64,000 nt of DNA. It comes from Erwinia sp. E_sp_B01_1. GTDB taxonomy: Bacteria > Pseudomonadota > Gammaproteobacteria > Enterobacterales > Enterobacteriaceae. Below the pieces are notes generated by a model. It saw nothing but the letters and a program-made list of their open reading frames with translations, was not told the origin of the DNA and made no database searches. Positions 1 through 64,000 of the stretch are shown piece after piece; position 1 is the first letter of the stretch, and every line of letters starts with the position of its first letter. The stretch is from contig NZ_CP142208.1 of the NCBI RefSeq assembly GCF_036865545.1, positions 1,984,001 to 2,048,000 of the forward strand, given 5' to 3'. The position numbers and the translations under genes are program-made.

Positions 1-665
1 TGGCGCGTTTGCATCAGCTTGATGCCCGGCGCACGGTATTTGCTCAGCAGAATCCAGCGGTGATCGACCAGGGTGTTTTTCATAACGATGTGATCGCCGT
101 CAGCAATCAGCAGGTGCTGTTCTGCCATGAGCTGGCTTTTTTGCATCAGCCGCAACTGCTGGCCTCGCTCGCAGAAAAAATGCCCGGATTCACGCCTGTC
201 GTTGTGCCGGATAACCGGGTAAGCGTAACGGATGCAGTAGCTACCTACCTGTTTAACAGCCAGTTATTGAGCAAACCCGGGGGTAAAATGCTGCTGGTAT
301 TGCCGGAAGAGGCCCGTCAACATCCCGGCGTCTGGCGCTATCTCTGTGAGCTGGTGGAAAGCGGCGGCGCGATCGATGAACTGAAGATTTTCGATCTGCG
401 TGAAAGTATGAATAACGGCGGGGGGCCGGCCTGTCTGCGGCTGCGGGTCGTGCTGGAAGAGCGCCAGCTGGCTGCGGTTAATCCTTCGGTAATGATGAAC
501 GACAGGCTTTTCGTAACGCTGAATGACTGGGTCGATCGACACTACCGCGACAGATTGTCGCAATATGACCTGGCCGATCCACAATTAATTATTGAAGGGC
601 GTGAAGCACTGGACGAACTGACGAAGCTGCTAAACTTAGGGAATGTCTATAGCTTTCAGCAGTGA
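1..665 (+). CDS. astB: N-succinylarginine dihydrolase, 3' fragment
   Basis: This is the C-terminal half of AstB, which converts N2-succinylarginine to succinylornithine, CO2 and ammonia, the second step of the AST arginine catabolic pathway in the cytoplasm. The frame is open from base 3, so the gene begins before the window; about 220 of the family's roughly 445 residues are here. The [10 protein letters not shown] block carries the catalytic His and [12 protein letters not shown] carries the catalytic Cys of this amidinotransferase-fold family. astE follows after 75 bp, the usual end of the ast operon. The fragment shows no frame break. Confidence 0.95.
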
Positions 666-677
666 TCACGGATGAAG

Positions 678-701
678 CGGGGCGCACAACATCGCGCCCC
701 G
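678..701 (+). other. GC-rich hairpin between astB and astE
   Basis: An 8-bp stem (GCGGGGCG-type arm against CGCGCCCC-type arm) lies directly after the astB stop and has no T tract. It is more likely an mRNA processing or stability element inside the operon than a terminator. Confidence 0.35.
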
Positions 702-740
702 CCCTAATGAAGGAGCAGAAACCCATAACAAGGAGAACTC

Positions 741-1742
741 ATGCAGGATTTCCTGACCCAGACCCTCAGTGCAGAGCCACCTGAACAGCTCTCAGGCCTT
801 AATGACCAGCTAAGCTGGCAATGGCTTGATGAGGGGATCCTGGAAATGACGCCAGTCAACGCCTCTTCGCAGGCCCTGGTGATTTCAGCCGGTATACACG
901 GCAATGAAACGGCGCCGGTTGAGATACTGAACAGCCTGGTCAGCCAGCTGCTGGCGGGAGAGCGCGCGCTGTTGCCCCGTCTGCTGGTCATTTACGGCAA
1001 CCCGGCCGCATTACGTGCCGACAAACGTTACCTGCGCTGTGACATCAACCGGATGTTCGGCGGCCGCTGGCAACAGTATGAAGACTGCCCGGAAGCGCGG
1101 CGCGCCTGGCGGCTGGAGCAGGCGATGGAAACCTTCTGGCAGGCTGGCAGCAGTGAAGAGATCCGCTGGCACCTGGATATGCATACGGCAATACGCGGGT
1201 CCTACCATACGCGGTTTGGTGTGATGCCCCGCCGCGAAACGCCGTGGCCGGAAGATTTCCTTCACTGGCTTGCCGCCGCAGGTCTGGAAGCCCTGGTGTT
1301 TCATCGCTCAGCGGGCGGGACTTTCACCCATTACAGCTGCCAGCATTTTAACGCGGCGAGCTGCACGCTTGAACTGGGTAAAGCCCTGCCGTTTGGCAGC
1401 AACGATCTCACGCAGTTCAGTGCGACGCACGCGGCACTGGCCGCGGTTCTCTCTGGTGAAGCATTGCCAGAGGTGACGGAAATGCCACGGCGGTATCGGG
1501 TCTCCCAACAGATTACCCGCCACACTGAAGCATTCAGGCTGCATATGAGCGGAGAAACGCTGAATTTTACTGCCTTCCCCCAGGGGACCCTGCTGGCTGA
1601 AGATGGCGAACAGCGGTTTTACGTTCAGCAGGCCAGAGAATATGTGATGTTCCCTAATCCCAACGTTGCACCTGGTCAGCGAGCGGGGCTGATGCTGGTG
1701 GAAGATAATGCCCATAATGAGGCTTTAAGTTCCGGACAGTAA
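741..1742 (+). CDS. astE: Succinylglutamate desuccinylase
   Basis: AstE is a zinc enzyme that hydrolyses N-succinylglutamate to succinate and glutamate, the last step of the AST arginine pathway. The protein has 333 residues, a little longer than the E. coli enzyme. The zinc ligands of the aspartoacylase/AstE family are visible: H53 and E56 in the GIHGNET motif, and the His in the LDMHTAIRGS motif. The ATG is preceded by AAGGAGA at a normal distance. It is last in the ast operon, downstream of astB, and is followed by a hairpin terminator at 1772. Frame and length look intact. Confidence 0.96.
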   Translation: MQDFLTQTLSAEPPEQLSGLNDQLSWQWLDEGILEMTPVNASSQALVISAGIHGNETAPVEILNSLVSQLLAGERALLPRLLVIYGNPAALRADKRYLRCDINRMFGGRWQQYEDCPEARRAWRLEQAMETFWQAGSSEEIRWHLDMHTAIRGSYHTRFGVMPRRETPWPEDFLHWLAAAGLEALVFHRSAGGTFTHYSCQHFNAASCTLELGKALPFGSNDLTQFSATHAALAAVLSGEALPEVTEMPRRYRVSQQITRHTEAFRLHMSGETLNFTAFPQGTLLAEDGEQRFYVQQAREYVMFPNPNVAPGQRAGLMLVEDNAHNEALSSGQ

Positions 1743-1771
1743 TTCAGCTTCATTAAAAGACGGAATAAACA

Positions 1772-1804
1772 GGGCGATTCTCAGAAGGATCGCCCAATAT
1801 TTTA
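1772..1804 (+). terminator. Terminator of the ast operon
   Basis: The stem GGGCGAT (1772-1778) pairs with ATCGCCC (1789-1795), followed by an AT-rich AATATTTTA stretch. It is well placed to end the ast operon after astE. Confidence 0.65.
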
Positions 1805-2130
1805 CCTTAGCCTGATTCTTTTACTATTACCCCGGCCCGTGAGGCGCTTCTTATTCCGGCAGCCTGTTAATCTGATGCTTACTTTTCCCTTTCCCGATCC
1901 TGCCAGCCATATTACACTTCTCCATAATTCCTGCTTTAATCGTTATAAATTCATATCTGTTAGCAATTCCTCACGATAATCTTCGCATTCTCTCCATGAT
2001 TGAAGCCTTTTTGTCTTTTATGCTTTCAGGGCTTTACCCACGCTCTGAGTACTTGACGTTCAGCGCAATAAACTGGGTTCCGACATCGCGACAAAGCGTC
2101 GCTTCAGAACTGATAAGTAAGGAATAAACG
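1805..2130 (+). promoter_or_regulatory. spy upstream region, no gene seen
   Basis: The region is AT-rich without a convincing reading frame. It must contain the spy promoter. In E. coli spy is induced by CpxR and BaeR, but I could not find a clear tandem GTAAA CpxR box here. The spy ATG is preceded by AAGGAATAAACG. Confidence 0.4.
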
Positions 2131-2619
2131 ATGCGTAAATTAACTTCTGTAGTTGTTGCTATGACCCTGGCCCTGGGTGCTGCGAATATCGTCCACGCTG
2201 CGGCTGATAATATGACGCCTCCTCCAGCCGGCGCAGATAAAACCATGATGCATAAGCCACCCCGTCATGGCGGCCCACATGAAATGTTTAAAGGCCTGAA
2301 CCTGACCGATGCGCAGAAACAGCAAATGCGTACCATCATGAAAGATGCCCATAAAGAGATGAAACGTCCTTCTCTGGAAGAGCGCCGCAACATGCACAGC
2401 ATTATTGCCTCTGACAGTTTCGACCAGTCCAAAGCGGATGCTCAGGCAACTAAAATGTCTGCAGATGGCAAAGAACGCGCGCTGAAGATGATGGAAACGC
2501 AGAACAAGCTGTATAACATTCTGACGCCGGAGCAGAAGAAACAGTTCAATCAGAACTTTGAGAAACGTCTGACTGAAAAACCGCACCATGAAGGTAAGAT
2601 GGCTCCAGCAGAGGATTAA
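2131..2619 (+). CDS. spy: Periplasmic chaperone Spy
   Basis: Spy is an ATP-independent periplasmic chaperone of the Spy/CpxP family, made under envelope stress, that binds unfolding proteins. The 162 residues start with a Sec signal peptide ending in the VHA-AA region (about residue 23). The two family LTxxQ motifs are present: LTDAQKQQM near residue 58 and LTPEQKKQF near residue 130. The mature protein is rich in Met, Lys and His. It is monocistronic, between the ast operon and convergent cho. Two copies of a short TTAATCTCTCAGTAAT-type sequence follow the stop codon. Confidence 0.93.
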   Translation: MRKLTSVVVAMTLALGAANIVHAAADNMTPPPAGADKTMMHKPPRHGGPHEMFKGLNLTDAQKQQMRTIMKDAHKEMKRPSLEERRNMHSIIASDSFDQSKADAQATKMSADGKERALKMMETQNKLYNILTPEQKKQFNQNFEKRLTEKPHHEGKMAPAED

Positions 2620-2659
2620 TCTCTCAGTAATGAGCGTTAATCTCTCTCAGTAATTTGAG

Positions 2660-2712
2660 AACGCCGACGTTGTTCACACGGGCTTAAGGGCCGTGGACAG
2701 CGCCGGCGTTTT
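2660..2712 (+). terminator. Long imperfect hairpin terminator after spy
   Basis: AACGCCG (2660-2666) pairs with CGGCGTT (2704-2710). The inner arms are also largely complementary around a GGCTTAAGGGCC turn, giving a roughly 50-nt hairpin followed by TTTTCG. It separates spy from the convergent cho gene and could serve both strands. Confidence 0.65.
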
Positions 2713-2724
2713 CGTTGCTGCCGG

Positions 2725-3588
2725 TCAGGGAAGGGGGACGATCGGGTATTTGCCGCTGATCATTGGCTTGCAAAGGATCTTGTACCCGTCGCTGTCAAAA
2801 CCGTGTGGCGTTTTGGTCAACTCATGCGCCAGCGCGATATCTCCGACCGAACCCAGATAGAACCAGTTGTTGATGACATGAATTTGCAGGTTGCTGACAC
2901 CCTGCTCAACAACCCCCACTGCTCCATCCCACGGCCAGCACTGCACGCGGACCCGCTCCAGCGCAGCCATCAGTCGCTGATTATGCGCTTCAACCGGCTC
3001 TTTACCGCAGCAGGCTCCGGCACACCGGCCCAGGCTCGCACGGAAACAGGCGCGGTTTTTACTTACTTTCTCCAGCCCCAGTAATCCCAGACAGAGTTTG
3101 TGCTCATCGGCAATTTTTTGCAGGGTTTCCAGCGCCGAGTGACGGCTGGAATAGAGACCGAAAAGGTTGGGGGTATGGGAAAAATCCAGCTCTTTGGCGT
3201 AGACCACGCTGGGCTTACCCTCTGCTATATGCAGCGAACAAAGCTGACGATTTTTGCGTAGCCTTTTGTTAAACAGCGGCTGCTGAATTTTGATCATCTG
3301 CGCTTCCAGCAGCAAAGCCCCCAATTCTCCCGCCGTGGGAATAAAAGTGACTTCCCGGGTCTGTCGCAGCATTTTGGCTTCGTCCGCAGTGCGGAAATGC
3401 GACATGACCCGGCTGCGGATATTGATGCTTTTACCGATGTAGAGCGGCATCGTCTCGCTGTCGCCATGGAAAATATAGACGCCTGGCACAGAAGGCAGCC
3501 CTTCAAGAAAAGGACGGAGATGGTCGGGATACTGATAAATCGCCGCGGGTTCGAACTCCAGGCGATGACTTGATAAACGTCTTGCCAC
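2725..3588 (-). CDS. cho: Excinuclease Cho (UvrC homologue)
   Basis: Cho makes the 3' incision at bulky lesions during nucleotide excision repair, acting with UvrA/UvrB as an alternative to UvrC. The 287 residues carry an N-terminal GIY-YIG nuclease domain: VPGVYIF near residue 34 and PLYIGKS near residue 49. A cysteine cluster follows near residues 175-195 (ACFRASLGRCAGACC). The start is GTG at 3588, chosen because ARRLSSHRLEF aligns with the start of E. coli Cho. E. coli Cho is about 295 residues and SOS-induced; I did not find a clear LexA site upstream. Confidence 0.92.
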   Translation of the reverse strand: MARRLSSHRLEFEPAAIYQYPDHLRPFLEGLPSVPGVYIFHGDSETMPLYIGKSINIRSRVMSHFRTADEAKMLRQTREVTFIPTAGELGALLLEAQMIKIQQPLFNKRLRKNRQLCSLHIAEGKPSVVYAKELDFSHTPNLFGLYSSRHSALETLQKIADEHKLCLGLLGLEKVSKNRACFRASLGRCAGACCGKEPVEAHNQRLMAALERVRVQCWPWDGAVGVVEQGVSNLQIHVINNWFYLGSVGDIALAHELTKTPHGFDSDGYKILCKPMISGKYPIVPLP

Positions 3589-3653
3589 ACTGCACTCCAG
3601 TTACTGGTTACTTGTACAGTGTAGCAGGCTGCGGACGGATAAAAAAGCGGCAG

Positions 3654-4538
3654 TTAGCGGGTGGCCCGCCAGCACACTAATGAGCCGAGCGTTACCATGA
3701 TCACCCCCTGCCAGAAACTGAAAGAGGGGGTAAGCTGCAACCAGACGGATGCCAGCAGGGCTGAAAAGACCGGCGTGAAATAGGACGCAGTAGCCAGCAG
3801 CGTCATATTGCCGTGCTGAATTCCTGTGTTCCACGCTGAATACGCCAGGGCGGTAGAGGCCGCCATAAACAGCACTTCCATCACCACCGTGGGGCTGAAC
3901 TGCATCGGCTGAGGCTGGCCGGTAATAAAGAACTTCAGCCAGAGCGCCAGGGCCGTGACCAGAAAGAACAGCGTAACGCCACTCTGGCCGCGTGCATAAC
4001 GACGGGTGACGTTGTTATACAGCGCCCAGGCCACAGCCGCAAAAAATGCCAGGCCATAAGCCACAGGGTTATCCATAACGTTGTGCCAGAGCAGCAGAGG
4101 CGTCCAGGCGCTGTCGCCCTTGAGCACCCAGACAATGCCGCCGACAGCCAGCGCAAGGCCGGGCCAGAGCCACCAGCGGAAACGTTGCTGATTAAAGGGG
4201 ATAGCAAACACCAGGGTCAGGCTGGGCCAGAGATAGTTGATCATCCCCAGTTCCAGGGCTTGGGGACGGTTATGGGCAAGGCCTATCGAGACAGCCAGGC
4301 AGATTTCATAGCTGACGAACAGTGCGCCACCCAGCCATAAATACCTTTGGGGCAGATGACGCCAGCCCGGAAAACCCCGCGCCAGACAGAGAAACAGCGC
4401 GCTGGCACTGTAGATCAATGCGGCGCCTCCGGTAGCGCCCAGCGATTCTGATATGCTGCGGATTAGCCCGACGGTGGTGCTCCATAAAACGATAGCGCAG
4501 AGGCCTGTCAGCGTTGCGCGTTGCGGGGTCAGTGCCAT
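3654..4538 (-). CDS. yddG: Aromatic amino acid exporter YddG (DMT family)
   Basis: This is an inner-membrane exporter of the drug/metabolite transporter superfamily; E. coli YddG exports Phe, Tyr, Trp and related compounds. The 294 residues form about ten hydrophobic segments with the EamA-type two-fold repeat. Stretches such as IVLWSTTVGLIRSISE, SYEICLA, NYLWPSLT and SFSFWQG match my memory of E. coli YddG closely. It lies between cho and nadE on the same strand and is separated from nadE by that gene's terminator, so it is probably transcribed alone. In E. coli yddG maps elsewhere, so its position here is a local difference. Confidence 0.88.
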   Translation of the reverse strand: MALTPQRATLTGLCAIVLWSTTVGLIRSISESLGATGGAALIYSASALFLCLARGFPGWRHLPQRYLWLGGALFVSYEICLAVSIGLAHNRPQALELGMINYLWPSLTLVFAIPFNQQRFRWWLWPGLALAVGGIVWVLKGDSAWTPLLLWHNVMDNPVAYGLAFFAAVAWALYNNVTRRYARGQSGVTLFFLVTALALWLKFFITGQPQPMQFSPTVVMEVLFMAASTALAYSAWNTGIQHGNMTLLATASYFTPVFSALLASVWLQLTPSFSFWQGVIMVTLGSLVCWRATR

Positions 4539-4554
4539 GAGGTTCCGTTGAGAT

Positions 4555-4580
4555 CAAAAAAGGGCGGCTGGAACCGCCCG
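4555..4580 (-). terminator. Terminator of nadE
   Basis: Read on the minus strand, GGGCGG and CCGCCC arms around a six-base loop are followed by six T. The hairpin starts 18 bp after the nadE stop. Confidence 0.85.
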
Positions 4581-4597
4581 GAAAGTCTGTTTAAAAA

Positions 4598-5425
4598 TTA
4601 CTTCTTCCAGAAGTCATCGAACACGGTAACCGGTGGACGACGTTTGTGTTCAGTTTTCAGATACCAGCCTTCGATAATTTTGGCGGCAGACTCGTCAACC
4701 GTTTTCCCTTCAAGATACTGGTCAATAATCTCGTAGGTTACGCCCAGCGCCACTTCATCCTGCAGGCCAGGACGATCGTCTTCCAGATCCGCCGTGGGGT
4801 GTTTGAGATAGAGATGCTCAGGACAGCCCAACTCTTTCAGCAGCTTTTTCCCCTGGCCTTTATTCAGACGGAAAATCGGATTGATATCTGTGCCGCCGTC
4901 ACCGTATTTGGTAAAGAACCCGGTCACGGCTTCTGCAGCATGGTCCGTGCCGACCACCAGACCCGAGGTCATGCCGGCAATACTGTACTGGGCTTTCATT
5001 CGCTCGCGGGCTTTTTCGTTGCCGCGAATAAAATCGGACAGGGCGATACCGGCGTCACGCAGCGCTTTTTCACTGGCCTGCACCGCTTCGCGAATGTTTA
5101 CCGTCAACACTTTGTCGGCATTGATAAATTCAACAGCGTCCTGACAATCCTGCTCATCAGCCTGAACGCCATGCGGCAGGCGAACGGCAATAAACTGATA
5201 AGCGCTGTCGCCCGTCTCTTCACGCAGTTCAGTTATAGCCATCTGACTGAGTTTACCCGCCAGCGTGGAGTCCTGGCCGCCGCTGATACCCAGTACCAGG
5301 GATTTGATAAACGGGTAGGTTTTCAGGTACGACTTAAGAAAATCGACGCTGGTACGGATTTCCTGCTTAACATCAATGGTGGGCTTGACACCCAGCGCTT
5401 CGATAATTTCCTGTTGCAGAGCCAT
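4598..5425 (-). CDS. nadE: NH3-dependent NAD+ synthetase
   Basis: NadE amidates nicotinic acid adenine dinucleotide to NAD+ with ATP and ammonia, the final step of NAD biosynthesis. The 275 residues match the E. coli enzyme length. The N-type ATP pyrophosphatase P-loop SGGQDST is at residues 48-54, and the [20 protein letters not shown] active-site block is intact. There is no glutaminase domain, so free ammonia is the nitrogen donor. The ATG has a GGAG site just upstream. As in E. coli, osmE lies nearby, here with a TetR/exporter pair in between. Confidence 0.97.
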
Positions 5426-5551
5426 TCACCTCTCCTCAGATTCAGCCCCGTCATTACGGGGCAGTTGCTAATATGTCTGGGATAAAACTAGCGCGGCCAG
5501 CGGAAAACAACAAGAATCAATGCTGTTGTTTCCATAGCTTATGCTTAGTCA

Positions 5552-6741
5552 TCACGCTTTACCGGGTTTTTGCGCCAGCAAAACAAACATAGTGATGGCC
5601 AGCATGTAACAGCCAAAGATGGTGGCGGTCATGGTCAGCACTGAGGTTCCGCCGATACCGGTGACCGGCACCGCGATCCCCCCAAGAGTAAACATTGTGA
5701 CCCCCATGACGGCGGAAGCGCTGCCCGCGCGATGCCCCTGACTTTGCATCGCCAGCGAGGCCGCTGCCACGCCCACAGCACCATTACTGGCCACGCTGAA
5801 GAACAGGGCCACCAGGACCACTGGCAAAGGCGCGCCGCTTAATCCGGCGATCAGCAGGCTGCCGGAGGAGACGAAGGCCAGAGTCAATGCCCCTTTCACC
5901 ACCCGATACTCGCCCCATAATGGGCTGAGGCGGGCACTGATCTGCGACGCAAGGATCAGGCCCACGCCGTTGGCGGCAAAGCAAAAACTGAACGCCTGCG
6001 GTGACAGACCATAGATTTGCTGCAGAACAAAGGGTGAGGCGCCGATATAGGCAAACATGCCCGACATCATAAAGCCCTGGGTCAGGCAAAAGCCCATAAA
6101 GGGCCGGTATGTGATGACCTGACCAAGCGCGGCCCAGGCGGAAAAAATGCTGCCCTGGCTGCGACGCTCCGGGATCAGGGTCTCCTGCAATTTTACTTTA
6201 GCCAGCACAAACAGCAGCAAAGCGATCAGGGCAATCACCATAAACAGCCCACGCCAGTCAAGGATCGCCATCAACGCGCCGCCCATTACCGGTGCGGCTA
6301 TAGGGGCCAGACCATTCACCAGCATCAGCAGGGCAAAGAAGCGGGTCAGTTCGTGGCCGCTGTACATGTCGCGGGCGATAGCACGGGAAAGAACCGCCCC
6401 CCGGCACCGAACAGCCCTTCACACAGACGAGCCAGCAACAGTTGATTGATGTTCTGCGCCAGCGCGCAGCCCACCGAAGCGATCAGCAGCAGCACCAGCG
6501 AGATTAGCAGAGGGCGAATACGGCCATATTTATCGCTCATCGGGCCAAAGATTAACTGCCCCAGGCCTAATCCCAACAGACCCGCTGTCAGGCTGAGCTG
6601 CGCGGTAGCGGTAGGTGTCTGTAGGTCGCTTGCCAGCGAAGGCAAAGCCGGTAAATAGAGATCGATACAAAGCGGGCCTAATGCCGCCAGGAGACCGAGC
6701 GTGATGGCATAGCCAAGACGGTTGGGATGTGCAGGTGTCAT
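5552..6741 (-). pseudogene. Bcr/CflA-type multidrug MFS exporter, frameshifted
   Basis: An MFS drug exporter of the DHA1 Bcr/CflA group is split into two frames. The 5' part (6741 down to about 6400) encodes TM1-TM3 with the GPMSDKYGRIRPLL motif A. The 3' part (from about 6397) gives AVLSRAIARDMYSGHELTRF and the remaining membrane segments. The frames join exactly if one base is added to the C6 run at 6397-6402, giving GAGGAVLSRAI and a 396-residue protein of normal family length. This is either a real one-base loss, a phase-variable tract, or a sequencing error. The ATG overlaps the stop of the upstream TetR gene (ATGA), so the two form an operon. Confidence 0.85.
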
Positions 6742-7322
6742 TTTTCCTCTGTCTTAAAAAGGTGATCGGTGAATTGTTGATAGATGGTATAGAGCTTTTC
6801 TGCCGACGCTTTCTGTGGCGTCAGTCGGCGATAGGAGGTCCCTTCCACCAGCACGGCAAACACCTCCACACAGGCGCGGATATGTTCATCGCTGAAGTGG
6901 GGATGGTCTTTTTTCACGTTGCTACAGGCGTGGGCGAACATGCGGTCATCGGCCTCCACCATCATGCGCGCCACCACTGGATTGCGCGTGGCTTCTGCGG
7001 CCACTTCCATCATCAGCGCTTCGTCATCCTCATCAAGAGCATAACGCCAGGCCAGCAGTTTTGGCAGATTGATGGCGGTGGCCGTCTCTTCAATATGGAT
7101 CAGGCGGGCGTCGATGATCCGCTTAACAATCTCTTCGATAATGGCGTCTTTGCTGGTGAAGTAACGATAAATCTGCCCGACGCTGAGACGGGCTTCCGTT
7201 GCCAGTTGCGCCATGCTGGCACCATGAAAACCGGACTGGCGGAAACAGCGGCGACCGGCAGCGACGATCTCATCCTGACGTTGGCGATGGCGGGCATCGC
7301 GGGCTTCATTGGGTGTACTCAT
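6738..7322 (-). CDS. TetR/AcrR-family repressor
   Basis: This is a 194-residue one-component regulator. The N-terminal helix-turn-helix is typical of TetR proteins: AGRRCFRQSGFHGASMAQLA, then VGQIYRYFTSKDAIIEEIV near residues 45-62. The C-terminal half is a helical ligand-binding domain with no residue that identifies the ligand. The ATG at 7322 is preferred over upstream codons because GAGG lies five bases before it and the homology starts there. It overlaps the following exporter gene by four bases, so it probably represses that exporter and itself. No operator was identified. Confidence 0.88.
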   Translation of the reverse strand: MSTPNEARDARHRQRQDEIVAAGRRCFRQSGFHGASMAQLATEARLSVGQIYRYFTSKDAIIEEIVKRIIDARLIHIEETATAINLPKLLAWRYALDEDDEALMMEVAAEATRNPVVARMMVEADDRMFAHACSNVKKDHPHFSDEHIRACVEVFAVLVEGTSYRRLTPQKASAEKLYTIYQQFTDHLFKTEEK

Positions 7323-7538
7323 CGTTACCTCGGGCATCCGGAGGGTGTATATAAAAGCGGACTCAAAGAGAAGAGAGAGCGTTTTTTGAGAGTGAACGTT
7401 CATTCTCAGGCCCGACATTATAGGCCTTTGATCACTTATAGCCTATGCGTTTTATGAATTTCGTAGCCATAAAGTTGATAAATATGCGTTTATGTTCCAG
7501 GCTTAAGCGTCCATGGAAAATAAATGAGGAATAAAAAC

Positions 7539-7874
7539 ATGAAGAAGTTAACAGGATTTATTGGTGCTGCAGTGGCTCTGGCTGTTTTATCGGGCTGTAC
7601 TGCCTATGACCGTGCAGAAAGCTACGTCACCAAACCGGTTGTTCAGGACGTTAAGAAAGGGATGACCCGTCAGCAGGTACGTGACATTGCTGGCCCACCT
7701 TCTACTGAAATCACCATGGTTCACGCTCGTGGCACCTGCCAGAGCTATGTGCTGGGTGAACGCGATGGTAAACCACAGACTTATTTCGTCAGCTATAACG
7801 ACACTGGCCGTGTAATGAACTACGGTTTCCAGAGCTGCAAAGAGTATGATACCGATCCGCAAGCTGCACAGTAA
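7539..7874 (+). CDS. osmE: Osmotically inducible lipoprotein OsmE
   Basis: OsmE is a small outer-membrane lipoprotein of the SmpA/OmlA (BamE-like) fold, induced in E. coli by osmotic upshift and stationary phase; its precise role is not settled. The 111-residue form begins with a signal sequence and lipobox VLSGC. The conserved core [18 protein letters not shown] and [12 protein letters not shown] matches E. coli OsmE. ATG 7539 is chosen over ATG 7524 because GAGGA (7526-7530) is spaced correctly for it. A strong terminator follows at 7893. nadE lies upstream on the opposite strand. Confidence 0.95.
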
Positions 7875-7892
7875 TCGCGCTGCCTGATTGAG

Positions 7893-7922
7893 AAAAACGG
7901 CCACTTTTGTGGCCGTTTTTTT
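7893..7922 (+). terminator. Terminator of osmE
   Basis: AACGGCCAC pairs with GTGGCCGTT around a TTTT loop, followed by a run of T. Confidence 0.9.
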
Positions 7923-7960
7923 ATGGGGTGTTCAAAGCCTGGCGGACGGGGGACTTCAGG

Positions 7961-8074
7961 CTAGCGGCCATCAATATCACGGCGATAAGCGTGGCCATCC
8001 TTCACGTAGAAACGTTCACCGTCGAAACCCAGCGCACGCATATCGTCGCTTATATGCTCCACCGGCGGTTGCAC
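7961..8074 (-). other. Possible 37-residue ORF or gene remnant
   Basis: A minus-strand frame with a GTG start at 8074 and a TAG at 7961 gives a protein-like sequence including EHISDDMRALGFDGERF and YVKDGHAYRRDIDG. I do not recognise it. It lies 28 bp beyond the stop of the ACS transporter gene on the same strand. No good ribosome binding site is visible. It could be a short real gene, or the degraded tail of a lost one in the place of the E. coli chb operon. Confidence 0.25.
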
Positions 8075-8102
8075 AACAACATAAGTACCGCCTTAAAGCC
8101 TC

Positions 8103-9434
8103 TCAAATCAGCCCTTTTTGTCCGGTCGCCAGGCTTACAGGTTCAGACTTAAGACGCTTTTCAGGCTGAAGCAGCGTCATCGCCAGCATGCTACAGAGTG
8201 CAATCGCCGCCGTGGCGCTGAACATCGCATTATAGCCGTAGTGCTGTGCCAGCCAGCCGCTGAGTATCGGGGAGATGATGGATGCCAGGTTAGCGACAGC
8301 CAGAGTGATCCCGCTGTAGGTTCCCACGGTGGATTTCGGCGTAACGTCAATCACCACCGACCAGTAAACATTATTCACCAGCGCGTTCAGCGCATTGCCC
8401 AGCGTCATCATCAGGATGATCCCGGCGGCAGAAGGCATCCAGGGAATGGCCATAAAGCAGGCCGCAGTCAGCAACAGCGTGACTGAAGCAAAAACGTTGC
8501 GCGCGAGGCGCAGATTATTAAAACGCTTTAACAGCGTGTCGGCGATTTTGCCTCCCAGCAGCACCGTAATACAGGCTCCACTCCACGGGATCATCGCCAC
8601 ATACCACAGTGAGTGCAGATCGTAATGGAAGCTGTCCTGCAAATATTTAGGCCCCCAGGTCACCAGGGTAAAGGTGATGTAAAGAAACGAGAAGTAGCCC
8701 AGTGCATTACAGACCAGCGTGCGGTTGGTAAAGAAGCGCCACCAGGGAAGCCGGGGCCCTGATGCACTCTCCGACTGACCTTCAGCGATCAGGGCGCGCT
8801 CGATATCGCTGACCCGGGGCTGTTGCTCTGGGGTATCGGCAAACACCCGGGCGAACAGCAGCATGGCAACCAGAGAAAAAATCCCCAGCAGAATGAACAT
8901 CACCCGCCAGTCATTGGTCAGCAGCAGCAGCCCGACAGCCACGGGAGCGGTAAGCAGCGCGCCTACCTGCGTGCTCAGCAGGCCAATGCCCAGAGCAATC
9001 CCGCGCTCCTTATCCGGTGCCCAGTTGGCAATAGCTTTGTTCATCAGGGCGTAGGCCGGGCCTTCGGCAAAACCAAACAGCACCCGCATCACGGCAAAAC
9101 CCATAATGGCCGAGCCGCTGAACAGCGCCATGCCCACTTCTCCGGCCCAGGCGGTGGCAAATTCCAGCAGCGACCAGAGGATCCCTGCCATCAGCCAGAC
9201 TTTTTTGGTACCCAGACGGTCAGCCAGGAAGCCACCGCACAGCGAGCCAAACAGATAACCAATCCCAAAGTAGCTCAGTACTGCGCCCAGCTGAATTTTA
9301 CTGAAGTGAAACTCATCCGAGATAGCGTTGGCAGCAAAAGAGAGCGCGCCACGGTCGATGTAATTAATCAGGGCAATAAAAAACAGCATGCCAAAAATGC
9401 GGTAGCGGTAATTGTGTCTGGCATCAACTTTCAT
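8103..9434 (-). CDS. MFS transporter, anion:cation symporter (ACS) family
   Basis: This is a 443-residue, 12-segment inner-membrane transporter of the ACS branch of the major facilitator superfamily, which includes hexuronate, glucarate and galactonate carriers. Family marks are ALINYIDRGALSFAA in TM1, GGFLADRLGTKKV in the loop 2-3 motif and RVLFGFAEGPAYALMNKAIANW near TM4. The substrate cannot be read from sequence, though a sugar acid or similar organic anion is the family expectation. It replaces the chb chitobiose operon found between osmE and katE in E. coli. No catabolic enzyme or regulator sits beside it. Confidence 0.85.
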   Translation of the reverse strand: MKVDARHNYRYRIFGMLFFIALINYIDRGALSFAANAISDEFHFSKIQLGAVLSYFGIGYLFGSLCGGFLADRLGTKKVWLMAGILWSLLEFATAWAGEVGMALFSGSAIMGFAVMRVLFGFAEGPAYALMNKAIANWAPDKERGIALGIGLLSTQVGALLTAPVAVGLLLLTNDWRVMFILLGIFSLVAMLLFARVFADTPEQQPRVSDIERALIAEGQSESASGPRLPWWRFFTNRTLVCNALGYFSFLYITFTLVTWGPKYLQDSFHYDLHSLWYVAMIPWSGACITVLLGGKIADTLLKRFNNLRLARNVFASVTLLLTAACFMAIPWMPSAAGIILMMTLGNALNALVNNVYWSVVIDVTPKSTVGTYSGITLAVANLASIISPILSGWLAQHYGYNAMFSATAAIALCSMLAMTLLQPEKRLKSEPVSLATGQKGLI

Positions 9435-9622
9435 ATTCTGGTTCCTTACTGCAAGTGTAAGGAATGTAAAGCAACATTAATGCCACAGTGTTAACCAGAG
9501 GGGGCAAACCTTCAGGGCGGGGGGATTTCTGCGGGTAGGTAATAAGGGGAGCAGGCCCTGTTCAGCCTGCTGCACCCTGATGGAACGTTCAGAACCTCTT
9601 AACTGCCACCTGACGGGGCAGG

Positions 9623-11887
9623 TTAAGCAGGAACGCTCAGCGCTTTCTGACTGCGTGACCAGATACGGTGCGCGGCCATAGCCGAGAGGAACTCACTCAT
9701 AAACACGCCTTCTGCCTTGTTGTCTTCGATCAGACCCTCTTCCTGCTCACTGTCGCCCAGACCGAACTGAGATTTAAAGCGACGGGCATCGCCACTGAGT
9801 CCAATGACTTTAAGATGCTTGTAGGCTTCCAGCAGGAAGTAACGCGCATCGCCGCTCAGCAGCAGGGCGTCGATATTGCCATCCGGCACGATAACGGCAT
9901 CAAAGGTCAGTGAAGGCAGACCGCTGAAGGTGGCGTCAACCGGCAGGTCAGAACCATCATCAGCGCGGATCTGGCCCATGTGCGGTGCCAGCAGTTTGGC
10001 ATGAACCCCTTGGGCTTTCAGCGCCTGAAGAATGGCCAGGGTATCGGCCGCATTCACCCCATCGCTGGTCAGTAACGCAACCTGACGGCCTTTAATGGAT
10101 CCACTCGGCACGGCATACAGGCTCAGACTGGCATCCTTTTTCAGGCCGTTGACATCTTTCGGTGGGGCAGTATGCATTTTCTCATCCGAAAGGCCGATCC
10201 CCAGGTTGGTTGCCACGCCATGAGCCAGTGAAACATCAATATGAACCAGATGATCCACTACGCGCTCACGGATATATTCACGCGCTACTTTGCTCAGCTC
10301 AAACGAGAAGGCATCAATAATGTGCTGCTGTTCCACCGGCGTCTGGCTGTTCCAGAACAGACGCGGCTGCGAATAGTATTCGCCGAATGACGGGCTGCGC
10401 TCGCGAACTTTGTGGCCCTCAATGCGTTCCTGATGGCTCTCAAAACCGCCACGGTGTGGGGAAGGTGGGGTTTCACGCGGCCAGTTGTCATTGATGGAGT
10501 TCGGCTCATAATTCGCCGGATTGGTATCAATCTCCGTGCGGTGCATACCCTGACGCTGGAAATTATGGTACGGGCAAACCGGGCGGTTGATCGGGATCTC
10601 ATGGAAGTTAGGGCCGCCAAGACGACTGATTTGCGTATCTGTATAGGAGAAGAGACGCCCCTGAAGCAGCGGGTCGTTGGAGAAATCCATTCCGGGAACA
10701 ATATGGCCCGGGTGGAAGGCGACCTGTTCAGTCTCAGCAAAGAAATTGTCCGGGTTGCGGTTCAGCACCATTTTCCCGATCAGCTCAACCGGCACCAGTT
10801 CTTCCGGGATCAGCTTGGTGGCATCCAGGATATCGAAGTCAAATTTGAATTCATCTTCTTCCGGGATGAGCTGCACACCTAACTCGTATTCAGGATAGTC
10901 GCCAGCTTCAATGGCTTCCCACAGATCGCGACGGTGGAAGTCCGGATCGCGTCCGGTGAGTTTCTGCGACTCATCCCACAGCAGTGAAGCTTTGCCAGCT
11001 ACCGGCTTCCAGTGGAAGCGGACGAAAGTCGATTTGCCTGCGGCATTGATAAACCGGAAGGTATGGATGCCGAAGCCTTCCATCGTGCGGTAGCTGCGGG
11101 GAATGCCGCGATCCGACATCGCCCAGATGACGTTATGCAGCGTTTCTGGCTGTAGCGAAACATAGTCCCAGAAGGTGTCGTGTGCGCTCTGGCCCTGAGG
11201 GATCTCATTATGGGGCTCAGGTTTTACGGCATGGACAAAGTCCGGGAATTTATGCGCATCCTGAATAAAGAATACCGGGGTGTTGTTGCCTACCAGGTCA
11301 AATACCCCCTCCTCGGTGTAAAACTTGGTAGCCCAGCCGCGTATGTCGCGCACGGTGTCTGCCGATCCGGCACCACCCTGAACGGTAGAGAAGCGAACAA
11401 AAACCGGCGTCTGCTGGACAGGATCCCGCAGGAAGTCAGCTTTGGTCACGTCACTCATATCGCGATAAGCCTGGAAATAGCCATGAGCGGCTGAGCCACG
11501 GGCATGAACGATACGTTCCGGGATGCGCTCGTGGTCAAAGTGGGTGATTTTTTCCCGCAGGATAAAGTCTTCAAGCAGCGTAGGGCCGCGGGTACCAGCA
11601 CGCAACGAGTTCTGGTCATCGGCAATGCGGGTACCCTGATTGGTGGTAAGAGGGTAATTTTCCCCGCCTTTGCGGTAGGGTTCCAGTGCATCAAGTTTGG
11701 CGTTATGCGTGTCGGGCGCTTTCAGGCTGCCTGGTGCGGTGGGCTGTTTACCTGGTGGGGTCGGTTCCGCTGAAGGTTTATGCGAGCCATCTTCCGGGGC
11801 CAGCGAATCCAGCCCTGGTTTGGCTGATTCGGGGCCGGTTGTTGGGGCACTGTGGCTCAGGTCCTTGTTATCGGTTTCTTTCGACAT
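9623..11887 (-). CDS. katE: Catalase HPII
   Basis: KatE is a large-subunit monofunctional haem catalase of the cytoplasm that degrades hydrogen peroxide. The 754 residues match E. coli HPII. The catalytic His is at position 128 ([12 protein letters not shown]) and Asn at 201 (VGNNTPVFF), the same numbers as in E. coli; the proximal haem Tyr lies in [14 protein letters not shown]. Residues from about 600 form the flavodoxin/DJ-1-like C-terminal domain typical of large catalases. The N-terminal 75 residues are low-complexity (Pro, Lys, Gly), as in the family. In E. coli it is RpoS-dependent; I saw no decisive promoter here. Confidence 0.97.
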
Positions 11888-12017
11888 GCTAACTTGCTCC
11901 TGTTGTTATCTTTAAGACTCCAGTAACTATAGAACAGTGAAGCGGGTACGCCTGGAAACTAAGGGGATAATCGCGGGGAAAGTGAGCGAACGGTGACCTG
12001 AAGGAAATTAGGGCGGG

Positions 12018-12056
12018 AAGGGAAGAGAAAGAGGGGCTGGCAAAGTTGCCAGCCCC
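12018..12056 (-). terminator. Terminator of tcyP
   Basis: On the minus strand GGGGCTGGCAA and TTGCCAGCCCC pair in a strong hairpin followed by a TC-rich tail. It begins eight bases after the tcyP stop. Confidence 0.75.
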
Positions 12057-12063
12057 ATCAGAT

Positions 12064-13461
12064 TTAACGGTGAGCCAGCTCGGCGTCGTTATCGGCATCT
12101 GAATTCAGCAACGACTTATCGGTCTGCTTCAGCCACTGGCTGGTCAGGGTGCCGGCCGTCATTGAGCCGTTAACGTTCAGCGCCGTGCGACCCATATCGA
12201 TCAGCGGTTCGATCGAGATCAGCAGCGCCACCAGCGTGACCGGCAGGCCCATAGTAGGCAGGACAATCAGCGCAGCGAAAGTTGCACCGCCACCTACGCC
12301 AGCCACGCCAGCAGAGCTGAGGGTGACGATACCGACCAGAGTGGCTATCCACATAGGGTCAAAAGGATTGATACCCACCGTTGGCGCAACCATCACTGCC
12401 AGCATGGTTGGATAGAGTCCGGCACAACCGTTCTGGCCGATAGTGGCACCAAATGAAGCTGAGAAGCTGGCAATCGACTCCGGCACACCCAGACGACGGG
12501 TTTGTGCTTCCACGCTTAACGGAATGGTGGCGGCGCTGGAGCGGCTGGTAAAGGCAAAGGTGATCACCGGCCAGACTTTGCGGAAGAAGCGTTTCGGGTT
12601 AACGCCATTCACTGAGAGCAGCAGGGCGTGAACAGCAAACATAATGGCCAGCCCGAGGTAAGAGGCCACAACGAAACTGCCCAGCTTGATAATGTCATTA
12701 ACGTTGGAGCCGGCAACAACCTTGGTCATCAGGGCCAGGACGCCATAAGGGGTCAGCTTCATGATCAGGCGAACCAGCTTCATCACCCACGCCTGCAATA
12801 CATCAATCGCTGCCAGCACGCGCTCGCCTTTTGGCTTGTCATCACGCAGCAGATGAAGGGCAGCCACACCCAGGAAAGCAGCAAAGATAACAACGCTGAT
12901 AATTGAGGTTGGGTTGGCACCGGTCAGGTCGGCAAACGGATTTTTGGGCACAAAAGAGAGCAGCAGCTGAGGGGTGGAAAGATCCGCCACTTTGCCGGCA
13001 TAGTTATTTTGCAGCGCAGCCAGACGTGCTGTCTCCTGGACACCCTGAACCAGCCCTGTGGCATTCAGGTCGAACAGCCAGGTCACGAAGATACCTACCA
13101 GCGCGGAGATAGCGGTGGTAAACAGCAGGACGCCAATAGTCAGCACGCTGATTTTGCCCAGAGAAGAGGCATTATGCAGGCGTGCCACGGCACTGAGGAT
13201 CGATGCGAAGACCAGCGGCATCACAATCATCTGCAGCAGTTGCACATAACCGTTGCCCACAATGTTAATCCAGCTGATGGACTCTTTCAGTACCGGACTG
13301 TCAGCACCATATATAGTGTGTAGCGCCAGGCCAAACAACACGCCGATGACCAGCCCCAGCAGGACTTTTTTCGACAGGCTCCAGTTGGCCGCGCCGCTTT
13401 TACTCAGAATCGCTAACAGGGCAACAAAGGCCGCAAGGTTAGCTATTAATGGAAGGTTCAT
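12064..13461 (-). CDS. tcyP: L-cystine/sulfocysteine:cation symporter
   Basis: TcyP (E. coli YdjN) imports L-cystine as a secondary transporter of the DAACS (glutamate transporter-like) family. The 465 residues are nearly collinear with the E. coli protein: [40 protein letters not shown] and [15 protein letters not shown] (HP1-like loop) are all present. ATG 13461 is chosen over the upstream in-frame codon because the E. coli start aligns there and GGAGAACTGGGG precedes it. The gene stands alone with its own terminator. E. coli cedA and ydjO, normally between katE and this gene, are absent. Confidence 0.95.
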
Positions 13462-13624
13462 CCCCAGTTCTCCAGTCAATTCGACGTCATTCCTGCGTCA
13501 ATTAGCAACAGATATTTTTTATTGCGCAGTAAGTGCGCCCAGTGCGCGAATGGTAACAGTTGATCGTGGGGCATCCATATATCCAAAAGGCATGGGTTAT
13601 AACTTTTTGGTTGTTTTTGCTTTT

Positions 13625-14215
13625 TTATTGCGCGGTTTGCGTATTAATAAAGCGGACCAGGCTGTTTTGTACCGAACTGACCATCTGGGCAGGCCATCCG
13701 GTCGCACCAAAGGGGGGCATGCCGGGCGGAAACCACATTGAAAATCCGACCAGGGCAAGACATAAAGCGCGTTCCAGCTGATTGCCTTTCTGACTTCTGA
13801 TCAAGGGCAGGCGAAAGCGCCAGCGGCAGGGCCAGAGCAGCGGAACGCCCGCTGGGGTAAGCATGTCGGCAGCGATATGACTGAGATAACCCAGCACCAG
13901 ACCCTGAAAAACATCTGCCGGGATTACCCACTCTTTGGGCAATTTAAGATGAAACAACGCCACGCCGCCAATCACGGCAAGCAGGCTGTGGGTAAATCCG
14001 CGATGGCCAAATATCCGGGCTATCGGTTGAGAAAGCCAGCGGAAGCGCTGCCCAAGGGTAGATTTGGGGTGATCGATATCCGGCAACAGACAGGTCAGCA
14101 GCGTGGCGGGGACAATATGCCACCAGTCGCCGTTTGCCAGTTCTGGCGTCAGTTCAGCCCGTTTGGCAAATATGGCACTGGCTATAGCAAAAATGAGATG
14201 GCCTTCGGCCGTCAT
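13625..14215 (-). CDS. ydjM: Inner-membrane metal-dependent hydrolase-like protein YdjM
   Basis: This is a 196-residue YdjM-family (DUF457) integral membrane protein. Features are MTAEGHL at the start, the HxxxxxxLLPDIDHPKS block near residue 30, FGHRGFTHSLLA near residue 70 and LGYLSHIAADMLTPAGVPLLWP near residue 110. These His/Asp motifs suggest metal-dependent hydrolase chemistry, but no substrate is established. ATG 14215 is chosen by alignment with E. coli YdjM. In E. coli the gene belongs to the LexA regulon, and a LexA-like sequence lies upstream here at 14252. Confidence 0.93.
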   Translation of the reverse strand: MTAEGHLIFAIASAIFAKRAELTPELANGDWWHIVPATLLTCLLPDIDHPKSTLGQRFRWLSQPIARIFGHRGFTHSLLAVIGGVALFHLKLPKEWVIPADVFQGLVLGYLSHIAADMLTPAGVPLLWPCRWRFRLPLIRSQKGNQLERALCLALVGFSMWFPPGMPPFGATGWPAQMVSSVQNSLVRFINTQTAQ

Positions 14216-14251
14216 GGGAACACCTGGCTGCAGAACTGTCGATGCATCCAG

Positions 14252-14271
14252 TATAGGTGATATATACAGTA
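14252..14271 (-). promoter_or_regulatory. LexA-box-like site upstream of ydjM
   Basis: Read on the minus strand, TACTGTATATAT is followed by CACCTATA, giving 15 of 20 matches to the LexA consensus palindrome. The left half-site is perfect and the right half is weak. Its place about 40 bp before the ydjM start agrees with SOS control of ydjM in E. coli. Confidence 0.5.
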
Positions 14272-14354
14272 GAATAAATATGTGACGCTGTAACGAAAGA
14301 TGAATAGTTTTCGGGAATATTTCAGTCAGATGACGGAGACTGATTATCCCTGGA

Positions 14355-14403
14355 CCTGCCTGCACACGCCGTCTCTCATTTGGATTTGTTGCGTGCAGGC
14401 AGG
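14355..14403. repeat. 11-bp inverted repeat between ydjM and hxpB
   Basis: CCTGCCTGCAC (14355-14365) is matched by its reverse complement at 14393-14403 with a 27-base loop. It lies just downstream of hxpB (minus strand). There is no adjacent T run, so termination is uncertain. Confidence 0.5.
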
Positions 14404-14430
14404 GAAGGTGTAAATCGGTTCAGCCTGAAG

Positions 14431-15102
14431 TCAGTTACCGTGTAAATCAGCTGATGTTAACTCAACAAGAGAAGTGAGTTTTACATTGGCCAGAGACCAG
14501 CGGGCATCTTCAGCATATTCTTTTGCCGGGATGACGATTGAGCGCATACGGGCGGCTTTGGTGGCCACCATCCCATTGACAGAATCTTCCAGCGTGACGC
14601 AATTCAGCGGGTCAACGCCCAGCCTGGCTGCCGCATCAAGATAAACCTGCGGATGGGGCTTGCTGTAAGGCAGTGATTCTGCAGAAGCGAGCACGTCGAA
14701 GTAGTCACGCAGGTTAAACAGCGCCAGCACGCGTTCAAGCATATGTAACGGTGAAGCCGAGGCCAGACCAATTTTCAATCCCTCTGCCTTACAGAGCTTT
14801 AATGCCTGTTCAACGCCCGGGAGCAGTGGACGCGTCTCTTCCACCAGCGTTAATGCCCTGGTGATGATGCGTTGAGTCACCTCCTCCTGAGAAGGGCCGC
14901 TCCAGGGCAGCGTCTCGTGCCACATACGAACCACCTGATCGATGCGCAGACCCAGGGTATCCGGTAATTCGTTGCGTCTTGTCAGGTCTGTATTCAGCGT
15001 GGAAAACACGTCCATCTCTGCCTGATCCCACAAAGGTTCAGAGTCGATCAGCAGACCATCCATATCAAAAATAGCGGCAAGAACTGGGCGGGAATAAGAC
15101 AT
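14431..15102 (-). CDS. hxpB: Hexitol/2-deoxyglucose-6-phosphate phosphatase
   Basis: HxpB (YniC) is a HAD-superfamily phosphatase that dephosphorylates hexitol phosphates and 2-deoxyglucose-6-phosphate. The 223 residues hold HAD motif I DMDGLLIDSEPLWD near residue 12, motif II in LASASPLHML, motif III Lys in LPYSKPHPQVYLDAA and motif IV LEDSVNGM. The cap domain between motifs I and II is of the beta-phosphoglucomutase type. ATG 15102 is chosen by family alignment; the frame is open upstream to 15156. It is divergent from yniB, as in E. coli. Confidence 0.95.
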   Translation of the reverse strand: MSYSRPVLAAIFDMDGLLIDSEPLWDQAEMDVFSTLNTDLTRRNELPDTLGLRIDQVVRMWHETLPWSGPSQEEVTQRIITRALTLVEETRPLLPGVEQALKLCKAEGLKIGLASASPLHMLERVLALFNLRDYFDVLASAESLPYSKPHPQVYLDAAARLGVDPLNCVTLEDSVNGMVATKAARMRSIVIPAKEYAEDARWSLANVKLTSLVELTSADLHGN

Positions 15103-15273
15103 ATTACGGCTCCATTTTAACGATTTCAGACACCATAACATGAAGTTTTGCACCACAACATCCGCCGGGCAGAGCGCTTAACATCTCTTAAAGCGCGACA
15201 GGATGACTTTTTTCAGGCACTTTTCGTTACCTGCAGGTAAACTTATCACCTCAAACCTTAGTCAGGAGAAAGC

Positions 15274-15813
15274 ATGACTTATCAACAAGCTGGCCGGGTC
15301 GCTGTCCTTAAGCGAGTCGCCGGCTGGATTATTTTCATTCCGGCGCTGATTTCAACGCTGATTTCATTGATGACTTTTCTTGAGAAGAGCCGTGAGAAAC
15401 GTGAGGGTATCAATGCAGTGATGCAGGATTTCTCCCATGTGATGATCGACATGATCCGCTTCAATACGGGTTTTTTGAATGCCTTCTGGAATAACTCCCC
15501 CCAGCCGGACTTTAACCAGGGAAGTAACATCACTTTCTGGATCGTCTATTTCCTGATTTTTGTTGGGCTGGCCTTGCAGGCCTCCGGGGCGAGAATGTGG
15601 CGACAGTCGTGCCATCTGCGCGAGGGAATTGAGGACCAGATGATCCTGGAGAACGCCAAAGGCCCGGAAGGACGCTCCCGTCAGCAACTCGAAGAGAAAA
15701 TAGTGGTGCCGAGACACACTATTTTTCTGCAATTTTTCCCGCTGTATATCCTGCCGGTTGTCATTGCGGTAGCGGGCTATTTTGTTCTGAAACTGCTCGG
15801 CTTTATCATTTGA
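15274..15813 (+). CDS. yniB: Inner-membrane protein YniB
   Basis: This is a 179-residue membrane protein of unknown function, conserved in enterobacteria. Three hydrophobic segments are visible: residues 14-36, about 85-103 and about 155-177. A charged loop lies between the second and third. AGGAGA precedes the ATG. It sits between divergent hxpB and convergent yniA, the same arrangement as in E. coli, which supports the assignment; no role can be read from sequence. Confidence 0.88.
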   Translation: MTYQQAGRVAVLKRVAGWIIFIPALISTLISLMTFLEKSREKREGINAVMQDFSHVMIDMIRFNTGFLNAFWNNSPQPDFNQGSNITFWIVYFLIFVGLALQASGARMWRQSCHLREGIEDQMILENAKGPEGRSRQQLEEKIVVPRHTIFLQFFPLYILPVVIAVAGYFVLKLLGFII

Positions 15814-15834
15814 CGGGCCGGCCTGGTGAACGCA

Positions 15835-16728
15835 TCAGGCCGGTCGGGCATGCTTTTTACCCAGTTCATCCGCATCCAGCAGCGCACCCACAGCCTGCTG
15901 GGCCTCGCCAAACCAGTGCCCACCAAACACGTTTGCCCGGTTAAGCAAATAATAGAGCTGATATACCGGCTGACGCTGTTGATAATCCTGCGGAAGCGGC
16001 CAGACCGACTCATAGCCTTCGAATATCTGCTCAGGTAAATCCGCATACCAGGAGAGCATGGCCAGATCGCACTCCCGGTCTCCCCAATAGCAGGCAGGAT
16101 CGAAAACCCAGGGTCCGGTACTGCTGCCACTACAGTTTGCGGGCCAGAGATCGCCATGCAGCAGGGAAGGTTGAGGATGATGGCTTGCAAGCGCAGTCTG
16201 AGCACAATGAATAATTAATTCGATGTCGCCGTACTGAATGCCTTTTTCAGCAGCCAGCTGCAGTTGCCAGCCAATACGCTGCTCAGCAAAAAAGATCGAC
16301 CAGCGTTTAAGCCAGCTGTTCGGCTGGGGAGAGGTTGTCAGATTATTATCGTAATCGAGGCCAAACTGCGCCTGTTCGCTCCACTGATGCAAATGGGCGA
16401 GCTGCTGACCAAGCTGCCGTGCGCTTTGCTGATCGAGCGGTTGTGGGGGGATATATTCAAGTAACAGGAAACTGACTTCCCGATCGCTTCCCACGCCGTA
16501 AACAGTGGGGACGCGAATCGTTTTTGTGCGTTCAAGTAACTGAAGCTGATCGGCCTCCCAGGCAAAAAGATTCAGCATGTCGCGGCTGTTACATTTTACG
16601 AACACCTCGTGCTTACCATAGCGGATATGCCATGCCGGGTGCACATCGCCACCCGGTAATTCGGTACGCTGGCCGATCTCAGCATCACCTAACTGCTCAC
16701 TCAACAGACGACTAATGGCTGACCACAT
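15835..16728 (-). CDS. yniA: Fructosamine/ketosamine 3-kinase family protein YniA
   Basis: YniA is a member of the fructosamine-3-kinase family, kinase-fold enzymes that phosphorylate protein or small-molecule ketosamines so that the sugar is released. The 297 residues show the N-lobe PGGDVHPAWHIRYGKHEVFVKCN (Lys in VKC), the catalytic loop LLHGDLWPANC and the metal-binding VFDPACYWGDRECDLAM. ATG 16728 is chosen because MWSAISRLLSEQLG aligns with the E. coli start. Only 21 bp separate its stop from that of yniB. The E. coli substrate remains poorly defined. Confidence 0.93.
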   Translation of the reverse strand: MWSAISRLLSEQLGDAEIGQRTELPGGDVHPAWHIRYGKHEVFVKCNSRDMLNLFAWEADQLQLLERTKTIRVPTVYGVGSDREVSFLLLEYIPPQPLDQQSARQLGQQLAHLHQWSEQAQFGLDYDNNLTTSPQPNSWLKRWSIFFAEQRIGWQLQLAAEKGIQYGDIELIIHCAQTALASHHPQPSLLHGDLWPANCSGSSTGPWVFDPACYWGDRECDLAMLSWYADLPEQIFEGYESVWPLPQDYQQRQPVYQLYYLLNRANVFGGHWFGEAQQAVGALLDADELGKKHARPA

Positions 16729-16836
16729 AGCGGTTTCCTCTTTTCGCTGTGTCTTGCAGGACAAACTGATGATAACGCTTAAAGAATAATCAATGCCAGC
16801 ACCTCCGCATGGCATGGCGCACTTTTTTTCACCAAA

Positions 16837-17130
16837 TTAGCTTTTGCTGTCGTTAAGGAACTCTTCCCAGCTCTGCACCTCAACCTCTGGCTTGTCTCCC
16901 AGCGCCATCTCGCCCAGACCCTGGGCCTGTTCGCGGATTTTCTCTTTATCCAGTGCGCTGGTAATCCCAAAACTGTTAGTGCCCAGTTCGTGGGGATGAC
17001 CCTCTTTATCGGTAAGAGAGGTGCTGAAACCGCCATTGGTCAGCGCACTGTTTAGTTCCAGAATATCTGTTAACCCTTCCTCCTGAAAACGGAAGGTCAC
17101 AACATATTGGGTAATATCAGAAGTACTCAT
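16837..17130 (-). CDS. ydiZ: YdiZ, GhoS-family small protein
   Basis: This is a 97-residue cytoplasmic protein related to E. coli YdiZ, which belongs to the same family as the antitoxin GhoS, an RNase of the type V toxin-antitoxin GhoT/GhoS. Visible conserved parts are YVVTFRFQEEG near the start, HELGTNSFGITSAL in the middle and VQSWEEFLND at the end. No GhoT-like membrane toxin gene is next to it, and RNase activity is not established for YdiZ. It is divergent from the iron-type binding protein gene. In E. coli pfkB would follow. Confidence 0.85.
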   Translation of the reverse strand: MSTSDITQYVVTFRFQEEGLTDILELNSALTNGGFSTSLTDKEGHPHELGTNSFGITSALDKEKIREQAQGLGEMALGDKPEVEVQSWEEFLNDSKS

Positions 17131-17221
17131 TTTTCACCTCATGATTATACAGTGACTTAACAGCATAGTTCACAGGGGGAAAAGGGAGAGGCAATGGGCA
17201 GGATGCATTATTGCAAATGCA

Positions 17222-17240
17222 ATTAATTATCATTACTATC
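17222..17240 (+). promoter_or_regulatory. Fur-box-like site
   Basis: ATTAATTATCATTACTATC matches the 19-bp Fur consensus at 14 positions. It lies 36 bp before the GTG start of the periplasmic binding protein, a normal place for repression by Fe-Fur. Confidence 0.65.
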
Positions 17241-17275
17241 AATGCTCTTTTTATCACAGCCTGCCGGAGTATGAC

Positions 17276-18406
17276 GTGCCTTTTATCCCTAAACTTGCCG
17301 CCCTTGCCACCTTAATGGCGCTTTCTTACCCGGCTTTTGCCACCACTTATCCTGTGACGCTGACCGACAGTGATGGCAAGCAAGTGACGCTTAAACAGGA
17401 ACCTCAACGGGTTGTTTTACAGGATGGCCGCGATATTCTGACGCTGGCGTTGCTGGATCGTGACGATCCTTTCCACCGTCTGGTGGCCTGGAACAACCTG
17501 CTGAAAAAAAGCGATGCGCCTACCTGGGAACTGATGGCCAATAAATGGCCTGAGGCTAAAAAAATCATTGATATGGGCTTCAGCGATAAAGGTGAAGTGA
17601 ACCTTGAGAGTGTGGTGGCCGAGCATCCCGATTTGATGATCGCTCAGTTGCGCTCAAAACCCTCTCTTGCTCAGGGCGGGGTGCTGGATAAAATGAAGCA
17701 GCTGGGGATCCCGGTGCTCTTTATCGATACTTTTGAAAAGCCGGTCGAAGATACCCCCAAAAGCATCACGTCACTGGGCGTGGCGCTTAACCGCGAAGCA
17801 GAAGCCAAAGACTATACCGACTTTTATCAGCAGCATTATCAGGCAATACTGGAAAAAACGCGCGCTGTGAAACCGCAGCCTCAGGTATTTATCGAGGCCA
17901 AAGCCGGGCTGGGCGGTCTTGAATCCTGCTGCTTTACTCATGCGCATGTTGGCTGGGGGGCTATGGTTGAAGCAGTGGGCGCCAGAAACATTGGGTCTGG
18001 CCTGTTACCCGGTGCTACCGGCGATATCTCGCTGGAAAAAGTTATCGCCATGAAGCCTGATGTCTATATCGTCTCCGGCTCGCAGTGGGCGAGCAAAAAC
18101 AATGCTGCCGTGCCTTTTGGCTACAACGTGACCCAGAACCAGGTGGATCAGGCCTTCAACAAAATGAAGCAGCGACCCGGCTTTGCGCAGGTTTCGGCCA
18201 TCAGCAACAATCGCTTCTATGGTCTGTACCATAACTTCTATAACCACCCTTACAACATTGTCGGGCTGGAATATCTGGCGAAGTTTATCTATCCACAACA
18301 GTTTACTGAACTTGACCCGGCGAACACCTGGAAAGAAATTGTCACTCGTTTTACCAAAGTACCTATGGGAGAAGGGGTGTTGGGTGCTCAGGCTCCGGCG
18401 AAATAA
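17276..18406 (+). CDS. Periplasmic iron/siderophore-type substrate-binding protein
   Basis: This is a 376-residue ABC-transporter binding protein of the helical-backbone FecB/FepB/TroA-like class. It has a signal peptide (residues 1-22, ending YPAFA). TYPVTLTDSDGKQVTLKQEPQRVV opens the mature protein, and VGWGAMVEAVGARNIGSGLLPG plus ISLEKVIAMKPDVYIVSG are typical of the PeriBP_2 domain. The start is GTG with GGAG six bases before it. The Fur-like box upstream points to an iron-related ligand. No permease or ATPase gene is adjacent, so it must share a transporter encoded elsewhere, and a hairpin terminator ends the unit. It occupies the place of E. coli pfkB. Confidence 0.85.
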   Translation: MPFIPKLAALATLMALSYPAFATTYPVTLTDSDGKQVTLKQEPQRVVLQDGRDILTLALLDRDDPFHRLVAWNNLLKKSDAPTWELMANKWPEAKKIIDMGFSDKGEVNLESVVAEHPDLMIAQLRSKPSLAQGGVLDKMKQLGIPVLFIDTFEKPVEDTPKSITSLGVALNREAEAKDYTDFYQQHYQAILEKTRAVKPQPQVFIEAKAGLGGLESCCFTHAHVGWGAMVEAVGARNIGSGLLPGATGDISLEKVIAMKPDVYIVSGSQWASKNNAAVPFGYNVTQNQVDQAFNKMKQRPGFAQVSAISNNRFYGLYHNFYNHPYNIVGLEYLAKFIYPQQFTELDPANTWKEIVTRFTKVPMGEGVLGAQAPAK

Positions 18407-18442
18407 ATTTTTCTGCTGGTCGGGTGCAGTCCGCTATAAATC

Positions 18443-18471
18443 AGGGTGACCTTCAGGGTCACCTTTTTTTT
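18443..18471 (+). terminator. Terminator of the binding-protein gene
   Basis: GGTGACC (18445-18451) pairs with GGTCACC (18457-18463), followed by eight T. Confidence 0.9.
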
Positions 18472-18782
18472 GTTGAGTTATCTCTGGATGAAAAACACGC
18501 CTACAGGCGGGGTAACATCAGGACGTTTATAGACATAAACTGAAATGTTTATGGCCTGTTTCAGAGAACATTCTTATTTACACTCTACTGCAATCTCTTC
18601 AGATAACCCTTATGATACGCGACGTTAATGAGAATGCTCTCATTCGGGGTCTGGCCTGGCGGGCATTTTGCCTAAAAGGGGTAATTTCATAAAATGTTAC
18701 GATTCTTACCCTAATAGGCATTGATTGCCCGGTAAAACCCTTCAGACTCACCCTTTTTAAACTGTCGTATGGGTCACACTTA
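18472..18782 (+). promoter_or_regulatory. ydiY upstream region with an AATGAGA inverted repeat
   Basis: No gene is seen in this 311-bp stretch. At 18627-18644 AATGAGA and TCTCATT flank ATGC, an inverted repeat resembling the alternative Fur-box form with one missing central base. The rest is AT-rich and must hold the ydiY promoter. No clear ribosome binding site precedes the ydiY ATG. Confidence 0.4.
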
Positions 18783-19538
18783 ATGAAAGTGCTTAACAAG
18801 CTCTCTGTAGTTCTTTTGCTTTCCGGTGGCGCGCTGTGTCAGCAAGCTCTGGCTGATAACAACGTCTTTACGGTCATGGATGACCCTTCCACAGCGAAGA
18901 AAGATTTTGAAGGGAATGCCGCCGCGGGTTACCTGGCTCAGACCGGTAACACCACCAGCTCCTCACTGACAGCTAATACCAACATGACCTGGTATCAGCC
19001 TAAAACGGCCTACAGCCTGTGGGGCAACGCCAGCAACACCTCTTCTAATGACGAACGCTCATCAGAAACCTATCAGGTCGGTGGCCGTACGCGTTACAAC
19101 CTCACCAACTTTGATTACCTGTTTGGACAGGCGAGCTGGTTGAGTGACCGTTTCAACGGTTATGACGGTCGTTCCTTCCTGGCCGCAGGTTATGGTCGTC
19201 AGCTGCTGAACGGTCCGGTGCATTCACTGCGTGTGGAAGCCGGTCCTGGTGTGCGTTATGACGATTATCACGACGGTGGCCATGATACCACTGCGCTGGC
19301 CTATGGCGCGCTGAGCTATCAGTGGCAGCTGACCGATACCACCAAATTCATACAGGGTGTATCCGTTCTGGGTAGCGATGATACGACAGTGAACTCCGAA
19401 ACCGGTTTACAGGTCGCCATTAACGATCACTTCTCTCTGAAGCTGGCCTATAACGTGACCTGGAACCAGAATCCGCCAGAATCTGCGCCAGATAAAACTG
19501 ATACTAAAACAACTATTATGCTTTCTTACGCAATGTAA
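18783..19538 (+). CDS. ydiY: YdiY, DUF481 outer-membrane-type protein
   Basis: This is a 251-residue secreted protein of the YdiY/DUF481 family. It has a signal peptide (cleavage near ALA-DN, residue 25) and a mature part with alternating hydrophobic strands ending in SYAM, consistent with an outer-membrane beta-barrel. GNAAAGYLAQTGNTTSSS is the usual family start. In E. coli the gene reportedly responds to acid; its function is unknown. In E. coli ydiY is close to thrS, but here a 6-kb export island lies between them. A terminator directly follows. Confidence 0.9.
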   Translation: MKVLNKLSVVLLLSGGALCQQALADNNVFTVMDDPSTAKKDFEGNAAAGYLAQTGNTTSSSLTANTNMTWYQPKTAYSLWGNASNTSSNDERSSETYQVGGRTRYNLTNFDYLFGQASWLSDRFNGYDGRSFLAAGYGRQLLNGPVHSLRVEAGPGVRYDDYHDGGHDTTALAYGALSYQWQLTDTTKFIQGVSVLGSDDTTVNSETGLQVAINDHFSLKLAYNVTWNQNPPESAPDKTDTKTTIMLSYAM

Positions 19539-19545
19539 TGTTTTC

Positions 19546-19573
19546 AGGGTCAGAATATTCTGACCCTAATTTT
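19546..19573 (+). terminator. Terminator of ydiY
   Basis: AGGGTCAGA and TCTGACCCT form a perfect 9-bp stem around ATAT, followed by AATTTTA. It isolates ydiY from the island that follows. Confidence 0.8.
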
Positions 19574-19793
19574 ACTTAATCCCTTTTCGCATCGCAAAAC
19601 CCCTTCTTTTACTCCTAAATTCCAGTCATTAATCAGAAAATATATTAGAACTTTTCCTAATCCAGGATGCAGATAATTTAACTTGTCATATTACCTGATG
19701 GCGGTTAAATTTCTCACCGACATTGCAACTGAATTATAGGATTCAGTAATGAATTCATTAATTTCAGTATTAAGCCAAATGTTGCTATTAATG

Positions 19794-19803
19794 TAATGAT
19801 AAT
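19794..19803 (+). promoter_or_regulatory. Partial Fur-like half-site before the microcin-like gene
   Basis: TAATGATAAT matches ten consecutive positions of the Fur consensus, but the right half is not conserved (11 of 19 in all). It lies 28 bp before the precursor ATG in AT-rich DNA, so chance is a real possibility. Several known class II microcins are iron-regulated, which is why it is noted. Confidence 0.25.
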
Positions 19804-19831
19804 GTCTTAAATTTATTAATGGAGTAATAAA

Positions 19832-20050
19832 ATGACTAACTTAACGGTAATGACTCTGGAGCAGTGTAAAGAAGTTCGCGGTGGCGTGAGCGATACCGCC
19901 TGGGGCGCAGCGGGTGGCGCTGTTGCTGGCGGCATTATTGGTGCTCTGATCCCCGGCGTGGGCTGCATTGCAGGGGCGATGGCAGGTGGCGCTGTGGGTG
20001 CCGGAGTAGGCGCCAGTGTAGGTGCAGGTAAAGGCAATGGAGCCTCATAA
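19832..20050 (+). CDS. Double-glycine-leader microcin-like precursor peptide
   Basis: This is a 72-residue precursor. Residues 1-18 form a leader ending in a double glycine (MTLEQCKEVRGG), with Val at -4, Leu at -10 and Met at -12 as in class II microcin leaders. Position -7 is Cys and -8 is Gln instead of the usual Leu and Glu. The predicted 54-residue core starts VSDTAWGAAGG and is almost entirely Gly, Ala, Val and Ile in GxxxG/AxxxG repeats, with one Cys in GVGCIAG and a polar tail AGKGNGAS. That is a membrane-inserting glycine-zipper pattern like colicin V and class IIb bacteriocins. GGAG sits seven bases before the ATG. The exporter genes follow. I do not recognise this particular peptide. 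No immunity gene is adjacent. Confidence 0.8.
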   Translation: MTNLTVMTLEQCKEVRGGVSDTAWGAAGGAVAGGIIGALIPGVGCIAGAMAGGAVGAGVGASVGAGKGNGAS

Positions 20051-20165
20051 TAACTCTTTCTGATAAGGACTACAGAAAAGGGTATTAATTACTATTGATA
20101 GTATGCTCTGACTGTTTCCAGATTGGATGGGGTTTTCATTACCTGATATATATGAAATAACCCTT

Positions 20166-20197
20166 TAGTGGAGTTGAGGCCAGCCTCAACTCCACTA
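20166..20197 (+). terminator. Perfect 14-bp hairpin between precursor and exporter genes
   Basis: TAGTGGAGTTGAGG (20166-20179) is followed by a CCAG loop and its exact reverse complement (20184-20197). No T tract follows, so it may be a partial terminator or an mRNA 3'-end stabiliser that raises the precursor:exporter ratio. It ends 16 bp before the adaptor ATG, where no strong Shine-Dalgarno is visible, so an effect on translation is also possible. Confidence 0.6.
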
Positions 20198-20213
20198 TGT
20201 AATGTGAAATATT

Positions 20214-21431
20214 ATGAGCAAAGAATTCAATAAATGCCTGATAAAATCCCCCCTGGGTATGCAGGTTTATGCCTCAGTATTACTTTTTTTTACTGTGATT
20301 TTTATCCTCATACTTACCCAGGGAAGATACGGCAAGCAGGAGATGGTTAAAGGTCTTATCCGAAATGAATCATTTTTCCGGGTTGCTGCTGACAGAATGG
20401 GGAACGTGCTGGATATATACGCTGAAGAGGGGCAGGCCGTTAAAAAGGGAGCGCCTCTTTTCCGCATAGCGCTTCCCTGGCAGGATGCCACGGATCAACA
20501 TAACGGCACCAGTATGACAAAAGAGTCCATTTCAAGGCTCAGGCAAACCCAGTCTGAATTACAGCGTGAAGGTCTCTCGCTCGAAAAAGAACTGGCTGAT
20601 TTAATCAAACAAAAAACCGCTTTCTTCAGTAGCATCGATCAAAATATCAGTAAAATAGATGGCATCGAAAAAGATTATCTGCTTAAGAAAAAAATCCTGG
20701 CTACTCAGCTTAAGGATTATGAAAAACTGCTGCTTTCAAAATCGATAAATAAAACAGATGTGGAAAATGTGCGGCAGTATTCCCTGGATAACAATGTTGC
20801 TTTAACCAGGACGGTGATGGAAAAGCAAAATTTGCTGCAGAACAAAGCAGAGAAGCAGATCTCCTATGCCAGAACTGAACGCGAACTGCTGCAAATAAGA
20901 GATGACGTTGAAAGAAGAAAGCGTGAGCTGATTAACGACCTGAATAAAATAGAGATGCAACAGGAATATATCGTGACCTCTCCCGTTGATGGCATTATCC
21001 ATGATGTCGGGATCCTTAAAGGCGATTTTGTCGATGGCAAATCTCCTTCTATGATTGTCAAAACAGATACTCAGGCTCAGCCTCTTGCCATCCTGCATCT
21101 GACCAGCAGTCAGATCGGCTTGCTCGATCGTCATGAAAAAATTTTCCTGCGGGTCGACACCTTTCCCTATGAGAGTTACGGCATGTTGACGGCCCACGTT
21201 GTGAATGTCTCCAAAACGCCCACCAAAGTCAGTCTGGATGACAAGGATTCCTGGTTCAGGGTCAAGCTCCAGCTGGATGAGCATGATGCATTGAGCAAGA
21301 TCCCGCTGGACAGGCTCAATGACGGGATGTCCGTGACCACCTCTTTGCGTCAGCCTGAACAAACTCTGATGGAATGGCTGTTCTTACCTGTGAAAAAAGC
21401 GTTTAAACGTAATCCGGATTTCATTCAATGA
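20214..21431 (+). CDS. HlyD/CvaA-family membrane fusion protein
   Basis: This is the periplasmic adaptor of a type I peptide export system, joining the inner-membrane ABC exporter to the outer-membrane channel. The 405 residues hold a short cytoplasmic N-terminus, one membrane segment (about residues 17-37), a biotinyl-lipoyl-like half (GNVLDIYAEEGQAVKKG), a long coiled coil (about 95-250, rich in Lys, Glu, Leu) and a second lipoyl half (VTSPVDGIIHDVGILKGDFV). The C-terminal beta domain ends near residue 390. It resembles CvaA of the colicin V system in size and layout. Its stop overlaps the next ATG by four bases (ATGA). Codon use is AT-richer than in flanking genes. Confidence 0.9.
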   Translation: MSKEFNKCLIKSPLGMQVYASVLLFFTVIFILILTQGRYGKQEMVKGLIRNESFFRVAADRMGNVLDIYAEEGQAVKKGAPLFRIALPWQDATDQHNGTSMTKESISRLRQTQSELQREGLSLEKELADLIKQKTAFFSSIDQNISKIDGIEKDYLLKKKILATQLKDYEKLLLSKSINKTDVENVRQYSLDNNVALTRTVMEKQNLLQNKAEKQISYARTERELLQIRDDVERRKRELINDLNKIEMQQEYIVTSPVDGIIHDVGILKGDFVDGKSPSMIVKTDTQAQPLAILHLTSSQIGLLDRHEKIFLRVDTFPYESYGMLTAHVVNVSKTPTKVSLDDKDSWFRVKLQLDEHDALSKIPLDRLNDGMSVTTSLRQPEQTLMEWLFLPVKKAFKRNPDFIQ

Positions 21432-23530
21432 AGAAATATAAAACAAAAGACGTTATTCAGGATGAAGTCTCTGAATGTGGCCTGGCTTGTATCAGCTATA
21501 TTTGCGGAACTCTAGGAAAAAAGGTCGCTTTGTCAACGCTGCGCAGACAGTTTGATGTCACTCTGGATGGCCTCTCCTTTTACAACCTGATGAATATCTC
21601 TGCGGAGTATCAACTTGTTGCAACGGGTGTTCAGGTTGCTGCTGATTCACTTTCCGAAATTAAAACGCCAGCTATCCTGCTCTGGAATAACTGCCATTTT
21701 GTTGTTCTAAAGAAGGTAAGCAGGAAAGGCATTGAGGTAATGGATCCTGCCGTAGGTAGTCGAAAATTTACCCATCTGGAAGTGTTGCGATTTTTCTCCG
21801 GCATGGCTCTGGAGATTGAGCCTGGTGATGAGTTCACGGTCAGACCTCATCAGATCTGGGGCGATGAATCTAAAGAGGACAAAAGTTTCTTCAGCCTCAG
21901 GTCATTTAAAAACGGTGTTCTGAAATATAAAGGCTACATGTTACCTCTGGCAATAATGGGCATCGTTATTCAGGTAACCAACATTGCCATACCGAAGTTT
22001 ATGTCATTGGTGTTTGACGAAGTTTTGCCAAAAAACGATGAGGACTTTCTGTTTCTATTGCTTTACATATTTGGGTTTGTCTATCTGGTTCAGGCGGTAG
22101 GCAGCTATCTGAAAATTTTGCTTTCACAACGCTTAAGGCGAGTTATTTCGCAGTTTGAAGGTGTCAAAACGGTCCGCAAGCTGTTCCAGATGGACCTGAA
22201 ATTTTTCAACAAAAGAATGCCCTCTGACCTGTTGAGAAAAGTGAAATCCGTTGATGTATTCCATGTCATTTTTACGCATGGCTGGCTGGATATCGTCATT
22301 GATGGGTTTTTTGCCGTCATCTTTATTGTGTTGCTCTTTATGATCAGTTTTGAACTGGCCTTAATGACGGTCACGGTCACCGGACTGATGGTTCTGACGC
22401 GTGTGTTGTTGCTTTCAACCCTGATGTCCCGTCAATACTCTGCTATTGATGCTGAAGTAAAGCGTGATAACAGCCTGCTTCAGTCGATTGATAATATCAC
22501 GATGATAAAGATCAACCATGCGGAGCCACGCAAGATAAGCGACTGGTTTTACAGTCATGCTGAACTTGAAGATAATCGTTCTTCCATTGAAAAAATCAAC
22601 GCCATGATTTCGCTTTCAGTGACCACGATTTCACATCTTCAGACGCTGATTATTATGGGAATGGGTGCCTATGCCGTACTGAAAGGGGAAAGCACCGCCG
22701 GTCAGCTCATCTCCTTTATCTTTTACAAAAACTGTTTGATGGGTAATGTTCAGACGCTGGTTGAAAATCATGTCAATTTAAAGCTTTGCTCGGTTGAGGT
22801 TCGCAGACTGCTGGATATCTCACCGGCGAATGTGACGGAAGTCAGCCAGTTCAGTTCCTCTGCGGTCACCACAAAAGAACAAATAAAAACGCTATCCGTA
22901 AAGAATCTGGCCTTCAGCTATTCGAACTTAGAAGAATCTTTTATAAAAAATATCAACTTCACCCTGAATGAGGGCGATAAGTTGGTGATAACTGGCCCAT
23001 CAGGCTGCGGTAAAACCACCATTCTGAATTTGCTGTCAGGATTACTGAGCCCAACAGAAGGTGAGATCATTATCAATGACATCTCCCTGAACCGATTCGG
23101 GTTACGTCAGTATCAGTCGCAAATTTCCATTGTCTCTCCTGATGACAAAATCATTAATGGAAGCGTCATTGAGAACATCGTCTATGAATCCGATTCTTAC
23201 GATATGCTTCTGCTCGGGCAGTGTATTGAACAAGCCAATCTCGCCGATGTCATCCGCAGTTTGTCTGCAGGTTTAAATACGCGACTAGGCATTAATGGTG
23301 CAAGGCTCTCCTCAGGTCAGCAGCAAAGACTGATGCTGGCCAGGGCACTGTATCGCAGGCCAACCCTGATTTTGATGGATGAACCTACATCTCACCTCGA
23401 TAAGCTGTCACGGGAAGCCATTATGGAGTTGGTGGCGCAGCTCCCTGTTTCCTGCATCATTGTCAGTCATGACGAACATCTGATTAAAGCAATAGGCAAT
23501 GAAATTCAGATGAGTGGGGGAGTTAAATAG
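21428..23530 (+). CDS. Peptidase-containing ABC exporter (C39, CvaB-like)
   Basis: This inner-membrane exporter cleaves double-glycine leaders and transports the mature peptide. It has 700 residues. The C39 peptidase domain (1-135) has Cys17 in SECGLAC with Gln11 before it, His90 in NNCHFVVL and Asp106 in VMDPAVG, so the catalytic set is complete. Six membrane segments span about 170-440. The nucleotide-binding domain has Walker A GPSGCGKTT (523-531), signature LSSGQQQ (627-633) and Walker B LILMDEP (647-653). This pairing with a double-glycine precursor fixes the export route. It sits between the adaptor and the acyltransferase-like gene in one operon. Confidence 0.95.
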   Translation: MKKYKTKDVIQDEVSECGLACISYICGTLGKKVALSTLRRQFDVTLDGLSFYNLMNISAEYQLVATGVQVAADSLSEIKTPAILLWNNCHFVVLKKVSRKGIEVMDPAVGSRKFTHLEVLRFFSGMALEIEPGDEFTVRPHQIWGDESKEDKSFFSLRSFKNGVLKYKGYMLPLAIMGIVIQVTNIAIPKFMSLVFDEVLPKNDEDFLFLLLYIFGFVYLVQAVGSYLKILLSQRLRRVISQFEGVKTVRKLFQMDLKFFNKRMPSDLLRKVKSVDVFHVIFTHGWLDIVIDGFFAVIFIVLLFMISFELALMTVTVTGLMVLTRVLLLSTLMSRQYSAIDAEVKRDNSLLQSIDNITMIKINHAEPRKISDWFYSHAELEDNRSSIEKINAMISLSVTTISHLQTLIIMGMGAYAVLKGESTAGQLISFIFYKNCLMGNVQTLVENHVNLKLCSVEVRRLLDISPANVTEVSQFSSSAVTTKEQIKTLSVKNLAFSYSNLEESFIKNINFTLNEGDKLVITGPSGCGKTTILNLLSGLLSPTEGEIIINDISLNRFGLRQYQSQISIVSPDDKIINGSVIENIVYESDSYDMLLLGQCIEQANLADVIRSLSAGLNTRLGINGARLSSGQQQRLMLARALYRRPTLILMDEPTSHLDKLSREAIMELVAQLPVSCIIVSHDEHLIKAIGNEIQMSGGVK

Positions 23531-23531
23531 G

Positions 23532-23660
23532 ATGAAACTTCGAACCTTGTTAAAAGTCAGGCTAAATAATTTCATTGATCAGATTATTTCATCGCTGATA
23601 ATTATCCAGGTCAGGCTTTCGGGGGGTGCCCAAATTTACCTTGTGCAATCAAGTTTTTGA
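23532..23660 (+). CDS. 42-residue ORF, probable 5' part of the acyltransferase-like gene
   Basis: A frame starting one base after the exporter stop (TAGG-ATG) with GGGGAG upstream encodes 42 residues rich in Leu, Ile and Val with basic ends. Its TGA overlaps the TTG start of the next gene (TTTTTGA). If one T is added to the T5 run at 23654-23658, or a ribosome slips back one base there, the frame continues without a break into the acyltransferase-like protein, giving 340 residues. The downstream ORF alone lacks about 43 residues before its HTGDYW motif compared with LpxL, which fits. It could instead be an independent small membrane peptide, for example an immunity protein, but that is less likely. 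Confidence 0.5.
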   Translation: MKLRTLLKVRLNNFIDQIISSLIIIQVRLSGGAQIYLVQSSF

Positions 23661-24553
23661 AACTTATTTCATTTGTTTTTCGATCACATTTAAGGGAAAG
23701 TTATTATGCAGACGCTGCTGAGTTTTTGACAAACAAGGTTTTGGATGTCAGACAAAAAGATTTCGTAAAATTCTATTTGCAAAATAAATTAACGAGCCTT
23801 TTTGTTCGTACTTACCTCGAACGCTCACTTTGGCCAGAAGTCGCATGCTTTCTGCAGAGTAACAGCCGCCTCAGCACTGCTTCAAAAGCAATTGATAACT
23901 CAAATATGCTGCTGGTCACGCACACCGGTGATTACTGGGTCGCTATCCTCACTGCTGCGATGCAGTATGAGGGTAAAGGCTGTAATTTTATTGTTCCCAT
24001 CTATGAGAAAATTGAGGAAAAGAATAAGGCACTTTACAAAAAAATAGAGATAAAGGGAGTTAACCTTATTTTCGTTAATATTCATGAGCCAGGTACGCTG
24101 CTGAGACTCACCCGTTATCTTAAAGCGCCTGATTGTGTGGTGGCGATTTTTTACGATCTCTATTGCCACGCTGCTGGTATTTATAATGGCGGCGTTGAAG
24201 CGGTGAATTTTGCAAATAAAAAGGGGTTTATGACCACAGGTATTCTCCAAATCATCAGAAAGTTATCGTTAAAGGTAAGTTTTGTAGCCTGCGAGTTTTG
24301 CTTACAGGAGAATAAATATATCGTTGAGTTTTCACCCATGCCACAACATGCTGCAGAACAGGATTTGCGCCGTGAAATGGTGGATTATATTGAAGCGCGT
24401 CTTAAAGTCAGGCCTTACCAGTGGCACTTCATTGCTAATCTGGATACCTATTACCATATTCCTTTCTCGCGTATTCAGGCAGTTTACAAAAAGAATCAGG
24501 CGCAGTTTCTTCGCCTTAATGCTAAATATTCCCATGCCAGTAAAAAATCATGA
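23657..24553 (+). CDS. LpxL/HtrB-like (LPLAT-superfamily) acyltransferase-like protein
   Basis: This is a 298-residue protein, as read from TTG at 23657. Its layout recalls lipid A late acyltransferases: LLVTHTGDYWVAILTA (His89) at the HX4(D/E) site, FYDLYCHAAG (Asp167) at the substrate-pocket region, TTGILQIIRKLSLKVSFVA, and a C-terminal IEARLKVRPYQWHF like the PEQYxW box. The acidic residue of HX4(D/E) is Trp94 here, so canonical catalysis is doubtful unless Asp92 substitutes. The 5' end is split (see 23532). Its place between exporter and channel suggests lipid modification of the peptide or self-protection of the envelope; this is inference. Its stop overlaps the next ATG (ATGA). Confidence 0.55.
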   Translation: MKLISFVFRSHLRESYYADAAEFLTNKVLDVRQKDFVKFYLQNKLTSLFVRTYLERSLWPEVACFLQSNSRLSTASKAIDNSNMLLVTHTGDYWVAILTAAMQYEGKGCNFIVPIYEKIEEKNKALYKKIEIKGVNLIFVNIHEPGTLLRLTRYLKAPDCVVAIFYDLYCHAAGIYNGGVEAVNFANKKGFMTTGILQIIRKLSLKVSFVACEFCLQENKYIVEFSPMPQHAAEQDLRREMVDYIEARLKVRPYQWHFIANLDTYYHIPFSRIQAVYKKNQAQFLRLNAKYSHASKKS

Positions 24554-25932
24554 TAAAGAACATTCCACTCTTTATTTTTTCCGTCGTGCTCTCTGGCTGT
24601 TCACTTTCACCTGACTATGTGAAACCTGACACGGTTGCAGACGGTAATAAGCAACTTAAAGCAGCACAAGGCAGTCATCACTATTCCTTCCGCGAAATGT
24701 TCGCTCAGGACGAACATCTGGCAGAAGTTCTGAAACAGGCTCAAATTAATAACTACGATTTACAGGATGGCCTGATGCGTGTAGAGATGAGCCGTGCACA
24801 AATGTACAGCTCAATCTTTGACCTGATACCCGGCGTGAGCTTCACAGGCACTAAAAGCACCAGCATGTCTGAAATGACGTCCCCCTTTACGGGCAAGGAT
24901 GTGAAGCAAAAAACTAAAACATACCAAAGCAGCCTGGGCTTTGATTCTTATGAAGTGGATATCTGGGGGAAAAAATTAAGCGAAATTGATTCACTGAGTG
25001 AAGAGAGCAAAGGGGATCAGAGCCTGGTTGCCGCTCTGCAGTTAACATTAATGTCCGATCTTGCCAATACCTGGTATGAAACCCTGTCGATGATAAAAAT
25101 CTGGCATATGCTGACCGGAAAAATTGTCATGCTGGATGACATTCATACCCGTCTGAAAGGCGTGAACGAAATGGAAAGGCTGGATCCGCTGCTGCTCTCC
25201 AAGTTTATGCGGGGCAAAACCAGTGATGTCACTAACCAGCAAAACCTGCAGAAAGAGATCCTCAACAGGATCCATAAGCTGGAATATCTTTCCGGATACC
25301 GATCCCCCTGGCTGAATGAAGAGAGCTGGAAAAATCTTTCCGGGGACTATGCCATTCAGACGGTTCCACAAAGTATCCAGTCTGATGTCATTTTCAACCG
25401 GCCTGATGTGATAGCCGCAGAAGCTAAAATTAAAGCGGCAAATGGCACTATTGGTATGGCGCGCGCCGCGTTTTTACCTGTATTTAATCTGTTTGCTAAT
25501 GCCTATCACACCTCTGACTCTTTCGATCGTGTTCTTGGCAATTTGACCGATAACTGGACCTTAACGCCGTCGGTGATTATCCCCATTTTTCGTTGGCCAA
25601 AAAATTACGCCAATCTGAATTATGCGCATTCACAACAGGCACTGGCGGTAGTTGCCTACCGCAAGATCGTGGCTCAGGGGTTGCTGGATATTCAGGACTC
25701 AACCAATAATCTGCGTGCCAGTGAAGAGACAACGGCCACGTTAATGGACGAAGTTGATATTCACCGACAAAATCTGAGCAAACTGACCACACGTTACGAA
25801 GCCGGGTATGGTGACTTATACAACCTCTATGAGGCGATCGACTTACTGACTTCGTCGCAATTTGATCTTGAAAGTCACCGGCAACAGGTGATGACCAATA
25901 CGATTGTGTTACTTAAAGCCATTGGGGGATGA
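24550..25932 (+). CDS. TolC/OprM-like outer-membrane efflux lipoprotein
   Basis: This is the outer-membrane channel of the export system. The 460 residues start with a lipoprotein signal: lipobox VVLSGC, with acylated Cys17 followed by Ser, which predicts outer-membrane sorting. LSPDYVKPD after it is typical of the NodT/OprM branch. Two OEP repeats follow, with DSYEVDIWGKK in the first half and FNRPDVIAAEAKIKAANGTIGMARAAFLP in the second; LTTRYEAGYGDLYNLYEA is near the end. Carrying its own channel distinguishes this cluster from colicin V-type systems, which use the host TolC. It is the last gene of the island; thrS follows after 269 bp. Confidence 0.9.
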   Translation: MIKNIPLFIFSVVLSGCSLSPDYVKPDTVADGNKQLKAAQGSHHYSFREMFAQDEHLAEVLKQAQINNYDLQDGLMRVEMSRAQMYSSIFDLIPGVSFTGTKSTSMSEMTSPFTGKDVKQKTKTYQSSLGFDSYEVDIWGKKLSEIDSLSEESKGDQSLVAALQLTLMSDLANTWYETLSMIKIWHMLTGKIVMLDDIHTRLKGVNEMERLDPLLLSKFMRGKTSDVTNQQNLQKEILNRIHKLEYLSGYRSPWLNEESWKNLSGDYAIQTVPQSIQSDVIFNRPDVIAAEAKIKAANGTIGMARAAFLPVFNLFANAYHTSDSFDRVLGNLTDNWTLTPSVIIPIFRWPKNYANLNYAHSQQALAVVAYRKIVAQGLLDIQDSTNNLRASEETTATLMDEVDIHRQNLSKLTTRYEAGYGDLYNLYEAIDLLTSSQFDLESHRQQVMTNTIVLLKAIGG

Positions 25933-26103
25933 GTGATAAATACTTCACTCCGGACCCTTCATTTCTGGAAACCAGATTACAACTCCTTCTGATGAGGCTT
26001 TGATGAAGAGCCCATTGCGTGTAAGATGTTCGGCCATCGTAAGTTTTTGTATCAAACAGACTTTCGATCCTGCGTACCAGGCTGTGTACCAAACTGACAA
26101 CTG

Positions 26104-26201
26104 TGAGTCGGTTTCAAGTGCTGTCAGCCTGTTGTATAACGATAAAAATATTTTTGTATGTAGCCTGGCGTATGGGTTACCACTGCAACTAAGGATGTAA
26201 T
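26104..26201 (+). promoter_or_regulatory. thrS leader / translational operator
   Basis: The sequence just before thrS resembles the E. coli thrS leader as I remember it, including GTCGGTTT and GCCTGTTGTATAACGATAAA. In E. coli threonyl-tRNA synthetase binds tRNA-like hairpins here and represses its own translation. The GCGTATGGGTTACC part could form a comparable hairpin. I have not computed the fold. Confidence 0.5.
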
Positions 26202-28130
26202 ATGCCCGTAATTACTCTTCCTGATGGAAGTCAGCGTATTTTTGACCACGCAGTCAGCGTGATGGACATCGCTCAGGACATCGGTCCGGGGCTGGCAAAA
26301 GCCTGTATCGCAGGCCGTGTAAATGGCGAGCTGGTGGATGCGGTCGATCCGATTACCACAGACGCTCACGTTGCTATCATCACCGCAAAAGATGACGCTG
26401 GTCTGGAAATCATTCGCCACTCCTGTGCTCACCTGTTAGGTCATGCGATCAAACAGCTGTGGCCAGACACGAAAATGGCGATTGGCCCGGTGATTGATAA
26501 CGGATTCTACTATGACGTGGATATTGACCGTACCCTGACCCAGGAAGACATTGAGCAGCTGGAAAAGCGTATGCATCAGCTGGCCGAAACCAATTACGAG
26601 GTCATTAAGAAAACGGTGAGCTGGCATGAAGCGCGTGAAGCCTTTGCCGCCCGTGATGAACCTTACAAAATGATTATTCTTGATGAGAACATCAGCCATG
26701 ACGATCGTCCTGGCCTGTATCATCACGAAGAGTATGTTGATATGTGCCGTGGGCCTCACGTGCCTAATATGCGCTTCTGCCATCACTTTAAGCTGCAGAA
26801 AATTTCTGGCGCTTACTGGCGTGGCGACAGCAACAATAAAATGTTGCAGCGTATCTATGGCACCGCCTGGGCTGATAAAAAGCAGCTGGCAGCCTATCTG
26901 CAGCGTCTGGAAGAAGCGGGCAAACGCGATCACCGTAAAATCGGTAAGCAGCTCGATCTATATCACATGCAGGAAGAAGCACCGGGTATGGTGTTCTGGC
27001 ACAACGATGGCTGGACTATCTTCCGCGAGCTGGAAGTCTTTGTGCGCAGCAAGCTGACTGAATATGACTATCAGGAAGTGAAGGGCCCATTGATGATGGA
27101 CCGCGTGCTGTGGGAAAAAACAGGTCACTGGGAAAACTACAAAGAAGCCATGTTCACCACCTCTTCAGAGAACCGTGAATATTGCATCAAACCTATGAAC
27201 TGCCCTGGCCACGTGCAAATTTTCAATCAGGGTCTAAAATCATACCGCGACCTGCCATTACGTATGGCCGAATTTGGTAGCTGCCACCGTAATGAGCCTT
27301 CAGGTGCTCTGCACGGTCTGATGCGTGTGCGTGGCTTTACTCAGGATGATGCCCATATCTTCTGTACTGAAGAGCAGGTGCGTACTGAGGTGAACAGCTG
27401 CATCCGCATGGTGTATGACATGTACAGCACCTTCGGATTTGAAAAAATCGTGGTGAAACTGTCTACCCGTCCGGTAAAACGTATCGGCACTGACGAACAG
27501 TGGGATCGTGCTGAGGCCGATCTGGCTGCCGCGCTGAAAGAGAACGACATTCCGTTCGAGTATCAGCCGGGTGAGGGGGCATTCTATGGCCCTAAAATTG
27601 AATTCACCCTGCATGACTGTTTAGATCGTGCATGGCAGTGTGGCACCGTACAGCTCGACTTCTCTCTGCCGGGCCGTCTGAGTGCTTCCTATATTGGTGA
27701 AAATAATGAGCGTCAGGTGCCGGTGATGATCCACCGTGCAATTCTGGGTTCAGTGGAGCGCTTTATCGGTATTTTGACCGAAGAGTATGCCGGGTTCTTC
27801 CCAACCTGGCTGGCTCCAGTACAAGTTGTGGTGATGAATATCACCGATGGCCAGTCCGAATATGTTGCAGAATTGACCCGAAAACTGCAGAATGCGGGCA
27901 TTCGTGTAAAAGCGGACTTGAGAAACGAGAAGATTGGCTTTAAAATCCGTGAGCACACTTTACGTCGTGTCCCTTATATGTTGGTCTGCGGTGATAAAGA
28001 GGTGGAAGCTGGCAAAGTTGCCGTTCGCACCCGCCGTGGTAAAGACCTGGGCAGCATGGACGTAAACGAAGTGATCGCGAAACTGCAGGATGAAATTCGC
28101 AGTCGCAATCTTCATCAATTGGAGGAATAA
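26202..28130 (+). CDS. thrS: Threonyl-tRNA synthetase
   Basis: ThrRS is a class II synthetase that charges tRNA-Thr and edits mis-charged Ser. The 642 residues are the same length as E. coli. Domains in order: N1 TGS domain (1-62, [16 protein letters not shown]), N2 editing domain with the [10 protein letters not shown] zinc-like motif near residue 73, the catalytic core with motif 2 [20 protein letters not shown] and zinc ligand Cys in MNCPGH, then the C-terminal anticodon-binding domain from about 535. It opens the translation-factor operon and is four bases upstream of infC, so the two are translationally close. Confidence 0.98.
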
Positions 28131-28133
28131 AGT

Positions 28134-28685
28134 ATTAAAGGCGGAAAACGAGTTCAACCGGCGCGTCCTAATCGCATTAACAGAGAAATCCGCGCCACAG
28201 AAGTACGACTGACTGGCGTCGATGGCGAGCAGATTGGTATTGTCAGTCTGAATGAGGCTTTGGAAAAAGCTGAGGAAGCAGGCGTTGATTTAGTTGAAAT
28301 CAGCCCTAACGCCGAGCCGCCCGTTTGCCGCATCATGGATTACGGCAAATTCCTTTACGAAAAAAGCAAATCTTCTAAGGAACAGAAGAAAAAGCAAAAA
28401 GTTATTCAGGTTAAGGAAATTAAATTCCGTCCTGGAACCGATGATGGCGACTATCAGGTAAAACTACGCAACCTGGTTCGCTTTCTCGAAGAGGGCGATA
28501 AAGCCAAAATCACGCTGCGATTCCGTGGTCGTGAGATGGCGCACCAGCAGATCGGTATGGAAATGCTTAACCGCGTCCGTAAAGATCTGTGTGAAGATAG
28601 TGATCTGGCGATTGTCGAGTCCTTCCCTTCGAAGATCGAAGGTCGTCAGATGATTATGGTGCTCGCTCCGAAGAAGAAACAGTAG
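28134..28685 (+). CDS. infC: Translation initiation factor IF-3, AUU start
   Basis: IF3 binds the 30S subunit, blocks 50S joining and checks the start codon. The gene starts with the rare codon ATT at 28134 (ATTAAAGGCGG), as in E. coli. This allows IF3 to repress its own synthesis by discriminating against AUU. GGAGG sits just before it. The 183 residues are three more than E. coli because of a small insertion near residue 150 ([13 protein letters not shown]). The N-domain [16 protein letters not shown], the linker with [11 protein letters not shown] and the C-domain [11 protein letters not shown] are all intact. It lies between thrS and rpmI. Confidence 0.97.
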
Positions 28686-28700
28686 GCCATAAAGTAATCG

Positions 28701-28726
28701 AAGTCCGGGCTTCGGCCCGGGCTTTT
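28701..28726 (+). terminator. Hairpin between infC and rpmI
   Basis: A ten-pair stem (AAGTCCGGGC against GCCCGGGCTT) with a TTCG tetraloop is followed by TTATT. In E. coli a comparable hairpin lies here while rpmI-rplT are still partly cotranscribed, so it is likely a partial terminator or mRNA stabiliser. Confidence 0.7.
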
Positions 28727-28775
28727 ATTCGCCTGTCTGGTTCATTTTATTAACAATGCGAAGTGGATGTTTTAA

Positions 28776-28973
28776 ATGCCGAAGATTAAAACTGTACGTG
28801 GCGCGGCCAAGCGCTTTAAGAAGACCGGCTCTGGCGGCTTCAAGCGTAAACACGCTAACCTGCGTCATATTCTGACTAAAAAATCTACTAAACGTAAGCG
28901 TCACCTGCGCCCTAAAGGCATGGTTTGTCAGGCTGACCTGGCGAGTGTTGTTGCTTGCCTGCCGTACGCATAA
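28776..28973 (+). CDS. rpmI: 50S ribosomal protein L35
   Basis: L35 is a small, highly basic protein of the large ribosomal subunit. The 65 residues start [20 protein letters not shown] and end in VVACLPYA, as in E. coli. In E. coli, L20 binds a pseudoknot formed by the infC end and the infC-rpmI gap and represses rpmI-rplT translation; the same spacing (90 bp) is kept here. rplT follows after 38 bp. Confidence 0.98.
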
Positions 28974-29011
28974 GTCTATTTTTTTAACAGAATATTAAAC
29001 AGGAGAGCTAA

Positions 29012-29368
<357 letters not shown>

Positions 29369-29376
29369 GTCAGGTG

Positions 29377-29407
29377 AAAGAGGGAGCTTGTCTCCCTCTT
29401 TTATTTT
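29377..29407 (+). terminator. Terminator after rplT
   Basis: AAAGAGGGAG (29377-29386) pairs with CTCCCTCTTT (29392-29401), followed by ATTTTTT. Confidence 0.88.
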
Positions 29408-29454
29408 TTCCACCCGGGCATCAGGTTTTCATTCCCGTACAAGGTATCGCAAGC

Positions 29455-29499
29455 ATGAATGCTGCCATTTTCCGTTTCTTTTTTTACTTTAGCACCTGA
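29455..29499 (+). CDS. pheM: Phenylalanyl-tRNA synthetase leader peptide
   Basis: A 14-residue reading frame gives [14 protein letters not shown], identical to the E. coli PheM peptide as I recall it. Five Phe codons in ten make ribosome stalling sensitive to charged tRNA-Phe, which controls pheST by attenuation. The attenuator hairpin is at 29546. Confidence 0.95.
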
Positions 29500-29545
29500 A
29501 CAACAGGGGCTTGTGCGCAAAGAAAAGAAACGAAAAATCGCGCTT

Positions 29546-29572
29546 AAAGCCTCCCCAGTGGAGGCTTTTTTG
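29546..29572 (+). terminator. pheST attenuator
   Basis: GCCTCC (29549-29554) pairs with GGAGGC (29560-29565), extended by flanking AAA/TTT, and is followed by TTTTTTG. It lies 46 bp after the pheM stop, the arrangement of the E. coli pheST attenuator. Confidence 0.9.
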
Positions 29573-29588
29573 TTTCTGGCGTTAATGA

Positions 29589-30638
<1,050 letters not shown>

Positions 30639-30653
30639 GGGCGGGTTGTACCA

Positions 30654-33041
30654 ATGAAATTTAGCGAACTCTGGTTACGTGAGTGGGTTAACCCGGCCAT
30701 TGATAGTGCAGCGCTGTCAGAGCAGATCACTATGGCTGGCCTCGAAGTGGACGGCGTGGATGCTGTCGCCGGCGCCTTTAACGGTGTGGTAGTGGGCGAA
30801 GTGGTTGAATGCGGACAGCATCCAAACGCCGATAAACTGCGCGTAACAAAAATTAACGTCGGTGGCGATCGCCTGCTGGATATTGTCTGTGGCGCGCCAA
30901 ACTGCCGCCAGGGGCTGAAAGTAGCTGTAGCTACCGTAGGCGCCGTGCTGCCGGGTGATTTTAAAATCAAAGCGGCGAAACTGCGTGGCGAGCCTTCTGA
31001 GGGGATGCTGTGTTCGTTTTCCGAGCTGGGCATCTCTGATGACCACGACGGCATCATTGAACTGCCGCTGGACGCACCTGTGGGCACAAACATCCGCGAC
31101 TTCCTGAAGCTGGATGACAACACGATCGAAATCAGCGTCACGCCTAACCGTGCTGACTGCCTGGGGATTATTGGTGTGGCCCGCGATGTTGCCGTACTGA
31201 ACAAAATGACCCTGACTGAACCGGAAATCTCTCCGGTAGCGGCAACTATCCAGGACACTTTCCCAATCCGGGTTGATGCTACCGAAGCGTGCCCGCGTTA
31301 CCTTGGCCGTGTGGTCAAAGGAATCAACGTTAAGGCCGCCACGCCATTATGGATGAAAGAGAAGCTGCGTCGCTGCGGTATCCGCTCGATCGACCCGGTC
31401 GTCGACATCACAAACTTTGTGCTGCTTGAGCTGGGTCAGCCAATGCACGCTTTCGATCTGGATCGTATTGACGGCGGCATCGTGGTGCGTATGGCAGAAG
31501 AGGGCGAAACTCTGACGCTGCTGGATGGCACGGAAGCCCGACTGAATGCCGACACTTTAGTGATTGCCGATCACCACAAAGCGCTGGCAATGGGCGGCAT
31601 CTTTGGCGGCGAGCATTCCGGCGTTAACGAAGAGACGGCCAACGTGCTGTTCGAGTGTGCCTTCTTCAGCCCGCTCTCAATTACGGGCCGCGCACGTCGT
31701 CACGGTCTGCATACCGATGCTTCCCATCGCTACGAGCGCGGTGTGGATCCTCAGTTGCAGCATAAGGCTATTGAGCGAGCCACCCGTCTGCTGCTGGATA
31801 TCTGTGGCGGTGAAGCCGGTCCGGTTATCGATGTAACCTGTGAAGCTACCTTACCCAAGCGGGCAACCATTACCCTGCGTCGTGAAAAGCTGGATCGACT
31901 GATTGGTCATGTGGTTGCCGATCGGGATGTCAGCGATATCCTTCGTCGTCTGGGTTGTGAAGTGACTGAAGCGCCAGGTTCATGGCAGGCAGTGGCGCCA
32001 GGCTGGCGTTTCGATATGGAAATCGAAGAAGATCTGGTGGAAGAAGTGGCCCGTGTTTACGGCTACAACAACATTCCTGACGTGCCGGTTCAGGCGGGTC
32101 TGGTGATGACCAGGCACCGCGAAGCTAACCTGTCATTAAAGCGTGTTAAAGCGCTGCTGGTGGATAAAGGGTATCAGGAAGCTATCACTTACAGCTTTGT
32201 TGATCCCAAGCTTCAGGCGCTGCTGCACCCGGGCGAAGAGAACCTGGTGTTGCCAAGCCCAATTTCGGTTGAGATGTCTGCAATGCGGTTGTCACTGTGG
32301 ACAGGCCTGCTTTCGGCCGTCGTGTATAACCAAAATCGTCAGCAAAGCCGGGTACGCTTATTTGAGAGCGGACTGCGCTTTGTTCCTGATACTCAGGCAA
32401 ACCTGGGTATTCGTCAGGATGTTATGCTGGCTGGAGCGATCAGCGGCACCCGTTATGAAGAGCATTGGGATCTGGCGCGTCAGGCAGTTGACTTCTATGA
32501 TTTGAAAGGTGATTTGGAGTCCGTACTCGACCTGACCGGTAAATTGTCTGAGATTCAGTTCCGCGCTGAGGCAAATCCTGCTCTGCACCCCGGACAGAGC
32601 GCAGCAATTTATTTGCAGGATGAATGCATCGGTTTCATCGGTGTGGTGCATCCGGAACTTGAGCGGAAACTGGATCTTAACGGGCGCACTGTGGTGTTTG
32701 AACTGCTGTGGGACAAGGTGTCAGACCGCGTCCTGCCTGACGCGAGCGGGATTTCACGGTTCCCTGCAAACCGCCGTGATATCGCCGTTGTGGTGGCTGA
32801 AAACGTTCCCGCAGCAGATATCATCGCAGAGTGTAAGAAAGTTGGCGTAAATCAGGTAGTTGGCGTAAACTTGTTTGACGTGTACCGCGGTAAGGGCGTA
32901 AATGAAGGTTTTAAGAGCCTCGCTATCAGCCTGATTTTGCAAGATACCGATCGGACACTCGAAGAAGAGGAGATCGCTGCAACCGTCGCCAAATGTGTTG
33001 CGGCGTTGAAAGAGCGATTCCAGGCAACCTTGAGGGATTGA
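30654..33041 (+). CDS. pheT: Phenylalanyl-tRNA synthetase beta subunit
   Basis: PheT is the second subunit of PheRS; it binds tRNA and edits Tyr-tRNA-Phe. The 795 residues match E. coli. An N-terminal OB-fold (EMAP-like, [19 protein letters not shown]), the B3/B4 editing region (about 200-400), B5 and a catalytic-like B6/B7 domain are followed by the anticodon-binding FDX-ACB domain at the C-terminus ([14 protein letters not shown]). It is cotranscribed with pheS and lies four bases before ihfA. Confidence 0.98.
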
Positions 33042-33045
33042 ACCT

Positions 33046-33345
33046 ATGGCGCTTACAAAAGCTGAGATGTCTGAATACCTGTTTGAGAAGCTGGGGCTTA
33101 GCAAACGGGATGCCAAAGAGCTGGTAGAGCTGTTTTTCGAAGAGGTACGCCGCGCTTTGGAAAACGGTGAACAGGTGAAACTGTCAGGATTTGGCAACTT
33201 CGACCTTCGCGACAAAAACCAACGTCCGGGGCGTAATCCCAAGACGGGTGAAGATATCCCGATCACGGCGCGCCGTGTGGTGACTTTCCGGCCTGGACAG
33301 AAACTCAAAAGTCGGGTTGAGAACGCAACACCGAAAGAAGACTGA
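33046..33345 (+). CDS. ihfA: Integration host factor alpha subunit
   Basis: IHF-alpha forms a heterodimer with IHF-beta that bends DNA sharply at specific sites in recombination, transcription and replication. The 99 residues carry the bacterial DNA-binding-domain signature [20 protein letters not shown], including the Pro that intercalates at the bend (RPGRNP). It is the last gene of the pheST unit and, as in E. coli, is probably also transcribed from a promoter inside pheT. A strong terminator follows. Confidence 0.98.
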
Positions 33346-33358
33346 TTTTTTGCCAGTC

Positions 33359-33386
33359 AAAAAGGCCGCTTAGTGCGGCCTTTTTC
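33359..33386 (+). terminator. Terminator of the pheST-ihfA unit
   Basis: AAAGGCCGC pairs with GCGGCCTTT around TTAGT, followed by TTTC. Confidence 0.9.
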
Positions 33387-33388
33387 AT

Positions 33389-34384
33389 ATGAAGCGAACC
33401 ATGAACCTGTTTTCTGAACACATGAAACTTGCCCGGCGCCATCACTGGCGCTGGCTGACCGGGCTGATTATTTTTAGCCTGCTGATGGTCACTCTGAGCC
33501 TTTCAGCAGGTGACAGCTGGCTGTTTCCCTGTGACTGGTTCACTCAGGAAGCCTCGCTCTATGTCTGGCAATTGCGTCTGCCAAGAACGCTGGCTGTGCT
33601 GTTAGTTGGCGCTTCGCTGGCGGTTGCAGGTGCAGTGATGCAGGCCCTGTTCGAAAACCCGCTCGCGGAACCCGGCCTGTTAGGCGTCTCCAACGGGGCC
33701 GGAGTAGGGCTGGTGCTGAGCATTTTCGCTGGCGCCACCGGTTTAGGGCAAATCAGCCTCAGCGCGATTATCGGCGCACTGATCGTCACTTTTATTCTGC
33801 TGCGCTTTTCACGCCAGTATCTCTCTAACAGCCGCCTGCTGCTGGCTGGCGTGGCGCTGGGAATAATCTGTAGCGCTGTGATGACCTGGGCCGTCTATTT
33901 CAGCACCAGCCTGGATTTACGGCAGCTGATGTACTGGATGCTGGGCGGCTTCAGCGGCATCGACTGGCGCTATCGCTGGCTGATGATGGCGCTGTTGCCC
34001 GTATTGCTCTGGCTCTGTGCTCAGTGGAAAGTGCTAAACCTGATTGCCCTTGGTGAGATATCGGCCCGACAATTGGGGCTGCCTTTATTGCTGTGGCGCA
34101 ATTTGCTGGTGCTGAGTATCGGCTGGCTGACGGGCGTCAGTGTAGCTCTGGCGGGCGCAATTGGCTTCGTTGGGCTGGTCATCCCGCATATTCTGAGGCT
34201 GAACGGCATCAGCGATCACCGGGCGCTTCTTCCCGCTTGCGCACTGGCCGGAGGCGGGGTACTGCTGGCTGCTGATGTGCTGGCAAGGATAGCAATAACC
34301 TCAGCTGAATTACCGATTGGGGTGGTGACGGCTACGCTGGGCGCCCCGATCTTTATCTGGTTACTGTTACGCAACCGGCCCTGA
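33389..34384 (+). CDS. btuC: Vitamin B12 ABC transporter permease
   Basis: BtuC is the inner-membrane permease of the BtuCD-F cobalamin importer. The protein has about 331 residues with ten membrane helices. Conserved blocks include [43 protein letters not shown], read here in three adjacent pieces, and [12 protein letters not shown], which contacts BtuD. The start is uncertain: ATG 33389 directly abuts the ihfA terminator, and ATG 33422 (MKLARRHHW) aligns better with E. coli BtuC; neither has a clear Shine-Dalgarno. btuE and btuD follow in the E. coli order. Confidence 0.95.
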
Positions 34385-34425
34385 GGGCCGGCCTATTTTC
34401 TCACTCAACTGAACAGGAAAAACCG

Positions 34426-34971
34426 ATGACTATTTTTGATACCAGACTGGAAACGCTTGAAGGTGAAGAAACGACTCTGGCGAAATGGCAGGGTAACGTT
34501 TTACTGGTGGTAAACGTGGCGTCGAAATGCGGCCTTACCCCTCAGTATGAGCAGCTGGAAACCCTGCAAAAAGAGTGGCAGGATCAGGGTTTTTCAGTGC
34601 TGGGATTCCCCTGTAATGCATTCCTGGGCCAGGAGCCCGGCAGTGCAGATGAGATCAAAACGTTTTGCAGCACAACGTATGGCGTGACCTTCCCGATGTT
34701 CAGTAAAATCGACGTTAACGGGCCAGAACGTCACCCGCTATATCAGCAGTTGGTCGCTGCCAGGCCAGAAGCTGTCGCCCCGGAGAACAGCGGCTTTATG
34801 GAGCGCATGAGCAGCAAAGGGCGCGCGCCAAAAGAGCCGGGTGATATTTTGTGGAACTTCGAAAAGTTTCTGATTAATCCTGAGGGTGAAGTGGTTCAAC
34901 GCTTCTCTCCTGATATGGAGCCCCGCGATCCTGTCGTTGTGAATGCCATTAAACAGGCTTTGAGCCGGTAA
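34426..34971 (+). CDS. btuE: Glutathione/thioredoxin peroxidase BtuE
   Basis: BtuE is a non-selenium glutathione peroxidase-family enzyme that reduces peroxides; despite its name it is not needed for B12 uptake. The 181 residues include the redox-active Cys35 in VASKCGLTPQYEQL, the Gln/Trp partners in the family positions (GFPCNAFLGQEPG and DILWNFEKFL), and no selenocysteine. ACAGGAAAAACC precedes the ATG. Its stop is immediately followed by the btuD ATG, so the two are translationally coupled. Confidence 0.95.
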   Translation: MTIFDTRLETLEGEETTLAKWQGNVLLVVNVASKCGLTPQYEQLETLQKEWQDQGFSVLGFPCNAFLGQEPGSADEIKTFCSTTYGVTFPMFSKIDVNGPERHPLYQQLVAARPEAVAPENSGFMERMSSKGRAPKEPGDILWNFEKFLINPEGEVVQRFSPDMEPRDPVVVNAIKQALSR

Positions 34972-35712
34972 ATGCTTTTACAGTGTGAAGGCGTTGCCCT
35001 TGAGCAACGCCTGGCGTCGTTTGATGCTGAGGTCAATACGGGCGAGCTGATACATCTTCTGGGGCCAAACGGCGCCGGGAAAAGCTCGCTTCTTGGCTGT
35101 CTGGCAGGTTTGCTGCCCGCAAAAGGTGTTGTCCGGCTCTCCGGACGATCGCTGTCTGCCTGGCCTGCTACCGAGCTTGCGCGTCAACGCGCTTATCTGG
35201 CACAACAGCAGCTTCCAGCAGGCAGAATGCCCGTGTGGCAATTCCTCCGGCTGCATCAGGTTGGCGGTGTTCATACTGACGAAGCGGCATTAACCCTGTT
35301 ATGCCAGACCTTTCAGCTCACTGACAAACTGGCACGGCCCCTGAGCCAGCTTTCAGGAGGGGAATGGCAGCGTGTACGTCTGGCCGCGGTGCTGTTACAG
35401 ATGTCGCAGCCTGAAGGTAAGCTATTGTTGCTTGATGAGCCGCTGACCGGTGTAGACCTGGCCCAGCAGGCCGCGTTTGATCACTATCTGGCTTCCCACG
35501 TTGCGAACGGACTCACGGTGATAATGAGCGGCCATGACATCAATCACAGTCTGCACCATGCCCATCATGTCTGGTTAATGAAAGAGGGCAAACTTGTCCG
35601 GCAGGGTACGGCGGATGAGGTGCTTCAGCCAGACCAGTTGTCGACTGTTTTTGACGTCCCTTTCCGGCGAATAAGGGTGGAGAACCACGAAATCCTGACA
35701 ACCTTTCTTTGA
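34972..35712 (+). CDS. btuD: Vitamin B12 ABC transporter ATPase
   Basis: BtuD is the ATP-hydrolysing subunit of the cobalamin importer. The 246 residues contain Walker A GPNGAGKSS (31-39), the Q-loop AYLAQQQ, the signature LSGGEWQRVRL near residue 124, Walker B LLLLDEPLTGVD and the H-loop His in MSGHDINHSL. It follows btuE with no gap. The periplasmic BtuF is not in this window. Confidence 0.96.
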   Translation: MLLQCEGVALEQRLASFDAEVNTGELIHLLGPNGAGKSSLLGCLAGLLPAKGVVRLSGRSLSAWPATELARQRAYLAQQQLPAGRMPVWQFLRLHQVGGVHTDEAALTLLCQTFQLTDKLARPLSQLSGGEWQRVRLAAVLLQMSQPEGKLLLLDEPLTGVDLAQQAAFDHYLASHVANGLTVIMSGHDINHSLHHAHHVWLMKEGKLVRQGTADEVLQPDQLSTVFDVPFRRIRVENHEILTTFL

Positions 35713-35783
35713 CCGTCTGGTGACAGTTGTCTGAAAACTCGTTTCGCCTGTAAAGTAACCTGTCATTTACGAAGGACCTTGTT

Positions 35784-36242
35784 ATGCGCTACTGGCTTTT
35801 ATTGATTATGATTATTCTTACAGGCTGTAGCAGACATGCGCCACCTCCCAACGGGCGCCTGTCCGATTCTATTACCGTCATCGCCCAACTGAACGAGCAA
35901 CTCAGCCAGTGGCGGGGCACACCTTACCGCTATGGCGGCATGGGACGCGGAGGGGTCGACTGTTCTGGGTTTGTTTTTCTGACCTATCGCGATCGTTTTG
36001 ATTTGCAGCTTCCCCGGACTACCGTTGCCCAAACGGACATTGGTACGCGTATTGATAAAGATGACTTGCTACCGGGCGACCTGGTATTTTTCAAAACGGG
36101 CAGTGGCGAGAATGGTTTACATGTCGGGATCTATGATACGGACGACCAGTTTATTCATGCTTCGACCAGCCAGGGCGTAATCCGATCCTCTTTGAATAAT
36201 GTTTACTGGAAAAAAGTGTTCTGGCAGGCAAGAAGAATCTGA
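35784..36242 (+). CDS. nlpC: NlpC/P60-family lipoprotein peptidase
   Basis: NlpC is a cell-envelope lipoprotein with a C40-type cysteine peptidase domain, a family that cleaves peptidoglycan peptides. The 152 residues have a lipobox ILTGC (Cys15). The catalytic Cys60 lies in GVDCSGF and His113 in GLHVGIYD; the third residue is probably His125 in FIHAS. It lies 71 bp after btuD, as in E. coli, and has its own AAGGACC ribosome binding site. Confidence 0.95.
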   Translation: MRYWLLLIMIILTGCSRHAPPPNGRLSDSITVIAQLNEQLSQWRGTPYRYGGMGRGGVDCSGFVFLTYRDRFDLQLPRTTVAQTDIGTRIDKDDLLPGDLVFFKTGSGENGLHVGIYDTDDQFIHASTSQGVIRSSLNNVYWKKVFWQARRI

Positions 36243-36635
36243 GTGCCAAAATATTTAGCAAGCTAAGTAATAAATTGCAGGGTCAATTCTTCAGCATTTG
36301 ATTAAAGGAGTGATAATTAGAAATCGTCAGCAATTGCCGGCTTTATTATTTCTCTTTCCCGGTAAATCCGCTCCATGTCAGCCTGATGTGAGCATTAAGT
36401 CAATTTTTAGTAAAGATAAGATGAAGTATAGAGCACACTGATGAAATCAGGGCAGTGCCGGGTTTAATTGATTAGCATCTTTCATGTCAAATATGTGATA
36501 GTTTACTGCAACACAAAGGGTCACATCCTGCAGTTTCAAAATCTTGCCGATAAATCAATTAATAATGGCACTACAGAAGGCCATTGACTGGTGAGACAGG
36601 ATGCACGTATTGGTCTTCATCACGGCAGAAAAGAA
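36243..36635 (+). other. Intergenic stretch nlpC-ydiV, no gene seen
   Basis: This is 393 bp of AT-rich sequence. I find no convincing coding frame or strong hairpin. A GTG at 36591 extends the next reading frame by 15 codons, but those do not align with the family. The ydiV promoter must lie here. Confidence 0.5.
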
Positions 36636-37376
36636 ATGAAAATCCATCTGGAAGCGGATTATAAAAGTTACACAGCATTTTACCCCGTATACAGCTTTGA
36701 CGGCCTGCTGATTGCTGTCGAGTTAATGACGCATTTCTCCCATACTACCGCTAACGTAGCCATTCCTCAGGAGATGGTGCTGCCACAAATGGACAGCGAT
36801 CAGCGTATTCTGTTACTTCAGAACCAGATTAAAAGTATTGAAAAGCACCATGACTTCTTCCGCCAGCAGGGCGTGAAGGTGACACTTAAGATTGATGAAG
36901 TGACTTCACAGGTTATTCTGGAAAGCGAAATATTGCTGCGTAAGCTGGAAGGACTGGAATGGCTGGAGCTGGAAATAAACGAAAGCTATCCGGATTTAAA
37001 ATTGGGTAAAGATCATCCCGGACTGATGGCTTTAAGCCAGAGGTTCGACCTGAGCCTTGAAAACTACGGCGCGGGCAAAACATCCTCCAAAGCTGTTTAC
37101 GATAATCTTTTCTACCGCATTAAACTGGACCGGGGTTTTATTAAACACAATATCAACCGGCTCTCTTTCAGGCCATTTATAAGTACGCTTCTGGAACATA
37201 TCAAACCACATTGCCAGCAGGTAATCGTTCAGGGAATTGATGATTTATCCGGACTGGAAACCATCAGCCATTACGATTTTGATGGGGTGCAGAGCTCATT
37301 ATTCTCGCCGGTAGGCGAAGATGCACTCCCCACTCTGATACATCCACCGAAAGAACTGGCCGGAAATTCACACTAA
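36636..37376 (+). CDS. ydiV: Degenerate EAL-domain protein, anti-FlhDC factor YdiV
   Basis: YdiV (RflP) is an EAL-fold protein without c-di-GMP hydrolase activity that binds FlhD and delivers FlhDC to ClpXP, lowering flagellar gene expression. The 246 residues align with E. coli YdiV from MKIHLEADY through VELMTHFS, LEINESYPDLKLGKD, NYGAGKTSSKAVYDNLF and the C-terminal FDGVQSSLF. The canonical EAL triplet is VEL here and other catalytic acids are missing, as expected for an inactive member. ATG 36636 is chosen over GTG 36591 because the family starts there. Neighbours nlpC and selO are as in E. coli. Confidence 0.9.
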   Translation: MKIHLEADYKSYTAFYPVYSFDGLLIAVELMTHFSHTTANVAIPQEMVLPQMDSDQRILLLQNQIKSIEKHHDFFRQQGVKVTLKIDEVTSQVILESEILLRKLEGLEWLELEINESYPDLKLGKDHPGLMALSQRFDLSLENYGAGKTSSKAVYDNLFYRIKLDRGFIKHNINRLSFRPFISTLLEHIKPHCQQVIVQGIDDLSGLETISHYDFDGVQSSLFSPVGEDALPTLIHPPKELAGNSH

Positions 37377-37467
37377 TAACCCCTTTGTGAGTCCGTGTTA
37401 ACCTTCTGCCCGGAGGATTACACTAAACAGACTTACTGCCCATGTTGGCAAATCCCAAGGGGATCTT

Positions 37468-38907
37468 ATGCAATTTACTAATACCTGGTATCAGGAGCTG
37501 GAGGGGTGCTATACCGCCCTCCAGCCCACGCCACTGAAAAATCCTCGTTTACTCTTTCACAGCAGTTCGCTGGCCGATGAGCTGGAACTTGATGCAAGCT
37601 GGTTTACGCCCGAAAAAGCGGGTGTCTGGAGTGGCGATCTCCTGTTACCCGGCATGCAGCCACTGGCTCAGGTTTACAGCGGGCATCAGTTTGGCGTCTG
37701 GGCCGGACAATTAGGTGATGGTCGTGGCATCTTGCTGGGTGAGCAGCAGCTCTCAGATGGCCGCAAAATGGACTGGCACCTCAAAGGGGCAGGGCTGACG
37801 CCTTATTCCCGAATGGGAGACGGACGCGCGGTGTTGCGTTCTTCCTTACGTGAGTTCCTGGCCTCGGAGGCGATGCATCATCTGGGCGTGCCCACTTCCC
37901 GTGCGCTGACCGTGGTGACCAGTGATGAACCCGTCTACCGTGAAACCGCTGAACGGGGAGCCATGATACTTCGGGTAGCCGAAAGTCATCTTCGCTTCGG
38001 CCACTTTGAACATTTCTATTATGCTCAGCAGCCGGAAAAAGTTCGGCAACTGGCTGATTACGCCATCCGTCATCACTGGCCCCACCTGAAAGATGAGCAG
38101 GAGCGGTACCTGCTGTGGTTCACCGATGTGGTAAAGCGAACTGCGCGTTTGATTGCGCACTGGCAGAGCATTGGTTTCGCTCATGGTGTAATGAATACGG
38201 ACAACATGTCGATTCTCGGCCTGACACTGGATTATGGTCCTTTTGGTTTTCTCGATGACTATAAGCCTGACTTTATCTGTAACCACTCCGACTATCAGGG
38301 CCGCTACAGCTTTGAAAATCAGCCGATGGTCGGGCTGTGGAACCTCAATCGTCTGGCGCATTCGCTGTCTGATCTTATGACCACGGATCAGCTTAAGCAG
38401 GCGCTGGCAGAGTACGAGCCAGAATTAATGCAGGCCTGGGGTGAGAAAATGCGCGCGAAGCTGGGGCTGGTGACACAGGATAAGCACGATAACGCTATCC
38501 TGACCGGCCTGCTGGCAATGATGACCAAAGAGGGCAGTGATTATACCTGGACTTTCCGCCAGCTCTCCCTGACGGAGCAACAGCAGTCGATTTCCCCTTT
38601 ACGCGATGAGTTTATCGACCGTGAAGCCTTCGACAGTTGGTACAACATCTGGCGACAGCGTCTGCTGGAAGAAGGGCGCAGCGATGAGGATCGACAGCAT
38701 CAGATGAAAGGGGCAAACCCGGCTATCGTGCTGCGCAATTACCTTGCTCAACAGGCAATTGAGCTGGCAGAAAACGACGATATCAGCCTGTTAAGCCGGT
38801 TACATCAGGCGCTGAGTCATCCGTTTGACGATGCGCCAGAGTTTGCCGATTTGACAAAGCGTCCGCCGGAGTGGGGCAAAAAGCTGGAAGTGAGCTGTTC
38901 AAGCTGA
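37468..38907 (+). CDS. selO: Protein adenylyltransferase SelO (pseudokinase)
   Basis: SelO (YdiU) is a pseudokinase-fold enzyme that transfers AMP from ATP to protein hydroxyls, in E. coli linked to redox control. The 479 residues equal the E. coli length and end in EVSCSS; bacterial enterobacterial SelO carries Cys where others have selenocysteine. The N-terminal [23 protein letters not shown], the [21 protein letters not shown] nucleotide-binding region (quoted in part) and [20 protein letters not shown] are diagnostic. GGGGATCTT precedes the ATG. A repeat-rich gap follows. Confidence 0.96.
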
Positions 38908-39226
38908 CTTTAAGTGATGACAGTGGCGCAGGTCCTGTACCTTCATTGGACCTGTGTATCCACTTCACTCACCCACAATGTTATAGCTTAAGGGTGGCGC
39001 CGGTGAGGCTGTTAGCCGGGTCTCAGCCACATGGACGTGGCTGCGAAGTCTCCTGGGACGGATTCACGACGTCCCGGCTAACAGCCTCACCTGTGACGCC
39101 TGGCACCAAACCGGTTTTGACCTGCAACAGACAGCCTCCCCGGTGACGCCAGACCCCGAAGCGGTTTTGACCTGCTCCCCGTGACGTCAGACGTTAAACC
39201 AGCCTTAATCTTAATCCCTCAGCCGA
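38908..39226. repeat. Intergenic repeat block between selO and aroH
   Basis: This gap holds two structures. A perfect 19-bp inverted repeat (39002-39020 and 39073-39091) encloses a second hairpin, CAGCCAC/GTGGCTG (39024-39030 and 39037-39043), which together could form a roughly 90-nt branched cruciform. Directly after it, GTGACGCC then 11 bases then CGGTTTTGACCTGC occurs twice (39093-39125 and 39143-39175) with a 50-bp period, and a partial third GTGACG starts at 39181. No ORF is supported. It may belong to a dispersed intergenic repeat family. Confidence 0.85.
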
Positions 39227-40273
39227 TCAGAACCTGGCGTCAACCGCATCCGCCAGCTGCGCCAGCACCGCTTCACTGTCTTCCCATCCCAGACACGGGT
39301 CGGTGATCGACTGGCCGTACACCAGGGGTTTACCGGCTTCTACTTTCTGCGTACCTTCCTGCAGGAAACTCTCAATCATCACGCCAGCTATGGCCCTGGA
39401 TCCGCCACGAATTTGCTGAGCCACGGAAGTCGCCACTTCCTTCTGCAGCCGGTGCTGCTTCAGACAATTACCATGACTGAAATCGATCACCAGCTGTTCC
39501 GGCAGTTTGAACTCCCGCAGGCTGGCCGCCGCAGCGGCAATATCTTCGGGATGATAGTTTGGTTGTCTGCCGCCCCGCATAATTACGTGGCCTGACGGAT
39601 TACCGCTGGTCTGATAAATGGTCATCTGACCGAATTTATCCGGGGAGAGGAACATATGGCTGGCTCTTGCTGCGCGGATAGCATCCACTGCGATCTGAAT
39701 GTTGCCGTCAGTGCCATTTTTAAACCCAACCGGACAGGAGAGGGCAGAAGCCATCTCACGGTGAATCTGGCTCTCGGTGGTGCGGGCACCGATTGCGCCC
39801 CAGCTGATCAAATCAGCGATAAACTGACCAACGACCATATCCAGAAACTCCGTGGCAGTCGGCATGCCCAGCGCATTGATATCCAGTAACAGCTTACGGG
39901 CCACTTCCAGACCATGATTCACCCGGAAACTGCCGTCCAGGTCGGGATCTGAAATCAGCCCTTTCCAGCCAACAACAGTCCTTGGTTTCTCAAAATAGGT
40001 GCGCATCACAATTTCCAGACGCGACTGATACTTCTCACGCAGGCCGTTGAGTTTGCCAGCATAGGCCACAGCTGCTTCAGGATCGTGCAGAGAGCAGGGG
40101 CCAATCACCACTAAAAGCCGGGGATCTTCGCCGGAAAGGATACGGGCAATGCGTTTGCGGGAGTCGGTGACGTTGGCTGCAATGGCCGGTGTAATCGGGT
40201 GCCGCTTAGCCAGTTCATCAGGCGTAATCAGGCTCTCGATGCGCGCGGTCCGCAGTTCATCTGTTTTGTTCAT
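39227..40273 (-). CDS. aroH: 3-deoxy-7-phosphoheptulonate synthase, AroH type
   Basis: AroH condenses phosphoenolpyruvate and erythrose-4-phosphate, the first step of aromatic biosynthesis; this isoenzyme is Trp-inhibited in E. coli. The 348 residues equal E. coli AroH. The class I DAHP synthase blocks VVIGPCSLHDP, MRTYFEKPRTVVGWKGL, GARTTESQIHREMASALS and DFSHGNC are intact. ATG 40273 (NKTDELRTARIES) is chosen by alignment and a GAGATGG site; the frame is open to 40333. E. coli aroH is under TrpR, but no clear TrpR operator was seen. Its neighbour ppsR is on the same strand. Confidence 0.95.
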   Translation of the reverse strand: MNKTDELRTARIESLITPDELAKRHPITPAIAANVTDSRKRIARILSGEDPRLLVVIGPCSLHDPEAAVAYAGKLNGLREKYQSRLEIVMRTYFEKPRTVVGWKGLISDPDLDGSFRVNHGLEVARKLLLDINALGMPTATEFLDMVVGQFIADLISWGAIGARTTESQIHREMASALSCPVGFKNGTDGNIQIAVDAIRAARASHMFLSPDKFGQMTIYQTSGNPSGHVIMRGGRQPNYHPEDIAAAAASLREFKLPEQLVIDFSHGNCLKQHRLQKEVATSVAQQIRGGSRAIAGVMIESFLQEGTQKVEAGKPLVYGQSITDPCLGWEDSEAVLAQLADAVDARF

Positions 40274-40365
40274 AACCATCTCTGAAATTTTTTCTTCGCA
40301 GCGGCAGGAGTGCCGGGAAGTGATGCCGATCACAATAAACCAACCAGCGATGATTTCAACCGCAA

Positions 40366-40384
40366 ACGCCCGTTAAACGGGCGT
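40366..40384 (-). terminator. Hairpin after ppsR
   Basis: ACGCCCG (40366-40372) pairs with CGGGCGT (40378-40384) around TTAAA; on the minus strand TTTGCGGTTG follows. It is placed to end ppsR transcription before aroH, but the T tract is weak. Confidence 0.5.
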
Positions 40385-40404
40385 AACGCGATAAATATCA
40401 CTTT

Positions 40405-41238
40405 TTAATACATCCGGCGCGTCAGCCCCATGATATCGAGGATCTTGGTGGCGATTTCTTCAACAGAATAGTTGGTACTGTTGAGATAGGGGACTTGAGT
40501 GGTGCGGAACAGCGCTTCTACTTCACCTACTTCCAGCCTGCACTGGCGCATAGAAGCATAGCGGGTGTTTTCTGCCCGTTCCTGACGGATGGCGGCCAGA
40601 CGTTCGGGATCGATAGTCAGCCCGAAAAGCTTATTGTGAAAAGGTTTTAACGCCGGAGGCAGTTTGAGGTTGTCCATATCATCGGCGATGAAGGGGTAAT
40701 TAGCGGCGCGGATACCGAACTGCATCGCCAGATAGAGGCTGGTGGGTGTTTTACCGCAGCGGGAAACGCCGAGCAGGATCACCTGCGCATCTTCGAGTCC
40801 CCGCAAAGAAATACCGTCATCATGCGCCAGGCTGTAGTCGATAGCGGCAATGCGGGCATCATATTTTCCGAGGTTGCTGGCCGTCAGTCCGTGAGTGCGG
40901 TTAGCCACCGGGGCCGGTGCAATGCCCAGCTCCTGCTGTAAAGGTGCCACCAGCGACTGCACAATATCCTGACAGAAGCCGTCACTTTGCAAAATAATAT
41001 CGCGGATTTCCGGGGTCACAATCGAGATAAACACCACCGGGCGTACGCCACTTTTCAGGTATAAGGCATTGATTTGCGCCTTAACCGCCAGCGCGCGTTG
41101 TACAGTCTCAACAAAAGGCAGCGTCACGCTGTTGATGCCCACCGGGAATTGAGAAAGCACCGCATGCCCTAACACTTCTGCCGTTATCGCTGTGCCATCC
41201 GAGATATAAAAAACACTTCGCTCACTGTTCACGTCCAT
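40405..41238 (-). CDS. ppsR: PEP synthase regulatory kinase/pyrophosphorylase
   Basis: PpsR (YdiA, DUF299) switches PEP synthetase off by ADP-dependent phosphorylation of a Thr and on by phosphate-dependent dephosphorylation. The 277 residues match E. coli. [23 protein letters not shown] opens the family (quoted in part), and the P-loop-like [15 protein letters not shown] is near residue 150. ATG 41238 is favoured over GTG 41253 because GGGAG lies six bases before it. It is divergent from its target gene ppsA, as in E. coli. Confidence 0.96.
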
Positions 41239-41700
41239 TTTTTCTCCCGACACTGTGCATCACTGCAGACTAAATTAATTCACTGCTGGAAAGCAAATAG
41301 TGATATCGCCTGCAAAACAAATTAAATGATTCATAAGTTAATGATATGAACTTTTCATTTTTATAAGCTGGTCGTCTCACTGAATTCAGGAATTAATGAA
41401 ATGATGTTTCCGTTTTTTATTCCTAAAAATAGAGCTTAGAAGAAAAAGCATTCGGTTTATTCATCAAAATGAATTGCGCAACAAGGTGGGTGAGGTAATT
41501 GCAAAACTGTGAGCAGGCTCCTGAAAGATAAAGAATTATCCTATTCACCCGCTTGCGCAACGCCCTGTTTCATGGCGGAGTTTTCTTAAAAACGCATTTT
41601 TAATCCGCTTTATCGATTCAACAGTTTCTTTCTGGCACGGGAATATGCCAGGCTCAAAATGCACTGCTCCCCATTAATTAAATTCAAAAGGATTGTTTCA
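41239..41700. promoter_or_regulatory. ppsR-ppsA divergent intergenic region
   Basis: The 462 bp between the divergent genes contain AT-rich sequence and no ORF. Promoters for both must lie here. E. coli ppsA is activated by Cra; the palindrome CTGAATTCAG (41380-41389) is only partly like a Cra site, so I do not assign it. AAAAGGATT precedes the ppsA ATG. Confidence 0.5.
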
Positions 41701-44082
41701 ATGTCCAATAAAGGCGAACTGCCGCTTGTGCTCTGGTATAACCAGCTTGGCATGAACGATGTTGATCGGGTGGGAGGCAAAAATGCCTCTCTGGGTGAAA
41801 TGATTACTAATTTGTCCTCGCTGGGCGTTTCTGTCCCTAATGGCTTTGCGACGACCTCAGATGCGTTCAATCAGTTCCTCGATCAAAGCGGCGTCAATCA
41901 GCGTATCTACGATTTGCTGGATAAGACCGATATTGATGATGTTGATGAACTGGCTAAAGCGGGCAAGCAAATCCGTCAGTGGATTGTGGACACCCCTTTT
42001 ACGCCCGAACTGGAACAGGCTATTCATCAGGCCTATGAGCAACTCTCGTCTGACGATGCTGAAGCCTCATTTGCGGTTCGCTCCTCTGCCACCGCTGAAG
42101 ATATGCCGGATGCCTCTTTTGCCGGCCAGCAGGAAACCTTCCTGAACGTCCAGGGTTATGACGCAGTGTTGATCGCGGTGAAGCATGTTTACGCCTCATT
42201 GTTTAACGATCGCGCCATCTCTTACCGCGTGCATCAGGGCTACGATCATCGTGGGGTGGCACTCTCCGCCGGGGTCCAGCGCATGGTGCGTTCGGATCTG
42301 GGTTCTGCAGGCGTCATGTTCACCATTGATACGGAATCGGGCTTTGACCAGGTGGTCTTTATCACCGCGGCGTTAGGTCTGGGTGAAATGGTGGTGCAGG
42401 GTGCCGTAAACCCTGACGAGTTCTATGTCCATAAACCCACTCTTGCGGCCGGTCGGCCTGCCATTGTGCGCCGCAATATGGGATCGAAAAAAATCCGTAT
42501 GGTCTATGCCGACTCTCAGGAGCACGGTGAACAGGTCCGTATTGAGGACGTTCCGGAAGAGGAGCGGGATCGTTACTGTCTGACTAACGAAGAAGTTGAA
42601 GCTCTGGCTACTCAGGCAGTACAGATTGAGAAACATTACCAGCGTCCTATGGACATTGAGTGGGCGAAAGATGGCCATACCGGCAAACTCTTTATCGTGC
42701 AGGCCCGTCCTGAAACCGTCCGTTCAAATGGTCAGGTAATGGAACGCTATACCCTGCAGGGCAAGGGGAAAGTGGTGGTGGAAGGCCGTGCTATCGGTCA
42801 CCGAATCGGCGCGGGTGAAGTAAAAGTTATCCACGACATCAGTGAAATGAATCGCATAGAAAAAGGTGACGTGCTGGTCACCGACATGACCGACCCGGAC
42901 TGGGAACCGATCATGAAAAAGGCCTCAGCCATTGTGACCAATCGCGGGGGACGAACCTGCCATGCGGCGATTATCGCCCGTGAACTGGGTATTCCTGCGG
43001 TGGTAGGGTGCGGTAATGCTACGGATCTGCTTAAAGAGGGTCACCAGGTAACGGTTTCCTGTTCTGAAGGCGATACCGGCTACGTTTATGATGAACTGCT
43101 GGATTTCGAAGTGAAAAGTTCTCAGGTGGATGAATTGCCGTCGCTGCCACTGAAGATCATGATGAACGTTGGTAATCCGGATCGTGCCTTTGATTTCGCC
43201 TGTCTGCCCAATGAAGGGGTAGGCCTGGCGCGTCTGGAATTTATTATTAACCGCATGATTGGCGTACACCCGAAAGCGCTGCTGGAGTTCGATAAGCAGA
43301 CACCTGAGCTGCAAAAGCAGATCCGCAGCCTGATGAAAGGTTTTGACGATCCGGTCGAGTTTTATATCGCCCGTCTTACCGAAGGTATTGCCACCCTGGG
43401 GGCCGCATTCTCGCCGAAGCGCGTCATTGTTCGTTTATCTGATTTTAAAACTAACGAATACGCCAATCTGGTGGGCGGCGAGCGTTACGAACCGGAAGAA
43501 GAGAACCCGATGCTGGGCTTCCGGGGTGCAGGACGCTATGTTTCTGACAGCTTCCGTGACTGCTTCGCACTGGAGTGTGCTGCCGTCAAGCGCGTGCGTA
43601 ACGATATGGGGCTGACCAACGTTGAGATTATGGTGCCGTTTGTCCGCACCGTGGCTCAGGCTAAAGCCGTGGTTGAAGAACTTGAGCGCCAGGGACTGAA
43701 GCGCGGCGAGAACGGCCTTAAGCTGATTATGATGTGCGAAATTCCGTCTAATGCCCTGCTGGCTGAGCAGTTCCTGCAGTATTTTGACGGCTTCTCTATC
43801 GGCTCGAATGATATGACTCAGCTCGCGCTGGGGCTGGACAGGGATTCTGGCGTAGTGTCTGAACTGTTTGACGAACGTAATGATGCTGTGAAAGCACTGC
43901 TCTCTATGGCGATACGTGCGGCAAAAAAAGAAGGAAAATACGTGGGGATCTGTGGTCAGGGTCCTTCGGATCATGAAGACTTCGCTGCCTGGCTAATGGA
44001 TGAGGGTATCGACAGTTTGTCTCTTAACCCGGATACGGTCGTTCAGACCTGGTTAAGCCTGGCAGAAATACCGGCTAAATAG
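41701..44082 (+). CDS. ppsA: Phosphoenolpyruvate synthase
   Basis: PpsA converts pyruvate and ATP to PEP, AMP and phosphate for gluconeogenesis. The 793 residues show the N-terminal ATP-grasp domain ([33 protein letters not shown]), the swivelling domain with phospho-His in [15 protein letters not shown], the regulatory Thr just before that His (the target of PpsR), and the C-terminal TIM-barrel PEP domain ([23 protein letters not shown]). ATG 41701 is chosen by the E. coli start; the upstream codon at 41659 is not supported. A terminator follows at 44109. Confidence 0.98.
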
Positions 44083-44108
44083 CAGAGTTCACTGTCATAA
44101 CCGCAATC

Positions 44109-44132
44109 AGGCCAGTTAATCTGGCCTTTTTG
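44109..44132 (+). terminator. Terminator of ppsA
   Basis: AGGCCAG pairs with CTGGCCT around TTAAT, followed by TTTTTG. It lies 15 bp from the end of the convergent rprA gene. Confidence 0.88.
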
Positions 44133-44146
44133 CATTTCCTGCAGAC

Positions 44147-44255
44147 AAAAAAAAGCCCATCACATGGGATGGGCAAAGACTACACACAGCAATTCTTTAC
44201 ATTATTCGGGGGAAAAAGGTTGTTTAAAAATCAGCGGTTTGATCGTAAACATGTG
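44147..44255 (-). ncRNA. rprA: Small RNA RprA homologue
   Basis: RprA is an Hfq-dependent sRNA that activates rpoS translation and is transcribed under RcsB in E. coli. Read on the minus strand, GAATTGCTGTGTGTAG then TCTTTGCCCAT, a hairpin (GCCCATC/GATGGGC, 44155-44174) and eight T reproduce the 3' half of E. coli RprA as I remember it. The 5' half is diverged, so the start near 44255 is only an estimate from the 105-nt E. coli length. In E. coli rprA is also next to ydiK. The transcript may start further upstream; see the overlapping ORF at 44202. Confidence 0.85.
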
Positions 44256-44288
44256 ATTCATACTATTCAGACGGGCGGGGCTAGTCAT
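44202..44288 (-). CDS. 28-residue ORF overlapping rprA
   Basis: A minus-strand ATG at 44288 has AAGAGG upstream (CTAATAAGAGG, then eight bases) and a 28-codon frame ending in PLIFKQPFSPE. It overlaps the 5' half of the predicted sRNA. Either the RNA is longer than in E. coli and also encodes a peptide, or the frame is chance. I know no family for it. Its good ribosome binding site is the main evidence. Confidence 0.35.
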   Translation of the reverse strand: MTSPARLNSMNHMFTIKPLIFKQPFSPE

Positions 44289-44421
44289 TAAGAATCCTCT
44301 TATTAGTTTAAAAGCCATAACCTTTTGTGACAGATTCAGTGGAATGCCCAGGATTAAACTGTATGGAATGTAATCAATAGCCCCTCTGCACTGCTAAAAA
44401 GCACAAAAAATGCGCTTTTCT

Positions 44422-44435
44422 TATAAAGTTTCCTA
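44422..44435 (-). promoter_or_regulatory. RcsB-box-like sequence upstream of rprA
   Basis: On the minus strand TAGGAAACTTTATA matches 10 of 14 bases of the RcsAB box in reverse orientation. It is upstream of rprA, which is RcsB-dependent in E. coli. Its distance (about 150 bp from the estimated sRNA start) would imply a longer transcript, so the call is tentative. Confidence 0.3.
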
Positions 44436-44510
44436 ATCAAAGTGAGTTAAGACGTGACGGAAATTTTTTTTACATTAGCCGCGGCCAGGAGTCCTGACCG
44501 CGAAAAGAGA

Positions 44511-45629
44511 TTATTTTGCGGCTATATCCTGTTCAATCTCTGCCAGCTCTTCCACCACGTCTTCGGGCGATTCTTCCGGGGCCGGGGCTTCATGCATCCA
44601 CACCAACACCAGACGGTAGGAGACTGCCAGCACGACGGGACCGATAAACAGGCCAATCATGCCAAATGCGAACAGGCCGCCAATAACGCCTGAAAGGATG
44701 AGGATCATCGGCAGGTCAGCGCCCATCCGGATTAACATAGGCCGCAGCACGTTATCCAGCGTGCCCACCACGCAACTCCAGATCAGCAACACGGTGCCCC
44801 AGGTATTATCGCCACTCCAGTAGAGCCAGATGATGGCGGGCACCAGCACCACCAGTGGACCCAGCTGCACCAGACAGGCCAGGATCATCACCACCGTCAG
44901 CACCGTAGCATAAGGAATACCCGCAATGGCCAGCCCAATACCCCCCAGCACCCCCTGCACCAGCGCGGTAACGACCACGCCCAGTGCCACCGCGCGAATG
45001 GCCTGTCCTGCCAGCAAAACGGCAGCATCGCCACGGCGTGAAGCCAGGCGGAAAGCAAAATGACGGATACCGTGACCCACCTGCTCACCCCGCCAGTACA
45101 ACAGCACGCTGAATAACAGCATCAGGCCCAGATGCATCATGAACCGGCCAAAATGTCCGGCCTGGGCAAAAAGGAAACCGCTTGTGCGGCCGATATAGGG
45201 CTGTACTTTAGCCATCATGGCACTGCCGCCGCCCTGGACGAGATTAAACCAGGCCGAGTAGATTTTTTTACCCGCCAGCGGAATGCTTTTCAGCCAGTGC
45301 ATATCCGGTAAATCAAGATGTCGGGCCGATGCCCATGCCACCACGGGACCGCTGTTTTCAATCAGGCTGTTGACCAGAAGTGCGACGGGGAAAATAAAGA
45401 GCAGGAGCAGGATCAGCGTCATGGCAATAACGGCCAGCGAACGGCGTCCCCACAGTAATCCCTGGATTTTAATCATCAGCGGCCAGGTGGCGATAACCAC
45501 CATACTGGCCCAGGCAAAGCCCAGCACGAAAGGCTGAACCACCCAGATACAGGCCACAATCAGCAGCGTGATAAATAACAGGGAGAAGATGATTTGCGGC
45601 AAATCCCAGCCTTTTTGCATATTCTTCAT
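44511..45629 (-). CDS. ydiK: AI-2E family inner-membrane protein YdiK
   Basis: YdiK is a polytopic inner-membrane protein of the AI-2E/UPF0118 transporter-like family, with about eight membrane segments in 372 residues. The family block LVQLGPLVVLVPAIIWLYWSG and GTLDNVLRPMLIRMGADLPM are present, with an acidic tail. No substrate is known for YdiK. ATG 45629 is used; ATG 45620 is an alternative, and the frame is open to 45746 without homology. It is divergent from ydiJ, as in E. coli, and about 255 bp separates it from rprA. Confidence 0.92.
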   Translation of the reverse strand: MKNMQKGWDLPQIIFSLLFITLLIVACIWVVQPFVLGFAWASMVVIATWPLMIKIQGLLWGRRSLAVIAMTLILLLLFIFPVALLVNSLIENSGPVVAWASARHLDLPDMHWLKSIPLAGKKIYSAWFNLVQGGGSAMMAKVQPYIGRTSGFLFAQAGHFGRFMMHLGLMLLFSVLLYWRGEQVGHGIRHFAFRLASRRGDAAVLLAGQAIRAVALGVVVTALVQGVLGGIGLAIAGIPYATVLTVVMILACLVQLGPLVVLVPAIIWLYWSGDNTWGTVLLIWSCVVGTLDNVLRPMLIRMGADLPMILILSGVIGGLFAFGMIGLFIGPVVLAVSYRLVLVWMHEAPAPEESPEDVVEELAEIEQDIAAK

Positions 45630-45852
45630 GGTTGACACCCTAACATCAGATAAAAGTCCATTACGGGTTATCCCTGAAAGACCCCTGTCTTCCCGCTCAC
45701 CACCCAAAGCATGATGCATTAAACGCATTTTCGACAGAAACGGCACGCTATTCTTTTGCCCCCTGTTTTGAAACCGCGACAGGCCATAAAAAAATGTGAT
45801 AAAAAAAGGAGAGCAAGAGCAAACGTTCCCCCAACATTTTGGTCACCCGATA

Positions 45853-48800
45853 ATGATCCCACAGATTTCTCAGGCGCCGGGCCTCGTTCAACTGGTGCTG
45901 AATTTTTTGCAGGCGTTAGAGCAGCAGGGCTTCACCGGCGATACCGCTACCAGCTATGCCGATCGTCTTACGATGTCCACCGACAACAGTATCTATCAGC
46001 TACTTCCTGATGCCGTTCTCTTTCCCCGTTCCACTGCCGACGTTGCACTGATTGCCCGGCTGGCGGGAGAAGAGCGTTTCAGTAGCCTGGTCTTTACTCC
46101 CAGAGGCGGCGGCACCGGCACTAACGGTCAGTCGCTTAATCAGGGGATTGTGGTGGACATGTCGCGCCATATGAACCGCATCCTGGAGATCAACGTTGAA
46201 CAGGGCTGGGTCAAGGTAGAGGCGGGGGTGATCAAAGATCAGCTCAATGCTTATCTGAAACCCTTCGGCTACTTTTTCTCACCGGAACTTTCAACCAGCA
46301 ACCGTGCCACCCTGGGCGGCATGATTAATACCGATGCCTCCGGACAGGGGTCTCTGGTCTACGGAAAAACCTCCGATCATGTCACCGGCCTGCGTGCCGT
46401 GCTGTTGGGTGGGGATATTCTGGATACACGACGCCTTCCGGTCTCGCTGGCTGAAGAACTGGCTCAGGAGCAGAGCCAGGAAGGCATTATTTATCGCACA
46501 GTGCTGGAGCGCTGCCGCGATCGTCATCAGCAAATTATCGATAAATTCCCGAAACTGAACCGTTTTCTTACCGGTTACGATCTGCGGCACGTGGTCAGTG
46601 ACGATCTTAAACACGTCGATCTGACGCCTCTCCTCTGTGGGGCAGAGGGCACGCTGGCCTTTATCACCGAAGCCCGCCTGAACATCACCCCTATCCCCAA
46701 AGTTCGTCGGCTGGTAAACATCAAATATGACTCCTTTGATTCCGCTCTGCGAAGCGCCCCCTTTATGGTGGAAGCGAAAGCGCTGTCGGTAGAAACCGTC
46801 GACTCCAAAGTCCTTAATCTGGCCCGCGAAGACATCGTCTGGCATTCGGTCAGTGAGCTGATCACCGATGTGCCCAATCAGGAGATGCTGGGGCTGAACA
46901 TCGTTGAATTTGCCGGGGATGACAAAGAGCTGATCGATCAGCAACTGGGATCCTTGTGTCAGCGTCTGGATGGATTGATTGCCGCCAGGGAGTCTGGCGT
47001 GATTGGTTACCAGCTTTGTGACGATCCGGGCGGCATTGAGCGTATTTATGCGATGCGTAAAAAAGCTGTGGGCCTGCTGGGTAATGCTAAAGGTCGTGCC
47101 AAACCGATCCCCTTTGTTGAAGATACTTGTGTGCCCCCTCAGCACCTTGCCGATTATATTGTCGAGTTCCGCGCGCTGCTGGATGGCCATAATCTGAGCT
47201 ACGGCATGTTCGGTCATGTTGATGCGGGCGTGCTGCATGTGCGGCCTGCGCTGGATATGTGCGATCCTCAGCAGGAGATGCTGATGAAGCAGATCTCCGA
47301 CGAAGTGGTCGCCCTGACGGCCCGTTACGGCGGTCTGCTTTGGGGAGAGCATGGCAAGGGGTTCCGGGCAGAGTACAGCCCGGAATTCTTTGGCGAGGCA
47401 TTGTTTAACGACCTGCGTCGCATTAAGGCCGCCTTTGACCCGGCCAACAGGCTGAACCCGGGTAAAATTTGCGCGCCGTTTGGCGTAGACGATCCGATGA
47501 TGAAAGTGGATGCGGTTAAGCGGGGCACCTTTGACCGCCAGATCCCGGTCAATGTCCGTACCGACTGGCGGGGTGCCATGGAGTGTAACGGTAACGGGCT
47601 TTGCTTTAACTTTGATGTCCGCAGCCCGATGTGCCCGTCGATGAAGATAACCGGTAACCGTATCCATTCGCCAAAGGGCCGCGCAACACTGACCCGTGAA
47701 TGGTTACGCCTGCTGGCGGAGCAGGGCGTTGATCCGCTTGAGCTGGAAAAACGTCTGCCTGAGAGCAAAGTCTCGCTGCGGGGCATGATTGAGCGTACCC
47801 GTAACAGCTGGTATGCCCGGCGCGGTGAGTATGACTTCTCACACGAAGTGAAAGAGGCGATGTCGGGCTGTCTGGCCTGCAAGGCCTGTTCCACTCAGTG
47901 CCCAATCAAAATCGACGTGCCGGGATTCCGCTCCCGCTTCCTTCAGCTTTATCACACCCGCTACCTGCGTCCGGCCAGTGATTATCTGGTAGGCAGTGTG
48001 GAAAGTTACGCGCCGCTGATGGCTAAAGCACCCAAATTCTTCAATTTCTTCCTGCGTCAGCCATTGATGAGGGAGATGAGTAAACGGCATGTTGGAATGG
48101 TAGATTTGCCGCTGCTTTCCTCGCCTAATCTTAAAAAGCAGCTCTCCGGACAGCCAGCGCTGACCACGACGCTGGAGCAGCTTGAAAGCATGAGCCCGAC
48201 AGAGCGTGAACGCTATGTGCTGGTGGTACAGGATCCCTTTACCAGCTATTACGAAGCGCAGCTGGTGGCAGATTTTGTCTCGCTGATTGAAAAGCTGGGC
48301 TTCAGGCCTGTGGTCCTGCCGTTCTCCCCCAACGGCAAAGCGCAGCATGTGAAAGGCTTCCTGCAAAGCTTTGCACGTACGGCTAAGAAAACAGCAGATT
48401 TCCTGAACCGGGTAGCAAAACTGGAACTGCCCCTGGTAGGGGTGGATCCGGCCCTGGTACTCTGCTATCGCGAAGAATATAAAGAAATTCTGGCTGAGCG
48501 GCGGGGTAACTTCCATGTGCAGCTGGTGCATGAATGGCTGCAGCAGGCGCTGCCGGAACAGGAAAAACCGCCGGTCAGCGGCGATGCGTGGTATCTGTTT
48601 GGCCATTGCACTGAGGTGACTGCGCTGCCTGCGTCGGTGAAACAGTGGGAAGGCATATTTGCCCGATTCGGTGCAAAACTTGAGAATGTCAGCGTCGGGT
48701 GCTGCGGTATGGCCGGTACCTACGGTCACGAAAGTAAAAATCTGGCGAATTCGCTGGGGATTTATGAACTGTCGTGGCACCAGGCGTTGCAAAGGTTGCC

Positions 48801-48906
48801 TCGTCAACGCTGCCTCGCCACCGGCTATTCCTGCCGTAGTCAGGTAAAACGCGTGGAGGGGAACGGGATGCGTCATCCTCTTCAGGCTTTGCTGGAGCTT
48901 TTATAA
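45853..48906 (+). CDS. ydiJ: FAD-linked oxidoreductase / Fe-S protein YdiJ
   Basis: This is a large D-2-hydroxyglutarate dehydrogenase-type enzyme. It has 1017 residues from ATG 45853 ([10 protein letters not shown]), which aligns with the E. coli start; an open GTG at 45796 is less likely. An FAD-binding type 4 domain ([18 protein letters not shown], near residue 75) is followed by the FAD-oxidase C domain ([14 protein letters not shown]), a ferredoxin-like 4Fe-4S motif ([14 protein letters not shown]) and a C-terminal cysteine-rich CCG domain ([13 protein letters not shown]). E. coli YdiJ oxidises D-2-hydroxyglutarate. Its stop overlaps the menI ATG (TAATG), so the two are coupled. Confidence 0.95.
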
Positions 48907-49334
48907 TGGCTATCTGGAAACGTCAGGTCACCCTGGAGCAGATTAATCAACAGAGCCAGGGGACGCTTGTCTCACACCTGGGCATTGTTTTCACCGCTCT
49001 GGATGACGATAGCTTAACGGCAACGCTGCCGGTTGATCCCCGCACACGCCAGCCTTTTGGCCTGCTGCATGGCGGAGCTTCTGTAGTGCTGGCTGAAACG
49101 CTGGGGTCAATGGCGGGCTATCTCTGTACCGAAGGCGAAGAGAACATCGTGGGAGTGGATATCAATGCCAGCCACCTGCGTGCAGTGCGGGAAGGGGAGG
49201 TGAAGGGGGTATGCCGGCCCCTTCACCTGGGCCGGCGTCAACAGGTCTGGCAGATTGAGGTTTTTGACCCGCAACAACGCCTGTGCTGCACCTCCCGTTT
49301 GACCACGGCGGTGATGTCAGCCAGTGCAAAATAG
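48906..49334 (+). CDS. menI: 1,4-dihydroxy-2-naphthoyl-CoA hydrolase
   Basis: MenI (YdiI) is a hotdog-fold thioesterase that releases 1,4-dihydroxy-2-naphthoate from its CoA ester in menaquinone biosynthesis. The 142 residues have the catalytic Glu in the [20 protein letters not shown] block, as in E. coli MenI, and end with a longer polar tail. Its ATG overlaps the ydiJ stop. E. coli has the same ydiJ-menI order near suf. Confidence 0.93.
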
Positions 49335-49373
49335 TGATATACTCTTCCGCCTTTAAAACCGATCCCGGAAGCC

Positions 49374-49790
49374 TTACATAATCCAGGATGCGTGCTTAAC
49401 GAACTCACTCTGTAGTCGGGTTGCTTTATCCCACTCCCCGCTCATGGCCAGTTGATGGCACAGGCGGGTAAGCGAGTGACGGGCCAGTTGCCAGGCTTGC
49501 ATACGGAATAATCTGTCGCGTTCGCTGTTGGCTAACTCCTGAACGAGACGATGATGAAGTTTACCCATAGCATGCAGGTAGCTCTGGTCGTCTCCGTTAA
49601 GCTGGCAGAGTTCTGCCATATCGAGGCAGGTATCATTGAATTTGCGCAGTTGTTCGAGAGTGCACTCCGGGCGGTTCACTTTGGCTTGTGCCATGTAGTA
49701 ATCGACGGTGATATCACGAACTGAAAATTTGTATTCGTCAATCTTGTGTTGCAGCCAGGCACTCATCGACAGATTCATTTTTTGACCCAT
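49374..49790 (-). CDS. Conserved hypothetical protein under a Fur box
   Basis: I do not recognise a function. The 138-residue protein has no signal peptide or membrane segment and is predicted largely helical and charged, with Gln/Leu-rich segments (LQHKIDEYKFSVRDIT, HAMGKLHHRLVQELANSERD). A codon at 49778 (MNLSMSAWLQ) is an alternative start. It sits where E. coli has ydiH, but the sequence is not the 62-residue YdiH I remember. A near-perfect Fur box starts five bases before its start codon, so it is likely made under iron limitation, next to the Fur-regulated suf operon. Confidence 0.75.
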   Translation of the reverse strand: MGQKMNLSMSAWLQHKIDEYKFSVRDITVDYYMAQAKVNRPECTLEQLRKFNDTCLDMAELCQLNGDDQSYLHAMGKLHHRLVQELANSERDRLFRMQAWQLARHSLTRLCHQLAMSGEWDKATRLQSEFVKHASWIM

Positions 49791-49794
49791 TTGC

Positions 49795-49813
49795 GCTAAT
49801 GATAATCATTATC
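49795..49813 (-). promoter_or_regulatory. Near-perfect Fur box
   Basis: GCTAATGATAATCATTATC differs from the 19-bp Fur consensus at only one base. It ends five bases before the start codon of the minus-strand gene at 49790, so Fur binding would cover its initiation region. The suf promoter is some 300 bp away on the other strand. Confidence 0.85.
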
Positions 49814-50168
49814 ATAAATTAACTGGCCTGTTTTTCAATGCCGCCGGATAAATTTTATCGATAAATGCTGCCTCTTAGAAAAATTGATAAGAACGATAAC
49901 CGGGGTGGCTCAAAGCGTTAAAATAGAGGTTATTCCTGTTTAGGTATGCGCTCTCCGGATTTACTGACCTGTTTTCAATGTGTTACCATTTCGTTAAAAC
50001 GGCGTGTGACACAGATCGCAATCCTCTCTGCAGAGACTAAACTTAAAAAAGAGGGCTTAAAAACCTCATTTAACCTTAATCCCTGCAAAACAAGAGGTTG
50101 AAGCGATATTCATTATCACTAACATAGGGGCATTAGCCCGCAGGGCTATCGACTCACGAGGTAATGTT
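49814..50168 (+). promoter_or_regulatory. suf operon regulatory region
   Basis: No ORF is seen in this 355-bp region. Close to sufA, the sequence at 50099-50117 ending in ATATTCATTATC matches the Fur consensus at 13 of 19 positions, 11 of 12 in the right half. E. coli suf is repressed by Fe-Fur and activated by OxyR, IscR and IHF, so other sites are expected here. GAGG precedes the sufA ATG. Confidence 0.6.
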
Positions 50169-50543
50169 ATGCCATCAGCAACTACAGCTTCTTTTTCTCC
50201 CGACGACTATGTCTGGAAAGGACTGACGCTTACAGACAGCGCCGCAAAACAGATCATTGCGCTGGCCGCTAATGACCCTCATGTGAAGGGGCTTAAGCTG
50301 GGCGTGAAGACGTCTGGCTGCGCCGGTTTTGGCTACACCATGGATTTGATCAAAGAGCCTGCCGACGATGATTTGGTCTTTTCACATCAGGGCGCGCATC
50401 TCTTTGTCCCCCTGCAGGCGATGCCCTTTATCGACGGTACCGAAGTAGATTTCGTTCGTGAAGGTCTGAACCAGATTTTCAAATTTAATAATCCTAAAGC
50501 TCAACACGCCTGTGGCTGTGGTGAGAGCTTTGGCGTTGAGTAA
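50169..50543 (+). CDS. sufA: Fe-S cluster carrier SufA
   Basis: SufA is an A-type carrier that receives Fe-S clusters from SufBCD and passes them to targets. The 124 residues keep the three cluster cysteines: SGCAGFGY near residue 50 and ACGCGESF near the C-terminus. It starts the sufABCDSE operon, with sufB six bases downstream. Confidence 0.97.
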
Positions 50544-50548
50544 ATCTT

Positions 50549-52042
50549 ATGTCCCGAAACACTGATACATCGGATGATGTGCAGGTCTGGGAAGGTAACC
50601 ATCTGAAGTACAAAGAAGGTTTCTTCACCCAACTGCAAACCGAAGAGTTTGAACACGGCCTCAGCGAAGACGTTGTGCGCGCCATTTCTGCCAAGCGTAA
50701 CGAGCCTGAGTGGATGCTTGAATTCCGCCTTAAGGCATATGCTGCCTGGCTGGAAATGGAAGAGCCACACTGGCTGAAAGCGAACTATAAGTCCCTGAAC
50801 TATCAGGATTACAGTTACTATTCAGCCCCTTCCTGCGGCAACTGCGACGACAGCTGCGCTTCTGAACCCGGTGCTCAGCAGACTTCGGGGGCAACGCCTG
50901 CCAACTATCTGACTGAAGAAGTGGAGAACGCCTTTAAACAGCTGGGCGTCCCTGTTCGTGAAGGTCAGGAAGTGGCTGTGGATGCCATCTTTGACTCGGT
51001 ATCTGTTTCCACCACCTATCGTGGCAAGCTGGCAGAGCAGGGGATTATTTTCTGTTCCTTTGGCGAAGCCATTCACGAGCACCCGGAACTGGTAAAACAG
51101 TACCTGGGAACAGTGGTGCCGGCCAATGACAACTTCTTTGCCGCGCTTAACTCGGCCGTGGCTTCCGATGGCACGTTCGTCTACATCCCGAAAGGCGTTC
51201 GCTGCCCGATGGAGCTGTCGACCTATTTCCGCATCAACGCGGCGAAAACGGGCCAGTTCGAACGCACCATCCTGATTGCCGATGAAGGCAGCTACGTCAG
51301 CTACATCGAAGGTTGTTCAGCCCCCGTGCGTGACACCTATCAGCTGCATGCGGCGGTAGTGGAAGTCATTATTCATAAAGATGCTGAAGTGAAGTACTCC
51401 ACCGTGCAGAACTGGTTCTCCGGCGGCGAATCTGAAGGCGGCATCCTGAACTTCGTTACCAAGCGTGCGCTTTGTGAAGGCGAAAACAGCAAGATGTCCT
51501 GGACCCAGTCCGAGACCGGTTCAGCCATCACCTGGAAATACCCAAGCGTTATCCTGCGTGGTGATAATTCTGTCGGTGAATTCTTCTCTGTGGCGCTGAC
51601 CAGCGGCCATCAGCAGGCCGATACCGGCACCAAGATGATTCACATTGGTAAAAATACCAAGTCGACGATCATCTCTAAAGGCATCTCGGCAGGCAAAAGT
51701 CAGAACACCTACCGTGGCCTGGTGAAAATTATGCCTACGGCAACCAATGCCCGTAACTTCACCCAGTGTGACTCAATGCTGATTGGCGCCGACTGTGGTG
51801 CGCACACCTTCCCGTATGTGGAAGTGCGTAACAACAGTGCACAGCTGGAGCATGAGGCGACGACCTCAAGAATTGGTGAAGATCAGATGTTTTACTGCCT
51901 GCAGCGCGGGATCAGCGAAGATGATGCTATCTCCATGATCGTCAATGGTTTCTGTAAAGACGTCTTCTCCGAACTGCCGCTGGAATTTGCGGTGGAAGCG
52001 CAAAAACTGCTGGCGATAAGCCTTGAACACAGCGTGGGCTAA
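50549..52042 (+). CDS. sufB: Fe-S assembly scaffold SufB
   Basis: SufB is the scaffold on which clusters are built in the SufBC2D complex. The 497 residues hold an N-terminal CxxCxxxC-like motif ([14 protein letters not shown]), the sulfur-acceptor Cys in YIEGCSAP and the conserved TQCDSMLIG cysteine corresponding to E. coli Cys405. The C-terminal [14 protein letters not shown] is typical. Two E. coli Cys near the C-terminus are Val here, but the residues known to be essential are kept. sufC follows after 56 bp. Confidence 0.98.
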
Positions 52043-52098
52043 CGCCCGCGCCAACGGTCATTCAGCGCAGTGCCGGACAGCACTGCCAGGGAAACACT

Positions 52099-52845
52099 AT
52101 GTTAAGTATTAAAGATCTAAAGGTTAGCATTGAAGATAAAGAGATCCTGCGCGGACTGGACCTCGAGGTAAAGCCGGGTGAAGTTCACGCCATCATGGGA
52201 CCAAACGGTTCAGGGAAAAGTACCCTGTCTGCCACTCTGGCAGGACGTGAAGAGTATGAAATCACCGGCGGAACGGTGAACTTTAAGGGCAAAGATTTGC
52301 TGGAACTCTCCCCGGAAGATCGTGCCGGTGAAGGGATTTTTATGGCGTTCCAGTATCCGGTAGAGATTCCTGGCGTCAGCAATCAGTTCTTCCTGCAGAC
52401 GGCAGTGAACTCCGTGCGCAAATACCGTGAGCAGGAAGCGCTGGATCGTTTTGATTTCCAGGACTTCATTGAAGACAAAATTCAGCTGCTGAAAATGCCT
52501 GAAGATTTGCTGACCCGCTCAGTGAACGTAGGCTTCTCAGGCGGCGAGAAAAAGCGTAATGACATCCTGCAGATGGCCGCGTTGGAACCTGAACTGTGCA
52601 TTCTTGATGAAACGGACTCCGGGCTGGATATCGATGCCCTGAAAACCGTGGCTAACGGCGTTAACACGCTGCGTGATGGCAAACGTGCCTTCATTATCGT
52701 TACTCACTACCAGCGTATTCTGGATTACATCAAACCAGACTTCGTGCACGTACTGTATCAGGGCAAAATCGTTAAATCCGGTGATTTCTCGCTGGTGAAA
52801 CAACTGGAGGAGCAAGGCTATGGCTGGCTTACCGACCAGGAATAG
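52099..52845 (+). CDS. sufC: Fe-S assembly ATPase SufC
   Basis: SufC is an ABC-type soluble ATPase whose dimerisation drives shape changes in SufBC2D. The 248 residues contain Walker A GPNGSGKST near residue 34, the signature GFSGGEKKRNDILQMA, and Walker B LCILDETDSGLD. A GGGAAACACT site precedes the ATG. The end overlaps sufD by 26 bp. Confidence 0.98.
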   Translation: MLSIKDLKVSIEDKEILRGLDLEVKPGEVHAIMGPNGSGKSTLSATLAGREEYEITGGTVNFKGKDLLELSPEDRAGEGIFMAFQYPVEIPGVSNQFFLQTAVNSVRKYREQEALDRFDFQDFIEDKIQLLKMPEDLLTRSVNVGFSGGEKKRNDILQMAALEPELCILDETDSGLDIDALKTVANGVNTLRDGKRAFIIVTHYQRILDYIKPDFVHVLYQGKIVKSGDFSLVKQLEEQGYGWLTDQE

Positions 52846-54097
52846 TGATCATGCCCTGCAGCAGTGGCATCACTTGTTTGAAATTCAGGGCGACCGTTCC
52901 CTGCAGGCGCAGCAGCACTGGCAACAGGTGCTGCATTTAGGCTTGCCAGGACGTAAGCAGGAAAACTGGAAATACACGCCGCTGGAAGGGCTGCTGGATA
53001 ATCAGTTTACTGCTCCGGCTGCACCTGTGCTGAATGCCGGGCAGGTTAAGGCGCTGGCGCTGGACATTGACGCGGTCAAAATGGTCTTCGTTGATGGCCG
53101 CTTCAGTGCTGAGCTCAGCGACAAGGTTTTTGATCTGTTTGATATCCAGATTTCTCAGGCTGGAGATCGTCGTGAAATGAACGCACCGGTTCAGCCGGAA
53201 GTGTTCCTGCATCTTACCGAAAGCCTGGCAGAAGAGGTCACCACCATTCGCCTTGCCCGGGGTAAGTCGGCTGCCCGTGCCTTGTATATGCTGCATATCA
53301 GCAGCAGCGCACCGGCCGGGATGAACACCACGCATTACCGTCATCATCTGCAACTGGATGATGGCGCGGAAGCGACGGTTATTGAGCACTACGTCAGCCT
53401 GAATGACGCCAGCCATTTCACCGGCGCGCGCTTTACGGCAACCGTGGGTAACAATGCCCGCCTGAAGCATTACAAGCTGGCTTTTGAGCACAACAGCAGT
53501 TACCACTTCTCGCATAACGATCTGGTTATTGAGCGTGACGCCAATGTCCAGAGCCACAGCTTCCTGCTGGGTGCGGGTCTGACCCGCCATAACACCAGCG
53601 TGCAGCTGAATGGTGAAGGTACGGAGTTGGGTATTAACAGCCTGATGCTGCCCGTAGAGAAAGAAGTCTGCGACAGCCGTACTTATCTTGAGCACAATAA
53701 AGGTCACTGCCAGAGCCGCCAGCTGCATAAAACCATCGTGCGTGATAAAGCCCGTGCGGTGTTTAATGGCATGATTACCGTTGCTAAGCATGCACTGAAA
53801 ACCGACGGACAGATGACCAACAACAACCTGTTGCTGGGCCGCCTGGCCGAAGTGGATACCAAGCCACAGCTGGAAATCTACGCGGATGACGTGAAGTGCA
53901 GCCACGGCGCGACCATTGGCCGCATTGATGATGAGCAGATGTTTTATCTTCGCGCCCGTGGGATTGGCGAAGAGTCTGCACAGCGCATGATTATTTACGC
54001 CTTTGCTGCAGAACTCACTGAAGCGATTACGGATGAAGTGCTGAAAGAAGCGGTGATGCAGCGGATTGCCCAGCGTTTCCCCGGAGGCATTAAATGA
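52820..54097 (+). CDS. sufD: Fe-S assembly protein SufD
   Basis: SufD is a SufB paralogue that completes the SufBC2D scaffold and is needed for iron entry. The 425 residues have the MAGLPTRN start, [17 protein letters not shown] near residue 50, the beta-helix core with [14 protein letters not shown], and [16 protein letters not shown], where the His corresponds to essential His360 of E. coli. It overlaps sufC at its start and sufS by four bases at its end (ATGA). Confidence 0.97.
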
Positions 54098-55314
54098 GTT
54101 TTGACCTGACACGCGTCAGGGCTGAATTTCCCGTTCTGGCGCGAGAAGTGAATGGCCAACCGCTGGCCTATCTTGACAGCGCCGCCAGCGCCCAGAAGCC
54201 GCAGGTGGTGATTGATGCGGAAAGCCATTTTTATCAGCATGGCTATGCCGCTGTTCACCGGGGTATTCATACCCTGAGTGCTGAAGCGACCACAGAAATG
54301 GAAAACGTGCGCACCCAGGCTGCGCGTTTTCTGAATGCGGCATCCCCTGAGGAGATTGTCTTTGTAAAAGGCACCACCGAGGGGATCAACCTGGTAGCCA
54401 GCAGCTGGGGCGGAAGCCAGTTGCAGGCTGGTGATAACATTATCATCACCGAGATGGAGCACCACGCCAATATCGTTCCCTGGCAGATGGTGGCTAAACG
54501 CACAGGGGCTGAAGTCCGCTTCATCCCTCTGACCGAAACCGGTGAGCTGGATCTTACCGTGTTACCTTCGCTGATCGACAGCCGGACCCGCGTGCTGGCT
54601 CTTACCCATGTTTCTAACGTGCTTGGCACGATTAACCCGGTAAAAGAGATCATTGCTCAGGCAAAAGCGGCCGGTGTGGTCACGCTGATTGATGGTGCGC
54701 AGGCGGTGATGCATGAAAAAGTCGACGTGCAGGATCTGGACTGCGACTTTTACGTCTTCTCAGGCCATAAGATTTACGCTCCGTCGGGGATTGGCATCCT
54801 GTATGGCCGCAAAGCGCTGCTGGATCAGATGCCGCCGTGGGAAGGGGGCGGATCGATGATCGCCACCGTCAGCCTGACGGAAGGGACTACCTTTGCCGCA
54901 GCGCCCTGGCGTTTTGAGGCTGGTTCCCCTAATACCGGCAGCATTATCGGTCTGGGGGCTGCACTGAGCTGGGTTTCGGCGCTGGATCTGGATGTTATCT
55001 ACGAGCGGGAGCAGGCGCTGATGCGTTATGCTCTGGATAAGCTGGCCTCAGTTCCCGACCTGGTCATTTACGGGCCGCAGAACCGTGCTGGCGTTATCGC
55101 TTTTAATCTGGGCAAGCATCATGCCTACGATGTGGGCAGTTTCCTCGATCAGTATGGTATTGCCATTCGTACTGGCCACCACTGTGCCATGCCGTTAATG
55201 ACCCACTACGGCGTGCCGGGGATGTGCCGTGCCTCCTTCGTTCTCTATAATAGCGAAGAAGAGGCTGACCGCCTGGCGGCTGGCCTGACCCGTATACACC
55301 GCCTGCTGGGCTGA
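54094..55314 (+). CDS. sufS: Cysteine desulfurase SufS
   Basis: SufS is a PLP enzyme that takes sulfur from cysteine and hands it to SufE. The 406 residues equal E. coli. The PLP-binding Lys226 lies in [11 protein letters not shown] and the persulfide Cys364 in [11 protein letters not shown], at the same numbers as the E. coli enzyme. Group II desulfurase features such as the short active-site loop are kept. It overlaps sufD; sufE follows after 27 bp. Confidence 0.98.
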
Positions 55315-55341
55315 TTTCGCCTGGCGATAACGGAGGAACGA

Positions 55342-55764
55342 ATGGCAACCTTGCCAGAGAAAGAAAAACTGGTCCGCAACTTTACCCGTTGCGCGAACTG
55401 GGAAGAGAAGTACCTGTACGTGATCGAATTGGGTGCAATGCTTCCAGAATTGTCTGAATCCCTGCATCAGCCGGAGAACACCATTTCCGGCTGTCAGAGT
55501 CAGGTCTGGATCCTGATGGACACCAATGAAAGTGGTCAGGTGATCCTGAAGGGTGACAGCGATGCTGCCATCGTTAAAGGATTGATCGCCGTGGTCTTTA
55601 TTCTCTATCAGAAGATGACTCCGGCAGAAATTCTGGCCTTTGATGTCCGCCCCTGGTTTGAACAACTGGCGCTGACCCAACATCTGACGCCATCCCGTTC
55701 TCAGGGTCTGGAAGCGATGATCCGCGCCATCCGTTACAAAGCGCAGTCCCTCTCACAGGGCTAA
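55342..55764 (+). CDS. sufE: Sulfur acceptor SufE
   Basis: SufE accepts persulfide sulfur from SufS and passes it to SufB. The 140 residues have the acceptor Cys51 in [10 protein letters not shown] and the usual C-terminal helices. GGAGGAACG precedes the ATG. It ends the suf operon, followed by a terminator hairpin at 55786. Confidence 0.97.
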
Positions 55765-55785
55765 GTTGCTACACTTCTCGACAGG

Positions 55786-55815
55786 CTTCCCGCTTCGCTG
55801 GCGGGAAGTTTCTTC
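55786..55815 (+). terminator. Terminator of the suf operon
   Basis: CTTCCCGC pairs with GCGGGAAG around TTCGCTG, followed by TTTCTT. Confidence 0.82.
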
Positions 55816-55835
55816 ATCCTAACCGAGAAACCCGC

Positions 55836-56870
55836 ATGAAACCCTTGTCTCCTCTTGTCACCTTATTCCTTACGCTGCTTGCCACAACCTGTTCTGCCCT
55901 TGCCACTGAATATCCTCTGCCGGCAGAAAACAGTCGTCTGATTGGCGAGAACACCACCTTTACTGTTCCTGAGGATGGTCGTTCGCTGGAGGCAATTGCC
56001 GCGCACTATAAAATTGGTCTGTTAGGCATGCTGGAAGCAAACCCCGGCACCGATCCCTGGCTACCCAAAGCCGGAACCCGGTTGACTATTCCTACCCAAA
56101 TGCTGCTGCCGGATACCAAAAGGGAAGGGATTGTGGTGAACGTGGCTGAACTGCGGCTCTATTACTATCCCAAAGGCGAGAACAAAGTCATTGTTTATCC
56201 TATCGGGATTGGCCAGCTTGGCGCGAACACGCCGCCAATGGTCACCAGCATCAGCCAAAAAATCCCCAATCCTACCTGGACTCCGACACCGAATATTCGT
56301 AAACGCTACGCCGCCGAGGGTAAAACCCTGCCGGTGACGGTGCCCGCTGGGCCGGACAACCCTATGGGGCTGTTTGCCATGCGTCTGGCCTATGGCAAAG
56401 GGCATTACCTGATTCATGGCACGAATGCCGATTTTGGCATCGGCATGCGCGTCAGTTCAGGCTGTATCCGTTTGCGACCGGACGATATTGAGGCGTTGTT
56501 TACCAGCGTGCCCAAAGGCACCCGGGTTCAGATTATCAATCAGCCGCTTAAATATGCCGTGGAGCCTGACGGCAAACGCTATCTTGAAGTGCATCAGCCG
56601 CTGTCACACAGTGAAAATGACGATCCTCAGACCATGCCTCTGGCTTTGACCCCTGCGGGTAAAAAGTTTGTTAAAAGCGAGCACAGTGATGCAGAGATAG
56701 CGAAGCAGGTTATTGCACGCCGTTCAGGCATGCCGGTGCTGGTGAATACGGGAGAGCCGGTAAGTGATAACACGCCAATGCCTGCTGTGATGCAACAAAA
56801 CGATTCTGAGGCCCCTTCAGCTCAACCTGCCACTGTGACTCAGGCAGAGGTCCAAAGCCCGCAGAATTGA
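55836..56870 (+). CDS. ldtE: L,D-transpeptidase LdtE
   Basis: LdtE (YnhG) is a periplasmic YkuD-domain enzyme that makes 3-3 peptidoglycan crosslinks. The 344 residues show a signal peptide (about 1-23), a LysM-like domain (SLEAIAAHYKIGLLGMLEAN) and the YkuD domain with the catalytic motif HGTNADFGIGMRVSSGCIRL, where Cys210 is the nucleophile. A longer Gln/Ala/Pro-rich C-terminus follows. E. coli has the same position between sufE and lpp. It is about ten residues longer than the E. coli protein. Confidence 0.95.
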   Translation: MKPLSPLVTLFLTLLATTCSALATEYPLPAENSRLIGENTTFTVPEDGRSLEAIAAHYKIGLLGMLEANPGTDPWLPKAGTRLTIPTQMLLPDTKREGIVVNVAELRLYYYPKGENKVIVYPIGIGQLGANTPPMVTSISQKIPNPTWTPTPNIRKRYAAEGKTLPVTVPAGPDNPMGLFAMRLAYGKGHYLIHGTNADFGIGMRVSSGCIRLRPDDIEALFTSVPKGTRVQIINQPLKYAVEPDGKRYLEVHQPLSHSENDDPQTMPLALTPAGKKFVKSEHSDAEIAKQVIARRSGMPVLVNTGEPVSDNTPMPAVMQQNDSEAPSAQPATVTQAEVQSPQN

Positions 56871-57028
56871 ATCTGACGCGTTCAGATGAGTGATATGTGT
56901 TACGGCAACGAATAACAGAAACGCGTTAGTTAAAAACTAACACCTGAGGCTTAGCAAGGAAGCTAACAGGGATGTATACGGAAAGGGGGAGAATGGAAGC
57001 CAGAGGGCAGGGAAACACTGATTCTGCA

Positions 57029-57059
57029 TAAAAAAATGGCGCACAATGTGCGCCATTTT
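57029..57059 (-). terminator. Terminator of lpp
   Basis: Read on the minus strand, AATGGCGCAC and GTGCGCCATT pair around ATT and are followed by a run of T. This is a strong hairpin for a very abundant mRNA. Confidence 0.92.
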
Positions 57060-57073
57060 CATAACCAGAACTC

Positions 57074-57313
<240 letters not shown>

Positions 57314-57355
57314 TTATACCCTCTAGATTGAGTTAATCTCCATGTAGCGTTACAA

Positions 57356-57384
57356 GTATTACACAAAGTTTTTTCTAATGAGAA
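57356..57384 (-). promoter_or_regulatory. lpp promoter
   Basis: On the minus strand TTCTCA (57379-57384) and TAATAC (57356-57361) are 17 bp apart. The surrounding sequence, including AAAAAACTTTGTG and CTTGTAACGCTACATGG, matches the E. coli lpp promoter and leader as I recall them. It lies about 45 bp before the ATG. The rest of the gap up to 57565 is AT-rich with no ORF. Confidence 0.8.
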
Positions 57385-57565
57385 TAAATTTTTGATGAGA
57401 ACGTGCTTAAATATGATCGTTCGCTCAAAGATGCACCGACTTTCCAGTTTTAACCAAAAAAATTAGCGAAAACAGATGGGTTTAATCGGACCCATTATCA
57501 TTTTTCAGGAAATTGAATAGTTAATTTCGATTGGAAATTTTATGAAAGCAGGTTACTCAAGTTGT

Positions 57566-57594
57566 AAAAAAAGCGCCACTCAGGGCGCTTTTTG
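57566..57594 (-). terminator. Terminator of pykF
   Basis: On the minus strand AAAGCGCC and GGCGCTTT pair around CTGAGT and are followed by TTTT. It lies just after the pykF stop. Confidence 0.9.
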
Positions 57595-57615
57595 ACTTCA
57601 GGGCATAAACTTCTG

Positions 57616-59028
57616 TTACAGCACGTGCACTGAGGCGGTATTGGTGGTTCCGCTTGGTACTAATGCACCAGAAACCATCACCACCACATCACCCTTCAGA
57701 CCATAGCCACTGGCGATAGCCGCTTCTTTACCCAGACGATAGAAATCGTCGGTTGAGGCGATTTCATTGACTACGGAAGTGATGATGCCTTTGCTCAGCA
57801 GCAGCTGGCGTGCAGTCTGTGCATTGGTAGTCAACGCAAGTATAGTCGCGTTCGGGAAGTATTTACGTACAGACTTGGCTGATTTACCGCCTTCGGTCGC
57901 GACCACAATCAGTGGTGCTTCCAGATTTTGTGCGGTTTCAACAGCACCGCGGCAGACAGCCTCGGTGATGCGCATCTTGCGGTTGTCCTGCTGAGAGTCA
58001 ATACGGCTCTTCATTACGCGGTCGGTACGCTCGCAGATTGTGGCCATGATGGTCACAGATTCCAGCGGATACTTTCCTTTAGCGCTCTCGCCAGACAACA
58101 TAACGGCATCAGTGCCGTCAAGAATGGCGTTGGCCACGTCACCCGCTTCTGCACGAGTAGGGCGCGGGTTTTTGATCATTGAGTCCAGCATCTGGGTCGC
58201 GGTGATCACCACTTTACGGGCGCGGTTACATTTTTTGATCATCATCTTCTGTGCGAAGATCACTTCTTCAACCGGGATCTCAACGCCCAGATCACCACGA
58301 GCGACCATGATGCCATCAGAGGCTTCAAGGATCTCATCGAAGTTATTCAGACCTTCCTGGTTTTCGATTTTGGAGATGATCTGAATGTGTTCGCCACCGT
58401 GCTTTTTCAGGTGATCGCGAATTTCCAGAACGTCTGAACGTTTACGGATAAAGGAAGCCGCCACAAAATCCACGCCTTGCTCACAGCCGAAGATCAGATC
58501 GCGCTTATCTTTTTCAGCCAGCGCTGGCAGCTGGATGGAAACGCCTGGCAGGTTAACGCCTTTGTTCTCGCCCAGATCACCGTTGTTCAGCACTTTACAG
58601 ACCACGGTGTTTTCGTTCACTTCCGTCACTTCCATACCGATCAGGCCATCATCGACCAGCACGGTATTACCGATTTTCAGATCGGCAGTAAAACCCGGGT
58701 AAGTAACGGCAACACGTTCGGTGTTACCAATCACTGACTGGTCGGTGGTGAAAGTAAAGGTCTGGCCAGCTTTCAGGGAGGCGTCATTGCCACCTTCCAG
58801 TTTCATGGTGCGGATTTCAGGGCCTTTTGTATCCAACAGGATAGCCGCCTGATGGCCTGATTTGCTCATTACGGAACGCAGATTAGAGATACGTTTACCG
58901 TGCTCCTCGTAATCACCGTGGGAGAAGTTAAGGCGCATTACGTTCATGCCCGCATCAAGCAGGTTGGTCAACATCTCTTCAGATTCGGTTTTTGGGCCGA
59001 TGGTACAAACAATTTTGGTCTTTTTCAT
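57616..59028 (-). CDS. pykF: Pyruvate kinase I
   Basis: PykF makes pyruvate and ATP from PEP and ADP, and in E. coli is activated by fructose-1,6-bisphosphate. The 470 residues equal the E. coli enzyme. The N-terminal [16 protein letters not shown], the active-site [12 protein letters not shown], the signature [11 protein letters not shown] with catalytic Lys and the C-terminal FBP-binding region ([27 protein letters not shown]) are intact. The Cra-like site at 59247 agrees with repression of pykF by Cra in E. coli. Opposing control of pykF and ppsA is therefore plausible here too. Confidence 0.98.
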
Positions 59029-59406
59029 GACGAGTTATCTATTAAGTTGTGATGGATGAGAAATACGAGATCCCGGAGGCTGATAAGCACCGGATAAGAA
59101 TGCGTGCCGGATTGGCGAATTGCGATACAGAGTAAGAATAGGTGACTGTGATAAAGCGTGCAGGGGAAGTTGAGACGCGGTTTCAGCGCAAGCGCAATCA
59201 TGGGTTGCGCAACAAGCTATCGTTTTTGCTAAAGGGTCAACCATACGCTGAAACCATTCAAGTGAAACAACGTCACGTATTATAGTCGTTCAGCAGGCGA
59301 ATACCAATTAAAAAGCAGTGAGGGAGGGGGTAAAGGTTGTGGCAGATCAGCTTGTTGCAAAAAATGTCGGGCAGGGAGGCTTAGGATTAAACTCAGGAAG
59401 ACGAGA
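59029..59406 (-). promoter_or_regulatory. pykF promoter region with Cra-like operator
   Basis: No ORF is supported in these 378 bp between pykF and the tRNA genes. GCTGAAACCATTCAAG at 59247-59262 matches the Cra (FruR) palindrome at about 10 of 12 core positions. The Cra-site distance (about 220 bp to the ATG) fits a long leader as in E. coli. Confidence 0.7.
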
Positions 59407-59483
59407 TGGTGCGTTCAAGAGGACTCGAACCTCCGACCCCCACCATGTCAAGGTGGTGCTCTAACCAACTGAGCTATGAACGC
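59407..59483 (-). tRNA. tRNA-Val (GAC), copy 3 in transcription order
   Basis: This is a 77-nt minus-strand tRNA with encoded CCA. Acceptor arm GCGTTCA/TGAACGC, D-arm TAGCTCAGTTGGTTAGAGC, anticodon loop TTGACAT (GAC, Val) and T-arm GGAGGTTCGAGTCCTCT are all visible. It matches E. coli valV/valW apart from paired T-stem changes. Confidence 0.95.
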
Positions 59484-59491
59484 AAAACTAT

Positions 59492-59568
59492 TGGTGCGTC
59501 CGAGTGGACTCGAACCACCGACCCCCACCATGTCAAGGTGGTGCTCTAACCAACTGAGCTACGGACGC
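59492..59568 (-). tRNA. tRNA-Val (GAC), copy 2
   Basis: This tRNA is 77 nt with encoded CCA and the same D-arm and anticodon arm as its neighbours. The acceptor stem is GCGTCCG/CGGACGC and the T-stem GGTGG/CCACT, both with compensating changes relative to copies 1 and 3, so folding is preserved. The gap to copy 3 is 8 bp. Confidence 0.95.
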
Positions 59569-59572
59569 ACTG

Positions 59573-59649
59573 TGGTGCGTTCAAGAGGACTCGAACCTCC
59601 GACCCCCACCATGTCAAGGTGGTGCTCTAACCAACTGAGCTATGAACGC
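59573..59649 (-). tRNA. tRNA-Val (GAC), copy 1 in transcription order
   Basis: This tRNA is 77 nt, appears identical to the copy at 59407 and is only four bases from copy 2. The three genes must be one transcript that is processed. E. coli has two copies (valV, valW) near mdtK. Confidence 0.95.
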
Positions 59650-59800
59650 TTACCGTTGCTGTCTTGGTAACAGCGGGGACGAATATTAACGACAGCCTCA
59701 GCACCTGGCAAGCGGAAATCGTCTTTTTTCTTGGTGATTGCTGCGCATCTGTGCGAAGCGCAGCAATTTTGAGCATGGGCGGCTGAAAACCGCCGTAAAA

Positions 59801-61174
59801 TTAATGTGCTGCACGCGCCAGAATCACTTCCGATGGCTGGCGCTGCAGACGTCTCATCCGCCATACCATCATGACTGCAGCCGAGGTCAGGCCAATAATA
59901 AAGCCTGTCCAGAACCCAGCCGGGCCCATAGGCGGCACAACCCAGTCGGTCAGCGCCAGAATATAGCCACTGGGTAATCCCAAAACCCAGTAAGCAATAA
60001 ATGTAATGAAGAAGATCGAACGCGTATCTTTGTAACCCCGCAGAATACCGCTACCGATAACCTGAACAGCATCGGAGAACTGGTAGATGGCTGCCAGCAG
60101 CATTAACTGGGCGGCGAGGGTGATGACTTCCGGGTTATCAGTATAAAGCCGCGCAATAGACTCGCGGAAAGTCACAGTGAATACAGCTGTCAATAAAGCC
60201 AGGCAGATGCCCACAGCCTGTGCGGTCCAGGCCGATACTCTTGCGGCCTCGGTGGATCTCTGGCCAAGACGATAGCCAACGCGAATGGTGGTGGCCACCC
60301 CCAGTGAAAGCGGCAGAACGAACATCAGCGAGCTGAAATTTAAGGCGATCTGATGGCCGGCTACTTTGACTATGCCCATTGGTGAAACGAGCAACGCCAC
60401 TACCGCAAACAGGGTGACTTCAAAGAACAAAGCCAGTGCCACCGGCAGGCCAAGCTGGACTAAGCGCACCAGCGTGGCGCGATCGGGGCGGCTGAAACGC
60501 TCTGTCAGTCGAATATCCCGCATTGAAGTGGCACGACTCATCCAGTATTTCATTGCGGCAAACATCACCCAGTAAACCGAAGCCGTCGCGACGCCACAAC
60601 CCACGCCGCCCAGCGCGGGCATGCCAAAGTGCCCATAAATAAAGATGTAATTCACCGGAATATTAACCAGCAGGCCAATAAACCCCATCACCATACCGGG
60701 CTTGGTTTTGGAAAGCCCTTCGCACTGGTTACGGGCAACCTGGAAAAACAGATAGCCAGGCGCTCCCCAGAGCAGGGCATGGAGATAGCCAACCGCAATT
60801 TCGGCCATACGTGGATCAACATTATGCATAGAGCGGATCATATACCCGGCGTTATAAAGCACCACCATGATCAGCACTGACACTATCGCTGCAAGCCAGT
60901 ATGCCTGACGTACCTGAAAGGCGACCCGATCTCGTCGACCGGAACCGTTATATTGCGCAACCACGGGCGTAAGTGATAACAACAGGCCATGACCGAAGAG
61001 AATGGTAGGCAACCATACGGAAGTGCCTACGGCAACGGCAGCCATATCCGTGGCGCTGACAGCGCCGGCCATAATGGTATCAACAAAGCCCATGGATGTT
61101 TGCGCAACCTGCGCAAGGATCACCGGGATTGCCAGCGCTAATAATTGACGCGCTTCTGTCAGGTACTTCTGCAC
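59801..61174 (-). CDS. mdtK: MATE multidrug efflux transporter MdtK
   Basis: MdtK (NorM-type) is a 12-segment inner-membrane Na+/drug antiporter that exports fluoroquinolones and other cations. With the GTG start at 61174 ([17 protein letters not shown]) it has 457 residues, the E. coli length; the frame is open further to 61222 but E. coli starts at MQKY. The family blocks [37 protein letters not shown] and [14 protein letters not shown] are conserved. It is divergent from ribE, as in E. coli. No regulator lies next to it. Confidence 0.95.
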
Positions 61175-61405
61175 ACATACACCTGTAAGTTTTATAGGAA
61201 GAGGAAAGCGCCGTAAAAGCAAAAAACGTTATTTATGCGCTCAGACAGCAGGGCAGGCCGCTCAGTGTAATGATCGCAGTGTAAATAGCCAATGATTCGC
61301 CTTTAAAAAAGCTCTTTGTGTCACGAGAATAGTGGGGCTGCATTTGGATTTATCCCGTCGCCAGGGCAAACTAGAGCAAGAATTTTTACTTGTGAGGCCA
61401 GAATT

Positions 61406-62056
61406 ATGTTTACCGGTATTGTGCAGGGCACCGCTGAAGTATTGGCGATTGAAGAGAAGCCGAATTTTCGTACGCATATTGTCCGACTACCGGCAGAAAT
61501 GTTGCCAGGTCTGGAACTGGGAGCCTCTGTTTCTCATAATGGCTGCTGCCTGACAGTAACGGAAGTGCAGGGCAATCGGGTGAGTTTTGATCTGGTTAAA
61601 GAAACTCTGCGGATCACCAATCTGGGTGATTTAAAGGTGGGCGATACGATAAACGTTGAGCGCGCGGCTAAATTCAGCGATGAGATTGGCGGGCATTTAA
61701 TGTCCGGCCATATCATGACCACTGCCGAAATCAGTAAAATAGTGACGTCTGAGAATAACCGCGAAATCTGGTTTAAACCTCAGGATGCGCTGCAGATGAA
61801 ATATATTCTGCATAAAGGTTTTATCGGTATTGATGGTATCAGCCTTACCGTGGGGGAAGTGACCAGAACCAAATTCTGCGTCCATCTTATTCCTGAAACG
61901 CTGGCACGCACCACGCTGGGCGCTAAACGGCTTGGCGAAAGAGTGAACATCGAGATCGATCCGCATACCCAGGCTATTGTGGAAACCGTGGAGCGTGTTC
62001 TGGCGCAGCGGGAAGCTGCCTTACTGGCCGCTGCAGAGCCAGAATCGCATAGATAA
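61406..62056 (+). CDS. ribE: Riboflavin synthase alpha chain
   Basis: Riboflavin synthase (RibE, also named RibC) dismutates two 6,7-dimethyl-8-ribityllumazine molecules to riboflavin. The 216 residues show the family start [12 protein letters not shown] and two lumazine-binding repeats: [14 protein letters not shown] with GGHLMSGH in the first, and [15 protein letters not shown] with [16 protein letters not shown] in the second. ATG 61406 is chosen by homology and a GAGG site; an upstream ATG at 61316 is not supported. The leader has no visible FMN riboswitch. It converges on cfa. Confidence 0.97.
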
Positions 62057-62102
62057 ACCGGATGAAAAGGCCGACAACATGCCGGCCTTAACCTTCACTG
62101 AT

Positions 62103-63251
62103 TCAGTGAGGCACCCGTAGACCGCCTTCAATCCCGTGGGTAAAGACCACCTGCCAGAGCTGAATATCGCGAGCGCGAAAAGCACCTGCACAGGCATTCA
62201 GGTAATAAACGAACATCCGTTTAAACCGCTCGCCGTAATTCTCAGCCAGCTGGGGCCAGGCGGCAAGAAAGCGCTGATGCCAGGCCATTAATGTGGTGTC
62301 GTAATCCTGACCAAAGTTATGCCAGTCTTCCATCACGAAATGCGGTTCATGCGCCTCAGCAATATGGCGAATTGAAGGCAGGCAGCCGTTGGGGAAAATA
62401 TATTTATTTATCCAGGGATCGACATGTTCATTGGTGGTATTAGCGCCAATAGTATGCAGCAGGAAAATCCCATCAGGTTTCAGATTACGGTTTACCACGT
62501 CAAAATAGGTGGCGTAATTCTTGGGACCCACGTGCTCGAACATTCCGACCGACACAATGCGATCGAACTGTTGATTAAGGTCGCGATAATCCTGCAGAAG
62601 AATAGTGGCATCCAGGCCTTCACACCGCTGCTGGGCCATTTTTTGCTGTTCAGCAGAAATAGTCACGCCAACGACGCTGACCCCATAATGGTGGGCGGCA
62701 AATTCAGCCAGCCCACCCCAGCCGCAGCCGATATCCAGCAAAGTCATACCCGGCATTAATTGCAGCTTATCGCAGATCATTTTTAATTTAGCGGTTTGCG
62801 CCTGCTCAAGGGTTTCTGCTTCTTTCCAGTAACCGCAGGAATACTGCATATGGGAATCCAGCATCAGTGAGAAAAGGTCATTACCCAGATCGTAATGTTC
62901 TTTACCCACTATCCACGCCCGCTTGCGTGATTGCAGATTGGTTAACCGGGCTGCAGCAATTCTTAGCGTATCTTTGAAATGGTGAGGGAGCTGCTGGTCA
63001 AGTTTGGCCTGCAAAACATGCTGGAAAAAGATATCCAGCCGCTCGCACTCCCACCAGCCATCCATATAGCTTTCACCCAGCCCCAGCGAACCTTCCTGTA
63101 TGACGCGTTTGAAAAACGCCGGATTGGTGACCTTGATATCCCAGGGGCGCGTGCCATTCATTTCAATATCAGCGTTGCGCAACATCTCCTGAACGATTCG
63201 GTACCACTGATTTTCTTCAAGGCTCGCTTCTTCTATAATCGATGAACTCAT
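62103..63251 (-). CDS. cfa: Cyclopropane-fatty-acyl-phospholipid synthase
   Basis: Cfa uses S-adenosylmethionine to add a methylene bridge to unsaturated acyl chains of membrane phospholipids, mainly in stationary phase and acid. The 382 residues match E. coli. The EGSLGLGESYMDGWWEC block, SAM motif LLDIGCGWGGL, FDRIVSVGMFEHVGPKNY and ACAGAFRARDIQLWQVVF are present. ATG 63251 (SSSIIEEASLEE) is chosen by alignment. A GC-rich inverted repeat at 62067-62089 lies between it and the convergent ribE. Confidence 0.96.
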   Translation of the reverse strand: MSSSIIEEASLEENQWYRIVQEMLRNADIEMNGTRPWDIKVTNPAFFKRVIQEGSLGLGESYMDGWWECERLDIFFQHVLQAKLDQQLPHHFKDTLRIAAARLTNLQSRKRAWIVGKEHYDLGNDLFSLMLDSHMQYSCGYWKEAETLEQAQTAKLKMICDKLQLMPGMTLLDIGCGWGGLAEFAAHHYGVSVVGVTISAEQQKMAQQRCEGLDATILLQDYRDLNQQFDRIVSVGMFEHVGPKNYATYFDVVNRNLKPDGIFLLHTIGANTTNEHVDPWINKYIFPNGCLPSIRHIAEAHEPHFVMEDWHNFGQDYDTTLMAWHQRFLAAWPQLAENYGERFKRMFVYYLNACAGAFRARDIQLWQVVFTHGIEGGLRVPH

Positions 63252-63545
63252 AGCTTCCCCATCACTCTGTGTGATTGAAACCTGAGAAATAGAATAGACA
63301 ATTTCTACAGGGTTTGAGAACACGCACGGCTTTCCCGTGCGCCTGAAATCCGGCGTTACAGAGAATTGATTTGAATACCTGCAGAGTTGCGCAACGAACG
63401 TTGCGCAAAGAAAATGCTGACCACCCTGTCAGGATAAAAAAAGGTTGTAACCTGTTGTTTTTTTGATGCCTGAAAGGAGTATATGCTCACGTCAGGCAAT
63501 ATTCAATTGATTATTGTTAGGATGCTAATCAATTGATTTGACGCC
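63252..63545 (-). promoter_or_regulatory. cfa upstream region
   Basis: There is no ORF in these 294 bp. In E. coli the cfa leader is long and is a target of several small RNAs; the stretch here could hold a comparable leader, but I could not define the start or any pairing site. Confidence 0.35.
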
Positions 63546-64000
63546 TTAATGACCGTTATGACTGCCCGCCAGCGCCAGCTTTTCAGACTTCACCCGTTGT
63601 AAAATATAGCCGATACCCACCAAAACAACAGTGGATCCCATCACCAGGGAGGTGGTCAGCAGTGACGTGGAGATAAAAGCAGAGACTATCATGCTGGCAA
63701 CGCAGCATAACCCCAGCTGTAACGTGTTCTGCAGAGCTGCGGCCTTACCACTGGACTCCGGAAAGGGCAGTAACGCATTCGATACCACTACCGGATAAAT
63801 CGCTCCGTTCGCCAGTGCAATTCCACAGAAAGGTATGAGCAATCCATACAGTGAAGGGGTATCCCTCTGCGCAGCAATAAAGAAGGCCAGAATACTCAGC
63901 GAGTAAACCGCAATCAGCCAGGGAAGCAGTGAATGCCCTTCGGTACGTTTAAGCAGTGAGCGGCAGCCATAACCTCCGATCAAAAAGGCCAGAGTCTGAG
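63546..64000 (-). CDS. punC: Purine nucleoside MFS exporter PunC, C-terminal part
   Basis: This is the 3' part of an MFS transporter of the DHA1 group; the 5' end lies beyond the window. The last 151 codons encode about five membrane segments. [43 protein letters not shown] and [14 protein letters not shown] align with E. coli YdhC/PunC, which is linked to purine nucleoside transport and driven by the neighbouring LysR regulator PunR. The E. coli order punR-punC-cfa-ribE agrees. Only the C-terminal part can be judged here. Confidence 0.9.

Follow-up and report, generated by a model that had tools for sequence, protein, structure and literature searches.

The 64,000-nucleotide stretch analysed here (the window) is part of an Erwinia chromosome, and its interval between ydiY and thrS harbors five genes on the plus strand (19832-25932), which encode, in this order, a double-glycine precursor peptide, an HlyD-type adaptor, a C39 exporter, an acyltransferase-like protein (LPLAT superfamily) and a NodT-type outer-membrane channel. 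These five gene types in one direction had been described in an earlier note and are confirmed by the list of open reading frames and by Pfam domains (precursor, HlyD_3, Peptidase_C39 with ABC, and OEP). The flanks agree with the note as well: the left gene matches DUF481 (Pfam) and is presumably ydiY, and thrS on the right reaches 814 bits with TIGR00418 (cut-off 384). Tight spacing, with four-base overlaps or one-base gaps, applies to the adaptor and exporter frames and to the acyltransferase-like and channel frames, each pair overlapping by four bases, but not to precursor and adaptor, which are separated by 163 bases with a hairpin.

Precursor peptide and export genes

The precursor gene (19832..20050, plus strand) encodes 72 aa, composed of an 18-residue leader ending in Gly-Gly and a glycine-rich core of 54 residues, with a mass of 4,438 Da when unmodified. 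In an alignment with seven related precursors, Cys at -7 and the GG are invariant. With Val at -4, Cys at -7 and Met at -12, the leader agrees, if Cys is counted as hydrophobic, with those of class II microcins, for which PMC11494933 gives 15-18 residues, a GG or GA end and hydrophobic residues at -4, -7 and -12. Glycine makes up 20 of the 72 residues (28%), slightly above the 12-26% given in that source for class II microcin precursors, and the lengths of 72 aa in the window and 64-65 aa in three relatives all lie under the 75-120 aa listed for verified class II microcin precursors in PMC9746304. The Bacteriocin_IIc model (PF10439, cut-off 27.1) is passed only by the precursor of the window (29.0 bits), three Erwinia relatives scoring 21.6, 18.9 and 12.0.

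Peptides other than bacteriocins also have double-glycine leaders and C39 exporters, and the exported peptide could instead serve as a signal, in adhesion or in surface modification. Glycine-zipper matches, which fit non-toxic membrane proteins too, agree with such a role, as does the lack of a recognised immunity gene among the listed open reading frames between the island genes, a list that small frames could escape. However, the Bacteriocin_IIc match speaks for a bacteriocin, and the rare, mobile distribution together with the fast-changing core fits antagonism better, so that we regard a non-bacteriocin function as fairly unlikely and an antibacterial activity of the putative peptide as plausible.

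Between precursor and adaptor lies a perfect inverted repeat of 15 bp with a loop of 2 (20166..20197, plus strand) and no T run. The region 20040-20215 folds better than 200 of 200 shuffled sequences (z -4.7), and the hairpin is possibly an attenuator or a processing site.

The adaptor (20214..21431, plus strand; 405 aa) matches PF13437 (HlyD_3) with 38.2 bits and TIGR01843 with 72.9 bits, the latter below the cut-off of 208.65. The exporter (21428..23530, plus strand; 700 aa) matches PF03412, PF00664 and PF00005 over their cut-offs, and its catalytic residues Q11, C17, H90 and D106 are conserved in all seven related exporters. Its score with TIGR03796, the NHLP bacteriocin export model, is 366.9 bits, below the cut-off of 853.3. 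The exporter matches obtained with PADLOC were to ATPase-domain models and were taken as generic. The same genome contains another C39-exporter locus, which is split, like the acyltransferase-like gene described below.

The channel (24550..25932, plus strand; 460 aa) matches PF02321 (OEP) with 82.8 bits, over the cut-off, and the best of all models for it is TIGR01845 with 188.4 bits, below the cut-off of 210.05. A lipoprotein signal (LSGC) is present in all four Erwinia copies. The pairing of a C39 exporter with a membrane fusion protein is that of class II microcin systems; TolC, which in those systems is encoded outside the cluster, has its counterpart inside it in five of five islands. Taken together, gene content and the C39 catalytic residues support well the earlier proposal of a microcin-type export system, and the sequence supports the predicted peptide export well.

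Extent, composition and distribution of the island

The island is real. Judged against five other Erwinia with an empty site between ydiY and thrS, the foreign segment (19539..26012, without strand) begins just after ydiY, where similarity stops at 19538-19549, and ends at 25998-26017; it thus includes the 19794-25932 reported previously and is slightly wider. The GC content of 19540-25932 is 43.6% as against 51.7% for the whole window, and the combined share of AGA, AGG and ATA among codons is 1.3-4.7% in the island's four large genes and 0.2-0.5% in three neighbouring genes. A GC and codon check thereby bore out the AT-richness and rare codons noted before for the island; the precursor gene itself is GC-rich (60.3%) and free of these three codons. 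No long direct repeats were found at the island ends, no phage records matched the island DNA at near identity, and no Rfam family reached gathering level within it. Sigma-70-like sites were not enriched (12 vs 11.7 in shuffles).

Distribution was assessed in genomes, plasmids and E. coli genomes. The island is present in 4 of 37 Erwinia genomes, and most Erwinia examined have a ydiY-thrS site empty of it. A search for the five-gene order returned four other genomes (three Erwinia and one of another genus), and the island occupies at least three different chromosomal positions; the note's refuting case, presence in every related genome, was not seen. Composition, the 4 of 37 occurrence and the recurrence of this order at different positions and in another genus support well the acquisition by transfer that had been suggested. 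Plasmids of E. coli and Salmonella (L010, L009) carry a four-gene version that lacks the channel.

An acyltransferase-like protein is not a usual part of microcin export systems. None of 55 other C39-exporter loci had an LPLAT neighbour within the approximately 1.5 kb checked on each side (less in L135 and L169), a span too short for a strong test of whether a channel gene is nearby. Pairs of C39 pieces and LPLAT are known from L068, L009 and L010, which were found by other routes. The claim that the gene set is unusual held: both an own channel and an acyltransferase-like gene are uncommon beside the C39 exporters examined. Scanning genome contigs with just the LPLAT of the window produced 32 pattern hits but turned up no relative; the LPLAT alignment produced 14 pattern hits and two relatives, both from Erwinia found before. 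Among weak LPLAT matches elsewhere (E 1e-11 to 1e-3), the island was found in none of the 8 (L026-L028, L030-L034) and 29 (L080-L108) loci compared with the island proteins, a comparison that left aside 13 weak matches; several of these loci represent another LPLAT group beside DUF4762 peptides. The LPLAT of L017 had no match in plasmid records at 1e-5.

The acyltransferase-like gene and its product

The earlier note treated the acyltransferase as one gene in the run and missed a break in its frame. The ATG at 23532 lies one base past the exporter stop, behind a ribosome-site-like GGGGGAG, and opens 42 codons only (23532..23660, plus strand), out of frame with the rest. The frame matching the relatives starts at TTG 23657, overlapping the stop of the short frame, and comprises 298 codons (23657..24553, plus strand); in the relatives the gene is one uninterrupted frame of 333-348 codons. 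Because of its position, its ribosome site and the total length, the short frame is the probable start of the gene. Compared with the N-termini of four relatives, its scores were reached by 986, 1456, 43 and 1991 of 2000 shuffles, three of the four being non-significant. In this strain the gene may be broken or the protein made in a shorter form. Decay of the whole island, with a system no longer working here, would agree with a gene spread over two frames and with the split second exporter locus; yet the frame is intact in the other four genes and over the 298 codons that remain, the overlap of stop and TTG would allow coupled re-initiation, and with a single assembly the frame break may be an assembly error. 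We consider such decay fairly unlikely.

With PF03279 (cut-off 22.3) the protein scores 17.0 bits and the E. coli and Salmonella plasmid proteins 19.1 and 13.1, all below, and three intact Erwinia relatives reach 31.2, 22.6 and 23.8. The catalytic motif of the lipid A acyltransferase family, Hx4[DE], is present in two of the genome's own three PF03279 proteins (the comparison covered all except L145). In its place, all seven proteins compared have HxG[DE]YW. Counting from the motif His, Trp aligns with the canonical acid of position +5, and an acid stands at +3; lacking the canonical acid, the protein may not be an enzyme. An hhalign comparison of the island-type group with the genome's own LPLATs gave no significant match (probability 2.7). 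Confidence in the structural model is low (pLDDT 58); the model's best VIA rows were LpxM and PatA, and Foldseek gave nothing below 1e-3. A PDB sequence search yielded no match for the protein of the window and, with the alignment as query, only unrelated rows (E at least 0.11).

Two roles were weighed. The protein could acylate the precursor, at the N-terminal amine after cutting, at Ser or Thr, or at a lysine near the C-terminus, which all five island precursors possess. It co-varies with the precursor, no immunity gene was recognised, and LPLAT-like genes adjoin double-glycine peptides in other export loci, among them L068, where a double-glycine peptide, an LPLAT, C39 exporter pieces and pump-like genes are accompanied by a ketosynthase, a MaoC-like protein and an acyl carrier protein. 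Such lipidation is possible but less likely than not: the +5 acid is missing in all seven proteins, the E. coli plasmid core contains no lysine, L068 is only distantly related (LPLAT 18% identical), and, to our knowledge, the LPLAT enzymes described so far all act on lipids.

Alternatively, the protein could confer immunity by altering producer lipids or by binding the peptide in the inner membrane, for which the altered motif would be better suited than for catalysis. It is the only immunity candidate between the island genes, the fastest-evolving of the four large proteins, and its gene always takes the last or penultimate place in the set. The immunity proteins known for class II microcins, however, are small membrane proteins, and we know of none with an LPLAT fold; furthermore, the frame break would expose the producer unless the shorter protein works. 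We hold this role, too, to be possible but less likely than not.

Proposed function

The set was seemingly acquired by transfer and looks equipped for producing, cleaving and exporting a small peptide rich in glycine, which is probably a weapon against other bacteria. We judge it fairly probable that it represents a horizontally acquired, self-contained and rare class II microcin-like system with a cognate LPLAT partner, whose task is either to lipidate the peptide or to shield the producer. The gene set and order, the leader, the C39 catalytic residues, the lipoprotein signal and the signs of transfer are read from the DNA itself. In the proposed sequence of events, the C39 domain would bind the leader and cut after Gly-Gly, and the core would be pumped outside through the exporter, the adaptor and the lipoprotein channel encoded in the island, which is presumably paired with this exporter. 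The released core probably would insert into membranes of related bacteria and may kill them. The inner-membrane LPLAT-like protein would act as the cognate partner of the peptide, either attaching a fatty acyl group before export or altering the lipids of the producer in a way that spares it. Counted against this explanation were the lack of a recognised immunity gene, the Bacteriocin_IIc scores of the relatives, the short precursor, the motif without the +5 acid, the split gene and the weak model.

If the protein modifies the peptide, lipidation by a lipid A-type acyltransferase would join the known ways of tailoring ribosomal peptides. A role in protecting the producer would instead represent a new principle of bacteriocin immunity. 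Somewhat improbable, in our estimation, is the broader idea that proteins of the LPLAT type are a novel group of maturation enzymes, fatty-acylating Gram-negative double-glycine peptides into lipidated microcins; the island would then be a compact form using ordinary acyl donors, and loci like L068 would build a dedicated acyl chain. A channel of its own would free the set from the need for host TolC and make it portable, which agrees with its scattered occurrence.

Comparison with known systems

With the microcin V type (CvaC, Cvi, CvaA, CvaB and host TolC) the island shares the double-glycine leader, the glycine-rich core, and a C39 exporter and HlyD-type adaptor encoded beside the precursor. 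It differs in encoding a NodT-type channel where those systems have chromosomal TolC, in the additional LPLAT-like gene, in the lack of a recognised immunity gene and in the shorter precursor. Its exporter is far from the other exporters scored, with 1206 and 995 bits within its own clade and at most 490 for all others. Unlike LpxL/LpxM and mycobacterial PatA, the LPLAT-like protein has Trp at +5 where an acid is expected and an acid at +3, and its gene lies in a peptide-export operon.

An acyltransferase-type gene within a type I secretion locus is also typical of HlyC-type toxin-activating acyltransferases, which are noted near Serratia microcins in PMC13101503. The island protein nevertheless probably belongs to a different fold family (LPLAT), and the HlyC Pfam family was absent from its matches up to E 0.5.

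Close parallels are also the E. coli and Salmonella plasmid sets, whose genes are annotated merely as hypothetical, HlyD or C39 proteins or not at all. In contrast to the island they have no channel gene, their exporters are 33-36% and their LPLATs 21-23% identical, and the Salmonella set has two precursors. Nevertheless, precursor(s), adaptor, exporter and LPLAT are arranged in equal order, and the leader Cys at -7 and the HxG[DE]YW motif are common to both.

Gene content and organization

In the window, part of one 4.8-Mb contig, ydiY and thrS flank five plus-strand genes. These comprise a double-glycine precursor (19832-20050; Bacteriocin_IIc, 29.0 bits, cut-off 27.1), an adaptor matching HlyD_3 (20214-21431), an exporter with Peptidase_C39 and ABC domains (21428-23530), a lipid A acyltransferase-like (LPLAT) protein and a channel matching OEP (24550-25932). 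The fourth gene reaches 17.0 bits with Lip_A_acyltrans, under the cut-off of 22.3, which intact relatives from three Erwinia genomes exceed (31.2, 22.6 and 23.8). The same island occurs in records of E. phyllosphaerae CMYE1 and E. psidii IBSBF 435.

The genes had been described in an earlier note as joined by four-base overlaps or one-base gaps, which stands except in two places. A gap of 163 bases separates precursor and adaptor, and the acyltransferase-like gene lies in two frames; that split and a hairpin after the precursor had both been overlooked. The perfect 15-bp hairpin (20166-20197) lies inside the 163 bases, and the fold of 20040-20215 beats 200 of 200 shuffles (z -4.7). Since no T run stands at the hairpin, it may be an attenuator or a processing site, which would let precursor production exceed that of the pump.

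The short plus-strand frame begins with ATG at 23532, one base past the exporter stop and downstream of GGGGGAG, and has 42 codons. The frame matching the LPLAT relatives (298 codons, plus strand) begins at 23657 with a TTG that shares bases with the stop codon ending the short frame. In four relatives the gene is one uninterrupted frame of 333-348 codons, a length that 42 plus 298 would match; two of the four are called from TTG, which leaves their starts uncertain. The N-termini are variable, and in three of these four relatives they do not clearly resemble the 42 residues. The split may be genuine, may come from an assembly error, or may be bridged by coupled re-initiation.

A second class II-like locus of the same genome (L020:8406-12209; G000:C1 about 2360405-2364208) lies outside the window beside fimbria-like genes. 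It encodes a precursor of 126 residues with a GA-type leader, an HlyD-type adaptor and a C39 exporter across two overlapping frames.

Composition, insertion site and distribution

The claim that the island is AT-richer with more AGA, AGG and ATA codons was borne out: GC content is 43.6% in 19540-25932 versus 51.7% in the whole window, and these codons make up 1.3-4.7% in the four large island genes versus 0.2-0.5% in three neighbours. Compared with five empty sites, similarity ends at 19538-19549 and returns at 25998-26017. thrS is present in all 37 Erwinia genomes, and short-flank loci were fetched for 30. The island lies at ydiY-thrS in three of these (the window's own, G019 and G025), while 22 have a ydiY-thrS distance of 244-1210 bases (two with just part of ydiY in the flank). 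In the remaining five, ydiY is outside the flank, and longer stretches hold other genes, some of them phage-like in our reading, or run near a contig end. Across other Erwinia (L070-L075) the interval is variable: several species have phage-like or unrelated genes there, and in E. phyllosphaerae the island is succeeded by about 8 kb of other genes.

The five-gene order was found in five genomes. In one Erwinia genome (G022) the ydiY-thrS site is empty (gap 334 bases) and the island is located elsewhere; in G1456, from another genus, the complete island stands beside different genes (L177; identity to the window: adaptor 53%, exporter 60%, LPLAT 38%, channel 46%). The set therefore occupies at least three chromosomal positions. 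Strong LPLAT relatives (E 2e-135 or better) occur in four of 37 Erwinia genomes, with weak matches near 1e-6 in three others; the precursor family is strong (E 5.5e-22 or better) in the same four and has matches at E 0.005-0.007 in two others. In a draw from the order, LPLAT matches appeared in 8 of 394 genomes, only the window's own being strong. With the two best candidates per genome scored in a family draw of 392 genomes, the exporter profile gave 1206 bits for the window, 995 for G1456 and at most 490 for all other matches. Compositional contrast, empty sites and varied positions thus uphold the proposed acquisition by transfer.

A four-gene set of precursor, adaptor, exporter and LPLAT, in which no channel was recognised, is found on E. 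coli plasmids in nine of ten matched plasmid records, is covered to at least 80% in 7 of 5426 E. coli genomes, and occurs with two precursors on one plasmid of Salmonella salamae. A chromosomal match of 80-90% identity in 21 other E. coli genomes is, in the eight matches listed, the LPLAT part only; the one such locus examined, near tRNA-Sec, has an integrase gene and mobile-element fragments. At L037:9006-9677, near tRNA-Sec in an E. coli chromosome, an LPLAT-like gene that is 86.7% identical in DNA to its plasmid counterpart remains without export genes.

Peptide, exporter and acyltransferase-like protein

The 18-residue leader terminates in GG, which is invariant in eight island and plasmid precursors. 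All eight (19832-20050 in the window and seven related) also carry a leader Cys at -7. The exporter residues Q11, C17, H90 and D106, which we take to be the C39 catalytic residues, are kept in all seven aligned copies, so leader cutting by the exporter would be expected. In the four Erwinia islands the core is 46-54 residues long, one third glycine and hydrophobic (GRAVY 0.67-0.98), which suggests membrane insertion. Export of the peptide is highly probable, and an antibacterial activity is more likely than not.

Among these four Erwinia, identity is 58-74% for the exporter, 51-68% for the adaptor, 47-67% for the channel, 40-74% for the core and 37-46% for LPLAT, versus 95-97% for thrS and 90-94% for ydiY. 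Because the fourth protein changes fast and no separate immunity gene was recognised in the island, LPLAT appears to be a cognate partner of the peptide that modifies it or protects the producer. Each of these two roles is possible but less likely than not, modification being marginally ahead of protection, and lipidation draws its main, circumstantial support from LPLAT-like genes adjoining double-glycine peptides in other loci (L068, L026).

At L068:9408-19575 (G264), a double-glycine peptide, LPLAT (PF03279, 33.2 bits), C39-exporter pieces, pump-like and channel-like genes (both named from our reading of the sequence) and ketosynthase, MaoC-like and acyl-carrier genes (Pfam) stand in a row; this is possibly a lipopeptide locus. 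At L026:18-1911, a DUF4762 peptide, a DsbA-like protein and an LPLAT-like protein, assigned by a 1.3e-6 profile match and 45% identity to the L068 LPLAT rather than by Pfam, lie side by side; a literature search for 'DUF4762' found no paper. DsbA-like genes also adjoin LPLAT-like genes in L028, L031, L032 and L033 (other Erwinia and family members), these proteins, L026 included, being 45-49% identical to that of L068. At L069:5927-9015 (G132, same order), a ketosynthase-like gene precedes two short peptides sharing the start MKNIDLEI..ELGPTMAK, followed by an LPLAT gene (PF03279, 62.6 bits).

Comparison with known systems

Other C39-exporter loci were scanned about 1.5 kb to each side with LPLAT and channel profiles. 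Neither the 29 loci drawn from the phylum nor the 28 drawn from the family gave an LPLAT match, and the channel profile matched one locus in each set (weakly in the family set); two loci are shared, leaving 55 distinct.

Microcin screens have addressed Pantoea, Erwinia and Xanthomonas (PMC13174018) and Serratia (PMC13101503), or used a language model (PMC11494933). By term search, 'acyltransferase' is absent from the main text of PMC9746304, PMC13174018, PMC11494933 and PMC10233263, and occurs once in the text of PMC13101503, for a toxin-activating lysine acyltransferase. Titles and abstract openings yielded no report of a microcin operon with an LPLAT-type gene; as these and the main texts were the ground covered, the precursors may already be among candidates listed in print elsewhere. 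In passages of PMC9746304 and PMC10233263, class II microcins are described with a precursor, an immunity protein, a C39 exporter, an adaptor and the chromosomal TolC. Set beside them, the island is a real, rare and transferred class II microcin-type peptide-export set with two added parts.
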